The notes beneath the pieces were generated by a model, which saw only the letters and a program-made list of their open reading frames with translations, made no database searches and had not been told where the DNA came from. A DNA stretch of 64,000 bases, from assembly GCF_027595985.1 (NCBI RefSeq), contig NC_073305.1:169392172-169456171 (forward strand). Reading direction: 5' to 3'. Of the stretch, positions 1-64,000 are shown in pieces; positions within the stretch are counted from its first letter, which is position 1, and each line of letters begins with the position of its first letter. Both the position numbers and the translations under genes were made by a program. The DNA comes from Sorex araneus (taxonomy: Eukaryota > Chordata > Mammalia > Eulipotyphla > Soricidae).

Positions 1-1400
1 AGCCAAGTTCAGGTCCTCATCCTGACCTTGAAGGGGTAGAAAATCTGCCTCTCTTCTCTGGACCGCTACTTCTCCATCTAAACATGAAAGTCACCTTTTG
101 GCACTTCTCTCAGCAATCCAGCAGAGTCAAAAGGAGATCTTCTCTCACGTTCTAGTCGGGGTTACTTGAAGCAAAGCATCAGTGACCAGTTTTAATAAAA
201 TTGATCTATATGGAAGGCTGCATAAATAATAGGTGATGAGGGTATAGAGATTTGGTTGAAATCTATGCCATGTAAATTTGTTACACTAACTGCTCAAAGG
301 AACTATTATCTTTATCAGCCTTAAAGTATTTCAGAAAATAATGGATTTCCTTAAGTGTAGTCAATGAAGTGTTTTATTAATAGCTAAAATACCATGTCCA
401 ATCGGTTAGATCGCTGGTAGATTTGATTCTTTGTTATATACTGTGAACATTGAGTTAGGGGGTTAGTGGGGTATATAGTCAAATCATGTCCAAAGAAATT
501 GTGCAGGCCCTATGGTAGAAATGTTATGACAGCATGTTCAAAGCATCACATCAAAGAGATAAAATGCTAGTGAGAACTTAACTCAGACCCAGAGACAAGT
601 CCTCTTAGCACGAAAAGAGATACCAACATTATATAAATGTGCAGTAACGTATATTCACTTCTTAATTCTGATAAGCTTTATAGTAACCCCAGAGATGGTG
701 CCAGGAAAACCTCCGTGTACATCATGAACCTAACCACAGAGAGAGAAGTGGGACACTTCTTATAAGAGGAATAAGTCCATAATATATTTATAAGGATTCC
801 AACAAGAGAAAATTAAAATAATCCTTAAAATGTTTCTGTACTCTTTCACAAAGAAAGTGTCCCATTTTCAATGGCATATACACATATGGATGGGTGCTTA
901 TACACATATATTTATACATACGTATGACCAAATCTTATGTTCCAGTAAACTGACTACTCCATATTCTCCCAGGGTATTCTAATTTTATCTGCCATCATTT
1001 TATAATCATTTCTCCTCATCATGCCTGTGGAATTCTCAGCTAGCAAAAACTGAGCCAACTATGTGTTGTGTTAATAGTCTGAGTTTTATAGCTGGTATTT
1101 CATTCCTACCTTCTTATCATTTCATGATTGAGCTTTGGCATGGAATTGAAGAGTACAACATTCTCTTAGCCAGATAAAGGTTTACAAACTGAGATGGAGA
1201 GGGCCACAGTTAAAGCAGATCCACATTTAAAGAACAGTATGTTCTGTTGCTGACCTTATAACCATTTTTCAAGGCAACAGGTATTTTTCAAACACCAAAC
1301 ATTTTATGTTGGGTGAATCGAATTTTCCTAAGTATAGGCTAACTGAATATCACACATATAGAATGGAAAACATTGGATTTTTGCAACTGTGTGTGTGAAT
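1..1400. other. AT-rich interval, nothing assigned
   Basis: No long open frame, recognisable repeat or RNA gene was seen on either strand. Divergent ancient repeats could be hidden here. Confidence 0.5.
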
Positions 1401-1406
1401 GCGTTT

Positions 1407-1470
1407 ATTCTGGAGATCAAACCCAGGTCCTCATGAATGTAAGGCATGAGTTTACCATTGAGTTCATCCT
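1407..1470 (-). repeat. SINE fragment, antisense
   Basis: The stretch reads as the reverse complement of a degenerate tRNA-like SINE head: tggagatcaaacccaggtcc corresponds to the B-box region, followed by an A-box-like part. No tail or target duplication is visible, so this is an old fragment. Confidence 0.45.
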
Positions 1471-1483
1471 TGTAACATTTATG

Positions 1484-1653
1484 GGGGGAGGTAGGGGGCC
1501 ACACATCCACTGGTTCTCAGGGCTTGTTCTTGGATCTGCACTCAGGAATCACTCCTGAAGGTACTTGGGAGATCATATGGGATGAATTGATTGAATCTGG
1601 ATTGGCCACATGTAAGGCAAGTGCCCTGCCCACTGGATTATCTCTCAGGCCCC
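1484..1653 (-). mobile_element. SINE-A (SOR-type), antisense
   Basis: The plus strand shows the reverse complement of the SINE-A body (tctgcactcaggaatcactc, gatcatatgggat) followed by the head (aaggcaagtgccctgcccac). It is diverged from the younger copies. Confidence 0.75.
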
Positions 1654-1779
1654 TGCAACAGTTATTTTTTTTATCTAAAGTAGGTATACAAAGAAATTTT
1701 AAGTGTGCTACTAGATTTAATTTTTTTCATACATATGCATATTTATATATGCTTGTGCAATCACTATTCTGATTAACAT

Positions 1780-1885
1780 GAAGTGTGTATGTGTGTGTTT
1801 GTCTGTGTGTCTGTGTGTGTATCTGAGTTTTAAACCCAGAGTCTCATACATGTAAAGGATATACACTATCTCTGAGCTTCTTTCC
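1780..1885 (-). repeat. TG-rich simple repeat plus SINE head fragment
   Basis: An imperfect TG/TGTC tract is followed by a degraded antisense SINE head (ttttaaacccagagtctcat). This resembles the fragment at 1407-1470, where a TG run also precedes a head remnant. Confidence 0.35.
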
Positions 1886-2084
1886 AGTACTTGGATGAAG
1901 GATAATAATTTTAATTCTTCAGAAGACTGCTTTTGAGTATAGCAACCCTTTCCAGTTAAATATTACATCCCCACAGGAACCAATATTCTAACTTACATCT
2001 GCATATATTATTTCTTCAGTGACACATTATCCGTTTGTCTAATATATCCATCTATCCACCTACATATCTATCTTATCTATTTAT

Positions 2085-2575
2085 TTACTTGTTCTTAAAA
2101 GTGATGTATCGAGTCTCCACCTTCTGTGCACTATTTGGTATCTAGAGAAACAAGAGTAAGCAAAGTTCACGAGGCCTCTGTGAGGTTCTCGTCCTAGAAG
2201 GGGAGGGGACAGTAAATAAAGTAGCGAAAAAGACCATTTCAAATCAGGAATAAAAGCACTAAAAGTCAAACAAGGCAGTTAATAAACAACAAATGGTGGG
2301 GAGAGCAATGGTGGACAGGTTTTGATGTTTCTGCAGAGCTGACATTTGACTGAGAACAGACAAACGAGGAGCCCCAGGAAGAGGGAACCGAAAGTGCAAA
2401 TCCCAGTGACAAGAGGAACTTGGTGCCACAAGGAACTGAAAGGTCAGTGTGGGTGGCCTTGGGAGGTGGGGAGCAGAGGAAATCGTAAGAGATGATGTCA
2501 GAGAGGCAAGCCGAAGCCAGAGGAAAATTCCTTTACGGGCTAGATGACTTACAAAGAAGGGGATAAACATGGAAA
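2085..2575 (-). repeat. L2 LINE fragment, antisense
   Basis: The plus strand follows the reverse complement of L2 as I remember it: a part for increased-size text such as agaagggaggggacagtaaat-like sequence, then gagctgacatttgactgag, gaagagggaaccgaaagtgc and gatgatgtcagagaggcaag, in the expected order. L2 is an ancient inactive non-LTR retrotransposon. Similarity may continue to about 2740. Open frames here are not genes. Confidence 0.5.
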
Positions 2576-2749
2576 AAGAACAAATATCTTATATAATTAA
2601 TTACTTTGAAACACCTTCCCAAGATACACCTTCAGTGCCTTAGCTGTGACTGGAGGATGTGACTTACGACCGGGTGGTGGGGCAGTGAGGAAAGAATTCC
2701 AGAGCAGAGGGACACTGAAAGCATAATTATACGCACAGAAAGGAAATCA

Positions 2750-3530
2750 GTTTTTAAGGTAGCCAATCCTAAAGAGTATTTGGGTAATGTGGGTGTTACT
2801 CTTCACATTTTTCTATGGCTAATTAGAGAAGCTGGGAAACACACAAAGCTGTCCATAGCCCTGGCCACCCGTTATGGGCATTTCTAATTTCAGATAAAGG
2901 AAGCCCTTGGTTACCACCTCAGCTTGCCTTAGAACATGCATTGTATTATCAGGACACACGAGCAAAAAGAGTACCCTTCTGAATATCTATAAAGGGTATC
3001 TTTCTCTTATTAACAGACACTTCCAAATTCAAAATATGTGTCCTTGCTAATAATGCATCTCCCAAATTCACTGGACTCTTGAAATTTTTCAATTTTCCAC
3101 TTTACAAAAAGAATGTGATATTGGCTGAGTAGTTTAAAGTTCCCACAATTTCATGTATCTAAAGCTAGAAAAAAATTGGTTATTATGTAAAATAGTCATA
3201 TATTATATACATATGAATATAAGAGAAGATATATATGTGTGTGCATATATATCTATCTTGTCTTTAGTAAATAGCATGGATGTATTTTTATTTTAAAAAG
3301 GGTCATAATAATATTTATTGACCTAAACATATATAAACTTAGTGATACAGGCTAAAAAGGCAAATACTCAATTTTAAAAATTACCCTTTATTAAATAAAT
3401 TTTAATTTTTAAAAGAAATGTTAAATTTTTTGTCATGGGAAAATTTGGAGAAAGAAAGAGTATTATGATAATGAGTATTTGAAGTTGTTCCAGAAAGTTA
3501 CATCAATAGGTTAGCTGTATTCATTTTTCA
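2750..3530. other. AT-rich interval with a TA/TG dinucleotide patch
   Basis: No gene or clear interspersed repeat. A short TA/TG-rich patch lies at about 3190-3255. Confidence 0.5.
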
Positions 3531-3534
3531 AAAA

Positions 3535-3598
3535 AATTTTTGGTTTTGGAGGCAGAAGTGCTCAGCTATTCCTAACTCTGTGCTTGCGCATCAACTCT
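3535..3598 (-). repeat. SINE-A 3' fragment, antisense
   Basis: The pattern ttttggaggcagaagtgctcag then ctaactctgtgcttgcgca is a decayed reverse complement of the SINE-A 3' half. It abuts the 5' truncation point of L1-C. Confidence 0.4.
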
Positions 3599-4435
3599 TG
3601 ACCAGATTTAAGAAAGACCATAGACATCTACACAATGGAATACTATGCAGCTGTTAGGAGACATGAGGTCATGAAATTTGCTTATAAATGGATAAACATG
3701 GAGAGTATCATCACGATCACGATCACAAAATCCCATTAATCATCAATTTCTTGAGCGGGCTCAGTAACCTCTCATTTCATCCTTTCCCTGAGATATTAGG
3801 AGTCTATCTCGACTGGGCCCTCCCAAAGATGTCGCACTGGGGGCTCTTTCAGGGTCAGGGGAATGAGATCCAGCTTGTTACTGGATTTAGCATATGAATA
3901 CACCATGGAGAGTATCATGCTAAGTGAAATGAGTCAGAAAGAGAGGGACAGACATAGAGGGACTGCACTCATTTGTGGAGTGTAGGGTAGCATCACATGA
4001 GGCTGACACCCAATGATGGTAGATACAAGGGCCAGGGGGATTGCCCCATAGCTGGACTCCTGCTTCATGAGTGGAGGGGAGAAGGTAGATGGAATAGAGA
4101 AGGGATCACTAAGAAAATGATGGTTGGAGGAACCAGTTGGGATGGGAGATGCATGCCAAAAGTAGATAATGGACCAAACATGGTGACCTCTCAGTGTCTG
4201 TGTTGCAAGTTATAATGCCCAAAAGTAGAGAGAGAGTATGGGGAATATTGTCTGCCTTAGAGACATGGGGATGGTGGGAAAGGGGGGGTATACCCAGGAT
4301 ATTGGTGGTGTGGAATGTGCACTGGTGGAGGGATGGGTGTTTGATCATTGTGAGATTGTAACCCAAACATGAAAGCTTGTAACTATTTCACGGTGATTCA
4401 ATAAAATTTAAAAAATTAAAAAATAATAATAATAA
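3599..4435 (+). mobile_element. L1-C: 5'-truncated L1 3' end
   Basis: The start encodes the end of L1 ORF2 (tacacaatggaatactatgc, reading TMEYYAAVR-like), ending near the stop at 3985. A 3' UTR follows, with a G-rich patch at 4272-4290 and the terminus gtgattcaataaaa plus an A-rich tail. A SINE-B interrupts ORF2 at 3712-3903. This L1 subfamily has a different 3' UTR from L1-A and L1-B. Its last ~150 bases match the 3' ends of Composite-1 and Composite-2. Confidence 0.85.
3712..3903 (-). mobile_element. SINE-B copy inserted in L1-C, antisense
   Basis: The insert is bounded by perfect 15-base direct repeats catggagagtatcat at 3697-3711 and 3904-3918, which rejoin into an uninterrupted L1 sequence when the insert is removed. 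The plus strand begins with the tail as cacgatcacgatcac, then tcttgagcgggctcagtaac. It is 5' truncated: the tRNA-like head is absent. It is the longer SINE-B form, with ctctttcagggtcaggggaa. Confidence 0.9.
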
Positions 4436-4445
4436 AATCAAAATA

Positions 4446-7400
4446 ATTTTTTTTTCTTTTTTATTTATTTATTTATTTATTTTTTTTATTAATAGTTTAT
4501 TTTTAATTAGTGAGTCAACGTGAGGGTACAGTTACAGATTTATACATTTTTGTGCTCATGTTTCTCCCTTACAAAGTTTGATAACCCATCCCTTCACCAG
4601 TGCCCATTCTCCACCACCAGTGAACCCAACATCCCACCCCCCCTTCCCAGTCCCGTCTCCCCCCACCCCACCCTGCCACTATGGCAGGGAATTCCCTTTT
4701 GTTCTCTCTCTCTGGTTAGGTGTTGTGGTTTGCAATAAAGGTGTTGAGTGGCCATTGCGTTCAGTCTCTAGTCTATATTTGGCCCGCATCATCTTTCCCC
4801 CACATGACCAACAACCACATTTTACTTGCTGTTCCCTTCTCTGAGTTGCCCAGAATGAGAGAACAGCCTCCAAGCCATGGTGACAACCTCCTGGTACTTA
4901 TTTCTACTATTCTTGGGTGTTCGTCTTATAGTCTATTATTCTATATTCCACAGATGAGTGCAATCTTTCTATGTCTGTCTCTCTCTTTCTGACTCATTTC
5001 ACTTAGCATGATACTTTCCATGTAGATCCACTTATATGCAAACGTCATGACCTCATTTTTTCTGACAGCTGCATAGTATTCCATTGTATATATGTACCAG
5101 AGTTTCTTCAACCAGTCATCTGTTCTAGGGCACTCGGGTTTTTTCCAGATTCTGCCTATTGTAAACAGTGCTGCGGTGAACATATAAGTGCATATGTCAC
5201 TTCGACTATACTTTTTGGCTTTTCTGGGATATATTCCCAGCAGTGGTATTGCTGGGTCAAATGGGAGCTCAACCTCAAGTTTTTTGAGAGTCGTCCATAC
5301 TGTTTTCCAAAAGGGCTGAACTAGCCGGCATTCCCACCAGCAGTGTAGAAGGGTGCCTTTCTCCCCACATCCTCTCCAACAGCGGTTGCTTTTGTTCTTT
5401 TGGATGTGTGCTAGCCTCTGTGGTGTGAGGTGGTATCTCATGGTTGTTTTGATCTGCATCTCTCTGACGATTAGTGATGTAGAGCACTTTTTCATGTGTC
5501 TTTTGGCCATTCGTATCTCTTCCTTGGTAAAGTTTCTGTTCATTTCTTCGCCCCATTTTTTGATGGGGTTGGATGTTTTCTTCTTGTAGAGTTCAACCAG
5601 TGCTTTATATACCCTTGATATCAACCCCTTATCTGATGGGTATTGTGTAAATATCCTTTCCCATTCTGTGGATAGTCTTTGTATTCTGGTCACTGTATCT
5701 CTTGTGGTGCAGAAGCTTTTTAGTTTAATGTAGTCCCATTTGTTGATCTCTGTTTTTACTAGATTGCTTAGTTCCGTGTCATCTTTGAAGATACCTTTAT
5801 CTTCAATATCCTGGAGGGTTTTGCCTACCTTGTCTTCAATGTACCTTATGGTTTGTGGTCTGATGTTGAGGTCTTTAATCCATTTTGATCTGACTTTTGT
5901 GCATGGTGACAGATCGAGTTCTAAGCCCATTTTTTTGCATGTGGTTGTCCAGTTGTGCCAGCACCATTTGTTAAAGAGACTTTCCTTGCTCCACTTCACA
6001 TCTCTTGCTCCTTTATCAAAGATTAGATGATCATACATTTGAGGTTGTGTGTGGGGATATTCCACCCTGTTCCATTGGTCTGCAGTTCTGCTTTTGTTCC
6101 AGTACCATGCTGTTTTAATTGTTACCGCTTTGTAGTAGAGTTTAAGGTTGGGAAGGGTGATGCCTCCCATCATCTTTTTCCCAAGAATTGTTTTAGCTAT
6201 CCGTGGGCGTTTATTGTTCCATATAAATTTCAGGATTGCTTGCTCCGCTTCTTTGAAGAATGCCATGGGTATCCCCATAGGGATCGCATTAAATCTGTAT
6301 AATGCTTTGGGGAGTATTGCCATTTTGACAATGTTTATTCTCCCTATCCATGAGCAGGGGATATTTTTCCATTTCCTCATGTCCTCTTTTATTTCATGAA
6401 GTAGCGTTTTATAGTTTTCTTTGTAGAGGTCCTTTACTTCTTTAGTTAAGCTGATTCCAAGGTATTTGATTTTCTGGGGCACAATTGTGAATGGGATTGC
6501 TTTTTTCATGTCCCTTTCCTCTGTCTCATTGTTTGCATATAGGAAGGCCATGGATTTTTGGGTATTGATTTTATAGCCTGCGACTTTACTGTATAGGTCA
6601 ATTGTTTCTAAGAGTTTCTTACTAGAGCTTTTAGGTTTCTCTAGGTATAGTATCATATCGTCTGCGAATAGTGAGAGCTTGATTTCTTCCTTTCCAATCT
6701 GGATCCCCTTAATATCTTTTTCTTGCCTGATGGCTATTGCTAATACTTCCAGTACTATATTAAAGAGAAGTGGTGAGAGTGGACATCCTTGTCTTGTCCC
6801 CGATCTCAGAGGAAAAGCCCTTAGTTTTTCTCCATTGATGATAATGCTCGCCATAGGTTCATGGTAGATGGCTTTGACTATCTTGAGAAAAGTTCCTCCA
6901 AAACCCATTTTGGTGAGAGTTTTTATCATGAATGGGTGTTGGATCTTGTCAAATGCTTTTTCTGCATCTATGGATATGGTCATATGGTTTTTATCTTTAC
7001 TTTTGTTGATGTGATGGATTATGTTGATTGATTTCCGAATGTTAAACCAACCTTGCATCCCTGGGATGAATCCCACTTGGTTATGGTGTATGATCTTTTT
7101 GATGAGTTGTTGGATTCTATTTGCTAGTATTTTGTTGAGAATCTTCGCATCGGTATTCATCAAGGATATTGGTCTATAGTTTTCTTTGTTAGTGGTGTCT
7201 TTGTTTGCTTTTGGTATTAGGGAGATATGTGCCTCATAGAAACTGTTCGGCAGGGTTCCTGTCTTTTCGATTTCCTGGAAAAGCTTAAGGAGAACTGGCA
7301 ACAAGTCTTCTTTGAATGTTTGGAAGAATTCGCCAGTGAATCCGTCTGGACCTGGGCTTTTGTTTTTGGGGAGACTTTTGATTACCGTTTCGATTTCCTT

Positions 7401-7568
7401 GATATTTATGGGCCTATTCAGGTATTTCACGTCTTCTTGGCTCAGTCTTGGGAGGTTGTAGGAGTCAAGGAATTCATCCATTTCTTTTAGGTTCTCTTGT
7501 TTTGTGGCATACAGACTTTCAAAGTAGTCTCTGATGATCCTTTGAATCTCCTTGGTTTCTGTTGACCA
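4446..7568 (-). mobile_element. L1-A: 5'-truncated young L1
   Basis: On the minus strand this copy holds most of ORF2, a 3' UTR at 4485-4940 and a poly(A) seen as a T-rich run at 4448-4500. The 5' end is truncated inside ORF2, after the endonuclease region, at a junction with an older SINE fragment near 7568. It inserted into or beside the A-rich tail of L1-C, giving a tail-to-tail pair. The 3' UTR has a C-rich stretch on the plus strand (about 4625-4680), a polypurine G-rich tract in L1 sense. Confidence 0.93.
4941..7568 (-). CDS. L1 ORF2 protein, N-terminally truncated (reverse transcriptase)
   Basis: About 875 codons of L1 ORF2 are open with no frameshift or stop. ORF2p nicks DNA and reverse-transcribes L1 RNA at the target site. 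Numbering the open frame from 7610, the RT domain shows [10 protein letters not shown] at about 213-222, [10 protein letters not shown] at about 271-280 and the catalytic FADD at 315-318 (genomic 6657-6668). A C-terminal Cys/His cluster (CWRGC then HCWWEC) lies near residue 744. The frame ends in the usual ORF2 C-terminus at 4941. Full-length ORF2 is about 1,275 residues, so the endonuclease and the start codon are missing. The apparent first residues upstream come from a neighbouring SINE, and the frame opens on TTG rather than ATG, so this is a fragment and not an expressed gene. Confidence 0.9.
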
Positions 7569-7570
7569 TG

Positions 7571-7642
7571 GTGTTCTGGGGATTGAACCAGGGGCTCCTG
7601 CATGCAACACATGTGCTCTAGTCTTTGGACTTATCCCCTTGG
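7571..7642 (-). repeat. SINE fragment, antisense
   Basis: The plus strand tggggattgaaccaggggct then ctcctgcatgcaa is an antisense tRNA-like SINE head. It provides the 5' flank into which L1-A inserted. Confidence 0.5.
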
Positions 7643-7644
7643 TT

Positions 7645-8238
7645 TTGATTTTTATGTAAATATAATCTCAATCTCTGCAGAATGTCCTCAAAAAAACTTA
7701 AATGTGAGCAGAAATAAAGATGACCTAATTCTAAATATCAGCTTCTCTGAAAACATAAAGGTATACGACTAAGGGTTTTTGTTTTGTTTTATCTATTACC
7801 AAGATTTACTTTTATGGAAAACAAACAAAATCTACTGGCTTGGGTGCTTCAGGATTTAGTAAAGGGCTGTCCCTCATTTCTTAGCCAGTCCATGACTCAA
7901 CGTACTGCTCCCTCCCTCCTGACACCGAAGGAAGCCAGAGATAAACAGGCAGCTCATTTATAGCCAAAGTGCAGAGAAAGAACAGGGAGACGAGAGGTAG
8001 TTCTTTCTTGGAAGAATTAACTGACACTTCAGATGTCCAGAGAATACTGGGCTTCATCCCAACACCCTCCTGAGAGTAAATTCTCCAAGAAACATACCAT
8101 CTGTGGGAGTCTTGTTTTTCTGAAAAGCTGAGACTGTAGAATTTAGCACATTGCATTATTCTATGAGTAAAGTGGCAAATAGTAAGTTCTTAATATATGC
8201 TGATCCTTTATTTAAGTGTTATGGCTTTATCAGTAAGT
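7645..8238. other. Unassigned interval
   Basis: No repeat or gene recognised. A 91-codon open frame on the minus strand (7881-8156) shows no motif I know. Confidence 0.45.
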
Positions 8239-8416
8239 TTGGGGAGGAACAGAAGGGTTGGACCACACCTAGCAGTGCCCAAGAGTGACTCCAGATTCTG
8301 TACTTAGGGGTCACTCCCAGTTCGGCTGAAGGAATCAGGCAGTGCTGGGCAATTGAACCAGTGTCAGCAGTATGCAAGACAGGAGTCTTAACCACTGTAC
8401 TACCACTCTGGCCCCC
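8239..8416 (-). mobile_element. SINE-A, diverged, antisense
   Basis: Contains the antisense body (gtacttaggggtcactccca) and head (accactgtactaccactctggcc). Many substitutions mark it as an older copy. Confidence 0.75.
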
Positions 8417-8489
8417 AACCAGTATCTTTATAATGTAACTATATTAATTAACTAGTATTATAATAGACTCATTAAAAATCTGTCAATTA

Positions 8490-8658
8490 GGGGCTGGAGC
8501 GATAGCACCAGTGGTTAGGGTGTTTGCCTTGCACGCGCCAACCCAGGTTTGAATCCCAGGATCCCATATGGTCCCCTGAGCACCGCCAGGGGTGATTCCT
8601 GAGTGCAGAGCCAGGAGTAACCCCTGTGCATCACTGGGTGTGAACCAAAAATAAAAAA
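8490..8658 (+). mobile_element. SINE-A with target duplication
   Basis: A near-complete SINE-A starts ggggctggagcgatagca and ends in an A-rich tail. It is flanked by perfect 16-base duplications aaaaatctgtcaatta at 8474-8489 and 8659-8674. Such duplications and the A tail fit L1-driven retroposition. Confidence 0.95.
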
Positions 8659-8799
8659 AAAAATCTGTCAATTAACAGAAGGAAGTCATCTCTGGGCTAC
8701 ATAGTCTTATTCATAAACAGAGGGCCAAATAACGATAGACTCTAAGTTGTCTTCCAAGTACAGTAGTTTATAATCCAACTCTGTTCTCATTTTTAAACT

Positions 8800-8958
8800 T
8801 TCCAGTTTCCGCATCTTTTTAATGGGCATAGTAAGACACTAATCTCATAGACTTTTTGAGAAGAGGATAAAACCAATTGAAAAAGATGGAAATTAATGAG
8901 TGGTGCCTGGTACATTCTTATATTCCAGGATATGTTAGTCCTGATGATGATGAGAAAT
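8800..8958 (+). repeat. MIR SINE relic
   Basis: The order of words matches MIR: ccagtttccgcatctttttaa, then atctcatagactttttgagaa, then gtggtgcctggtacattctt. MIR is an ancient mammalian SINE. Confidence 0.6.
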
Positions 8959-8959
8959 A

Positions 8960-9750
8960 ATGATGACCATTCCACTGACACAAGATAGTTAACTATCAGA
9001 TTTATAATATATTTCTACATTACATAGTCACTGCTAAAGTTATACCATTTTATCTTTTGCAAACTCTTACAGACTACAATAATTCACTTCTCAATGAGAA
9101 ACAGATTTCCCAGTATAGGTGCCCTAAATATCATATAAGTAACTTTTCCATGCTAATGTTTTAACTGGCACATAAAGAAAATAAGTTTTTCTTCATTTGA
9201 TCTGCCAGAAGCCCTGATTTGCATAGGTCATAGGTCCCTAAGCTTTTTGCAAAAAATTGTGATATATAATTAAGTAAATAAGACAAACCAAAAGAACTAG
9301 TGAATGTGCTATAAATAGCAACCAAAATTATGCTTCAGATGTTAACTGTCCTGATTTAATAATGAATTATATCATTTGACAAATGAGATAAGACCTTCAC
9401 CTCTAACTTTCTGATCCAAACTTCTAATAGTTGAGTATATTATTGCCATCTGGTGTCTGGCCTCTGAAATCCTCTGGTGATGTCTGCCTCATTTTAAGTA
9501 GGCAGAATTTGTCTGCCAAATAAATAAATAAATAAAAAGCACTCTTCTAAGTGTCTTGATTGGCAGGCCCAGGAAGAAGGCTGAGTCCAACAAATCCATG
9601 AGCTATATAGCTCAAGCACTGTAGATCTTTCCTCCAGTTACTCTTTGTCTTATGTTTGAGCTGTGCAGAAATTGTCACCATCAAAATTCCTTCTGTTTTG
9701 TATGGAAATTCTGAAGGATACAATTCCTAGACTTTAAAAGAAAGAGGTGT
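8960..9750. other. Unassigned AT-rich interval
   Basis: Nothing was recognised apart from an (AAAT)n patch near 9519-9536. Confidence 0.45.
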
Positions 9751-9752
9751 TT

Positions 9753-10018
9753 GGGGCTGGAGATTGTATAGGTAGGCATGCATACTACTCAGATTTGATT
9801 TCTGGCACCACATTATCCCCCTGCCCTACCACCCCAACCCTCAGCAGCTTGAAGATGCTGCACTTGCCTGAGTTCCCTGGCACTGTAGGGTCCACGGGGG
9901 CATTGCATTACATGGCCCTTGCATTGAACCTCTGGCCTGAGGTCTAGGAATAGCCGGTGGGGCCGGGAGTCCGCCTGAGCACTATTTGGGAGCCCTACCA
10001 CTCACCCACACACCCAAA
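9753..10018 (+). mobile_element. Long SINE-A variant
   Basis: Starts with ggggctggagattgtatagg and ends with the SINE-A-like cctgagcactatttgg. It carries an extra middle segment with cattgcattacatggccctt and gcattgaacctctgg. A matching middle segment is present at 63352-63615, and related words occur at 11205-11395 and 52000-52245, so this is a subfamily and not a random insertion. Confidence 0.6.
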
Positions 10019-10164
10019 GAATGGTTGAATACCTGGCATGGCATCCTTTTCAAATTGTCATTATTCAAGCACCTTTTATCTTTGGGTAAAATTCTCAATA
10101 GAGGATTGAGAGTGTCATAAATTGGATAGTTTTGTTTATTTTTAAATAGGCAAGTTCAGTTCAT

Positions 10165-10282
10165 TATTTTTAAGGGGGTGCGGTACTTACTGGGAGGCCA
10201 GGCAGAGCCAGGAATCAAAGCCGGAGGCTGACATGCATGAGGCCTGGGGTCTACCATTGTAGCCGCATTCCTGTCCCTCACC
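10165..10282 (-). repeat. SINE-A fragment, antisense, old
   Basis: Contains aggaatcaaagccggaggct and a head-like remnant ending in ttgtagccgcattcctgtccc. Heavily diverged. Confidence 0.4.
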
Positions 10283-10496
10283 TGGAGTTTTAACTCACGG
10301 AAGCCACATGAATCTGGCAGTTCTTATTATTACTTATTTTGCTCTAGATTCTGGAAAAAAGTCAAGTCGAATCTTACTGCTTTTTTAAGAAACTTGGGAA
10401 AGTTGGAGCCAACATACAGAGAAACAAAGAGGAAGGAAGCGCTCAAGAGGGCAGCACAGATTGTAAATGTAATGAGCAACTTTCTTGGGATCAACG

Positions 10497-11020
10497 TATA
10501 TCACTGTATTGCTGTTATCCCGGTGTTCATTGATTTGATTGAGCGGGCACCAGTAACGTCTCCATTCATCCTTTTCTTGTGCTACTGTAGCCCGATGGCA
10601 TATTGGGAGCTCTTTCAGATCAGGGGAATGAGGACCATCGTTGTTACTGTTTTCGGCACATTGAGTATGCCATAGGTAGCTTGCCAGGCTCGGCGCTGCG
10701 GGTGGAATACTCTCAGTAGCTCGTTGGGCTCTCTGAGAGGGATGGAGGCTTTTGGGGAGGCCTCTAATCGCCTTTACAGGTGTTCTCAGTCTACAGAATG
10801 TAAGCTTTTGGCCGACTGGCATTTTGTAGCAATCTGCCCACTGACAAACACAAACCTTCCTGTGTCTCTCTCAGCAGCACCTGGGACATCTGCGGCCTCA
10901 TGTTGAACTCCTTGAGGTTGATGGAGAGTGCCCGGAGGTTGTTGCAGCTGGCAGAGTAGGACTCTATGGCGGAAGGTCTGTGCCAGGTTCAGCACCTGTT
11001 CTGAGTCCCAGGTCACCTAG
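10497..11020 (-). mobile_element. Composite SINE-B with an exon-like 5' module, antisense
   Basis: Read on the minus strand, the 3' part (10497-10745) is the long SINE-B form, including a LINE-derived stretch that translates to ATVAQEKDEWRRYWCP and the tail. The 5' part (about 10785-11015) encodes SINLKEFN in one frame and continues with gtttgtgtttgtcagtgggc. The same order of modules occurs on the plus strand at 60833-61332, so the composite moved as a unit. I do not recognise the source of the 5' module. Confidence 0.75.
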
Positions 11021-11204
11021 TGGTTGGCTGACAGCACCCCACAGTGGATAGGTCACTGTTCACACTGCTGCCACGGCTCTATGTATGACAGCATTGTGAC
11101 TTGATTTGCAAGATTCTTGAGATATAAAATAAAATTTTTGGTGGCGTGACAGTTCCCATCAAGGGACCTGGTGGTCTCAATGGTGATTCTCAGTCTAATA
11201 GGCC

Positions 11205-11395
11205 AGCAGTTTAAAGCAAGTGCCTGAGAATGGGGTACTGCTCAGGCCCCTCAATGCCCAGGAGACCTGGGCCACCCCAGCAGTGCAGGGGTTCTCCATG
11301 GACATTTGGGGAACGGTGTGATGCCAGGAAATAAACTGGAATCAAACACAGGCAAGAATATGTGCAAAGTCTTTTTCTGCCCCCAAGGTAAAATT
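11205..11395 (-). mobile_element. Long SINE-A variant, antisense
   Basis: The reverse complement includes ctgctggggtggcccaggtc, which matches the plus-strand copy at 63352-63615 (ctgctggggtggcctgggtc). Head and tail are weak. Confidence 0.5.
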
Positions 11396-11728
11396 TCAAA
11401 GGGAGAAATCTAGGAAAACTGAGATGGAATACAAATGAAAAGCCAAAAAGTGACTCTAGAGTAAAAAAAAGTCTGAATTAATGTGTGGGCAGGATAGATC
11501 AAATTGCTAAGTTGGGGGTGGGGGGGCATGGGGAAGGAGTTTCCCATCATCTTAACTACATCATCCCTAGTTGTAGCCACAAGACAAACAATGTTAAGTC
11601 TGTGCTTATCAATGGAAGGCTGAAGAGTCAGAGAAGAATAATCAACGCATCATTACCCAGCTAATGAGTGAAAGAACCGAGATTCAAATCTGGGTAGAAA
11701 AGCTCTAAAGCTATGCTACAGACTCCTT

Positions 11729-11742
11729 AAAACTGCATTCAG
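11729..11742 (+). repeat. Target-site duplication, left copy, of L1-B
   Basis: The word aaaactgcattcag here recurs perfectly at 13326-13339, after the second A run. It sets the outer limits of L1-B. Confidence 0.9.
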
Positions 11743-11909
11743 GAGGCGTGGCTGGGAGTCTCCTGATTACCTGGGAAAAGGCCGGGTTGGAGGGAGCTGG
11801 GCGGACGGGAAAGCCGGGGCGCTGGGACGCGGGAAGTGGCGGCGGCAAGGGTCCCAAGTCCCGGCGGCCGCATGGGAACCAGGGGCGCACTCGGGAGGCG
11901 TGGCTGGGG

Positions 11910-12593
11910 TTGATATCAATGGTATATAAAGCACTGGTTGAACTCTACAAGAAGAAAACATCCAACCCCATCAAAAAATGGGGCGAAGAAATGAACAGAA
12001 ACTTTACCAAGGAAGAAATACGAATGGCCAAAAGGCACATGAAAAAGTGCTCTGCATCACTAATCATCAGAGAGATGCAGATCAAAACAACCATGAGATA
12101 CCACCTCACACAACAGAGACTGGCACACATCCAAAAGAACAAAAGCAACCGCTGTTGGAGAGGATGTGGGGAGAAAGGGACCCTTCTACACTGCTGGTGG
12201 GAATGTCGGCTAGTTCAGCCCTTTTGGAAAACAGTATGGACGACTCTCAGAAAACTAGAGGTTGAGCTCCCATTTGACCCAGCAATACCACTGCTGGGAA
12301 TATATCCCAGAGAGGCAAAAAAGTACAATCGAAACAACATCTGCACATGTATGTTCATCGCAGCACTGTTTACAATAGCCAGAATCTGGAAAAAACCCGA
12401 ATGCCCCAAAACGGATGACTGGTTGAGGAAAGTTTGGTACATCTATACAATGGAATACTATGCAGCTGTTAGAAAAAAGGAAGTCAAGAATTTTGTAGTT
12501 AAGTGGATGGGCATGAAAAGTTTCATGCTGAGTGAAATGAGTCAGAAAGAGAGAGACAGACATAGAAAGACTGCACTCATCTATGGTATATAG
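11910..12593 (+). pseudogene. L1 ORF2 C-terminal fragment
   Basis: This encodes the ORF2 C-terminal 228 residues without interruption, including CWRGC and HCWWEC of the Cys/His region, and ends at the normal ORF2 stop. The frame stays open upstream into the GC-rich 5' segment to 11748, but that opening codon is GTG. The first in-frame ATG is at 11919, immediately after the junction. RT catalytic motifs are missing, so it cannot act as a polymerase. Confidence 0.85.
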
Positions 12594-13060
12594 AATATCA
12601 GAGTGGGAGACTAATACCCAAGAACCGTAGAAATAAGTACCAGGAGGTTGACCCCATGGCTTCGCGGCTGGCCTCACGTTCCGGGGAAAGGTCAACTCAG
12701 AGAAGCGATCACCAACTACATTGTAGTTGAAGGCCATGTGGGGGAAGGGAGTTGCGGGCTGAATGAGGGCTAGAGACTGAGCACAGTGGCCACTCAACAC
12801 CTTTATTGCAAACCACAACAGCTAATTAGAGAGAGAGAACAGAAGGGAATGCCCTGCCACAGTGGCAGGGTGGGGTGGGGGGGAGATGGGAGTGGGGAGG
12901 GTGGGAGGGACGCCGGGTTTACGGGTGGTGGAGAATGGGCACTGCTGAAGGGATGGGTTCCCGAACTTTGTATGAGGGAAGTATAAGCACAAAAGTGTAT
13001 AAATCTGTAACTGTACCCTCACGGTGATTCTCTAATTAAAAATAAATAAATTATAAAAAA
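12594..13060 (+). other. L1-B 3' UTR with G-rich polypurine tract
   Basis: The tract at about 12866-12910 has many runs of three or more G, a typical L1 3' UTR feature that could form G-quadruplexes. The end shares ctgtaaccctgtac-like and cacggtgattctctaattaaa words with L1-A. Confidence 0.7.
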
Positions 13061-13106
13061 AAAATAAATAAATATAAAGTTAGAAGATTTAAAAAAAAAA
13101 AAAAAA

Positions 13107-13317
13107 GAATGGGGCTTTGGGGGAGCTCCAAGTATATCTGCCATCTTCAGTAACTATTAAATCCTCATTTTGAAGCTATTATAGCTGTGAGGTTGGTTTT
13201 TAAAGACTACCACGGAAATTGTGAGAAGGGGATGGGATTAAGGTTAAGAAAAACTCTGTAATTTTTGCTATTTTTAATGAGATTCAGCTTTCTTAAATAA
13301 ACATTTTTCAGACTTTG
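13107..13317 (+). other. Probable 3'-transduced flank within L1-B
   Basis: Non-L1 sequence lying between two A runs, ending with aataaa 16 bases before the final A run and directly followed by the right target duplication. L1 transcripts often read through their own weak signal into a downstream one. This stretch may mark the source locus of L1-B. Confidence 0.75.
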
Positions 13318-13325
13318 AAAAAAAA

Positions 13326-13339
13326 AAAACTGCATTCAG
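13326..13339 (+). repeat. Target-site duplication, right copy, of L1-B
   Basis: Perfect second copy of aaaactgcattcag. Confidence 0.9.
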
Positions 13340-13955
13340 TTACCATCCACCCCCCCCCCCCTTGACTATGAAATGAGCACACAATGAGAATGAAAAGAGA
13401 AGCAATCAGTTAACGTGCCTGGGCCACTGGCAAGAACTGGCAGTTCAAGGCCAAGTCAAATGTACAACAACCCTCTGTCTCCACCCCCCTTTCCTAATCC
13501 TCAAACAGACCCCACCCCCTGCCGCACCCCCAGTGCTTTTTGTGAAATGCTGGCTTTTTAGAATAAATCAATTTAAGCCTTATAATTCTAGAAAATTCTT
13601 TTACAAAGAGCCCACAAAGAAACATATCTGATTCATGGATAACGGGCAGAAGCATTTCAAGTAGTCAGGTAGCAAAGAATGAAAAACTATATTCAAACAA
13701 TGCTACTTTCCCCGTACCTGTCAGATCACATCTCTCCTATGACGCTTACCCAGTTGGGTATTAATTTTATAGGTCAAGTACTTAGGCTCACCAGCAGAAT
13801 CAGAGGTGATCGTTATGCATTAACAAAGGTGCTCAGCTTAAGAAGTTCAGCACTACATCTACTGGAGTTTCATATCCAGTTTAGAATACATCAACTTAAG
13901 GGAAAATTAGGGAAACTTGAAAGGCATTCAGAAGAGATTAGAAATGAAACCAAAT
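13340..13955. other. Unassigned interval with C-rich tracts
   Basis: A poly(C) run is present near 13351-13362 and C-rich clusters at 13482-13530. No gene or repeat was identified in the rest. Confidence 0.45.
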
Positions 13956-13957
13956 TA

Positions 13958-14155
13958 GGGGCAGGGGAATAGTCCAGCAGGTTGTTGGGCTCTTGTCTTG
14001 CATGCAGCTGGCTGACCCAGGTTTGATCCCAGGCATTCCATATGGTCCCGCCAAGAACTGCCAGGAGTAAGTTTTTGAGTGCAGAGCCAGGAGTAATTCC
14101 TGAACATCGCTGGGTGTGGCCCAAAATAACAACCCTAAAATTGAATAAATAAAAA
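13958..14155 (+). mobile_element. SINE-A
   Basis: Order of parts: gcaggggaatagtccagcag, ctgacccaggtttgatccc, ccatatggtcccgcc, gagtgcagagccaggagtaa, then an A-rich tail. Confidence 0.85.
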
Positions 14156-14558
14156 TGGAACAAGATAATAAATATTTTTAAAGCTTAAAGCTAGAAAAAT
14201 GTAATAAGCTCCCATAAAATCGTGCTGGATTCACTGAACTCACTCAGTTCACAAGGTCTGATAGACACCGTGAAGAGAAGACTATCAAATACCAGTGCAG
14301 CGTTTGTACAAAATTTAAGCAAAAAAGTATTTGTACCTCAAGTATGTGTGGCATCTAAAATAGATGTTTTTCTTTTATTTTATATCTTTGTTAATTCTAA
14401 ATTTCACTTTTGTTTGCAAAAACGAAAATTTTTACAAGGAAAATTAAATTTTTAAAGGGCAAAGACAAAGGAGAGAGGGGAAAAATAAATATTGAGAAAG
14501 AAAATGGGACCAACAAAAACACTATCATGTATTAATGAGAACATTACTCAACCAGGCT

Positions 14559-14597
14559 CAAAGATCCCTGTTAGAAACCAACATCCCTGTTAGAAAT
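14559..14597 (+). repeat. 20-base tandem duplication
   Basis: The word atccctgttagaaa occurs twice, 20 bases apart. Confidence 0.7.
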
Positions 14598-14613
14598 GTT
14601 GCTAAAATCAAAA

Positions 14614-14812
14614 TGGGATCTGCAGAGATAATACAGAGGTAAGATGTTTGCCTTGTAGATAGCTGACTCTGGTTTGATGGCCTGCACTGACCACATCTGG
14701 TCCCTCGAGCACTGCCAGCAGTGAACTCTGAACACAAAGCCGAGGGAAACCCAAAATACCATCAGGTGTGACCCTCAAAACAAAACAAACCAAAAAACCC
14801 AAAATGAAAAAA
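14614..14812 (+). mobile_element. SINE-A, diverged
   Basis: Head (gcagagataatacagaggt), body (cgagcactgccagcagtgaa) and 3' part (atcaggtgtgaccctcaaaa) are all present but substituted. Confidence 0.75.
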
Positions 14813-14819
14813 TAACCCT

Positions 14820-15985
14820 CCCCCCAAAAAATCAGGGAGGTTAGGGAATTCTCTTTCTCAAAGTCCTAAAAAGTAGCATCAGCTGTATAGGAATGGTATC
14901 CTACCTTCTAGACAACTTCCTAAGCAAAGCTAGAGTCTGGTAACATCTCCATTTCCACTTCTGCTGTGAAAAGTAACAAACAACCACTTCACCGCACTGA
15001 TTATGACTTACTATGCCTGGTAATCTTAATTGTGTTGTGAAGCTATTTTCATTGATATTTGCATTGCAGGGGTAATTAATTATTCATTTAGAGACCTCAG
15101 TCTCTAACACAGCCTCAAATTTTATTTACTCATTTCTACTATTTCCTCAAAATATTATAATACCAGAAAGATAATAAGATTAAGTTCTTACAAAGAAAGA
15201 ACCTCTAATCACTAACAATGAAGTTAGTGATAAGACAATCATAGAATCCTAGAGTCAATTTTCAAATTACCCGAGTAATACTTGCATTCAGGAAGACTGA
15301 AGTTATAGAAAGATTGGATTGTATAAACCTTATTAAAAATAGCATCAGCCAGACCATTAGCCCAAGATACAAAGATATTTGTTTTGCTAGAGATAATTTA
15401 GACTGTAACCTGAAGTATCAGTACTGTTTTCTCTATTACCACCAGTTTGATTTATACTACAGAATTTGCTTTTAATTACAGTAACATAATAGCAACAAAA
15501 ATAAAACTACACTACATTTGGAGAAAAATCTTACAATCCTTGGCCTTGAGAAAGATATTTAAAGTAAAAGAAAGAGGTATGGCCCATTGTGATAGGGCTT
15601 TGCACTAACATAGTTTTCAGTCTCATCTCTATTTTTTAATAAATATCCACTTTATTTCTATAAGTTTATTTTTTGTATACTGCTGGTCTATGCTGAGATG
15701 AATTTTAACCACATGAATTGAGTTTTTATTTCTGTAGGGAGAGCAGAAAGATAATCCATTTCTTTTGTGTGACTGATCAAACTCTGTTTTCATCTGGTCA
15801 AAACTGATTCACAATCAAGAATAAATTTTCAGGATTGTCCTCAAGTACAGAAAAACCTCAATCAAATTTCTTTCATATATAAGTAATAATACTTCAAGGC
15901 ATTACAAATATTCTTGTATGTGAATAATCTTAATTACTTGCAATTGACAAATTTTAGGAACCAGCTTGTTACACACTTCTTGTAA
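14820..15985. other. Unassigned AT-rich interval
   Basis: No open frame of interest and no repeat recognised. Confidence 0.45.
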
Positions 15986-15998
15986 AAATAGATTTTGA

Positions 15999-16181
15999 GG
16001 GGTTGGAGCGATAACACAGGGGGTAGGGCGTTTGCCTTGCACGTGGCTGACCCAGGTTCGATTCCCAGAATCCCATATGGTCCCCTGAGCACCGCCAGGG
16101 GTAATTTCTGAGTGCAGAGCCAGAAGTGACCCCTGTGCATCGCCAGGTGTGACCCAAAAAGCAAAAAAAAAAAAAAAAAAA
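15999..16181 (+). mobile_element. SINE-A
   Basis: Near-complete copy ending in about 19 A. Imperfect flanking duplications (aaaaatagattttga before, aaaaatggatttga after) support a retroposition event. Confidence 0.93.
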
Positions 16182-16411
16182 TGGATTTGAATTTAATTCT
16201 ATCACCTTCAATGTCAGTGTTGGGTATCATATCTGAAAAAAATTAAATACTTTTTCAATAAGTTCATGTGACTCAGTCATCTTCACTAATTAGATGATCA
16301 AAGAAGAAAGCACCTATTCACTACTTTAATTCACAAGTTCTTCCTTCTATGAATTATTGCTCTTTGTATTACCTGTAAATGTTTTTGCTTCAATTTACTT
16401 TGATTTATTTA

Positions 16412-16610
16412 TTTTTTGGAAGCCATACACCCAGCAATGCTCAGGGGTTATTCCTGACTTTGCATTCAGGAATTACTCCTGGTGATACTCCCGGTGGCGT
16501 GGAGGGGCTGGGGGGGAGGCAGGGGGAACACACAGGATGTCAGGAATCAAATGCAGGTGGGACTTGTGCAAGCAAACATGCTACCTGCTGTACTATTACT
16601 CCAGTCCCTA
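16412..16610 (-). mobile_element. SINE-A with a G-rich insertion, antisense
   Basis: The antisense body (cattcaggaattactcctgg) and head (tgctgtactattactccagt) are separated by an unusual G-rich stretch at 16494-16526. Confidence 0.8.
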
Positions 16611-16614
16611 AAAT

Positions 16615-17215
16615 TTACTTAAAATAATGTTATTGATTTTATAAATCCTAGAATTCCTTAGAATTCCTCCATAACTTTTCATCTTGTTATTTTCTGTGTT
16701 TAAAAAATTGACTTATAAGCAACAGAAATTCTTTTTATATATAAATAATTTTATGTAATTAGTCTCAGTTTTTAATTGAAAAGTTTCCAGCCAAATTGCA
16801 ATCAAAATAGGTGTTTTTGCTATGTTAACATATTTTAGACATTGTCAAAAATGTTAAATACCTTTTCACATCTTGTTTGTGTTTACGTTTCTCTTGCACA
16901 AATTTGAAAACCTGACATGCTTTAGCATGGATAAACACTGTTATTCTTAAACTATTGAAAGAGATATTCTTATTGACATTTTCATAAATGTACGTGTAAT
17001 TGTCACTTAATAAATGCACAACTCAATGAGTTAAATCTGTGTAATATCACTCAAGCCAAGAGAGAGTGTTTCTCCCTCACTTTACCAGGAAGTTCACCTT
17101 GTACCTCTTTCCCCCCCTTAGTAATGATCTAGATTCAAGGTGCTTGTTTATTTTTTGCCTACTTAAGTTGCTTCATTTTACTTATTTTAATTTGAAGCAC
17201 AGTGATTCAAAATAA
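16615..17215. other. Unassigned AT-rich interval
   Basis: No feature recognised. Confidence 0.45.
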
Positions 17216-17218
17216 TAG

Positions 17219-17372
17219 GGGGCCAGAGCCATAGTATGGCTGGTAGGACATTTGCCTTGCATGTTGCTGACCAAGGTTTGGTGGTCCCTCCAGTATGCCC
17301 AGCAGAAATTTCTGAATCCAAAGTCAGAAGTAAACCCTGAACATTGCGGGGTATGGCACAAAACAAAAACAA
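17219..17372 (+). mobile_element. SINE-A, diverged, internally shortened
   Basis: Head (gccatagtatggctggtagg) runs to tgaccaaggtttgg and then to the body with tccagtatgcccagcag, missing the catcccatatgg part. The word aataggg occurs at both ends, a weak target duplication. Confidence 0.75.
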
Positions 17373-17589
17373 AAGTAATAGGGTTTCATGCCCAAAATGT
17401 TCCTACATCACACTCCACCAGAGTGTCAACTTCCCTCCACCTTTGTCTCAGGATCCCCTCCCACAGAGCCTGCCCTCCCCATAAGATTTTTAAAGCACTT
17501 GTAAAAGTTAACAGCAAAAATAAACACCCCCACTAAAAACTGATGAGGGAAGAGGAATTGACCTTTCCTTCGCCCCTTTCCTATCACTA

Positions 17590-18020
17590 TTCTTTATCTG
17601 TAGCACCCCAAGAGCATTCCTTTTGTGATTTCCATCACAGAATACTATGCCTGTTTTGGAACTTCATGTAAGTAGCATAGCATAGTATATGACCCTCTAT
17701 GCCTCCTACTTTGCTTAGCATAAAGATTTTGAGGATCAGTCATGCTGTGTTGTTGCATGTCTCAGTAGTTTGTTTTATTAGAGTGTGATTTCCTTTTGTA
17801 AATATACCACAATTTGTTTATTAATTCTTCCATTGACGGATATTTGGGTTCTTTCCAGTGGGGACTATTTGGAATAAGGCTGCTTTGAACATTCTTATAC
17901 ATATACATATCTTTGCATAGACATGTGTTTTACTTTCTCTCTTGAGAATAGAATTTCTGGGTCACAGGACAGAAGCATGCTTAACTTTATTAGAAGCATA
18001 GTGCACGTACTTAAAATATT
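17590..18020 (-). repeat. Old L1 3' end, antisense
   Basis: The plus strand is the reverse complement of the late ORF2 region of old L1s: tgttgttgcatgtctcagtag, aaatataccacaatttgttt, atttgggttctttccagt and gaatttctgggtcacaggac occur in that order. It is much more diverged than L1-A. Confidence 0.8.
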
Positions 18021-18586
18021 GCCTCTTCAAGGGTAACACACAAACTAAACATGCAATTGCTGCACAGTACCAAGGTGTAAAGCATCTCTCCCCTCATATT
18101 TAGCACTCATCTATATATCCGACCCACAAATATGGACGAAATCAGCCTTGCAGAATGAATTGCTATTCCCCGAACAGATGACTTGCCTATGAATATCACT
18201 ACAAGATATATCCCCTGAATGCTTTGTTTCTTTCAAGTTCTATCTATCCTTAAAGAATTAACTGAGTCATCTTTTCCAATTTCTAGACACTTATATTTCA
18301 CTTTTCTCAAATAAGTCATCACTATCTGAGTATTAATTGTTCCTCCTTGTTGCTTCCATAGAAACTTAGATTTTCCCTCTCTGATGATTTGGTTATTTAC
18401 CAATTTCCAGTGCTTTACCATAAGCTCTCTGCAGTAATGTCTTGATCACTGCTAGAATCTAATGCTTAGAAAAGTTCTTAAACCAGGATAAGTGTTTGAC
18501 TATCGGAATCAACAGGAAAACCTTCAAGCTGGTTGGATGTTGTTAAGGATGGAAAAGTTACTTTTACAAACATGTGATATTCAGTC

Positions 18587-18603
18587 AAAATGGGCATTGG
18601 AAA
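18587..18603 (+). repeat. Target-site duplication, left copy, of G-family element
   Basis: aaaatgggcattggaaa, repeated perfectly at 19266-19282. Confidence 0.93.
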
Positions 18604-19265
18604 AGCTCCCGGAAGAGAGCGACACAGAGTCTCCTGACCCCAAGCCAGGCTGTCTTCACCAGGGCACCTCAGAGGGTGGTGGGTTGAGTTTCCCTCCTTG
18701 CCCCAAGCAGAACCCTGGCAGCCCCAAATCTCTAGAACCCAGCTGTAGCCCTGCTCAAGGCCACTACACACACTCAGATGAGCCTCACCAATGAAGGAAC
18801 CGGTGGAGGAACCCAGGTATGTGGGCCCCGTGGCTGAGATTTCTAAGCCTGTTTGGATAGGGACTGGGCATCCTCCATCCAGATCCCCAGTTTTCCAGTA
18901 GCTTGGCAGTCACACCCACAAACTGCCCCTGGTGCCATGTAATCTCATCAACGAATAAGAGCCAGAGACTATAAAATAAAGCTCCTAGAAGAGAATGATG
19001 TAGTATTTCCTAGAAACCTCTTATACTCTAGCCCACTGATGTACCTAAAGTAGCACACATTTGTTTGGTTTTAACATACTTGCTTGTATTCTCATATATG
19101 GGTTTAAATGGCTCCAGAATGAAATCCAACAACCTTCACACACTTTCCTCTTATTGTGGTGGGAAGATGCTCGCTGATGGGGTGGTTGCTTGAATATTAT
19201 CTGTAATGAACTACTGTGAACTATTTTATGAAAATAAAATGTATAAAAATCGCAAAAAAAATTTT
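18604..19265 (+). mobile_element. G-family retroposon, copy 1
   Basis: A 662-base insert with 17-base perfect target duplications and a 3' end aaaataaaatgtataaaaat plus a short A-rich tail. The 5' part (aagccaggctgtcttcacca, agggcacctcagagggtggt, tagccctgctcaaggccact, gatgagcctcac) matches a second copy at 48781-49538. The 3' part (gtggtgggaagatgc, ggtggttgcttgaatattat) also matches that copy. No long conserved frame is seen, so it is non-autonomous. I do not know a name for it. Confidence 0.85.
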
Positions 19266-20730
19266 AAAATGGGCATTGGAAACACAGGACTAGAAGTTGA
19301 TTATTTTCTTATGATAAAGACAGAAGGTGGATTGGAGTATGGATAAAGGAATACTCCTTACTTTCAGTCTTGTTGAATTTAGGTAACACTGTAAGTGTGA
19401 TATTGAATGCGATCCCTGGATAAAAGTTGCCATTCTTAAAATAATTGAGAAAGATGAAAAGAGGGCAAGACCAAACTGCTGTAGATTATTGGAGTAAACA
19501 GGAAAAGGAGATAAATGCAAGCTCTGGACAATTGATTCGAGAAATATGCTGAGGTGTCAAATAGGACAGTTTAGATAATGTCCTGACAAGTAGATGAGAT
19601 TGTGTAATATATGCTGTTTTCAACTTATGTTTGTTAGCTGAAGAGAGAAATCAACTAGCCTTTATATCTTTTTTTTTCAAGTAGGGAGATGTCCCACTTT
19701 TTTTTTTTAATCATTTTTTTCTGCATCTGATGGCTTCCTCACCATTTCCGTTTTGATTGGTCTGAGAATGTAGTGATATGACTCACCCATCCTGCTAACG
19801 GCCTTTGAATAACACAGCTTTCAGACTGGCTCTTGAACCTCCCTCTCACCTTGTCGACTTTGGCCATGTTCTTGTGGATTATCCATGGGCAGTCAGTGGT
19901 GCATGGAAAACACGGTAGCTGGCAGGGCCTCTCCCCAGCCAGTGCAGGCCCACAAAATCACCTATGTTGTTCTGCATGAAAGCAGGAGCAGAGAAAGCCA
20001 ACTGAGGCTATTTGCAAATTGAGGAGTCAGTCATTGAACAAAGAATAGTTTTGATATATCACAAATGAGACAAGTGTGTAAGCAAAACAAAGATTTTGCT
20101 TAGGACTCACCCAATTAAATAATGTTTTTCCCCCCTATCCTCCCATCCTATGTGACCGGATTTTTATTTAAGGCATTGGTTAGGACTGAAGATGAAAATA
20201 ACTTAGGTGACTCTGTGGGAAACTTCATCCATATATGACCGGTTTGGACAACCACCAGGAACTCCAGAGTATTTGTACCACTTCCTGTATCAGAGACTAA
20301 TAATGATCAGTGAGAATGACTCATGATGGATTCTGGATAATACAATTTGGGAACTGCAAATAAGCTTAGAAACCATTGCTCTAAAGTCCAGACCATCTCC
20401 ATCTGGACTTTATTTCTTGGTCATGACACCACAGCTTTCACCTCTTTTTTTTTTTTTGCAGTGTTGTAGAATCTTTCTTTAGGGAGTAAATAAATATAAT
20501 TTTTTTAAATGAGTGAAAGGACTAGGCAGGCCCAAGGTTGTTACTCAGTGGCAAAATATGTGACTCACATGTGCTCCATCCCAGGGCTGCATTCCTAGTG
20601 TGTGTATTTTGTCCTTGGCCCTGATAGCATGACTCCTACACACCACCACAACTAAGGAAAGAGAAGGCAGGAAGAGGACCTTTTTTATGTGTGGAGGAAG
20701 AATAGGGTGGGGAGGTATGGATTTAGTGAG
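19266..20730. other. Unassigned interval
   Basis: 19266-19282 is the right target duplication. The segment 19720-20040 is less AT-rich and looks unlike its surroundings, which could mean a decayed processed pseudogene, but I could not match it. T-rich runs lie at 19667-19710 and 20442-20458. Confidence 0.4.
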
Positions 20731-20734
20731 AAAG

Positions 20735-20898
20735 GTGGCCACATGTGTTTAATAGCTATTCTGGACTCTGTGCTCAGGAGAGACCCCTGGTTATGCTCAG
20801 GGACCTTCCACAGGGCAGGGAATTCAAATCAGAATCATGACTGACACAGCCTCATGCAAGGCAAGTGCCTTAGATTCTGTGCTAGCTTTTCTGTCCAG
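20735..20898 (-). mobile_element. SINE-A, diverged, antisense
   Basis: Contains ggactctgtgctcaggagag and a head remnant caaggcaagtgccttagatt. Confidence 0.65.
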
Positions 20899-20917
20899 AA
20901 AAGGAATGTGCATATAT

Positions 20918-21075
20918 ATATCTCACAGTGGTGTTCAGGGTTACTTCTAGCTCTGCCATCAGTAATCAAGCCTGGCAGGGCTCAAGGGACTATATCAGGT
21001 GCCAGGGATTGAAATGGGGTCAGTCGTACTTAAGACAAGCATCCTACCTATGTGCTGTACCTATCTCTCTGACAC
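20918..21075 (-). mobile_element. SINE-A, diverged, antisense
   Basis: Contains gtgttcagggttacttctag, a degraded B-box part (gccagggattgaaatgggg) and a terminal cctatctctctgac. Confidence 0.65.
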
Positions 21076-21374
21076 TGACAAATTTTCAAAAAGTCACAGG
21101 CTGATGTTATATCCTCCTTGTGGAGTTCCATTACGCTTATTATTAAATGTACATATAAAACCTCTAACATGGTTGCAAGAAATAGACCTAATTCATTTTT
21201 ATTCACATAACTTTCAATATTATCTGAACATGAAACATATACCTTTTTTTGTGGATAGTTGTATGTATCTCATAGAATCTGTTCTGAAAATCTAATCTAC
21301 TAATCTACCAGTCTCTCCTAATCATTTCATGGAAAGCTCGTAGTCCCAAATCATGTAATTTGTAGCAATATTTA

Positions 21375-21680
21375 TAGAACTAGAGGATATCATGCTGATA
21401 ATAGTCAGGGGCAAGGAAAGGGGTAGATCCAGAATGATCTCTTTCAAAGGTGGGACTAAAAGCAATGCTGTGAAATAGCAACAAACAGCCAAAAGAAAAA
21501 GAATGGTGAGAGGTGGGCAGTTGAAAGGGAGGGGGTTGAGATCCTTGGGAGCAGGGGATAGGGGAGAGGGGTGGGCATATTGGTGATGTATGGGGTATTG
21601 GATTTATGTGCATGAGAAACCATCTTTAATAGTATAGTAAATAGCAAAACCTCAATTAATAAAATAATAAAAAATTAAAA
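21375..21680 (+). repeat. Older L1 3' end
   Basis: Begins with tagaggatatcatgctgata, a decayed ORF2 end, followed by a G-rich 3' UTR (21525-21590) and an A-rich tail. Its last 90 bases resemble those at 33100-33180 and 44800-44890, showing one older shrew L1 subfamily. Confidence 0.6.
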
Positions 21681-21839
21681 GAAAAAAATCACCACATTGC
21701 AAATTAAGGCTTCAAACATGAATTTAAGTTGGCAGAGGACACAGAGATCCATTTCATAGAACTACACATTAAGATATGTAGAATATTAGCAAGCACTTCC
21801 CATGGAAATAAAGAATTCTTTTATGTTGTTTCTTATATC

Positions 21840-23035
21840 AATAGCTTAATACTTTTCATTGCTAACTCCACTTGGAATTCATTTATCTGTTGATGAACTT
21901 TTAAGTTGTTTGCAGTCTTTGATATCTAAAAATAAAATTTTATGAACATTCATATGGTTTTTGAATGGTGAGATGCTTTATTTATCTTGGGTAAATACCT
22001 AGGAATGACTGGTTCTTGAAGTTGGTTTATGTTTGACTTAAGAAATTGCCAAGGCCTTTTCCAAACATTCTCTGTTCCCATCTGCAGTTTAAGAGACTTC
22101 CTGTTTTAGTATATTTTTGCCAACACTTGGTGTGGTCAATATTTCCATTTTAACTATTGTAATAAGTGTTTAGTCAATCCAATTAGGATTTATCCCAAGT
22201 TCTTTAAGGATCATTTCGTATTCATATTATATGTCCTTATATCTTGTTTTGATATGTCTAAGTTGAAAGCTTTGGCCCATTTGAAAAGAATTGAGTTCTT
22301 TATTTTCTAAGTTGGAGAGATCATTATTAAATATATGAGTCACAAATATTTTCTTCCAAATTATGATTGTTTTTCATTCTTTTGATGATGTCTATTTTTT
22401 AATCTTATAAAAAATACTTTTCTGTGTCACTTCTATAAGGACTTAACCTGATAAGGATGATAACAATTTGTCTGTTAGAACTGTTAGTGCTTTAGATCTG
22501 ATGGTTATATCAATGATTTCCATCCTATGGTAAAGATCTTAATAAGATGAAACATACAATCACTGTATCACTGTCACTGTCATTCCATTGCTCATCGATT
22601 TGCTCCATTGTGAGACTTGTTGTTACTGTTTTTGGCATATTAAATACGTCACAGTTAGCTTGCCAGGTTCTGCCGTATGGGTGGGATACTCTCGGTAGCT
22701 TGATGGGCTCTCCGAGAGGGGTGGAGGAATCAACCTGGGTCGGCCGTGTGCAAGACAAATGCCCTACCCACTGTGCTATCGCTCCAGCCCCAAAATATAC
22801 AAATCCAAGTCAATTTTATATGTTTTCATATTTATATATACTTTTCCTAGCAATATTTATAAAAATATTAATCTTTTCCCACTAAGTTATGTTTAACCTT
22901 TGCTCAAATCACTTCTATACTTGTGTTGGTTATTTCTGGGTTATCTATTCTGATCCATTGGTATGAGTCATCTCTCTCCATACTACTGCCATTATACAAA
23001 AAAGATTAAAAGTCTGAGAATTCAAAATTCAAAAC
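21840..23035 (-). repeat. Old L1, antisense, interrupted by a SINE-B
   Basis: Antisense ORF2 words occur in order: ttgggtaaatacctaggaat, aaacattctctgttcccatc, ttgccaacacttggtgtgg, and after the SINE-B, ttatctattctgatccattgg. Frames are broken throughout. Confidence 0.7.
22560..22792 (-). mobile_element. SINE-B, antisense, within an old L1
   Basis: The plus strand starts with the tail (cactgtatcactgtcactgtc), shows tttggcatattaaatacgtc and ends in the head (gtgctatcgctccagcccc). Flanking words aacatacaa and aatatacaa suggest a 9-base target duplication with one change. Confidence 0.88.
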
Positions 23036-25265
23036 CTGGTCTTACAGGTTATTTTGAAAGTACTTGATGATATAGTAGAAAATAATGTTTCATCCAATAT
23101 TCTCTTAATTTGATAACTTATTATATACATGTATAGTAATAGAACCATATCTTTATGCCCCAGAAATTTTACAAGTTCAGATGGGGATAAAATCTAAAAT
23201 TTTGAAATGAAAGTTATAATATTTTCAAAATACTAGCATCTATGAATATAAAAAAATTATCTTCTGTCTTCAAAGGATCAGATACCTAATAATTACTCAT
23301 GGAGCAATCAGTTAGCTAAATGTCTTAAGGAAAAATGGCAAAGGGCAAATTGGAGAAGGAAGTAATGAGCCAATCATCAAAAGTGCTGTAAAATATACAT
23401 GGAATGTGGGTTGTCCTGAGATAAATATGTATCACATAAAAAATTAAGTTTAAAATGGATATAATTGTGCTGACATGTTAGAAATATAAATCCAGTTGAA
23501 ATGTAAATTTAGACTAAGGAACAAGTGAAATGAAAAAGGAAAAGAATGAGTCTATTTTAGTAACGTAGGTAAGATAAGACAATCTGAACTATTTAAGGTC
23601 TATAGAACCTAATTAAAGATAAATAGGATTTAAGAGCAGTTCTTAAGTAACTTGGCCTTGGTTATCAAATAGATAATAGTATTCAGTAGAATTGGAAATT
23701 GAAGTGAAATTTTGCAAGCCATATCAGAAAAGACACAGATTTAATTTGAGGATGTTCCGTTTAAAAACCTGAAGTCACACAGAAAATTTTGCACATCATT
23801 TTGGTACAGGAAAACTGTATGACACAAAAACAAACAATATAGTAAGTGAAGGAGGCAAACTTATCAGTTGTTTCTTTGATTATATTATTCCAAAAATAAA
23901 CAAGATAAGAGAGACATATTCTAAGGCCTGGAAAAATCTGAATTAATCGCTGCTCTCATCAGTTCATGTAGTTCTATGTTGATTTGTTAAGAAACAAATG
24001 CTATTTTAAAATGAGATTTTATTATTCTTGACTCGGTGGTTGTATTCAACAAGTCACAATAAACAATTTCAAAATGTGGCAGTATAAAAAAAGTACTTAC
24101 TTTCACAACTTTTCCAAGTATGTTTGGTGGTTTCCTCTTGGCAGATTTCCTGCTAACTCAGGGATTCAACTATAATATAAATTTTCTATCTTAGAAAAGT
24201 GTCTTCTGAGGGTGTCACATTACATGCTAGAACTGATGAGCAGGGGTAGGTCTAGAAGCAATTGTCGTCATCTCTGTCTACATTTGGTTGATGATAGACA
24301 TATGGTCATATCCCAGTGCAAAGGGGCTGGTCGATACAGACCCTGCTGATTTTATTATTTTCTTACATTAAGTCACTATGACACTTGACAATGAGAAATA
24401 AATTTCTGGTTGGTGTTCAAATAACAAAATGCAACACAAATGAATAGTTGAAATTAGTGGTCTAGGGTAGACTCTCAAAATTGAAGCATTTGTGATTGCA
24501 AAATAAGATCATTCCATCCTCTTCTATTCACTTAAACCCCTTTTTTAAATGCCAAAGATTTGCTTCATTCCTTTAGAGGAATTAATTACGTTAAAGATAA
24601 TACTTAGTACAACCTTTAACCTACAAGCAACCCTATAAGAATTCATCATCATAATTACAAAAGAGAATTTGTCAAATTGAAACAGACCTCCAAAAAATAT
24701 ATAATTCAGATGTCCCTGATTAACAAAATATCAAATGTTGTTTTATTATATATTGGAAAGGGAAAGACATTTTGGAAGTTGTTTAATAAATTAACATCAA
24801 GATAATAAGAAATCTCTTAAGTGTGCATAATATTTTATGTGTGTGTTGTCTTATTCATATTATGATTTCCCTAATATATTCTCCTTATTTTTGATAACAG
24901 TATTCAGATTTTCTATGAGGAGACACTATTCTTACCTACTTTCAAAATTTTACTTTTTTTAAGGAACTGATTCTATCTTCTACTTATGGGTAGACATATG
25001 ACCCATATGAGGCCAATCAATTATATATATCTAATTATTACATGTGATTTAGAAATAAAGAAGATATCCACGTCATACAAATTGAAACCATTTCACAGCA
25101 ATGATCAGCTTACTGCTGTTATAGTTAAAACCCCTCTTCTTCATTATGTTACCTGGATATAAGCTGGATGTTAAAGTCTATATTACTCTAGAAGATTGAT
25201 TATGCTTTAGAATTGGGTCAAACAGAAGAAAATAGCCAAATCCCAGAGTAACTGTCATAGTGTCA
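23035..25265. other. Long AT-rich interval, nothing secure
   Basis: About 2.2 kb with no gene recognised. A MIR-like stretch (caaccctataagaattcatc) near 24600-24680 is too weak to call. Confidence 0.4.
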
Positions 25266-25267
25266 TA

Positions 25268-25612
25268 GTCTGTTCTGGCTACTAAAGACTAAGTGATCTA
25301 TAATCAATAGAAACTTATTTTGCACAGTTCTGAATCTAGAAAGTACTCAATCAAGGTGCTGGTATACTCCCATGCTCAGTGAGAGTCAATTTCCTAGTTC
25401 ATAGATGTCATCTTCTTGGGAGTCCTTTCACGGGAGAGGAAATAAGTCTTCACTGGACTCTCTTTTATAAAGCCACGAAATATCACTCAGGAATTTTCTC
25501 CCACCTTCCTGACCCAATTACCAACCAAATAATCCACATCACAGCAGGTATCAGGTTTTCCCATATTTATTTGGGAAGAATATATTCAGTTGATTATAGT
25601 GATTCATCTGTA
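25268..25612 (+). repeat. Ancient mammalian interspersed repeat, family not named
   Basis: The order tctgttctggctactaaag, cacagttctgaatctagaaa, ttcctagttcatagatgtca, cttttataaagccacgaaat and cctgacccaattaccaacca matches a common old mammalian repeat I remember but cannot name with certainty. Its end recurs at 45545-45640. Confidence 0.55.
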
Positions 25613-25662
25613 CTGACATTTTTTATTTTTAATTTGACTTTTTAAAATTTGTTTTGAAAATA

Positions 25663-25829
25663 TATCTAGCTGTGCTCAGGGTGTATTTCTAACTCTGTGC
25701 TCAGGGATCACTCCTAAGGTGCTCAGCATTGGGGTGGGGTGGGGGTGGGAAACCAAATTTTGCACCGGAAGCACACCAGGGTTGGCCCCAGGCAAAGCTT
25801 CACTCTCAATACTATCAATTTGGGCCCCT
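25663..25829 (-). mobile_element. SINE-A, antisense
   Basis: The antisense body (ctgtgctcagggatcactcc) is followed by a G-rich patch and the head remnant ending tttgggcccc. Confidence 0.75.
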
Positions 25830-26251
25830 ATTGACATTGTTTAATCCAGAATCTCACCATGTTAATGCTTATTCTTGGATTTAACACCTAAGAGAGTCGA
25901 TACATTATTTATTTTTCCCCTTGCTGCCATATCAAATTGAGTATCTCTGATTTGTAACTGAAAAAAAAAATCCCCTGCTTTGGTTGTGCTGCTATTTTAA
26001 GCAATTTTATAGAAAAATAATCTGATGTTTATAGAGATTAAGCATTTTACTATAGCTTGGTCCACAAGGGAGAAATGAAAGCAAATTGACTGAAAGAGTA
26101 CTGTTTTAATTATATTTTTTACATAAGATTTTTTCTAACCTTAAAGCACCTCTATTTCTTTTCTATTATGATTTAAGAAAGGTTTTGTCAGAATAATTAC
26201 CACATGGTATCCATTTTAGCCTTTCTAATATTTATTAACAGTTGTTACATA

Positions 26252-26508
26252 ACAGAACGGGAGCACTAGCACAGCAGGTAGGGCGTTTTCCTTGCACAAT
26301 ACCGACCTGGCTTTGATTACTCCGCCCCTCTTGGGGAGCCCGGAAAGCTACCGAGAGTATCCCGCCCGCACTGCAGAGCCTGGCAAGCTACCCGTGGTGT
26401 ATTCAATATGCCAAAAACAGTAACAATAAGTCTCACAATGGAAACATTACTGGTGCCCACTTGGGCAAATCGATGAACAACGGAAAGACAGTGCTACAGT
26501 GCGACAGT
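26252..26508 (+). mobile_element. SINE-B, nearly full length
   Basis: The head (gcactagcacagcaggtagg) joins a body with gctaccgagagtatcccgcc and ccaaaaacagtaacaata, and a tail of acagtg repeats. The word gttacata occurs at 26244-26251 and 26509-26516, a probable target duplication. Confidence 0.92.
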
Positions 26509-26519
26509 GTTACATAGAA

Positions 26520-27495
26520 GTTTCTAATTAAGAATATGCATGTTGAGTAATTATTGAGAAATAAATGATAAATTTAGGCACTTTTTTAGTCATATAAAAG
26601 ATGCATCTCCTTCTAGCCTATATTGAAAGAACAGGTTGTTTTGTTTTGCTTTGTGTTTTACATTTGGGTCCCAAGACTGATTTAAAAATCAACAAAGAAG
26701 GCCTAAAATACTTGTGTGTGCCTTTTATGAAATCTAGTGGTTTTAGGGAAAAAAGCATGTATGTACTGTATACTTCAAAATAACTAAATAACAGTATTTT
26801 TAATGGGGAAAAAAGTCCCATTTTTTTCCTGGAACTGTGAATGGAAAACTCAACTGCATACCATTCCAATTCAAGGATCTGTAATCTTAGAGCATTGAAG
26901 AGTTCCCCTTCCAAGGAATGTTTCTCTGTGCGGTTTCTAAACCTCTTGACTTTTTGCAAAAATGTAGCATACCCTGGGAAACTTAAGAAAAATAACAATG
27001 TAGGGATATCATAGGTCTTATTAAGTTTTGCTGTCTTGTACTAGTTCTTCCATTTTTACCTATCACACTTAGTCATACTCTTGACTTCCTTTGCTTTTAT
27101 TTTCTCTCAGAACAAAGATCTTATAAGGTAGCTCTTTCTCTCACTTCAGGCATGAAAGTAACATCTGCGTGGATTCAGTTATAGGGGCTTGGAAAAAAAA
27201 AAAGCAAAACCCAATGTGGACAGTCAGTCATTAAGAACCCATCTTCTACTTTATTCTTTCAAAAGCTAAGAGTTATCATTTTAATCAAACTCTGGGGCAG
27301 TCTATATGGCGTTTGCCTGAGTAAGAGCATCTACTAATTGCCTGCTTTTTCCTGAGAACTCCTGTGAAAGAACAGCTCATACAGAGACAAACAGGGTAGA
27401 GAACAAAATTGTTCTGCCCTTTCTGCTGTGCCGAGGGTGATAATGAAACACAACAGAAAGCTGTCCTGGTAATGGTAGCACAGAGGTCATTGCAC
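26520..27495. other. Unassigned interval with a 126-codon open frame
   Basis: A minus-strand open frame at 26618-26998 is among the longest outside L1 ORF2. Its translation shows no domain, signal or motif I recognise, and base composition is like the flanks. It is probably a chance frame. Confidence 0.4.
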
Positions 27496-27499
27496 ACAG

Positions 27500-27680
27500 G
27501 GGCTAGGAAGTCTCGTCACTTTAACTCTCCGAACCTCAGTCTTTCTAGCTATAAAATAGAGATACTGGTTCCTCCCACAGGAGATGTGTGACTATTAGAG
27601 GTGACAGTGACAGGTTCTTTTAAATAGTATTGTTTGGTTCAGAGAAAAAGCCCTGTGACTCTCTTGGTGAATAAAAGTTA
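27500..27680 (+). repeat. MIR SINE relic
   Basis: Order: taactctccgaacctcagtc, tagctataaaatagagatac, ttagaggtgacagtgac. This matches the MIR core and 3' part. Confidence 0.55.
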
Positions 27681-28185
27681 CTATATAGAATCTAGCATCT
27701 GTTGTTTTTTAACTTTTCCTCTAACATAAGTAAAGGCAAATATACTTAAAATCCAAGAATGTTCATGCTGAAGTCACACAAAGAAATCACACAAATTAAA
27801 TTCATGTATAAAGGCAGAGTAATTACTGAAGAGTAATTATGTCAATAATTGTATTTGAGATTGTAAGTATACACATGTATATACAAATGCATGTACAGAG
27901 TTTGCGTTTTACTTTAGCCAACTGGTAAAACCAGATTTAAGATAAATTGTTCCCTCCTAAATAAAGATGTCAAAAGTCACTTCTGTAACACTAGTCCTCA
28001 TCTGATGACTCATATTTTGACTAACAGGGTTTCTTTATTCATTGGAGATGTTTTAATTACATTGTTACTCATTTTCACTTCAACCTAACATCTCAGGGTG
28101 GGATCAATCCTGTCCTTCCTTAACTCCCAGCCCTTAAAGCTAAATTGAAATGCCAACCAAAAGGAAAAATCAATAGAAAGTTGAT

Positions 28186-28362
28186 GGGATCAGAGCGATA
28201 GTACAGCGGGTAGGGCGTTTGCCTTGCACACAGCCAAACTGGGTTCAATCCTTGTATCCCATATGGTCCCCAGTGCCCTGCCAGGGGTAATTCTTGAGTG
28301 GTCCTGAGTCAGGAGGAACCCCTGAGCATTGCTGGCTACAACCCCCAAAGAAAAAAAAAAAG
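28186..28362 (+). mobile_element. SINE-A
   Basis: Complete copy with head (agcgatagtacagcgggtag), body and A tail. Flanks caatagaaagt and caattgaaagt look like an aged target duplication. Confidence 0.92.
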
Positions 28363-28439
28363 ACAATTGAAAGTAAATAAAACTTGTTAGGTTATCCACC
28401 ACTTTACCTCCATTCCTTGGTCCTTTCTTTCTAGTCTAT

Positions 28440-28660
28440 TTCTCCTAACCTTCTCCTTAATCTTACCCAGACACCATCGCAACCCCTCTACCACAATCTA
28501 CTCCCAAGAGTCTAGAGTCTTCAGCTGGAATCTCAGTTGGCCACTCCTCTCTGACTCTTCTAAAGACTCTCCAATTCCAAAATGATCACTACCCATTTTT
28601 TCCAGTTTCCTTTCTCATCAAACTCACATTCTCTCCAATCTGCTGATCTCAGAGAGGTAT
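28440..28660 (+). repeat. Possible L2 fragment
   Basis: The pattern cccctctaccacaatctact then ggccactcctctctgactct is like the late RT region of L2 in sense orientation. Weak. Confidence 0.3.
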
Positions 28661-29159
28661 AAACAAAAAAACCCAACTAATCAAACCTAAAGTGTAAATA
28701 ACTTCTTTTTCCCTTCTGGGGTTTTGTTTTTAAAGCATGTTAACCCATATTCATCTATGATTAGTGAAACCCCATGGATTTGAATGTGTTTGGGGCTTTG
28801 GGGTAGCTATCAATAGGTACAGATGTCATTTTTTTACTGGCATCTCATACGTGAGGTCTCTTCCCTGTTTGGCTGGACTGATCTCCAGAGACCCCTCCCA
28901 TAGCTCCTGATAAAAGTCACTGCTTAGGGATTAACATTCCCATTTGGCTGCCATCTCAAGCTTGATAGCAAGAATACCGCTTTGTTCATGGAGCATGGAA
29001 GTGGTTTGCACTATTCTGCTGATTGGCATGAAACCACAAGGAAATTAAATTTTTCATTCATGTTTGCATAGATACACACACACACATACCAGCAGCACTT
29101 TATCCTCTCTCAGGAGCAAATATAATGACATTTTATGCTTTTTCATCCTTCTGGTTTTA

Positions 29160-29299
29160 CTTGGATTTTGGTCCACACCCAGCTCTGTACTCAGGGTTCA
29201 TTCCTGGTGGTGACTGATGGACCTATGGTGCCAGGGATCAAACCTGGGCCAGCTGCAAGCAAGACAAGTGCCTTACCCACTCTAGTATCTCACTAGCAC
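29160..29299 (-). mobile_element. SINE-A, diverged, antisense
   Basis: Contains ctctgtactcagggttcatt, a B-box part (gccagggatcaaacctgggc) and head gcaagacaagtgccttacccac. Confidence 0.75.
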
Positions 29300-29329
29300 A
29301 TCTTTCTGATCTTTAAGACAGAAAATATT

Positions 29330-29505
29330 GGGGCCAGCCTGATAGTACAGTGGGTAGAGCACTTGCCTTGCATGAGGTTAACCTATGTTTGATCCCTGGC
29401 ATCACATATAATATCCTGAGCTCCACTGGGAATGCTCTCTGAGAGCAGAGTCAGGAGTAAGACCTATGCAACACAGGGTTTGTCCTCCTCCCTACCAAAG
29501 AAAAA
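29330..29505 (+). mobile_element. SINE-A, diverged
   Basis: Head cctgatagtacagtgggtag, body catcacatataatatcctgagc and a short tail. It lies back to back with the following SINE-B. Confidence 0.85.
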
Positions 29506-29507
29506 TA

Positions 29508-29752
29508 GCACTGTAGCACTGTAATCCCATTTTTCGACGATTTGCTCGAGCAGGCACCAGTAATGACTCCATTGTGGGAATTGTTACTGTTTTTGGCATA
29601 TTGAATACACCACGGATAGTTTGCCAGTCTCTGTTGTGCGGGCAGGATACTCTCAGTAGCTTGCTGGGCTGTCCAAAAGAGGTGGAGGAATTGAACCCAG
29701 GTTGGCCATGTGCAAAGCAAATACCCTACCTGCTGTGCTACCACTCCAGCCC
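29508..29752 (-). mobile_element. SINE-B, antisense
   Basis: Starts with the tail (gcactgtagcactgtaatcc), includes ttactgtttttggcatattg and ends with the head (tgctgtgctaccactccagc). Its insertion point is at the 3' tail of the preceding SINE-A. Confidence 0.92.
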
Positions 29753-29759
29753 AAATAAA

Positions 29760-30700
29760 TAAGTAAAACAAAATATTCAGTTAAGACTAGGGTCGAGTTA
29801 AATCTTGAATTGTCAGTTGACAAGCATAGATGTTGCAAACTCCATATTCTCCGACATTTGATCGGCCTGTTTTGAGGACAATGAGTTATTTGTCTACATT
29901 TTATCATTTTTGGTAAACATCTAAAGCCATAGAGATTAATTTAGTGTAGTAGTCATAGATTATTGCAACATACTACTTTTGTTAATGGCTGCATAAATGT
30001 AACATAAATTATTGAGAGAAATGAATTTCATTTATGTTTATTTGCTGTTTTTTATTTTTGATTTGTGCCACTTTCTACATTTTGAGTCAGGAAAAAAAAA
30101 GTGTTCTAGAGACATATATTCTCTGATGAAGGCAGCAACAAATATACATAGTATACTTAAGAAGTAAAAGGAAGTTGGCATTTCTAAGTTGATTAGTTGA
30201 AAAAATATCTATAAGGCAGGCTTTGAAAAATAAACTAAATTTCTTCAATACACTTACCCCCTCTTATGCCTCTACTAACTACTAAAATATTCCGATAGTC
30301 AATCCACTAATTAACTTTAATTGACACATTCTCTTATTGGTTCTAAAATATTGGGGTTCCCAGAATCTTCTGTTCTCATTATTTTTCCAGAATTATCAAA
30401 GTAGAGGCCCATCAGCTGGATACAGTTCAGGTTTGGGTAGACAATGTTTAAGAAATAGTATTTAAATTCTGAAAATTTTACTGATCATTTGGATTTCTTA
30501 GGCTATTTGGAAAAATGGAAATATATAAAAATAGTACACTGATATTATACATATTAATGATTAGATTGAACAGTTGAGTCTGCTCTGCAGAGATTGCTCA
30601 TTTGTTTTCCAGTTGTATAGAACTCATAATTTCATACTGCTGTAAGTCTCTGATGCATCTACTTAATTCATTCAAATGAGTATATATTTCCTGCCATTCT
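29760..30700. other. Unassigned AT-rich interval
   Basis: No feature recognised. Confidence 0.4.
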
Positions 30701-30960
30701 TCATATATTCACCTATGTAATCTCATCCTTTGTGATTTTAAGTATCTCACTCTAAAGTTTTAACCCAGAACATATTTTTCAACACACTATCTCACATACT
30801 TCCATTTTTCAACACATTATCTCACATACTTCCATCTTCAGCAATATTATAGACTCCTCAATCTCAGCACGTCCAAAATGAAATACAGCATTTTTTTTCA
30901 TCAGTCACTAAATTTGCTCCTTCTTGGTCCACATATTGTAAATATTATCACTATCTATGA
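30700..30960 (+). repeat. Possible L2 fragment with a 32-base tandem duplication
   Basis: The word caatctcagcacgtccaaaa resembles the L2 RT region. At 30775-30838 the sequence tttttcaacacactatctca with its continuation to cttccat is repeated in tandem with one change. Confidence 0.35.
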
Positions 30961-31870
30961 TGATCAATTTTTTGTCAACTATTTTAGAAAGGTAACCTAG
31001 TTATTCAAATAAACACTAACTTGGGTGTTAGGAAGATATTTTGTCAATTTGGTTAACATTTCAGTTGATTTCAAGTAAAGGAGATATATCTAATCTGCTT
31101 AGTGGGCCTCATCTAATACGTTGAAAAATATTAGAAGAAAAACTGAGGCTTTCTTGGAAAAAAGTGGTTTCAAGGGAGCAGCAGCAGTAGCAGTGGCAGC
31201 TACTGGATGAGAATTGTCTGTCTGACAACCTGTGCTATATGCACTTCAGACTTGTCAGCACCCACAATCCCAGTTTGGCTTCTCTGGAGAACCTGAGTGA
31301 TAACCCATTCATTAGACCTTTATGTTTAGAAGTTAAGAGATTTCCGCAGCACTTTCTCTTCTAATGGCTTTTATCTCATCATGCCCTTTCAAAACACTCT
31401 TCAAAATAATTATCATATCTGATCTTATAATTCCTAACTTAGATATAGTATCTGTTGCTTAGAGACCACAGTCCTAACTCCCACACAGAGTACATATGGT
31501 TGCTCATGTTCTGATCTCTATTCCCCCCATCTCGTTTCCTTCTGCGCAGCCCAGATAGAGAAATAACTTCCATATTTTTGAAGGTGCTTTCCTATTTTGC
31601 TCTGTTCACATCCGCTGTTCCTACAACCCCAGACACCTTTCATTATAGATCACCTGAACCTTTTCATCCTCCCCTTCCCCAACAGAATTGGTTAATATTT
31701 CTTTCATAACCCAGCCTTGTTTGCATATTTCATCCAAACACAGCCATAATATAGAAATCTATTTCATTTGTTCATTTGTACATCTTCTGTTAAACTATTA
31801 GGCTTAATTTCAATCCAATCCAATTCAGTGGATACTTCTGGAATGGACTTTAAAGATTCCACATTTCATC
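30960..31870. other. Unassigned interval
   Basis: Nothing secure. A small AGC/GCAGTG cluster lies at 31178-31200. Confidence 0.4.
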
Positions 31871-31881
31871 CCTTCTTTCTT

Positions 31882-32127
31882 GTCACTGTCACTGTCATCC
31901 CATTGCTCATCGATTTGCTCAAGTGGGCACCAGTAATGTCTCCATCTTGAGACTTGTTGTTACTGTTTTTGGCATATCCAATATGCCACAGGTAGCTTGC
32001 CAGGCTCTGCCATGTGGACAAGATACTCTCGGTACCTTGTCAGGCTCTCCGAGAGGGGCAGAGGAATTAAACTCAGGTCTGCCACTTGCAAGGCAAATGC
32101 TCTACCGATGTGCTATCACTCCAGCCT
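31882..32127 (-). mobile_element. SINE-B, antisense, with target duplication
   Basis: Full-length copy: tail (tcactgtcactgtcatccca), body and head (gatgtgctatcactccagcc). Perfect 10-base duplications cttctttctt lie at 31872-31881 and 32128-32137. Confidence 0.95.
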
Positions 32128-32239
32128 CTTCTTTCTTAATAAAATCTAATTAGGTACATGATCACCTAGGGGAAAAATACATTTTATTCTCTTTTACAAG
32201 TTGGAGTGACAAATAACCAGGGAGACTGTCACATATCAT

Positions 32240-33190
32240 AAAGAATAAAAGCTACCAGAGTTGGCAGGGAAGTAGGGGGTAAAGGACCTTCACTTACTGC
32301 GATGGGAATGCTGACTGGTCCAGCATTTTTGGGAAGACAATAAGGACATTTCTCAAAAAACTGAGAATTGAGCATCCAGATAACTCAATAATACTTATTC
32401 TTTGGCATCTGTCCCAAAGTACAAAAAAAATTCTATCCAGAAAATACCTTTGCACTCACATGTTTATTGCAGCACTATTCACAATAGCCAAAATCTGGAA
32501 ACAAACAGGTGTCCAAGAAAAGATGATTAGATAAAGAAACTATTATATATATATGTGTGTGTATGCATATATAATGGAATACTACCATGTATATATAATG
32601 GAATTCTACTCAGATATAAAAAACATGAAATCACAGAATTTGCTGCCACATAGATGGATCTAGATAATATTGTGCTGAGAAAAACTAATCAGAAGGAGGG
32701 GGACAGACACAAGAATGATTTCTCTCATGTGTGAGATAGAAACAAAACAGTTGTTTAACTTCTTATAGTTTGTTTAACAAAGTATAAGAAAAAGGACTGG
32801 AGCAATAGCAAGGTGGGTAGGGTGTCTGCCTTGCACGCGGCCAACCCAAGTTCGAATCCCAGCATCCCATATGGTCCCCTGAGCTCTGCCAGGAGTAATT
32901 CCTGAGTGCAGAGCCAGGAGTAACTCTTGTGCATTGCCAGGTGTGACCCAAAAAGCAAAAAATAAAATAAAATAAAATAAAACAAAGTATAAGAAAATAC
33001 CCAAAAGCAACAGAAACTGAGAACTGGTCTTTAATAGGAAGTTTATAGTAGTTGGGGGAAGGGCAGGTTGGGGGCACACTGGGAAAGTGCTGAACCCCTT
33101 GAGAAAGGGTGCGGGTGCTAGAATCTGTTATGTATGAAACCGTATCATTAACAGTATTGTAAACCATCTAAACTAAAACCAAAACAACAA
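32240..33190 (+). repeat. Older L1 3' end, interrupted by a SINE-A
   Basis: ORF2 end words occur in order: cgatgggaatgctgactggt, tgtttattgcagcactattc, aatagccaaaatctggaaac, ctgccacatagatggatct. The 3' UTR with a G-rich patch (33050-33085) follows the SINE. A duplicated atataatggaat segment lies at 32568-32605. Confidence 0.8.
32793..32980 (+). mobile_element. SINE-A with target duplication
   Basis: Near-complete copy with a tail of aaaat repeats. Perfect duplication aacaaagtataagaaaa at 32776-32792 and 32981-32997 (17 bases). It sits in the 3' UTR of an older L1. Confidence 0.95.
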
Positions 33191-33194
33191 CAAA

Positions 33195-34990
33195 ATAAAT
33201 TGGTGTGACTATATGATTGAGAGCTGAAATAAAAGGGCTTAAATAAAAGTATCTCCAAAGATTTATCTATTCCTTCTATCAAAGGCAACTATAATGTTTT
33301 TCTTTTTTGTCTCTTCTTCCCTTCTTTCACCCTATTTTTTGGCACATGAATATGATCATTGAAATTCTTTCTTGGTTCTCGAGGTCAAAGTTACTAACAT
33401 TTGGCTTGTTCATGTGGAAAGCTTCAAGGAGCCTAGGTCCTTGAGGACTTTGTGAAAGAAAGTCACTCACTTATACTAGCCCTAGATCACTTCTGTCCCA
33501 GCTAGCTCACTTTTGCACTTTTACTTGGGAAATAAATGATCTTCCACTAGAGTTCCAGAGAAAATAGTTCTATTGCTCAAAGCAAAATTTAATGCTAATG
33601 AATAATAGCTAAGGCCATTTCTTCACTAGGCATTCTTTTTTAATCTTTCAAGTCAACTATGATGCATAGAGTTGTTGGAATATCCAAGTCTGGAAGAACT
33701 AATAATATGAGAAGTGATGGGATTTTAGTTGTGCTTGGGTTTTTGGAACATGGGTCCAACATTTGCTTCTAGTCTTCTGTTGTTTAAATAGGGTATGTTT
33801 TGTGATTTAACCTACGGACTTTGACTTAGTTCAGCACTGGTCCCTGGAGAATTACAACCTTGACACATTCTGCTCCACTTGGCCAGTATTTAACTCAACG
33901 GGTCAGCTCCATCTCCTACAAACAGGGTAAGTTAGCTAAATAGACAGGAGGAAGAAGTAGCTAGGTTAGAGTCAAGATAGATGGAAGGCTGTGAGTTAGT
34001 GGGAAAAGCTCAAGCACAGAGCAAAAAGTTTGACCCATAGGTTGTGCATGAAGATAGTAAAACTGAGAGACAAATTCACCGAATTATTGCTTGGGAGATC
34101 TTATTTATTTTTTCAAAGAACATACCTCGACTAATTATGATATTCTGTGACACTTTTCTAACATGTCTGAAGGAAATAGATATTTTGATGCTCTCTTATG
34201 GAAATAATAGATGGAAAAATTTTAGGAGGGCAATTTGACAAATCTTTTAAATATTTCAAACCTGCATTTACCATGAGTCAAGGATTTTAGGTCTTGGATT
34301 TTTTTTCTCTCTCTCACGAAGGAAAAGGGATGCGCAGAAACACTGGAAACATCTGTTTTTGTTATTTAATAATGTTCAGGATGTCCTACTTACACAATAA
34401 AACAAACACACCCAGTCTCACATAGCTACTCTATTCCTAATGGTAGCAAGAATTAAATTCAACAAGAAATATTTAAAACCCACATGAAGAAAACTGCACA
34501 ATCTTAATGAATGAAGAAAACTGCACAATCTTAACGAAGTTTATAAGTGGACTAAAACTATCTCTCTTAGATAATTTTATTTTTCTTCTTACTTGATTGT
34601 TTAAAATTAGAATTCCGTAAGATTTTGGGAAATACAGTGAATAAGTAATGTAAATCAGCAATACTAATTTAAATGTAGTGATGGAAAGGTAAAAATCCAC
34701 ATCACTGAATACCTGAAAGATTAAATAATAATTTGAGGAAAAAGTGAGAGTCAAAGAAAAAAATGCATTTTTTTCAAAGATTTCACACACAGACCTATAG
34801 TCCAGGTACTTTAAATATACAAATAGATTATGAAGGTAAATAATAGAAACATTAAAAACATAGAAGAATATTTCTTACAATGATTATTTTGAGTCTCAGT
34901 AAAAGTACAAGTACTACAAAAAGGAAAAAAATGATTACATTAAATCAAATACTTAAAGATTATAGACAACTATATAGTAGACCAAGAGAA
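33195..34990. other. Unassigned interval
   Basis: About 1.8 kb, no gene seen. A stretch near 34215-34300 may be old L1. A tandem duplication of about 33 bases (gaagaaaactgcacaatctt core) lies at 34485-34540. Confidence 0.4.
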
Positions 34991-35335
34991 GAAACCTGTG
35001 ACACATTTAAATATAGGGTTCAATATTTTTGCTACAAATAGTTATACATCAATAAGAAAAAGCCAAACCTTCATTAAAAAGTGAGCAAAGAAATGAAAAG
35101 TCAGTCCTCAAAATAGATTTGTAAATGACTCATTGACTAACAGGCCCAGGAAAAGTTGACCAACACTTTCAAATAAAATACAGAAATTTTAAAAAATGGA
35201 GCAGAAGTGAATAGCCCTGATGGTCACCAGGATTTAAAAGATTTCTGATTAATATGTAAACAGTGACCATCTCAATAAAGAAAATTAGCAGGTAAAAAAA
35301 AACTGTCAAATTCTGTATATTAGATTAGTAAAGAT
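34990..35335 (+). repeat. Old L1 ORF2 relic
   Basis: A decayed match to the ORF2 part preceding the Cys/His region: atcaataagaaaaagccaaa, ttaaaaagtgagcaaagaaa and a degraded host of the conserved ORF2 end. Frames are broken. Confidence 0.45.
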
Positions 35336-35721
35336 GAGAAGTCAACAAACATAAGGAAGAAGAAAAAGGTAATTTGTATTTGTTCTCTTTCTAAATAAGC
35401 TCTACCCCCCACTTTAGTTTTGTTTATTATCTCATGGATTTTTCCAGACTTGGCAGGAAAAAAAAAATCTGTCTTACTTTTCCTGTCATAGATATACAAC
35501 TAAAGGTTATGAGGTTATACCAGATTTCACAGAGAAGTACAGAGAGAGTACAAACAAAGGGAGGAAGAGAGAGAGAGAGTAAGAGACAGAAAGTGGCTTA
35601 TAAGCAGAAAGGCTGTTTTGGAGGACCAGGAGGCCACTCCTCCATGGAGCTTCCCTTTAGGTAGCATCCTGGGAAGGTTGATTGGTGACTCTGGGGTCAC
35701 CATATAAAAGTAAGGTGAGGA

Positions 35722-35893
35722 GGGGCTGGAGTGATAGCACAGTGGGTAGGGCGTTTGCCTTGCACGCAGCCGACCCAGGTTCGAATCCCAGCATCCCATA
35801 TGGTCTCCTGAGCACCGCCAGGGGTGATTCCTGAGTGCATGAGCCAGGAGTGAGCCCTGTGCATCGCCGGGTGTGACCCAAAAAAAAAAAAAA
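35722..35893 (+). mobile_element. SINE-A with target duplication, young
   Basis: One of the best-preserved copies. The pol III A box (tagcacagtgg, 35735-35745) and B box (ggttcgaatcc, 35778-35788) are intact. A pure A tail is followed by a perfect duplication of aaaagtaaggtgagga (35706-35721 and 35894-35909). Confidence 0.97.
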
Positions 35894-36194
35894 AAAAGTA
35901 AGGTGAGGAAAGAGCAGAATTGTCATCATGGCAATGACAGACTCAGAAGGTCTAGAGGCCTTAAAGAATTAGCTTCTCTATGCTAGTGTGTAGAGAAATG
36001 TGCAGACCAATGAGCAGTGGTCCGCACTAAATGTGCAGACCAAGCTAGGATTACAAAATTGAGATGACCAAAATGTGTGGGGAAGTGAAGAGGGAGGGAG
36101 AGAGAAGGAATAGGAAAGAAGAGGCCAGAAGTGACATAAGGACATGGGACAAGTGTCTGGGAGACTTTACTGGAGAGGTGCAGTGAAGTTGGAT

Positions 36195-36325
36195 ATCCGA
36201 ACTACAAGTGCCCCCAGTTAGACCCCTGGCATCACAGAGGATCTCTGGAGTACCATCAGGAGTGGTCCCTCAATGTAAACCTTGAGCACAGCTGGGTGTG
36301 GCTCCAAACCAACTGACCAAATAAA
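36195..36325 (+). mobile_element. SINE-A, 5'-eroded
   Basis: Starts in the B-box region (agacccctggcatcacagag) and continues through gagtaccatcaggagtggtc and cacagctgggtgtggctcc. Confidence 0.65.
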
Positions 36326-36386
36326 AAGTCCCATAAATGCTGGCACTATTGCAACCATGTCACTAAACTACAGTTTAAGAATATTT

Positions 36387-36557
36387 GGGGCTGGAGGATA
36401 GAACAGTGGATAGGGCATTTGCCTTGCACATGATTGACTCAGGTTTGATCCCCAGCATCCTATATGGTCCTCTGAACACTGCCAGGAATAATTCCTGAGT
36501 GCAAAGCCTGGAGTGACCCATGTGTATCCCTGGGTGTGACCCACCCCCAAAAAAAAC
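36387..36557 (+). mobile_element. SINE-A
   Basis: Head (gataggaacagtggataggg-like), B box (aggtttgatccc), body (gaacactgccaggaataatt) and a short A tail. Confidence 0.92.
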
Positions 36558-36751
36558 ATTTAAATAAACTTTTAAATAATTATTAATTAAATAAAATAAA
36601 TGAATAAAAGCAGCTTGCAGGAACTTTGTAAAACTTTGTGGGAACAAATTTGGGCAGATCTCCAATAAATGCCATAGTTTGATCATTTTTCTCTACTTCA
36701 TCAAGATAAACTGGAGTCTAACTTAAATTTATTGGTTTATTTATTTAAATT

Positions 36752-36850
36752 TGTTGGTTTTGGGGGCCATACCTGGTGGTGTTCAAGGTTTATTTCTAGC
36801 TCTATACTCAGGGATCACACCTTGTAGAGCAAAGAAGACCTTATGGCCTG
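36752..36850 (-). repeat. SINE-A 3' half, antisense
   Basis: Contains tttgggggccatacctggtg and ctatactcagggatcacacc. The head half is missing. Confidence 0.6.
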
Positions 36851-37158
36851 CTGTGCATCAAATATTGACTGGCAGGCGTCCTTGTGAAGGGGTTACAAGA
36901 AATTACGTATATGTATTACATTATCAAATAACTCCACTAAGTAAAAAGTAAACTTCTAAACTAAATATCATATTTTACTATAACAAACAAAATATCATAG
37001 CTGAACAATAGCTCAACATGTCTAAAAAAAAGTTTCTCCTGCACCCACTATAAAATTCTTCTTGACCACTGGTTCAAATTGTGAATAATTTAATTTTTGC
37101 TTCCACACACTTGGGCCAAGCCTCACGCATGAACAGCCGTGTGACAACTCACCATAAA

Positions 37159-37201
37159 GATATATATATATGCTTATATATATATATATATATGTATATA
37201 T
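37159..37201. repeat. TA microsatellite at the edge of a SINE-B
   Basis: A run of TA with few interruptions ends exactly where SINE-B homology starts. A TA-rich run occupies a similar place in G-family copy 2 at 49105-49205. Confidence 0.8.
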
Positions 37202-37459
37202 GCCTCTCGGAAAGCCCAGCAAGGTACCGAGAGTATCCTGCCTGCAAGGAAGAGCTTGGCAAGCTTCCCATGGCATATTCAATATGCCAAATACAGTAAC
37301 AATAACAGGTTTCATCCCCTGACCCTGAAAAGAGCCTCCAATTGTTGGGAAAATTGAGTAAAGAGAGGCTGCTAAAATCTCAGGGCTGGGACGAATAGAG
37401 ACATTATTGGCACCCGCTCAAATAAATCGATGAACAATGGGATGACAGTGATATAGTGA
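37202..37459 (+). mobile_element. SINE-B, long form, head missing
   Basis: Starts at gcctctcggaaagcccagc and includes the added segment (tttcatcccctgaccctgaa, gaggctgctaaaatctcagg) before the LINE-derived tail (aataaatcgatgaacaatgg). The tRNA-like head is replaced by the TA run. Confidence 0.88.
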
Positions 37460-37546
37460 ACCTAAAAGTGGAAACAATCTGAATATCTGCCTATTGATAA
37501 AAAGATGATCAAATTGCCCGTTATTCAACCATAAAACCAAAATGAA

Positions 37547-37710
37547 TTGGGGTTTGGCTACACTGGGCAGTGCTCAGGCCTTAGCCTTGGCTTCTGTGCT
37601 CAAGGGTACCTCCTGGTGGTGCTCGGATGCTCATATGTGGCTGTAGGACTTGAGTCATGTACAGCTGCATGCCAGGCAAACATCTTAAACCCTATACTAT
37701 CTCTCTGGCC
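37547..37710 (-). mobile_element. SINE-A, diverged, antisense
   Basis: Contains gcttctgtgctcaagggtac, a decayed B-box part and the end tactatctctctggcc. Confidence 0.75.
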
Positions 37711-37714
37711 ACTG

Positions 37715-38270
37715 TCATGGTAAGTTTCATATGCTGACCATTCTAAGGAACAACTAGACAGCTGGTTAAGTATTATTCCCGAGTCTCTCTGAGGGAGTTT
37801 CATGAAGCAACCAGCATTCAAATCAGTGCATCGAGTAAATAAGATCCATCCTCACCCGTGCAGATACCAGCATCCCAGCATTATCCAATCCTGTTCAGTG
37901 CTTTGGGTTCCAATTGAACAAAATGGCCAAAGCACAGGGAATTTGCTTTTTCTTTTCCTGCACAGGGACAGCCTTCTCTCCTGTTGGGCATTGAATCAAC
38001 TGACTCTCAGACTCGAGAACTTCCCAGAGTAGCTTCCAAGCTGCTTTTCTCACCAGGACTGAGAGTTACATTCCCAACTCCTCTGATTTCTTGACCTTCA
38101 TACTTTAACTAGACTTCCTGATTCTCAGGCTCACAGATAGAAGGTTATGGGACTTCTTGACCTACAGTGCTAAGTAAGCCGTTTCCTATAATGAATCTTT
38201 CATCTCTATCTATGTTACCCTCATCGTTCTGTTTCTTCAGAGAATCCTAATTAGCGTGAGTACAGATAGT
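37715..38270 (+). repeat. Ancient mammalian interspersed repeat, family not named
   Basis: Order: gcatcgagtaaataagatcc, ccttctctcctgttgggcat, gggacttcttgacctacagt, ctgtttcttcagagaatcct. The same order is seen at 45840-46262, and I remember this as an old mammal-wide repeat ending in tggagaaccctgactaata. Confidence 0.6.
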
Positions 38271-38452
38271 GTTAACTTTTCCCAAATAAGCCATATTCAC
38301 AGATCCTCAGTGGACATATTTTGTAGAGGTGCACCAATGAATATTCCATAGATTTGCAGTAGGTAATTCAGTGAAAAATTATGATTCCAAAAGATAAGTT
38401 TTTACATTTGATCATCTTTAAAAATAGTAGGCAACAAATTATAGAGGATATA

Positions 38453-38897
38453 CTTGGAGAGCCCGGCAAGCTACCGAGAGTATCCCGCCCACACAGGCAG
38501 AGCCTGGCAAGCTACCCGTGGCATTTTTTTTCCTTTTTGGGTCACACCGGCAATGCACAGGTGTTACTCCTGGCTCTGCACTCAGGAATTACTCCTGGCA
38601 GTGCTCGGGGGACCATATGGGATGCTGAGAATCAAACCTGGGTGGGCCGCATGCAAAGCAAATGCCCTACCTGCTGTGCTATTGCTCCAGCCCCCCATGG
38701 CATATTTGATATTCCAAAAATAGTAACAATAGGTCTCATTCCCCTGACCCTGAAAGAGCCTCTAACTGTTGGGAAAGACAAGTAAAGAGAGGCTGCTGAA
38801 GTCTCAGGGCTGGGAGGAATAGAGATGTTACTGGTGTCCACTCGAGTTGGACACCAAATTGATGAACAGCAGGATGACAGTGATACAGTGATCTTTA
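38453..38897 (+). mobile_element. SINE-B, long form, split by a SINE-A
   Basis: Body (agcccggcaagctaccgaga) runs to cccgtggcat, is split by a SINE-A, resumes at ccatggcatatttgatattc and ends in the tail. The tail and the following ctttaaaaatg are duplicated at 38879-38945. Confidence 0.9.
38525..38693 (-). mobile_element. SINE-A nested in SINE-B, antisense
   Basis: Complete antisense copy from the T run to gctattgctccagcc. The flanking words cccgtggcat and cccatggcat look like a 10-base target duplication with one change. It is therefore younger than the host SINE-B. Confidence 0.93.
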
Positions 38898-38948
38898 AAA
38901 ATGTATTTTAAAAAATACAGTGATACAGTGATCTTTAAAAATGGGACT

Positions 38949-39633
38949 AGAGGCTCTCCACCCAGATGTGATCTGGGCGCCTGCACATGTGCAGCCCCTC
39001 CATTGCTGAATGCCCATGATCCCAGAGGCCATCTAACTACCCTCGGCACCAGCAGCTTCTTACAGAAATGCCTTCAGACTGTGAACTAAGCCACGGCCCC
39101 ATGCTGCCCCAGGAGGGGAAAGATTTTTCTCTCTCGGCTTTTCCTTTCTGGTGGGGCGACGTGGCAACCACCATCTTATCAGGCCCACTAAACAGAGGTA
39201 CACGCTTGCAATGATGCAATTTTTGGCAGAAATTTCCCTGGACTTAGCAACTAAAATACAGAAATCCAAAACCGTGCAGCTGCAATAGCGGCCACACAAC
39301 CTCATATCTCTTCATTCTCAGCAAGAGAAAACAAATTATCAAGTGATACCTTTTCAGCAGGTTCAATTTGGGGAGGGGGGGGAATTCCAAATAATAATAG
39401 TGAGTTTTATGTTGAAATATTGAATGTAATCAAAGTAAAGAGAAAGTAAAGTGAAAATTATCAGCTACACAGGCGGGGGGTGGGGGCAGGGTGGGTGGTA
39501 TACTGGAGTTCTTGGTGGTGGAACATGGGCACTGGTGAAGGGATGGGTGTTCAAGCATTGTATCACTGAGACTTAAGCCTGAAATCTTCGTAACTTTTCA
39601 CATGGTGATTCAATAAAAAATTTAAAAAAAAAT
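38949..39633 (+). mobile_element. Composite-1: GC-rich 5' part with an L1-like 3' end
   Basis: The 5' part (aggctctccacccagatgtg, gatctgggcgcctgcacatg, ggggcgacgtggcaaccacc) is joined to a 3' part with agtgagttttatgttgaaat, a G-rich patch at 39474-39496, and an L1-C-like terminus gtgattcaataaaa. The 3' part matches Composite-2. The word aatgggact precedes (38940-38948) and follows (39634-39642) it, a possible target duplication at the start of the next SINE-A. No ORF1 or ORF2 is present. Confidence 0.75.
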
Positions 39634-39636
39634 AAT

Positions 39637-39818
39637 GGGACTGGAGCAATAGCACAGTGGGCAGGGCATTTGCCTTGCATGTGGCTGACTGGTGTTTGGT
39701 TCTCAGCATCCCATATGGTCCCCTGTGCACCGCCAGGAGTAATTCCTGAGTGCAGAGCCAGGAGTAACCTCTGTGCCTTGCCAAGTGTGACCCAAAAGGC
39801 AATGCCCCCCAAAAAAAA
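39637..39818 (+). mobile_element. SINE-A
   Basis: Near-complete: gagcaatagcacagtgggca, tcagcatcccatatggtccc, gagtgcagagccaggagtaa and an A tail. Confidence 0.94.
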
Positions 39819-39849
39819 ACTCCAAACAATTATATTTAAAAATAAAGAT

Positions 39850-40018
39850 CAGGCCTGATCAATAGAACAACAGGTAGGGAACTTGTCTTGGGTTTAATCT
39901 CAGATACCTGGTATCATCCACCTTAGGCCCCCAGGAGTCATCCCCATGCACAGAGCCAGAAGTAAACCCTGAGCACAGCCAGTGTGGCCCAGAAACCAGA
40001 ATAAATAAATAAATATAG
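39850..40018 (+). mobile_element. SINE-A, diverged
   Basis: Head (gatcaatagaacaacaggta), body (gcacagagccagaagtaaac) and an AAAT-type tail. Confidence 0.8.
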
Positions 40019-40059
40019 GGATCATGTGTTCTTTTCTCAAAACCATGAAAAGGAAAAAA

Positions 40060-40665
40060 GAATTGTTACTAAGTAGAGTTTGTGAGGGTATGGAAAACTG
40101 AGATTAGTGTAATAGTATATTGGTAGAGATTTTTGAGAGCAATTTGGCAATAGAATTTCTAGGAATTTATCCGGTGGAAGTATTTGCATGCAGTACAAAA
40201 AACATGCCCTATAAATCCATTGTGGTTTTGTTTTTGATATCAGAGCTGTAAAAAAGAGAAAATTGTGTGTGGTCTGCTTCCAGAGCAAAATTTTCTTCTG
40301 GGTGTGATGCAAGAGAATGTATACAACGTTGTATTATAATACCATTTGAAAATAAGGGAGAGGGATAGTTTTCTATATATTTATAGGAAAGAAATTCACA
40401 ATCTCTCATTAATTAAAAACAGCAAGTGAAAAGCTATGTATATGCTAATCTCATTTAAAATTACTATTTTCATACACAAAAGAAAAAAATCTCTCAAAAG
40501 ATGTATACCACTGGTTAATAGCAATTATCTCTAAGGGATGGAATTACAGAATTTTAACTTCCCATTTTATACATTTCTACATTAGAAGAACATTTTACAA
40601 TGAACATCCATTATTTCTATTATAAGGGGGAAACAATAAAGTGGGTTTTTTAAAGTAAAAAAAAA
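40060..40665 (+). repeat. Old L1 3' UTR region
   Basis: Words matching old L1M 3' ends as I remember them: gcaatttggcaatagaattt, tggttaatagcaattatctc, cattttacaatgaacatcca, followed by aataaa. Confidence 0.55.
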
Positions 40666-40924
40666 GAATAAAAATCCCACAGAGAGGGGCATTGTTCAAG
40701 CTCTGGGTCTCGGCCAAGATTTAGACTCCGCTGCACAGTGGTGGACAGGACCTCAGTCAGCTGGAGCTCGTGAATAGCTTGATTGACATTCTCTGCCTGG
40801 CCCGGGCTTTCATGCATCTGGCATGGCTCAGCTGGGAACCCCCTTGAAATTTCCATGAAGGGGTCTCTCCTGCTGTGTGTGTGATATTGACCATTTTTTT
40901 TTTTAGTTTTCTGTTCAGAGAAAG

Positions 40925-41050
40925 CCAAGCATGCTACCAGCGATGGAATCAAACCCTACTCAGCTCATTACTTCCTAGCTGTGTGACTTGAGTAAGTAAT
41001 TTAACTGTTCTAGGCTCCTACCTCAAGGGCTGGTTTGGCAGATGAAGTTA
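40925..41050 (+). repeat. MIR SINE relic
   Basis: The MIR core is clear: cttcctagctgtgtgacttg then gtaagtaatttaactgttct. Confidence 0.65.
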
Positions 41051-41189
41051 AAAACCAAGGGAAACTCCATCACAGATGTTACAAAACAGATGTGGAATAA
41101 TTACCAACTCACACCCCTTCCGTCTCTGCCACTTCTGTCTTTCTGTCTTCCTGTTCACCTTCTTTTGTTTATGGGTCATTTAATATAGT

Positions 41190-41420
41190 GGTTCTCAATG
41201 GGGGTTCTACCAGTACTTTGATGGCAGTTTACAAAGGGGAGTTGGGGTGGTAGGATGATTTTTTTGGTTGGCAAAACGATGAAGAAGATACTAGACTAGT
41301 CTAGATCTGTTGGTAGAATTAGGTACTTTCAGATGTCCTGCGTAGATGTGAGTCTGCAAAAACTAGCTTGCATCCCACAGAATTTTTAATGCCCTACTAG
41401 ATATATGTGGAAGTTAAAAA
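41190..41420 (+). repeat. Possible MER5-type DNA transposon relic
   Basis: Begins tagtggttctcaatggggg, like the terminus of MER5 elements, but the rest is too decayed to confirm. Confidence 0.3.
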
Positions 41421-42515
41421 ATGTTTATAATATCTGAACCTAGAAACCTAGAACCTAGAAAACATTTTTTGTATCAATCCTACATTTCTCAGGGAGATGT
41501 ATGTACTTTGTTTTGTTTGGACTTCACAATTATAAAAGGATTACAACAGTAACATCATGTATGAAATGTTATTTGAGTAGCCACATAAAACACACTTTTA
41601 ACCATCTGCCTTTGTATTTGTTACAAGTTGGTTTACTGTGTAGGTATAACCATCTGACTAAAATTATTATGTAATATAGAGTGTTTATTCCTAATTCCTC
41701 AGTACATACATTATGAAATCCATACGAATATTTTATAAATTGTTTTCTCTTATTTCTTATTTATTTTAATGTGTGTATGGAATTGTTTTCTTGAGACTCT
41801 GTGTAGGTAGGTTAGATTACTCAGGTATCTGATTTGGGAATCCTAAATTTAGTATAACAAAATGGTTTTTACAAAGAGAGAGCATGAGAGATTTGAGAAC
41901 TGGTCTAGATCCGGAAACTTTTCCTTTGTAGCGAATCCTGAGATAATAGCTAGTATCTCTCCTATGATATGGGACAGATCCAAAATTCCCATGCTTTCAA
42001 CTGCAGAATACTGGCATTAGTGAAAATCCATGATCTTGCTGTTTCCATTTCCATGGGGACTGAGAATATTCAAAATAACAGCCAACACAGGTCCTCTAGA
42101 GCTGGAACCAGAAACGCAACAGTATCCAGGATAACCCCTACAAGAAAGGCTCTGTCTTGGTGTAGAAAAAAAACACCAAATAGTTATGCTGTTCTTTCTA
42201 GTTTGTCGAGACAGAAGGCAAGAGATTGATCAAGAGCATGTTGACAACATGGAAGCAAGAAATCTGAGCTGCAAGGACAGTGAGGAAGAGCAGGGGGAGA
42301 GAAGCTTCTTGGTAGGCAGAAGACAAATAGTAACTTAAAGAGAAGCAAGATGAAAAATGTACGTTATAAAACTTTTTACTCATAGTGAGAGAGTATGAAA
42401 GTCTGTGATGACCACGGTCATAATATCCTTTTTTAAAAAAAAATTTGGCCATAGCATCCATTTTGTTGTTGTTTTTTTGGTCATAGTATCCATTTTTTTT
42501 CCTCCCTCCAAATTA
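41420..42515. other. Unassigned interval, partly ancient repeat
   Basis: The segment near 42370-42420 (tttttactcatagtgagaga, gtctgtgatgaccacggt) resembles 45402-45455 and is probably the end of an ancient repeat. Nothing else is assigned. Confidence 0.4.
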
Positions 42516-42770
42516 GTTTTTTTGTAGGTATTGTATTCACAACAGTATTGATACTATTGTTTTCTATGATTGCAATGCTGCTACACCCTACCCACCATCA
42601 GAGTGATAAGATTTCTCCACCACTATCCCATTCCATCCTCAGATCATAGTTCTATTGACTAGGTCTCAGGGTTTGTTTCCATTGGAAATTGTTCATTTCT
42701 TTCCTTTGTTCCTTTATACTCTGTATATGCCTGAGAACATCATAATTTGTCCTTTTTTCTCTAATTTTTT

Positions 42771-42938
42771 TTGGGGTGGGGGCACAAAAAAGTAAAATCT
42801 TGCTGTTACTTAGGGAGTGATTCCTGACTCTGTGCTTCAGGGATCACTCCTGGAAGACTTGGAGGTGCTAGGGATTGAACTTGGGTTTGCAGTGTGAAAG
42901 ACAAATGACCTACTCCTGCTGTACTATAACTCTGGCCC
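42771..42938 (-). mobile_element. SINE-A, antisense
   Basis: Contains ctctgtgcttcagggatcac, agggattgaacttgggtttg and the end tactataactctggcc. Confidence 0.8.
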
Positions 42939-43034
42939 TGCTTTTTTTTAAATTTCATTTATGTGACACCTTCCAAGTCCATCCAAGTTGAAGCAAACTA
43001 AGATTATACCTTTTCTCATAGCTTCACAGTATTC

Positions 43035-43145
43035 CAGATGTGTATATATGTGTGTGTGTGTGTACAAAAAAGTGAATAAAAAATTGTGACATATGGTATA
43101 TATATATCACAATTTATACATAAATATACATCTATATATGTATAT
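43035..43145. repeat. TG/TA simple repeat
   Basis: Alternating purine-pyrimidine tract (gtgtatatatgtgtgtgtgt and later TA runs). Confidence 0.8.
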
Positions 43146-43166
43146 ATAAACATGAATTTATATTAT

Positions 43167-43328
43167 CACTGTATCACTGTCATCCCATTGCTCATCGATT
43201 TGCTTGAGCGGGCTCCAGTAACGTCTCCATTCGTCCCTATCACGTTCAGGGTCAGGGGAATGAGGCCTATTATTGTTACTGCTTTTGGCATATGGAATAT
43301 GCCATGGGTAACTTGCCAGACCTTGCTG
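43167..43328 (-). mobile_element. SINE-B, 5'-truncated, antisense, with target duplication
   Basis: Tail (cactgtatcactgtcatccc) and the added segment with ttcagggtcaggggaatgag are present; the head is absent. Perfect 10-base duplication tttatattat at 43157-43166 and 43329-43338. The truncation at the head end, with intact duplication, shows incomplete reverse transcription from the tail. Confidence 0.94.
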
Positions 43329-43499
43329 TTTATATTATATATAAACTTATTTTATTTTATACAATTTTATACAAAAAGTTTATACAATTTTTTATCCACT
43401 TATTTGTTGTTGGGTACTGGGTTGTTTCCATTTCCTGGTTACTGTAAATAATGCTGCAATGAACACAAGTGTCAGAGAATCCCTTAAAAATATGGAGTG

Positions 43500-44480
43500 G
43501 GCACTAGTGCTATCTGGGCTCCTACATTTTTGCACTTCTACTGAATATTAAAAACTTGTTGCACAATTACATAAAGGGTCATCCAGTATTTGGAAGGTAG
43601 GGTAGGAATGCCAATGGCCCCAGAGATAGATAAAAAAGCAAAGTTCTCAATAAATGAATGATTACTTTTAGTCAATACTTTGTGTTACATTTATTTTAGT
43701 TTATACTTGTTGGTGATGAAAGCCTTACTCTACAGACTAGTAGAACCAACCAACATAGGATGAGCTGTGAAACTATAGTTTATTTTCCACACTGTTCCTA
43801 ATTTGAACAAGTAAATGATTTCCAAGTTCTTCTAATGAGCTTCAGTCTATAGTTTGCAGAACAAAAATAATAATGACAACAGCAGCAAGAATAAAAGAGT
43901 AAATAATATAAAACATTCATTTTCTAACCTAGTTTTTTTTTCCAATCATGAAATAAATTTGAAAGCAGGATTTGTTTTAGGATAATGAGCAAAACGAATG
44001 CCTTGTGCACAGAGAATAATGCATTAACACTGTGAAAGTAAGAAATTACATCTGAAGAAGAGTACAATTAAATTTTTCTAAAGGAAGAAGTCATAAAGGG
44101 GACAGGAAGAACTTTTGGGTAGAAGAGAGAGAAGGTTTGTCCAGTATAAAATTCCTAACATAAGATAGAAGTTTTGTGACCTTACTCTGACATGTTTTGA
44201 GTTGAAGGTCAGGAATATCCAACCTATATTGTCATCATAACTGTCATCCTATGATATATATTTATATACATACGCTAAATCATATATATTTTAGCATGTT
44301 GTACTATAAAATAATATTTCCAAGTTATTATGCTATATAAATGCATCTATAACATAGTTACATAGATTATTTATAATATATTCATATGATACTATGTAGA
44401 GATATAGATAAAAAAGGATATGTACATAAATTTGTATAAAATTATGTCTTTCTGACTTGCACTATGCTGGGATGTAACGT
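43500..44480. other. Unassigned AT-rich interval
   Basis: No gene seen. Confidence 0.4.
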
Positions 44481-44710
44481 ATAGGAGCCAGGCACATTCC
44501 TACACTCCCATAATTAATCTAATGAATAATCAGGTTGATAAATGAGCAATACCAGCATACACCCATGCTGGAGAGGCCAGGAAGATAGAAGACAATCTCA
44601 GGAGGGCACCTTAGCTAGTCTTATTTTTAGAGGACTCTTCCCAGAAGGTATTATGATGAAGTTGAGATCCAAAGGATGAGTTGGAATTTTCTGGGGGATG
44701 AGCATGAGAG
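44480..44710 (-). repeat. L2 fragment, antisense
   Basis: Order: gaggactcttcccagaaggt, gatgaagttgagatccaaag and tctgggggatgag, matching antisense L2 near its 3' end. Confidence 0.4.
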
Positions 44711-44739
44711 GAAAGGAAGATTTAGTTCTACAGACAACA

Positions 44740-44900
44740 AAACAAAAAAGAAACAGCACCTAGAAAAACCCCGATGATATCCTCTGTTGCATAGAACACT
44801 TGTTATTGGCATGGTGTTGAAATTATGCCCATGAGATGCCATTTTTAGTAGTGTTACAAACCCCAAAATTGAAATAAAGTTAATAAAATCAAAATAGAAT
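44740..44900 (+). repeat. Older L1 3' terminus
   Basis: The end (atgcccatgagatgccattt, then an A-rich tail) matches that at 21600-21680. Confidence 0.45.
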
Positions 44901-45139
44901 GCACACGCTCTTAAGTATAAAATAAAAATTAAGCAATTTTCAAATTATTTAAAAAATAAATATTTTTTTAGAAAACCAGACAACTGTACTTTTTTTAAAA
45001 AAAACAGACAACTGAGATTTGTGACAAACTTCCAAATGTGGTAGCAGGAATTAAAATGACATTTTAACATTTAATTATGGTTATTGTTAGAAGGTAAAAG
45101 CAAAAGGGCAAAGACTATGAATGTCTATAAATTGCGGGT

Positions 45140-45297
45140 TTTGTAGGGGGTGGCACACCAGACAGTGTTCAGACCTTACTCCTCAGGAATCACTCCTGGT
45201 GGTGCACAGGGGACCTTATGGGGTGCTGGAGATCGATCCTGGTAAGGCTGTGTGAAAGGCAGGCACCCTACCTGCTATACTATCGCTCCAGCTCTTA
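45140..45297 (-). mobile_element. SINE-A, antisense
   Basis: Contains ctcaggaatcactcctggtg, ggtgctggagatcgatcctg and the head end atactatcgctccagctc. Confidence 0.85.
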
Positions 45298-45399
45298 AGA
45301 CTTAAATAAATTTCCAACAAGAAGGCCTCTTCTTTAATCTCTTGAACCTTTGAACAAAAGATCAAGCAGGAAGCTTGATCTGAGTAGGCTGTAAGTTAG

Positions 45400-45640
45400 A
45401 AAAATTTTTACTCATAGTGTGAGAGTCTGGAAGTCTGTGATGACCATGGTGCAGTGAGACCCTTTGTTCAGGTGCCAGAAGTCAGGTAACCTTATGTAAC
45501 AAAAGGTCTAGGAACTCTGTTTCAAATGAGCATTGATCCCTATCATTGAAACCTCATTCTCATGACCTAATTATTTCCCACAGACCCCATCCTTCAATAT
45601 TATCACCTTTGGTAGTTAACATTTCAAAGCAAGAATCTGG
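45400..45640. repeat. Two ancient repeat ends
   Basis: 45402-45455 resembles the end of an old repeat (also at 42370-42420); 45545-45640 has cattctcatgacctaattat, the end of the repeat type at 25268-25612. Confidence 0.4.
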
Positions 45641-45839
45641 GAATGAGAAACAAAGAGATTGTAGCATCCAAGTTTGCTTTCTGTTGAATGCAGGGTAGTT
45701 GTGTATGTTAGGCTGAAACATGACCTTGCTGTAGTCTTCAACTGAAGAGTAAGTGTGATTTAAGGAGATGTGTGGGAGTGCCAAGTTGGCTAGGGGTAGA
45801 TTTGTGGTGGTCCATTTTATGTGTTGTTGAGTGGGATAA

Positions 45840-46262
45840 GGGGTTCCCAGGCTGCCAGTGAAACATTGTTTCTGGGTCTATTTCATGAAGAGATCAGGAT
45901 TCAGTTCAGTAGACTAAATGAAGACCTCCCTTTACAATATGGGTGGGAACCAACCGATCTATTGGAAACGTGAATGGAAGAATAGGTGAAGAAGAGTGAA
46001 TTTCTTCTCCCTTTGAACTGGGCTTATCATCTTCTATTGTACTTAGAACATGGGGCCTCCTAGTTCTTTGGCTTTAGACTGAATTGTACCACTGTCTCTT
46101 CTGCTTCTTTAGCTTGCAAATGGCAGATAGTGGGACTTCTTGACCTTCACCCTCATGAGTCAATTTCTAGAAAAAAATCTCCTCCTATAGATAGGTACGA
46201 ATAGGGATGATGGTGCTCAGTGTCCTATTGGTTTGTTTCTCTGAAAATCCTGACAATAGATA
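45840..46262 (+). repeat. Ancient repeat, second copy of the 37715-38270 type
   Basis: Shares tgggacttcttgacctt and the order of flanking words, including the end ggtttgtttctctgaaaatc. Confidence 0.6.
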
Positions 46263-46264
46263 TA

Positions 46265-46790
46265 ATAACATATTAAATAAAATAACTAAAAGTAGAATTT
46301 AGGATTTGTTTTAGTAGAGGAGGAAAGAAAATGTTGCTGCAAGATGCTTTCGATAAAGAGGCACCATAGTGGTGCTCCTGTGTATGTTATAGAAGTTCGG
46401 CTGTATATGAGAGTGAGGATTAAGGTGAAGGGTAGGAGGAAATGTGTGAGTATGAGTTTACCACTGGGGACAACTTATTTAGAGATGATAGACCACTGGT
46501 TCCAATCACAAAATGAACACTGTAAGTCTCACATGGATATCCAGTTGTATAGAACAGTCAAAAGGATAACATAGAAGCCAACTAAGATCAATTAGCGAAA
46601 ACAAAAGCACAGAAGGCTCAACTAGCAACAAACAGCTCAGTAAGTCCTCAGACAATGACTAACGACTTAGCAACACCATTGTGATATGTAGCAATTTTCA
46701 CCAACCTTTTTTGTTGAACTATTTTTGGATTATTCTACTTACCTCTCTTATTATTATTATTATTTTTGGTAACAAGCAATGTGAAGGAAA
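46265..46790. other. Unassigned interval
   Basis: No gene seen. A short TTATTA run lies near 46750. Confidence 0.4.
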
Positions 46791-46799
46791 TTAGGTTGT

Positions 46800-46965
46800 G
46801 CAAGCCAAAAAGTCAGGTTTTGGGGAGGGAACAGAGGCATGGGAAACTGGGGACAATGGTGGCGGGAAGGTCACATTGGTGGTGGGATTGATGTTGGAAG
46901 GCCCCCAAACAGTTGCATTATGAACAACTTTGTTAACAATGGTGTTTAATAAAGTTTTTAAAAAG
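46800..46965 (+). repeat. 3' end related to the G-family/L1 3' terminus
   Basis: Contains caatggtggcgggaaggtca, ggtggtgggattgatgttg and taataaag before an A/T-rich end. The order is like the 3' ends at 19150-19260 and 49390-49520. Confidence 0.5.
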
Positions 46966-46969
46966 TCAA

Positions 46970-47390
46970 TGGAAAGCAAGCCAATGTACAAAGAAAGAAA
47001 GACTCAACAAACCGGTGAGGCAGTCAAAGACCAGGAGGATGTCAATGAAAGACTAACTTGAAAACCAGGTGGAAGAGCTGGCATTGCTCTGGTAGTTTTA
47101 GAACTATTCATATGTATTGCTCGATAAAGTAAGAGTTGCAGCGCAAAATTGTTTTGAACTTAACCTAATGATTGGATGGGACACCTGGTTTTAGTATGCA
47201 ACACCTCTCTGTTGTAACCTATTTGCAAGAAGAATAAAGACAGTGCCAGGAATACAAGGGAGAAGGAGAAGCTGGTGGATGGGAAAGATCTCAGAGTAAT
47301 CAGAGTGATGATTTAAAAGACAGAGCAATAGGGGTAATGATTTAAAAAACAGGAAATCAATGTGGGGAGGGAATAAACATGAATTTCATA
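46970..47390. other. Unassigned interval
   Basis: No feature recognised. Confidence 0.4.
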
Positions 47391-47394
47391 ATAC

Positions 47395-47565
47395 GAACCA
47401 GATGCTTTAAGTACATTATTTCATTTGGCCTTCACTACGGCCCTGAGGAACACACATCACCATTCCCCTTTCATGATGGGAGAAACAGGAGGTGAAGGAA
47501 TCTGTCCAAGGATAGAGATGACATGGAAGCCGAGACTGGATTCAGAAGCTAATATATCAACATTC
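47395..47565 (+). repeat. MIR SINE relic
   Basis: Clear order: agatgctttaagtacattat, ttcatttggccttcactac, gatgggagaaacaggaggtg, ctgtccaaggatagagatg. Confidence 0.65.
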
Positions 47566-47569
47566 ATCT

Positions 47570-48770
47570 CCTTGATATAGGAAAAATGGCATTTGTTGAC
47601 TCGAAGAACTGAACGGAGAAAGACTGAAGGTGAAATGATTAAGCAGGGAAAAAAATCATTGAAATGTGACCGTAACATTCTCAAAAGCGATTAGTGGTCA
47701 AAATCATGGATGTTCTTAGCCTGTTATGGAAAATGACTGGACTACTAAAGAAATTACTATTTCAGGAGACAAATTTCACAAAAAGAATGCTAGGAAGAGA
47801 ATTGTATTATCAACTGAGATATAATATTGTAAATGAGGAGGAGAATGTCATGTTTCCTCTGGGAGAAAATACCTTGGCCAGATTGTGGTCAAGATTTCAA
47901 CAATGTTGTGAAGAAAAACCCTCAGGAAAAGGGTGCAATTTCCAGTCCCCCAGATCCTTCTAACAGCCAATCCTTTCTCAGACATAATTCTGAGAAGTAA
48001 AAATGGCAGGAAATTCAGTGTTTGCTCTTGGCAGACCGTCCCCTATTTTCAGCAGTTTCTCCTCACCCCCAATTTTCATTTGATCTCTCTGTTCTAATAT
48101 GTATCTGCATCATACATCTTGATAAATACTTTCAAATAAAACAACTGCTAGTTATTAGTAGAAAAATATTGCCCTCTCAAGCAATTTTCTTAACTACCAT
48201 TCCTTTAAGTTCATGTGAACGAATACATCCATAAAAGAGCTCTTCCCTGGACAAAACATTTCTGAAAATTGTTTATTTCGTGAGCAATGCATGACAGATG
48301 GTATGAGTAGTGGTGAAGCATTCAAAACAGTACAAAGTTTCCTACTGTTCGTTCAGATGTTTCCATTCTCTGTTCCATCCATTAAATGCTGACTTATTTT
48401 TCCTCCACAAATTTCAGTTTGGCTTTTCAAAAATAAATAATGCTTTTGGTACTCATTTAAGACTTTATTACACTATTACTGGAAACCTCACTGTGAAATG
48501 TAACCTTCACATGACAAGAACAAATAGTTGGGACATCTACTATGAGAAATATCATAGCACACAGCATATGATGTTCATTACCGAAGAGACATTAATTGAA
48601 TTACTTATTATCATTGAAATTATGAACTCCAAGGTGTAGATGGGTGCAAAAATACATTTACACATGTTTAAAGATTACTACTAAAGTAGCTCATCAGTAG
48701 TGAATGAGGATTTGTATTTGATCTCCAGAATAACAGCAACAAAAAGGAAGGGAGAGGGAAGGTAGAAAGG
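47570..48770. other. Unassigned, repeat-poor interval
   Basis: About 1.2 kb with no repeat recognised. Open frames at 47694-47963 and 48310-48639 show no known motif. This is one of the better places to test for conserved non-coding sequence. Confidence 0.4.
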
Positions 48771-48780
48771 GAAAGGAGGA

Positions 48781-49538
48781 GGTGGCAACATGACACCCGC
48801 CATTGCCATGCCACTGATTCCATGCCAGGCTGTTTCACTAGGGGTGCCCCAGAGGGGGGTGAGAGTTCTCCCCACCCCGAGGGACCCAGCTCCGGCAACT
48901 GAAAACCTCCATAACCCAACTGTTGCATTGCTCAAGGCTGCTCCCCACATGCTTTAGCTGAGCCTCACTCATGAGTGAACATACTCCTGGACAATGTGGC
49001 CGCATTTGCAGCTGCATGATACATCATAAGACACTCCCTACCCATTCTCCAAGAGTACCACACCACATTTGATGGGGTTCAAATAGTAGGCAACCAACCA
49101 TAGAGGGATATATATGCATATATACATATTTTCTTGTATATATCATATTTTCATGTATATATGCATATACACATATTTTTGTATATATACGTATATATAT
49201 ATATACAAAAGCTCACATCACTCAACTTTTAACAGCATGTTAGTGATGTACTAAAGAATGTCTTAATGGCCCCTGCCAAAATAGAACAATCTTCACATTG
49301 TTTTCCCTATGAATCCTTTCTTAGCATTTTCAGTGGTTTTCTATAACAGACAACACAAAATATATTATTTCAGTTGTGCTTTGGGAAAGGGATTGGGGCT
49401 TGGAATGGAAACATCGCAAACATGGTGGTGGGAAGGTGTAATGATGATGGGATTGGTGTTTGAATATTAAATGTAATCAACAATTGTGAACTACCTAATT
49501 ACCTTATAAAATAAAAATGTTATGTAAAAAAGAGAAGA
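48781..49538 (+). mobile_element. G-family retroposon, copy 2
   Basis: The 5' part (catgccaggctgtttcacta, cattgctcaaggctgctccc, gctgagcctcactcatgagt) and the 3' part (catggtggtgggaaggtg, ttggtgtttgaatattaaat) match copy 1. It has a TA-rich expansion at 49105-49205. Flanking gaaaggagga at 48771-48780 and 49539-49548 is a possible target duplication in purine-rich DNA. Confidence 0.75.
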
Positions 49539-49680
49539 GAAAGGAGGAAGGAAGGAAAAAGGGAGAAAGGAAGGAAGCAATAAACATTACCTTTTATATC
49601 TTATTTACATATTATATATTTATACTGTTTTTACATTATATTTTATATTATATTTATATATGTTATATTTATATTTTATT

Positions 49681-49935
49681 GGGCTGGAGCAATAGCACAG
49701 TGGGTAGGGTGTTTGCCTTGCATGGGGCTGACTTGGGTTTGATTCCTCTGCCCCTCTCAGAGAGCCCAGCAAGCTACCGAGAGTATTCCTCCATCACAGC
49801 TGAGCCTGGCAAGCTACCCATGGTGTATTCGATATGCCAAAAACAGTAACAACAAGTCTCACAATGGAGTTGTTACTGGTGCCCATTCGACCAAATCTAT
49901 GAGCAATGGGATGACAGTGATAGAGTGAAACAGTG
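49681..49935 (+). mobile_element. SINE-B, full length, with target duplication
   Basis: Head (gagcaatagcacagtgggta), body (ctaccgagagtattcctcca, gccaaaaacagtaacaacaa), LINE-like tail. Perfect 10-base duplication atattttatt at 49671-49680 and 49936-49945. Confidence 0.95.
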
Positions 49936-49959
49936 ATATTTTATTGTTGCAGTCATTGA

Positions 49960-50090
49960 GGCTCTACCTGACAGGACTCAATGGTCACTTCTGAAGTGCT
50001 GATGGGACCATTTGATGCCAGGTATCGAACAAGGGCCTCCTGCATGCAAAGCATGTGTTCTGCCCTTTGCTGTTAAATATCCAACCCATC
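49960..50090 (-). mobile_element. SINE fragment, antisense
   Basis: Contains ggtatcgaacaagggcctcc and ctgcatgcaaagcatgtgtt. Diverged head type like that at 7571-7642. Confidence 0.55.
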
Positions 50091-50091
50091 A

Positions 50092-51200
50092 CTAATGCAT
50101 CGTTTAGCACAATAACCATAGGTAGTCAAATTACTCCCAGGATAGTTTTACTAAGTTATATTTGAATAAACAACAAAAGGTATTTTTTTGAGCTATTCCA
50201 GTTCATGATTTGATAAATGCATGAAATTGAGCATTTGCACATTCACATACATACAAATGTTCACACAGGAGTTTTCAACAAGTTATCATTAAATGTGTTC
50301 CTACATGACACAGATATTTCAAGTCTTCTACACAGTTCTCTCTCACATTTTGTTTATTTCTTTTTATTTTATCTTTTGAAGAACAGTTCTGGGTTGACAG
50401 GAGCAATGAGTTTCTAGGAAAAAAAAAAAACTTGTAGAGCTGTGGATTGGGATCTTTTAAACAGCCATGGTAGATGTCAGCATATCATATTCTGATTCTT
50501 CCTGATGAGTCAAGGAAGTGAGATTCTGAATTTATTAAGTTGTGTGGCTCTGCAGATAGTGATGTTTGATAGAAACCAAGGCTTAAAAAAAATCTCTTAG
50601 TCAAAAAAAAACTGCAATCAAAAAACAAATAAGGAATAAGAAAAGCATTTAAGTAAGAGACATCAATTAAAGGTCAAACTTTTTTTAGCCAAGTCTTATC
50701 TGGTGAAAATTAGAGCATTTTTAAGGTTATTCAGGAAACAAATTATCTCTGTTTGGGAACCTTCACAAAAAGGAAAGCACTAGTTTCTCATTCCAGCTTT
50801 CTTGTGTGCAACTGACCAAAGCTAAGTCAGAAACAAACCTCAAATTTATTTGCTCTAATTTTTTGTGTCTTTATCAAACCAACTTAACTATTTTATTTTT
50901 GTAGAAGATATTCACAAAGTTTATTTGCCATCTGTAATTTTTTTAACACACAGCACTCAGTAGCATAATTGGCTAAAGTTTTGTTGTTGATAGAATCCTA
51001 ATGTTAATTACAAACTGAAGAGAAAAAAATAAGAATATTGAATCTGAATTTGAGTAATTTGAAACAGCATTTTAAAGCAGCAGCAAAATAATTCTGCTAT
51101 CAAGAGTTGCATTCTAGCTGTTGTTTTTCCTACCAGAATTAAATTCTGTGACTAGCACAAGTTGGTCCTTCAGCTTGACAGATTTAACTTTTGTTTGGGG
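50092..51200. other. Unassigned AT-rich interval
   Basis: No gene or repeat recognised. Confidence 0.4.
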
Positions 51201-51206
51201 AGGGAG

Positions 51207-51432
51207 ACAAAAGAATGGAGGAGAGGTGAGGCGGGGAGAGGGAGAGGGAGAGAGAGAAGGAGGAGGGAAAGCGAGAGAGGGAGACAGAGGGAGTGAGGGA
51301 GAGAGAGTAAAGAGAGAGCAAGAGAGAGGAAGAGAGAAAGACAGGGAGAGAGAAAGAGAGAAGGAAAGAGAGAAGTAGAGAGAAAGAGAGGGAAAGAGAG
51401 GTAGAGAAAGAAAGAGAAAGAGAGAGAGAGAC
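51207..51432 (+). repeat. 225-base purine tract (GA-rich)
   Basis: Nearly uninterrupted G and A, mostly GAGA and GGGA units. The arginine/glutamate-rich open frame across it is a by-product of the repeat. Mirror-symmetric polypurine tracts can form triplex DNA. Confidence 0.95.
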
Positions 51433-51599
51433 CTAGCCAGTTCAGAGTAGAGGTCTACCTCACAACTTTCATGGTATGTTCTAGCCGTATTAGTTGAAAA
51501 GTAAATTGTATTTTCTTCTACTGAAGATAACTAGGGATTTTCATGCACCTAAATTAGTACTGTGTATGTATATGCCAACAACTACAAAGTCAATACTTA

Positions 51600-51960
51600 G
51601 CATGAACAATTTATTTGCCAATGGTAAATATCATCACTAATAAATGGAATTCCTGGATTCAACACATGGCACACATATTATCCATATATATCTGCATTAT
51701 TGTTTTACGAACAATTGAATATCATTTAGCCACTAAAATAATGAAATACTGCCATTTGCTGTGACATTGATAGACCCTGAGGATGTTAGTCTATGTTAAG
51801 CAAGTCAGAGGAAGACAAATACTGATTGATCTCACTATATGTGAAATCTAAACTCAAAAAGCAAACAAACAAATAAAGGCAGTGTGTGGAAATGGGATGG
51901 GATGTGTTTTTGGGGTTGCAAAATGATTAAGAGGATCAAAAAGTCCAAACTTCCTGAAAT
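51600..51960 (+). repeat. Old L1 3' end
   Basis: Order: atatcatttagccactaaaa, ctgccatttgctgtgacatt, aagcaagtcagaggaagaca, tgatctcactatatgtgaaa. This matches the conserved L1 ORF2 end. Confidence 0.75.
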
Positions 51961-51999
51961 GAAGTAACTAAGTCATTGGGGGTGGGGAGAAAGTAGAGG

Positions 52000-52245
52000 G
52001 ACTAGGGTACATGTCCCAATCTCTCTCCTGGCAACACATCTCCACCCTATACCCACCAGCCAAGTACTGCCAGGGTTGGTCTTGTGGTACCGGCATTGCA
52101 GTGCTCCAGCCAACACCATAACCTTGACGCATTTCAATGAACCATTCAGCCCAGTTAGCTGAGAATCTATGCAAGCAAGTCCTGGACAAGCTGAGCATTG
52201 CTTGGAGACCCCCACTCTCAATCTCATATAAATAAATAAAGTCAT
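52000..52245 (+). mobile_element. Long SINE-A variant, diverged
   Basis: The middle word ggcattgcagtgctccagcc aligns with that of the 63352-63615 copy, and the end ctgagcattgcttggagacc with the SINE-A 3' part. The tail is AAAT-type. Confidence 0.45.
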
Positions 52246-52287
52246 GGGGATGGAACATACAGCATAGTATCTATAGCCAGTGGTGCT

Positions 52288-52450
52288 TGGGGTCAGAGAG
52301 ATAGAACAGGTGTGAAGGTATTTGCCTTATATGCTGCTGACCCTGGTTTGATTCCCAGTACATGTAGTCTTCCAAACACCAGCAAAAGTCACTCCTTAAC
52401 ACAAAGAAAATATTATCCTTAAACACTGTGATATTAACCCCAACCCACAA
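52288..52450 (+). mobile_element. SINE-A, diverged
   Basis: Head ggggtcagagagatagaaca, B-box region gctgaccctggtttgattcc, then a shortened body. Confidence 0.75.
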
Positions 52451-52454
52451 ATAA

Positions 52455-53280
52455 AAATAATCTCATATTTAGAGTTTACTAAAAAGGAAATCTTAACATT
52501 TCTATCACAAGGGAAAATGTATGTTTGAGGATGAATGTTGACTAGATTTATTGAAGCATTTACGTTGCAATATATATAAATATTGAATCATGGTGCTAGA
52601 CCAGACATTAATCCAATACTCTATGTCAAGGATGCCTTCATAAGAAAGAACAAAATAAATGAAAGAACATTGCATAATTTTTAAAAATAAAGAATAAATT
52701 CTTAGGTTATGGTTCTTCATTTTGGCCAAACAATAAAAATAAAATTTTGCTGAGACGAAATGCTTTCCCACTGCAAGGAAGCTAGGGTTATCCTAATTTC
52801 CTTTCTGCAATTTATTTTGGTCTTAATGCTGCTTACCAGCGTTAAGATTGAGTTCAGTTGTTCCATTTTCTACTTCAAGCAGATATCCAGCTCAAGTTGT
52901 AAAAGTTGATAAACTAAGATATAATTCTTACATAGTTTCCGTTATATCAGGTTCCCCATTTGACTCCTGAGTAAGACACAAAAGCCTTGCCAGGGCAAAG
53001 GAAGCTTCCTGCACTCTGGCTCCTGACTCTCACTGATTTCATTTCATGTGATGACGCCCCCTCTCTTCCTCCACGCTTGTTCTCCAGCCACACAGGTTTC
53101 CTAAAACATTTCATTTTATTTATTTATTTATTTTACACTTCTTGCTCCCTCATGTCAGTATTCGTGGCTAAACTCAAATATTTCTTTTGCATTGAGCTCC
53201 TCTGGATTTCTTTGTAGCTATTACCTCACCCTAATTTTCTTCCTAAAACTTATTTTTATTCATTCATAAAACTCTTTCTC
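52455..53280. other. Unassigned interval
   Basis: No gene seen. An ATTT run lies at 53113-53133. Confidence 0.4.
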
Positions 53281-53282
53281 CT

Positions 53283-53388
53283 GGGCCCCTTTCAGTCGCG
53301 CACACGATAAAACTTAAATAACACCAAGAAGCTTAGCATGTCTCCTGTTTAAGGATGGCATGCAAATTTGACAAGTGTTCCCTATTTA
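53283..53388 (+). pseudogene. U6 snRNA pseudogene
   Basis: About 106 bases follow U6 snRNA from end to end: the region for gcagcacatatac is degraded, then agaagcttagcatg, cctgtttaaggatggcatgc and aaatttgacaagtgttccct match in order. U6 acts in the spliceosome. Changes in the normally invariant agcatgg and acagaga regions (here acaccaagaa) mean it is non-functional. No T-run terminator follows. The source was probably retroposed U6 RNA. Confidence 0.88.
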
Positions 53389-53494
53389 AAAAATTAAATT
53401 TCCCTTTCTTTGTTTCCTTGCTAACAACCGGTCTTCCATGCTATGCGTGAAAAGAAACAACAAAGAGTGAAGTTTCACATTGATGATTGTATTT

Positions 53495-53548
53495 CCTTTG
53501 CCCTCAACAGTGCCTGGCACTTGTTAGTTGAATAAATGATTGTGTAAG
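53495..53548 (+). repeat. MIR/L2-type 3' end fragment
   Basis: The word acagtgcctggcacttgttag then gttgaataaatga is the common 3' end of MIR or L2. Confidence 0.5.
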
Positions 53549-53549
53549 A

Positions 53550-54050
53550 GGCTATGCAGCAAAGATGCTTGCTTGAGATCGCTATTTACCTGATCTTCTA
53601 AGTACTGGAGCCTCAGGTCTCTTCTCTACTGTGTGACCTCCCAGGACAAGTCTCTCAAGGCTTAGATATTCCCCAGATGTGGGGCTCCCATCTTGCTCAC
53701 CTTATGATGGCTATGCATCGCCTACTTTGGATGTTCATCTAGTTTGCATTTTTCTTATGTATACCTCTACTACCCTCAGACTCAACTGCCTGATGATTCT
53801 AAGCTAGATTGACTTAATTTCTTGCTATGGGCTCTGTTCAAGAATGTTGGGGGGTAGGGGTCTGAATTTGAGTCCAATTATATCCTAGCACTCCATGACC
53901 TCTGAGGAAGTCATACAAACCTTCAAAACTTTTGGAACCAATGTTTTGCACGAGACAGGATGTGTGGTGTGAGGAAGTCCAGAAGGAGGTGTCTGACTCT
54001 CATAAACAGATGAGGCTGGCGATGAAGGCTGGAACAGCAGGCCTGAGGTT
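53550..54050. other. Unassigned interval
   Basis: No gene recognised. The 128-codon minus-strand frame at 53885-54271 runs into the L2 relic. Confidence 0.4.
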
Positions 54051-54315
54051 GGGGTGAAGAGCAGCAGCTGAATTTTGAGACACTCATTAGACATAAAGGC
54101 AGAGGTCATAAAGACTGCTGCTGCGTGTGTCCTTCTAGTGTCTCTGTTAGACAGAGGTCTGGGCTGGAAGGACAATTTTAGAATCATTAGCATACTGGAA
54201 GCATCTGATGGTTCCAGAATGGATGAGATTCTCAGCATAGAGAAATGAAAGACCTGATACCTCCTGCACAAAATCTGATGTCTGGGTCTGCCATCATCTA
54301 CAGGGTAGTGAATTG
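54050..54315 (-). repeat. L2 LINE RT-region relic, antisense
   Basis: The plus strand matches antisense L2 in order: tgagacactcattagacata, agaggtctgggctggaagg, gaatcattagcatactggaa, ggatgagattctcagcatag. Antisense L2 frames often stay open by chance. Confidence 0.6.
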
Positions 54316-54364
54316 AGGATCAGCTAGCAAATAAAGGATAAATGAAGACTAAAAAAAACAAGGA

Positions 54365-54445
54365 CCTATGACAGGAAGTGGTTCGATGTAAAGTACATGC
54401 CTTGCAAGCAAGAGAGAGGGAATCAATTCGCAGCACTTCAATAAC
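54365..54445 (+). repeat. SINE-A head fragment
   Basis: Contains gtaaagtacatgccttgcaa and a decayed B box. Confidence 0.4.
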
Positions 54446-54914
54446 AGTAAAACAAAGAAAGAGAAAAGTGTGTTCAGGATAAATTATTAAAATCTTTAGT
54501 TAACATAAATGCACACCCTTACTGAGTGTACTATCATTGTTATCATTTTCAAGATACGTAGCATTAGCAAAATGGAACAGGCATCGTAAACAGGCCCTCA
54601 AGGTGATCATGATCTAGTAGATGGATTAAGTGCTTACATATTAGTTATAGGGAAGGGAGAGGCTGATGAGGTAGAGTAACAAAATCAGGTCTAAAATGTG
54701 TGACTGGAAGTAGATTAAAATATTTAGGATGTGTATTTTCAAGCAACCATATAAAACTTAGAAATAATGATAGTGTAAAGAGATGGAATAATTAAAAATA
54801 GGGGGTTTACATAACAGATGACAACGAAAGAGGATAAAAGGAAGACAGAACAAATGGATCAAAGGGAATGTAAATAATATAAACTTAATGTCTCTTGTCC
54901 AATTTATGTGGAAA

Positions 54915-55935
54915 GCACTTCCAGTACTATGTGAATAGTTGTGGTGAGAGTGGGCCGCCTTGTCTCATGTCTGATATTAGAGAGAAAACTTTCAGGTTTT
55001 CACCATTGAGTACAATATTTGCTATGCTCTTCTGGTAAATGTCTTCAACTATGTTGAGGAAATCTTCTTCAGCTCCCACCTTATTAAGTGTTTCTGTCAT
55101 GAGTGGGAGTTGGATCTTGTTGAACATTTTATTTATATCTACTGATATGATCATATGATTTCTACTTCTCCTTGTATTGATATGGTGTATTACATTGATT
55201 GACTTGCATATGTTAAACCACCCTTGCATCCTCAGAGTGAATCCTACTGGTTGTGGGGTATGATTTTTTTGATGTATCATGGAGCTGATTTGTTAATATT
55301 TTGTTGAGGATCTTTGCATCTGTGTTCACCATGGATATAGTTTATAATTTTCCTTTTTTATGTCTATATTTCCTTTTGTTATGTGGGTAACATTTGCCTC
55401 ATAGAAATTGTCTAAGGGTAGTAGTAGTGCAGTGGGTAGACTATTTTTCTTGCACACAGCCGACCTGGGTTTAGTCAGCACCCCATATGGTCCTCTTAAC
55501 CCACTATGAGTCATTTCTGCATGAGAAATCAGCTGTAACCCCTTAGCACTACCAAGTGTGGCCCCAAAACAAAACAAAAAGAAAAGACAAACAAAACAAA
55601 ACAAAACAAAGAAAACTATTTTGGAGTTTTCCTGTGTTTTTCAACTTTCTAAAAGAACCTGAAAACGTTTGGGAGTACGTCATCTGTAACGGTTTGGAAG
55701 AACTCACTAGCAAACCCATCTGGGCCTGGGACTTTATTTTGGTAAAGATTTTTTATCACAATTTTGATTCCCCAGTAGTAATTGGCCTGTTCAGATGCTC
55801 TGCTTCTTCTTGATTCAATCTTGGGAAGTTACAGGAGTCCAAAAATTTACCCATTTCTTTTAGATTCTTTTTTTTTTTGGCATAAAGATTTTTGAACATT
55901 AAAGAAGAGTAAAAGTGAAAAGACAAGAAAAGAAA
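54915..55935 (-). pseudogene. Old L1 ORF2 fragment, broken
   Basis: On the minus strand the pieces follow ORF2 order: [20 protein letters not shown] (near 55860), then a short DNFYEAN-like part, then a 118-codon piece at 54927-55280 with GWFNICKSINVIHHIN and MRQGGPLSPQ of the RT domain. FADD is beyond the break and absent. A SINE-A, frameshifts and stops interrupt it. It is clearly older than L1-A. Confidence 0.82.
55412..55600 (+). mobile_element. SINE-A inside the old L1 ORF2
   Basis: Head gtagtagtgcagtgggtaga, B-box part gacctgggtttagtcagcac, body and an AAAAC-type tail. Confidence 0.85.
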
Positions 55936-55939
55936 TGAC

Positions 55940-56360
55940 ATTTACTCATGGAAACAAGGAAGCTGACATATTTAATATCTGGGTACAATTCAAATCAAGG
56001 AATTATTTTACTCGGGATAAATGATAAAGAGAGTCTCTCACCAGGCAAAAGTGGTCTATTTACCAAAATGCCGTGACAACCTCAAATCATAAATATGTAC
56101 ATGAATTATCAGATGTTCAAAATACATGAAAGAAAATGGACAGAGCTTAAATAATAGACAAATCTATGATGATAATTAAGATAGTATTGTCCCTGTGTTG
56201 GAAATACAAACAATAGATCAGTATTTCTAGTCAGTGATATTATGAAAGTCTTCTTCATCACAGTACCCCATTTGACATTTGGATAGACCATTTCAAAGAA
56301 AACCAGCAGAAAATGATTTCTTAAACAAACAAACAAACAAAAAACAAACATGAGAGGCTA
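55940..56360. other. Unassigned AT-rich interval
   Basis: No feature beyond an AAAC run at 56323-56347. Confidence 0.4.
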
Positions 56361-56364
56361 CCAG

Positions 56365-56450
56365 GTTAGTTCACTGAACTAGAGAACCTGCCTTGCATAA
56401 GTAAGGACTCAAATTAGATCCCTAGTACCACTGCACGTGCCAAGCACAGT
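56365..56450 (+). repeat. SINE head fragment
   Basis: Contains gagaacctgccttgcataag and attagatccctagtaccact. Confidence 0.4.
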
Positions 56451-56566
56451 CTGAAAGCCTTGTTGTTCCTACCCAGCAGTTCTGCTGCTTTCAAAACTGC
56501 ATTCCTTTTCTGCCCACACCACAGCTAGATGTGTGCAAATATCAGCATGTAAGGGGCGAGACTCTT

Positions 56567-56718
56567 GGGCCAGATAGATAGTACAGTGGGTAAGGCATTT
56601 GCCTTGCACACAGCCAACCCAGGTTTGATCCCCGGCATCCCATATGGTCCCTCATGCATTGCCAGGAGGAATTCCTGAGTGCAGAGCCAGGATCATCACT
56701 GGGTATAACCCCCCAAAA
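56567..56718 (+). mobile_element. SINE-A, 3' part shortened
   Basis: Head and body are well preserved (gatagtacagtgggtaaggc, tttgatccccggcatcccat). The 3' part jumps from gagtgcagagccaggat to tcactgggtataacc. Composite-2 inserted just after its A run. Confidence 0.9.
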
Positions 56719-56728
56719 AAATGGCGGG

Positions 56729-57542
56729 AAAATGCTCCGGACCCGAATTGGGGCCAGCAACACCGGGGAGCCGGAAGGAGGAGGTGCCGCCAGCACACCT
56801 TCTCCAGATGGAGCCCTGCCGACACTGAGCAGCAGCAACTAACACGGCTCCAGGATTCGGGACTGGGACACATCCGAGCTGCGGGGGGGGGTGGGGGGGC
56901 ACTGGAGTGGGGCGGCGCCAGCCCAAAACTCCAAGTGGTCCCGGCCGCCGGAAGTCACGCCCTCGACCCACCCTCGGCGCCATCTTGACACAATCAACAG
57001 GCATTCTGGTGAGCAACGCGGCCTGGAAAATGCTCCGGACCCGAATTGGGGCCAGCAACACCAGGGAGCCGGAAGGAGGAGGTGCCGCCAGCACACCTTC
57101 TCCAGATGGAGCCCTGGCGACACTGAGCAGCAACTAACACGGCTCCAGGATTCGGGACTGGGACACATCCGAGCTGCGCGGCCACGTTACACCTTTTCTA
57201 AAACCTGAAAACATACAATCTTTTAATGGAAAACTAATTATCAAATGCTTCCTTATTAGGGTTATCTTGTTTGGGGGTGTAACTCCCACAACAATAGTGA
57301 GTTTTGTGTTGAAATATTGAACTTAATCAAGGTGAAGAGAAAATGAAGTGAAATTCATCAGTTATACAGTTGGGGTGGGGGCGGGGGGTATACCGGGGAT
57401 TTTGGTGGTGGAATATGGGCACTGGTGAAGGGATGGTGTTTGAATACGGTATAACTGAGACATAAACCTGAGAACTCTGTAACTTTCCACATGGTGATAA
57501 AATTAAAAAAATATAAATAAATTAAAAAAGTAAATAAAAAAT
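56729..57542 (+). mobile_element. Composite-2: tandem GC-rich monomers with an L1-like 3' end
   Basis: The first part has two copies of a GC-rich unit 298 bases apart (tgctccggacccgaattggg at 56733 and 57031); the second is partial, ending in catccgagctgc at 57177. Between them is a gcgccatcttgac word like a YY1 site. The 3' part (caatagtgagttttgtgttg, G-rich patch at 57372-57388, gtgataaaattaaaa end) matches Composite-1 and the L1-C terminus. The word aaatggcggg at 56719-56728 and 57543-57552 is a probable 10-base target duplication. No ORF1 or ORF2 is present. Tandem promoter monomers are known for mouse L1 5' ends, so the first part may be L1 promoter DNA. Confidence 0.8.
56733..57180 (+). 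repeat. Tandem monomers, CpG-rich, 298-base period
   Basis: Unit words repeated in order: ggggccagcaacacc, gagccggaaggaggaggtgc, cttctccagatggagccctg, ggattcgggactgggacaca. The second copy lacks one agc triplet. It is the most CpG-dense part of the window along with 11743-11909. Confidence 0.93.
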
Positions 57543-57552
57543 AAATGGCGGG

Positions 57553-58230
57553 GTGGGTGGCTCGAGACTTTTGGCAAACACAGCAATGTGCAAGGTGCAG
57601 GCACCAAAGCCAGGAAGTATAACTTCTGAAGATTATGTGTACAAAATAAACATCACAATTAAGAGTGCAGTCTCCAGCGATCACTGGCTCTGTGTGCTGT
57701 CACTTCAACTCAATATGCAGATGCCAACCACACAAATAAATGTGTGAGGACCACTACCAACTTTGTGTGTAATTCCTGGTCATCTTAACAATGACAACAG
57801 CAACAAAAGGGAAAGGGGACATTAACAAAGGTTAAAATTTTAAAATGTATGAAATATGTACCCAGCTAGTTTGTAATATGTGTTGGTAATGATGTAGCCT
57901 AAATGGAACAATAACAAACATATTACTAGGAAAGAAAATTACATCCGATTGCTTTTGAACTTATATGTTTCAAGCCCATCTCTGAATAAATCAAGACAAA
58001 ATGAGTCAGTACGTCTTCTCTATTTATATAATTCATCACTGATATAACAACTCTATTTTCACATGATTATATTAGAAAAGAGTTTTCAAAAATCAATATT
58101 AATTTAGGATATAAACAACAATTTAAGAAAAATTAATCATCTTTAATCTGATAAAATGCAACTATGATAAAAAACAGCTAGTGTAAAAATAATATTCAAT
58201 TTAATAATTTAAGAATCTAAGCATAAGTTA
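57553..58230. other. Unassigned interval
   Basis: 57553-57760 may be a decayed long SINE-A variant. The remainder is AT-rich with no gene. Confidence 0.4.
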
Positions 58231-58234
58231 CTAA

Positions 58235-58330
58235 TATATGCTTACCATACATCCAACAATCCCATTCTTTGGTATTTATACAAAGGAAATTAAGACATTG
58301 TCCACAGAATACTTGTAAGAGAGCAACTTT
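58235..58330 (+). repeat. Old L1 3' region, upstream piece
   Basis: Contains ccaacaatcccattctttgg and ttgttcataataattac, decayed ORF2 words. It continues at 58525-58580 and 58945-59200 after SINE insertions. Confidence 0.5.
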
Positions 58331-58347
58331 GTTCATAATAATTACAA

Positions 58348-58515
58348 CTGGGGCTGGAGTGATAGCACAGTGGGTAGGGTATTTGCCCTAGCACGCGGGA
58401 GACCCGGGTTCGATTCCCAGCATCCTATATGGTCCTCTGAGCACCACAAGAAGTCATTTCTGAGTGCAGAGCCAGGAGTAACCCCTGTGCATCGCCAGGT
58501 GTGACCCAAAAAGAA
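58348..58515 (+). mobile_element. SINE-A
   Basis: Well-preserved copy: ctggagtgatagcacagtgg, acccgggttcgattcccagc (intact B box), gcatcgccaggtgtgaccca. Confidence 0.95.
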
Positions 58516-58577
58516 AAAAAAATCATAACTAACCATCAGTAACTGAAGTGCTCATCAGTAATGGAGACTAGAATTAG

Positions 58578-58738
58578 AGGTGAGGTTTTGGGCCATACTT
58601 GACTGTGCTCAGGGCTAAGTCCTGGCTCTGTGCTCAGGGCTTACTTCTGGAACTGCTTGGGGAACCTTATGTGGTGCTGGGTATTGAACTTGGGATTGAC
58701 AAGTATTTCACCCACTGTATTATCTCTCTGATCTCTGA
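58578..58738 (-). mobile_element. SINE-A, diverged, antisense
   Basis: Contains ctctgtgctcagggcttact, ggtattgaacttgggattga and the end ttatctctctgatc. Confidence 0.75.
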
Positions 58739-58849
58739 ACAGATTTTTATTAAGTGTGCAATTATGCATCAAAGGAATAAACTATTATATATCATGTATA
58801 TGTTCTATAGTAATAAATACTAACTTTAGTAGATATACAAAAGAGAAGG

Positions 58850-58938
58850 GGGTAAATGGTGGGGAGAGAAATCAGAGCCAGATCCTTCAACATGAAAGGC
58901 ATGAATTCTACAGCTGAGTGATGTCCCCAGCCTCCAAT
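58850..58938 (-). repeat. SINE fragment, antisense
   Basis: A degraded head ending in tgatgtccccagcct. Confidence 0.35.
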
Positions 58939-58944
58939 TACCTA

Positions 58945-59200
58945 TTGACACCGTCAACACTACATAGATACATGACTTCCAAAACACCCTTAGGAGAGAA
59001 AGAAGCCAGATACACACAAAATATATTCTGAATGATTCCATTACATAGGATGTTCAAATGACAATCTATCCTAATTTGATAAAAAGCAGATATGATTGCT
59101 TGGTGCTCTGAGAGAGAAACAATTGACTAGATATGTACACAAGATAAATTGGGGGTACAATGTTCACAGTGTTAGGAGTGAGAGAATGGTTGCATAGCTC
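58945..59200 (+). repeat. Old L1 3' region, downstream piece
   Basis: Contains ggagagaaagaagccagata, tgaatgattccattacatag and ggatgttcaaatgacaatct, matching old L1M 3' ends. Confidence 0.55.
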
Positions 59201-59313
59201 CCAACTAAATCTACCTTTAATATATATATCAATTGAGTATCAGTTTTTTTTCCAAAAGTATGATTTATAAAAGCAATTTAATGATACACTCAAGTGCTAC
59301 AATGTACCTTTTT

Positions 59314-59478
59314 ATTTATTTATTTTTTTGCCTTTTGGGTCACACCCGCAATGCTCAGGGGTTACTCCTGGCTCTGCGCTCAGGAATTACTCCTGGTGGT
59401 CCTTGGGGGACCACATGGGATGCTGGGTTGGCTGAGTGCAAGGCAAACACCCTACCCTCTATGCTATTGCTCCAGCTC
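59314..59478 (-). mobile_element. SINE-A, antisense
   Basis: Starts ttttgccttttgggtcacac and shows ctctgcgctcaggaattact; the B-box part is lost between gatgctggg and ttggctgagtgcaagg. Confidence 0.92.
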
Positions 59479-59627
59479 CAAAATATAATTTCAAAGGCTC
59501 ACTTATTCATGAAGTCTTTAGTCAAAGGACCTTGAAAATCAATATTTAGTAACTCTAAAATCTTACAGAAAGAGATTTTAACTTTCTTATGTCGATTTCA
59601 TTATCTTAAATATGGTAATACTGATGG

Positions 59628-59885
59628 GCTGGAGTGATAGTTGGACTAGAGCTGTTACTGCCTGGATCTCATTGGACATCAGAAGACCTCATGGCCGCCC
59701 ACCAACGAGATGGTCAGACTTCTTTGTCAAATCCCTGAATGAATGATTTGAGGCTCTTCCTGTTCCTGGAGCAAGCAGATATCATTGGGCTGCACTAGCA
59801 CGCGGCAGGGACAAATGGAGATGTTACTGGTGCCTAATTGAGCAAATCGAAGATCAACAGGACGACAAGTGATACAAGTGATATT
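59628..59885 (+). mobile_element. Non-LTR LINE 3' end joined to a SINE head stub
   Basis: The first ~15 bases, gggctggagtgatag, are the start of the shared SINE head. They join directly to LINE-derived sequence that runs to a tail of gatacaagtgat. The LINE part encodes a C-terminal reading frame (see next entry). Its last ~65 bases are the same as the SINE-B 3' region, so it shows the origin of the SINE-B tail. Confidence 0.8.
59684..59872 (+). pseudogene. C-terminal remnant of a non-L1 LINE ORF
   Basis: The frame reads RPHGRPPTRWSDFFVKSLNE, then one in-frame TGA, then FEALPVPG and later GRDKWRCYWCLIEQI, ending at TGA 59870-59872 (63 codons including the stops). A GRPxTRW motif followed by a DRxxWR motif near the end is the C-terminal layout of RTE- and Ingi/Vingi-type LINE polyproteins; Vingi LINEs are known from hedgehogs, as I recall. 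The RT and endonuclease domains are missing. The exact clade is inference. Confidence 0.75.
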
Positions 59886-59886
59886 C

Positions 59887-60178
59887 TCGAATTACTATGA
59901 GATACAAAATTACAAGACTGTTCATTGTTGGGTTTCAGTTATACAATATTCCAACGTCCATCCTTCCACCAGTGTACATTTCTCACCACCAGTGTCCTTA
60001 AGTTTCCCTTTCATCATCCTTCCCTCTGTCCGCCTCCCCAATCCCGAACCAGCCTGCCTCTATGGCAGACATTTTTCTTCTCTCTCTCCCTCACCCCTCT
60101 CTCTTTGTCTCTCTCTCTCTTTCTCTTTTTCGTCCCCTTTCAGGCATTATGATTTGCAATGCAGGTTCTAAATTTAGT
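59887..60178 (-). mobile_element. L1 3' UTR fragment, antisense
   Basis: Plus-strand words in the same order as the antisense L1-A 3' UTR: caccagtgtacatttctcac, ctgcctctatggcagac, a CT-rich tract at 60078-60128, and tatgatttgcaatgcaggt. It starts right at the tail of the preceding LINE end. Confidence 0.75.
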
Positions 60179-60179
60179 C

Positions 60180-60640
60180 ATGTCATTTTTTTCTAATGCT
60201 TAAAAATTTTGGGTAAAAGTACTGCCAAGAATGCAGCGTACCAAGAGTTAATATATAGACTGTTAATTTGTTACATTACTGGTATTAATAACTTGGATTA
60301 TTTGCTTAAGGTGATATTTTCCATGTTAATTTCCTGCAAAGTTACTATCATTCCTGTTATAATCAGTAAGTGACTTATATGGAAGTGTTTTGATACTATT
60401 TAAATATCCATTAGTCATCATGATTTTTACCCAGTAATTTCAGCATCTACTCATGATTCTGGCCTAAAGCTGTTAACTATTGTGTTGTTTGCCAAATGAT
60501 GATTTTCTTCTTTTTGTACTTAATCTTTGTTATTTCAAATTCTACTGTGTAGAGCTCTGTGCTGTCCCTAATTTTAAAGATGAATTTTAATTTTCTATTT
60601 ATATCAATATGAATTTATGGCTTCTTTTTGTTACTGTTTC
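60180..60640. other. Unassigned AT-rich interval
   Basis: No feature recognised. Confidence 0.4.
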
Positions 60641-60644
60641 TATT

Positions 60645-60775
60645 TAAATTTTGGAGCTTCACCCAGTCATAGTTAGGGGCCATTCCAGTTTGGTACTATA
60701 TCAGGAACAGAACCTTACTCCAGTGTGCAAAGCATGTGTTCCAGTTCTTTGACCAAGCTCCCTGGTTCTGTGACT
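60645..60775 (-). repeat. SINE fragment, antisense
   Basis: Contains ttcacccagtcatagttagg and cagtgtgcaaagcatgtgtt. Confidence 0.45.
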
Positions 60776-60832
60776 TCCTCTTTTAATGTGGGAATTTTAA
60801 TCCATTGTAATCATTATTCATTTACTCAGGCT

Positions 60833-61332
60833 GAGCCTCATGTATGAGTTAATATATTCCTAAACCACGTGGCCACAAAAGCACACTCCATCAACCTCAA
60901 GGAGTTCAACCTGAAGATGCAGATGTCCCAGGGTCGCAACCCAGAGACGCAGGCAGGTGAGTGTTTGTCAGTGTGCAGATTAGATTATTACAACACGCAA
61001 ATCTACCAAAAGCTTGTATTCAGTAGACTGGGAACACCTGTAAAGGAACTAGACGCTGCCCCAAAAGCCTCTGTCCCCCTCGGAGAGCCCAGCAACCTAC
61101 CGAGAATATTGCGCCCACATGGCAGAGCCTGGCAAGCTATCGTGGCATACTCAATATGCCAAAAACAGTAACAACAACGGTCCTCATTCCCCTGATCCTG
61201 AGAGAGTCCTCAATATGTCATCGAGCTACACTAGCACATGACAACATGACAGGGACAAATAAAGACGATACTGGTGCCCACTCGAGAAAATCAATGAACA
61301 ACGGGATGACAATGACAGTGATACAGTGATTC
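60833..61332 (+). mobile_element. Composite SINE-B with G-family and exon-like modules
   Basis: Three modules in order: a G-family piece (gctgagcctcatgtatgagt), an exon-like piece (60881-60958) with a consensus splice-donor word gcaggtgagt just after it, then long SINE-B from 61078 to the tail at 61332. The order of the second and third modules matches 10497-11020 on the other strand, including aagcctctgtccccctcgga against its counterpart. Confidence 0.78.
60881..60958 (+). pseudogene. Exon-like segment, source gene unknown
   Basis: One frame reads HSINLKEFNLKMQMSQGRNP, sharing SINLKEFN and QMSQ with the other copy (minus strand near 10880-10940). The join to gtgagt is a good donor. It looks like a captured gene piece carried inside a repeat, but I do not recognise the gene, and the intron-like flank is shared by both copies. 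Confidence 0.45.
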
Positions 61333-61334
61333 AT

Positions 61335-61795
61335 TTACTGTTGTTTGTTTTTCCCCCCAAATTTTCCAGAGTTTGACCATTGGGATTTCCATCAAATTTA
61401 TTTCAGTGTTTTACTTGGTCTCCTTTTTTTTTTAATGCCTCCTTCTTTTCTGGTACCATAAATTAATCTATATTCATTCATTTCTTTGGTCTCAGTTTGG
61501 AATCAGCTATTTCTCTAAGGATCTCTGGGATTTTTTTTAACTGAGGAAATGTTCCATGTATTATTAATGAAAACAAGATATCATATTCCATCACTTTAAG
61601 GCAATCCTAAAACATTGATTTAGGAAGCAGTATGAGTAGATAAGTGTAAAAAGATGAGAAAAGACATGTGGAAACTTGGCTTGTCTTCAAATGATTGACC
61701 TTAAAATCAGAAACACTGTTGGTTTTCCATTTTGCTAGTTGAAACAGCCCTGGGTACTTTATATACATTCAAACTCATAGTCAGAATGTGATGAC
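61335..61795. other. Unassigned interval
   Basis: No feature recognised. Confidence 0.4.

Positions 61796-61798
<3 letters not shown>

Positions 61799-61851
<53 letters not shown>
61799..61851. repeat. (GT)n microsatellite
   Basis: About 26 uninterrupted GT units. A candidate for length polymorphism and Z-DNA. Confidence 0.98.
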
Positions 61852-61854
61852 GGA

Positions 61855-62225
61855 ATTTACACTGCCTTGTGTATCCTGCTGATGTTTCACTGAAAGTCTC
61901 AAATATGGATCATAAGGAGGACCAGAGAGGCACTGAGTTATAGTAAACTACAGGCTCTGAGCATAGGAAGGGGAGATAGTTTAGAGAGCCAATGAATGAA
62001 CCACCTGTCACCCCAAATGTTGCTCCTTAGGGGAAAATGCACAAAATGACTTGACAGTTCTGACCAAGTTCAACAATATCTGTCTGTGAGGGAATCCAAA
62101 AGGGCACTTCAGTCTCTTCTGCACCAAAAAATAAAATCTGGTCATCAAAAGACCTTGTTTTGGATCAGCTTAATCAATGGCTGAGTAAATAGCAGTACCC
62201 CTACATTATAAAAAAGTAAGACTTT
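61855..62225. other. Unassigned interval
   Basis: No feature recognised. Confidence 0.4.
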
Positions 62226-62227
62226 GT

Positions 62228-62335
62228 TTTGGGGTCACAGTGGTACATAGAGGACTGTGTAGTTCTAAGGATCAAACCTAGGTTCTCCCTCACAAAAAGT
62301 ATGGCCTCAGCATCTTGAGCTATCTCTCTGACCCA
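62228..62335 (-). repeat. SINE-A fragment, antisense
   Basis: Contains tttggggtcacagtggtaca, gatcaaacctaggttctccc and the end gagctatctctctgaccc. Confidence 0.6.
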
Positions 62336-62569
62336 GGGAGACATTTTCTATTGGGAATTCTATTTTTAAAAAAGCCAGTCACAATTCAAAAGAAATGACT
62401 ATCATATGAGCATTTCACTTGGCACTTGCCAATTTTAGAATCAATCTCCTGAATTTTTAATCAATCTTTAAACATCATTTCATATCTTTTCAACACAGAA
62501 GGAAATGTTCTTGTATATTATAACTGAAATCATAACACTTAAGGAAAGGTCCTCATTTTGAAGTTGCTG

Positions 62570-62815
62570 AGATACAATTATAAACTTTAATAGATTCAGA
62601 GGCTATGGAAAAAGCCAAAGGCCTACAGTATAAACCTGGCACGTGGATACCCTGAATTTGCTTCTTGGCACTTATTGGTCTTCTGAGCACTATTTCTTGT
62701 GGCTCTGGTTGGGTCCAGCCACTCCTAAGCTGAATATCCAACAATCCAGCTAGCAAATCCAGACTTCATATTGCTGATCATAGCCCTTGGGACCCCTGAG
62801 CATTGCTTGAGATTT
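62570..62815 (+). repeat. Possible long SINE-A variant, decayed
   Basis: Contains attggtcttctgagcac and gacccctgagcattgcttga. Weak. Confidence 0.3.
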
Positions 62816-62999
62816 CAAAAATGAATGAAGCCCTCAGAAAACATGAACTACCATATTTCCCCACCCATGTTGGTTTAAAGAGAAGGACTGAGAGAGACAG
62901 AGAGCCTACAGAGTTCTGAGATCTTCTAGGGGTATGGTTCTACATTTTCATATTTTTGTTTTTGTTTCATCTATTTTTATTGGACTACTTGAATTAAAA

Positions 63000-63245
63000 G
63001 CCAGAACGATAGCACAGCGGGTAGGGAGTTTTCCTTGCACGCAGCTGACCCAGGTTCGATTTCTCCATCCCTCTCGGAGAGCCTGGCAAGCGCTCGAGAG
63101 TATCCTGCCTGAACAGCAGAGCCTGACAAGCTACTCATGGCGTATTCGATATGCCAAAAACAGTAACAGCAAGTCTCACAATGGACGCGTTACCAATGCC
63201 CACTCGAGCAAATCAGTGAGCAATGGGATGACAGTGATACAGTGA
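63000..63245 (+). mobile_element. SINE-B, full length, reference copy
   Basis: Head with A box tagcacagcgg (63010-63020) and B box ggttcgattt (63053-63062), body, LINE-like tail and gatacagtga end. Perfect 14-base duplication tacttgaattaaaa at 62986-62999 and 63246-63259. It is the best copy for defining the family: 246 bases with no poly(A). Confidence 0.97.
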
Positions 63246-63351
63246 TACTTGAATTAAAATTGAAATGTAAGATAGAAGGTACCTTTTCTAACCCTGCTTT
63301 AGTCACACTAGAGTTAACTTAGACTTACCAGTGATGAATAACTTTCCAAGT

Positions 63352-63615
63352 GGCTGCAGCAATAGTGCAGGGGTTAGGGAGCAGACTGTGCATATGTCAA
63401 CCCCCTATTTGGGCTCCCAAGCACTGTCCAGGGCTACCCTGGAGCCTCCACACTTCAAGCCTGCTGGGGTGGCCTGGGTCATCCAGTCTCTGAAGGGCCA
63501 GGATAGCATTGCATCTTCCAGCCCTCACATTGAACCCTTGCCCCATTGACAGAGAATCCCTGGACTGGTCCCTGGGTCTTCTGAGCATGTTCTGGCTCAA
63601 CAACAACAACAAAAA
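63352..63615 (+). mobile_element. Long SINE-A variant
   Basis: Head gctgcagcaatagtgcaggg, middle segment with catcttccagccctcacatt, SINE-A-like ggtcttctgagcatgttctg, and an AAC-type tail (63600-63613). Confidence 0.65.
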
Positions 63616-63619
63616 GAGC

Positions 63620-64000
63620 TTATCAAACTGTGTTAACAGGTATTCCTTTTTAAGGTGGGATAGTCCCCCAAACCTACAAGGGGAACTTGAGTGTTCCCAA
63701 TGGGGATCTTCTTTTGTTTTTTTTTTCTCCATGTTCCTCCTTTTGTTCACTGCCTTCCATGTAATCTCTTCATGTGGGCTGCGACCTCTCATTGCACTAG
63801 AAATTGTCCTTGACTTGCATCCAGAAATGAAGCTGATGAGTAATTACATTTTTACCTGATACCATAACTCTGGATTCATCCTTGGCTCTGAAAGCTCTTC
63901 CCATGTGGTCTGCAAATCAACTTATCCTTGTTCCTCTATGTCTGTTTGTTCCACTGCTTCATCTGATGACTGTTTGTAAGGGGAACGTCTGTCGCTTATC
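63620..64000. other. Unassigned interval to the window end
   Basis: No gene or repeat recognised. Confidence 0.4.

Follow-up and report, generated by a model that had tools for sequence, protein, structure and literature searches.

SINE-A and SINE-B carry a common tRNA-like head in the genome of the shrew Sorex araneus, which raises the question of whether both families were moved by the same LINE machinery or by two. The preliminary description had claimed that SINE-B was moved by a different LINE than SINE-A. This was followed up in the window, a 64-kb stretch of shrew DNA, and in loci fetched from the same genome. We consider it quite likely that one RTE-type LINE fathered SINE-B, and that the same LINE family took up exon 1 of the host gene VAV3, from which an ORF-deleted derivative (element C) spread.

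SINE-B is built from a tRNA-like head, approximately 107 nt of LINE 5'UTR as its body, and the last 67 nt of the LINE as its tail. The complete copy at 63000-63245 is enclosed by a 14-bp target-site duplication on either side, and its end is formed by an RTE-like terminal repeat that the duplication directly adjoins. Six head-body-tail copies in total were detected in the window by blastn (Table 1). The same order was found in 53 chains of pieces from 90 loci and the window, a set in which 30 loci had been fetched using the copy at 63000-63245 as the query and in which L001 duplicates window copies. As a genome query, this copy returned at least 7,679 first-look candidates. New relative to the preliminary description are the LINE origin of the SINE-B body, which is 5'UTR, and the presence of VAV3 exon 1 in related elements.

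Table 1. Positions of SINE-B, LINE and ORF-deleted LINE derivatives in the 64-kb window.
Feature	Position	Strand	Basis or remark
SINE-B copy	63000..63245	+	head-body-tail order, read in window and blastn
tRNA-like head of SINE-B 63000-63245	63004-63059	+	
RTE 5'UTR body of SINE-B 63000-63245	63063-63168	+	
RTE 3' end of SINE-B 63000-63245	63180-63246	+	
Left target-site duplication of SINE-B 63000-63245	62986..62999		TACTTGAATTAAAA
Right target-site duplication of SINE-B 63000-63245	63246..63259		TACTTGAATTAAAA
SINE-B copy	22567..22790	-	blastn
SINE-B copy	26260..26501	+	blastn
SINE-B copy	29509..29752	-	blastn
SINE-B copy	31883..32126	-	blastn
SINE-B copy	49681..49928	+	blastn
RTE-type LINE 3' end: C-terminal ORF and terminal repeat	59642..59882	+	92% and 96% to LINE consensus pieces
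Element C, headless RTE derivative	60827..61328	+	blastn
VAV3 exon-1 piece in element C 60827-61328	60881-60931		
LINE 5'UTR in element C 60827-61328	60940-61178		
LINE 3' end in element C 60827-61328	61248-61330		
11-bp direct repeat flanking element C 60827-61328	60816-60826 and 61329-61339		ATTCATTTACT
Element C with long VAV3 exon-1 piece	10500..11101	-	blastn; exon-1 piece at 10881-11101
C2: ORF-deleted RTE derivative without VAV3 match	37203..37459	+	different breakpoints
C2-type derivative	38453..38892	+	interrupted by SINE-A (38533-38693, minus)
C-type derivative, 5'-truncated	43165..43319	-	

The sharing of the head between the two families was borne out when 97 of 106 head matches from the window and the loci were kept, comprising 44 B-type copies and 53 others. 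The consensus of the 53 non-B copies was SINE-A with an A-rich tail. An A-rich run within 45 nt past the 3' end followed 41 of 72 SINE-A copies and only 2 of 56 SINE-B copies, and its absence after the other 54 agrees with the earlier claim that SINE-B lacks poly(A). The A-rich tail of SINE-A would point to L1 as its machinery. Regarding the origin of the head, an Rfam search of the SINE-B window copy up to E 1 gave no match, and ARAGORN detected a tRNA in the SINE-B consensus (built from 30 copies, including the one at 63000-63245) with a score of 33 under a relaxed threshold. Motifs like boxes A and B were visible in the head. The SINE-B head may be tRNA-derived and is presumably of the pol III type.

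The preliminary description had likened the last ~65 bases of SINE-B to the LINE C-terminus at 59684-59872. The two consensus sequences, the LINE 3' consensus being built from 30 copies with the window copy included, were identical at 58 of 67 positions with an alignment score of 79, which upholds this likeness. The best score among 2000 mononucleotide shuffles was 30; a chance resemblance was therefore rejected, and its probability is negligible. The consensus tail frame of SINE-B translates to WRRYWCPLEQINEQWDDSDTV, and the C-terminal frame of the window LINE copy reads ALARGRDKWRCYWCLIEQIEDQQDDK before a stop. The open frame in the SINE-B tail is inherited LINE coding sequence and not a frame selected in the SINE. 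The terminal short repeats were GTGATACAGTGAT in SINE-B and AGTGATACAAGTGAT in the LINE. The concern that no LINE might carry this 3' end was answered by the C-terminus query, for which all 150 scored places matched at E <= 4.8e-31 and 161,780 first-look candidates were returned, a count that may include SINE tails. Another LINE type, represented by four side copies, was also compared with the SINE-B tail. L036 and L044 (59/67) were slightly closer to it than the window copy's subfamily (58/67), and L063 (56/65) and L051 (49/57) were no closer. No significant conserved RNA fold was found at the 3' end (z -0.37, -0.10 and -1.23).

The LINE family represented by the copy at 59642-59882 is the likely partner of SINE-B. 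Its 3' consensus carries a short terminal repeat. The reverse transcriptase region of a relative copy (L064) matched PF00078 at E 2.3e-6 with 27.9 bits, under the curated cut-off of 29.6, and the endonuclease frame was read by eye only. Four LINE copies (L067, L075, L092 and L082) have the body of SINE-B and element C immediately before the ORF start, with L082 holding only its last 60 nt. The 5' part of each of these four copies runs in the opposite orientation to the 3' part or to other pieces of the LINE, a pattern like twin priming. A VAV3 intron was also considered as the source of the SINE-B body and was rejected; the first ~1.2 kb of the intron remained unmatched, and the LINE copies have the body.

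Two further observations were made on LINE pieces in the window. Directly before the LINE 3' copy, 15 nt at 59628-59642 resemble the SINE head at its beginning (GGGCTGGAGTGATAG). This LINE copy is possibly a template-switch chimera, and no clear target-site duplication was found around it by eye. A fragment at 48880-49082 resembles the VAV3-free LINE 5'UTR, with the rest of the LINE absent.

Target-site duplications with a score of at least 9 were found for 16 of 55 SINE-B copies, compared to 14 of 647 mismatched pairs. The corresponding values were 8/32 versus a null of 4/377 for the LINE and 3/29 versus 3/334 for element C, the last being a weak signal. When the ends were fixed, in an earlier run, the values were 14/47 versus 8/928 for SINE-B and 1/11 versus 3/196 for element C. 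Non-CpG divergence from the consensus was 0.080 for SINE-B (56 copies; 0.097 for the 15 not selected by search), 0.068 for element C (29 copies; 0.089 for the two in the window), and 0.065 for the LINE (33 copies; 0.133 for two unselected copies). No age order was drawn for the three, because selection by search favours copies of low divergence.

The 3' end in common with an RTE-type LINE, the short terminal repeat, the scarcity of poly(A), and the target-site duplications of its own together make mobilisation by the RTE-type LINE the best reading for SINE-B. The same four lines of evidence favour the claim that SINE-B was moved by a different LINE than SINE-A. Most likely, the LINE reverse transcriptase would recognise the common 3' end and copy SINE-B in trans. 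Movement of SINE-B by L1, in the same way as SINE-A and with the LINE-derived part as passive cargo, would be in keeping with the common head and with the A-rich run that follows 2 of the 56 copies, and L1 is able to move many RNAs. However, the other 54 copies show no such run, and the last letters of the copy at 63000-63245 are the RTE-like repeat, with its duplication directly adjoining; we therefore consider movement by L1 very improbable.

Element C is a headless relative of SINE-B with a consensus of 870 nt (30 copies). Its 5' query returned 2,244 first-look candidates, and all 40 scored places matched. The VAV3 exon query returned 2,763, a set that overlaps with that of the 5' query, and all 150 scored places matched, the host gene among them. 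By extrapolation from these candidates, element C was probably amplified to thousands of copies. Because the breakpoints of element C and C2 differ, ORF-deleted forms of the LINE probably arose more than once. Approximately 10 nt of the C2-type derivative at 38453-38892 are present on both sides of the SINE-A inserted in it; thus, this derivative is older than the SINE-A insertion. In the element C copy L037, the 5' segment was matched three times consecutively (C5-C5-C5).

Upstream of the VAV3 part, element C carries a segment of 226 nt (segment X; consensus 1-226), which is also present in the LINE copy L094 at 156-357. Segment X contains the inner repeat GGAACTCTACGCGTGAT and returned 1,671 first-look candidates. 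Its best 40 places in the genome were dispersed, and no source for it was found among them. At seven element C loci, the sequence upstream of segment X is matched by the window element C at its 5' end, and at some of these seven it also matches a LINE 5'UTR.

The exon frame of the element C consensus (67 residues) was compared with PDB and matched Vav-3 (2d86) at E 1e-37, with the next Vav protein at 2.9e-26. The presumed host exon is located at C8:57892328-57892528, where the frame is open and 96% identical at the protein level; the other 149 places scored for the exon were at most 88% identical. At the DNA level, the consensus matches ~57 nt of VAV3 5'UTR and exon 1 of the host gene with 89% identity (237/266), and the match stops at CAG/GT. 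Past the residues MSQ, the Vav-3 protein continues with FL, whereas the DNA of the host gene continues with GTAAGG. Therefore, CAG/GT is the splice donor of exon 1. The GC content of the exon is 0.67 in the element C consensus and 0.71 in the gene. In 26 of 30 element C copies scored, the VAV3 piece had 252 nonsynonymous and 129 synonymous changes and 11 stops. The nonsynonymous/synonymous ratio of 1.95 compared to ~2.45 expected indicates that the piece is without strong coding constraint in element C.

L094 is a near-full-length LINE that carries, on one strand, segment X, VAV3 5'UTR and exon 1, LINE 5'UTR, the ORF start, endonuclease, reverse transcriptase, and the 3' end. Its reading frames are interrupted by stops, and its VAV3 part shows 84% identity. 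The VAV3-bearing LINE is known from this one copy read. A composite probe of VAV3, 5'UTR and ORF identified 3 of 40 scored places, L094 included, that span the exon and the ORF start. Another 36 matched the exon/5'UTR side only, and one matched the 5'UTR/ORF side only, namely L075, which had supplied part of the probe. The two spanning places besides L094, at C2:109303675-109304337 and C12:125527358-125528039, match only to positions 667 and 676 of the 773-nt query. They could be shorter derivatives with a longer 5' part, because both were absent among the 40 scored places of a query made from L094:379-1500.

With the L094:379-1500 query, a match to the VAV3 part was found in none of the 39 other scored places. 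The matches started at query position 262 in 21 of these, at 273-289 in 6, at 354-374 in 10, and at 439 in 2, and position 262 falls on the A of the junction AG, where exon and LINE meet. Three of the 21 VAV3-free LINEs were read at this junction as ACCAACAG followed by GTGCTG, ATGCTT and GTGCTG, and the AG is acceptor-like in these three copies. No pyrimidine tract precedes it, and both sides of the junction have CAGGT in common. When the probe was used without its VAV3 part, segment X was not found beside the junction AG in the scored VAV3-free LINEs; the main matches started no earlier than position 273 of 1140. At 6 places, the left flank (within query 14-75) was close by without segment X. 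The stretch between the exon and the 5'UTR was also considered as an intron, which was rejected, as LINE copies without a VAV3 match have it.

Because the host exon 1 ends at its own donor, CAG/GTAAGG, and meets an acceptor-like AG of the LINE, splicing is most likely the joining step, as in the joining of MAST2 to SVA_F1. An alternative is that the exon was joined by template switching of the reverse transcriptase at the common CAGGT. The five-base microhomology and the lack of a pyrimidine tract before the AG favour it, and template switching has been reported for RTE-clade LINEs in a study of U6 chimeras (PMC4476161). However, chance would rarely pick a place where an exon ending exactly at its donor meets an AG of the LINE, and we consider template switching unlikely here. 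Doubt also attaches to the order of events. An ORF-less element C may have taken up VAV3 before LINEs such as L094 gained the exon by recombination or conversion. The apparent rarity of VAV3-bearing LINEs argues for this order, as seen in the composite-probe counts and in the VAV3-free matches of the L094:379-1500 query. Against it, L094 keeps collinear order over the entire LINE and is diverged in its VAV3 part as an old member would be, which is weak evidence, and we regard an origin in element C as the less probable order. Under the preferred reading, in which the LINE came before element C, a VAV3 exon-1 transcript would most likely have been spliced into a LINE insertion, and the chimeric VAV3-LINE RNA would then have been retrotransposed. 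Element C would be the ORF-deleted offspring of the VAV3-bearing LINE that was amplified. The GC-rich exon may have donated a promoter to the element, by analogy with captured exons elsewhere.

The architecture of SINE-B is that of ruminant Bov-tA. The LINE described here is presumably a different RTE from Bov-B, with a C-terminus that we take to be unlike that of Bov-B. As listed in PMC3747384, Bov-tA combines a tRNA head with a tail common with the RTE LINE Bov-B, and the body of Bov-A2 is given as the 5' end of BovB, like the LINE 5'UTR body here. Bov-B entered ruminants horizontally (PMC3747384; PMC8620236). Unlike Bov-tA and Bov-A2, the headless element in the shrew carries a host exon. 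Within a single genome, a LINE is seen to spawn several non-autonomous families that differ in their breakpoints and heads.

ID is an L1-type SINE. In the springhare, Ped-2 joins an ID head to a BovB tail, like the use of one head with a second machinery in the shrew (PMC3747384). The species, the head and the LINE all differ between the two cases, but with Ped-2 listed, the use of one head with two machineries is not without precedent. The mammal rows of the table in PMC3747384, which include Bov-tA, Bov-A2, Ped-2 and other RTE pairs, contain no shrew pair.

RTE1_Sar of Sorex araneus is an RTE-type LINE abundant in the shrew genome, like the LINE here, and has been described as nematode-derived through a horizontal transfer involving strongylid nematodes (PMC6542046). 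RTE1_Sar is probably the LINE of this study, which would then be nematode-derived as reported in PMC6542046. The terms 'SINE' and 'vav' each occur 0 times in the main text of that paper. Among the top-listed open-licence PubMed Central papers, no title or abstract reported VAV3 in an RTE. A fuller account, in which a worm-derived LINE spliced VAV3 exon 1, perhaps with its promoter, into its 5'UTR and its ORF-less offspring reached thousands of places, is tentative, and we lean slightly against it as a whole. If true, the 5' end of a mammalian gene became a dispersed repeat.

The RTE-type LINE here also shows how the first exon of a host gene can be acquired by such an element. Trapping of exon 1 has been documented for SVA in apes (PMC6139936). 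In SVA_F1 (MAST2 exon 1) and pt_SVA_D6 (STK40 exon 1), a GC-rich host first exon replaces the 5' part of the retrotransposon, the captured exon ends at the 3' end of exon 1, and the element then amplifies, as in the shrew; in SVA_F1, the exon from MAST2 acts as a promoter (PMC6139936). An RTE-type case in an apparently much larger family would make the promoter role of a captured exon directly testable. Unlike in SVA_F1 and pt_SVA_D6, among the carriers in the shrew is an RTE-type LINE that has endonuclease and reverse transcriptase regions, and the exon query returned 2,763 first-look candidates compared to 84 and 94 copies of SVA_F1 and pt_SVA_D6, respectively (PMC6139936).
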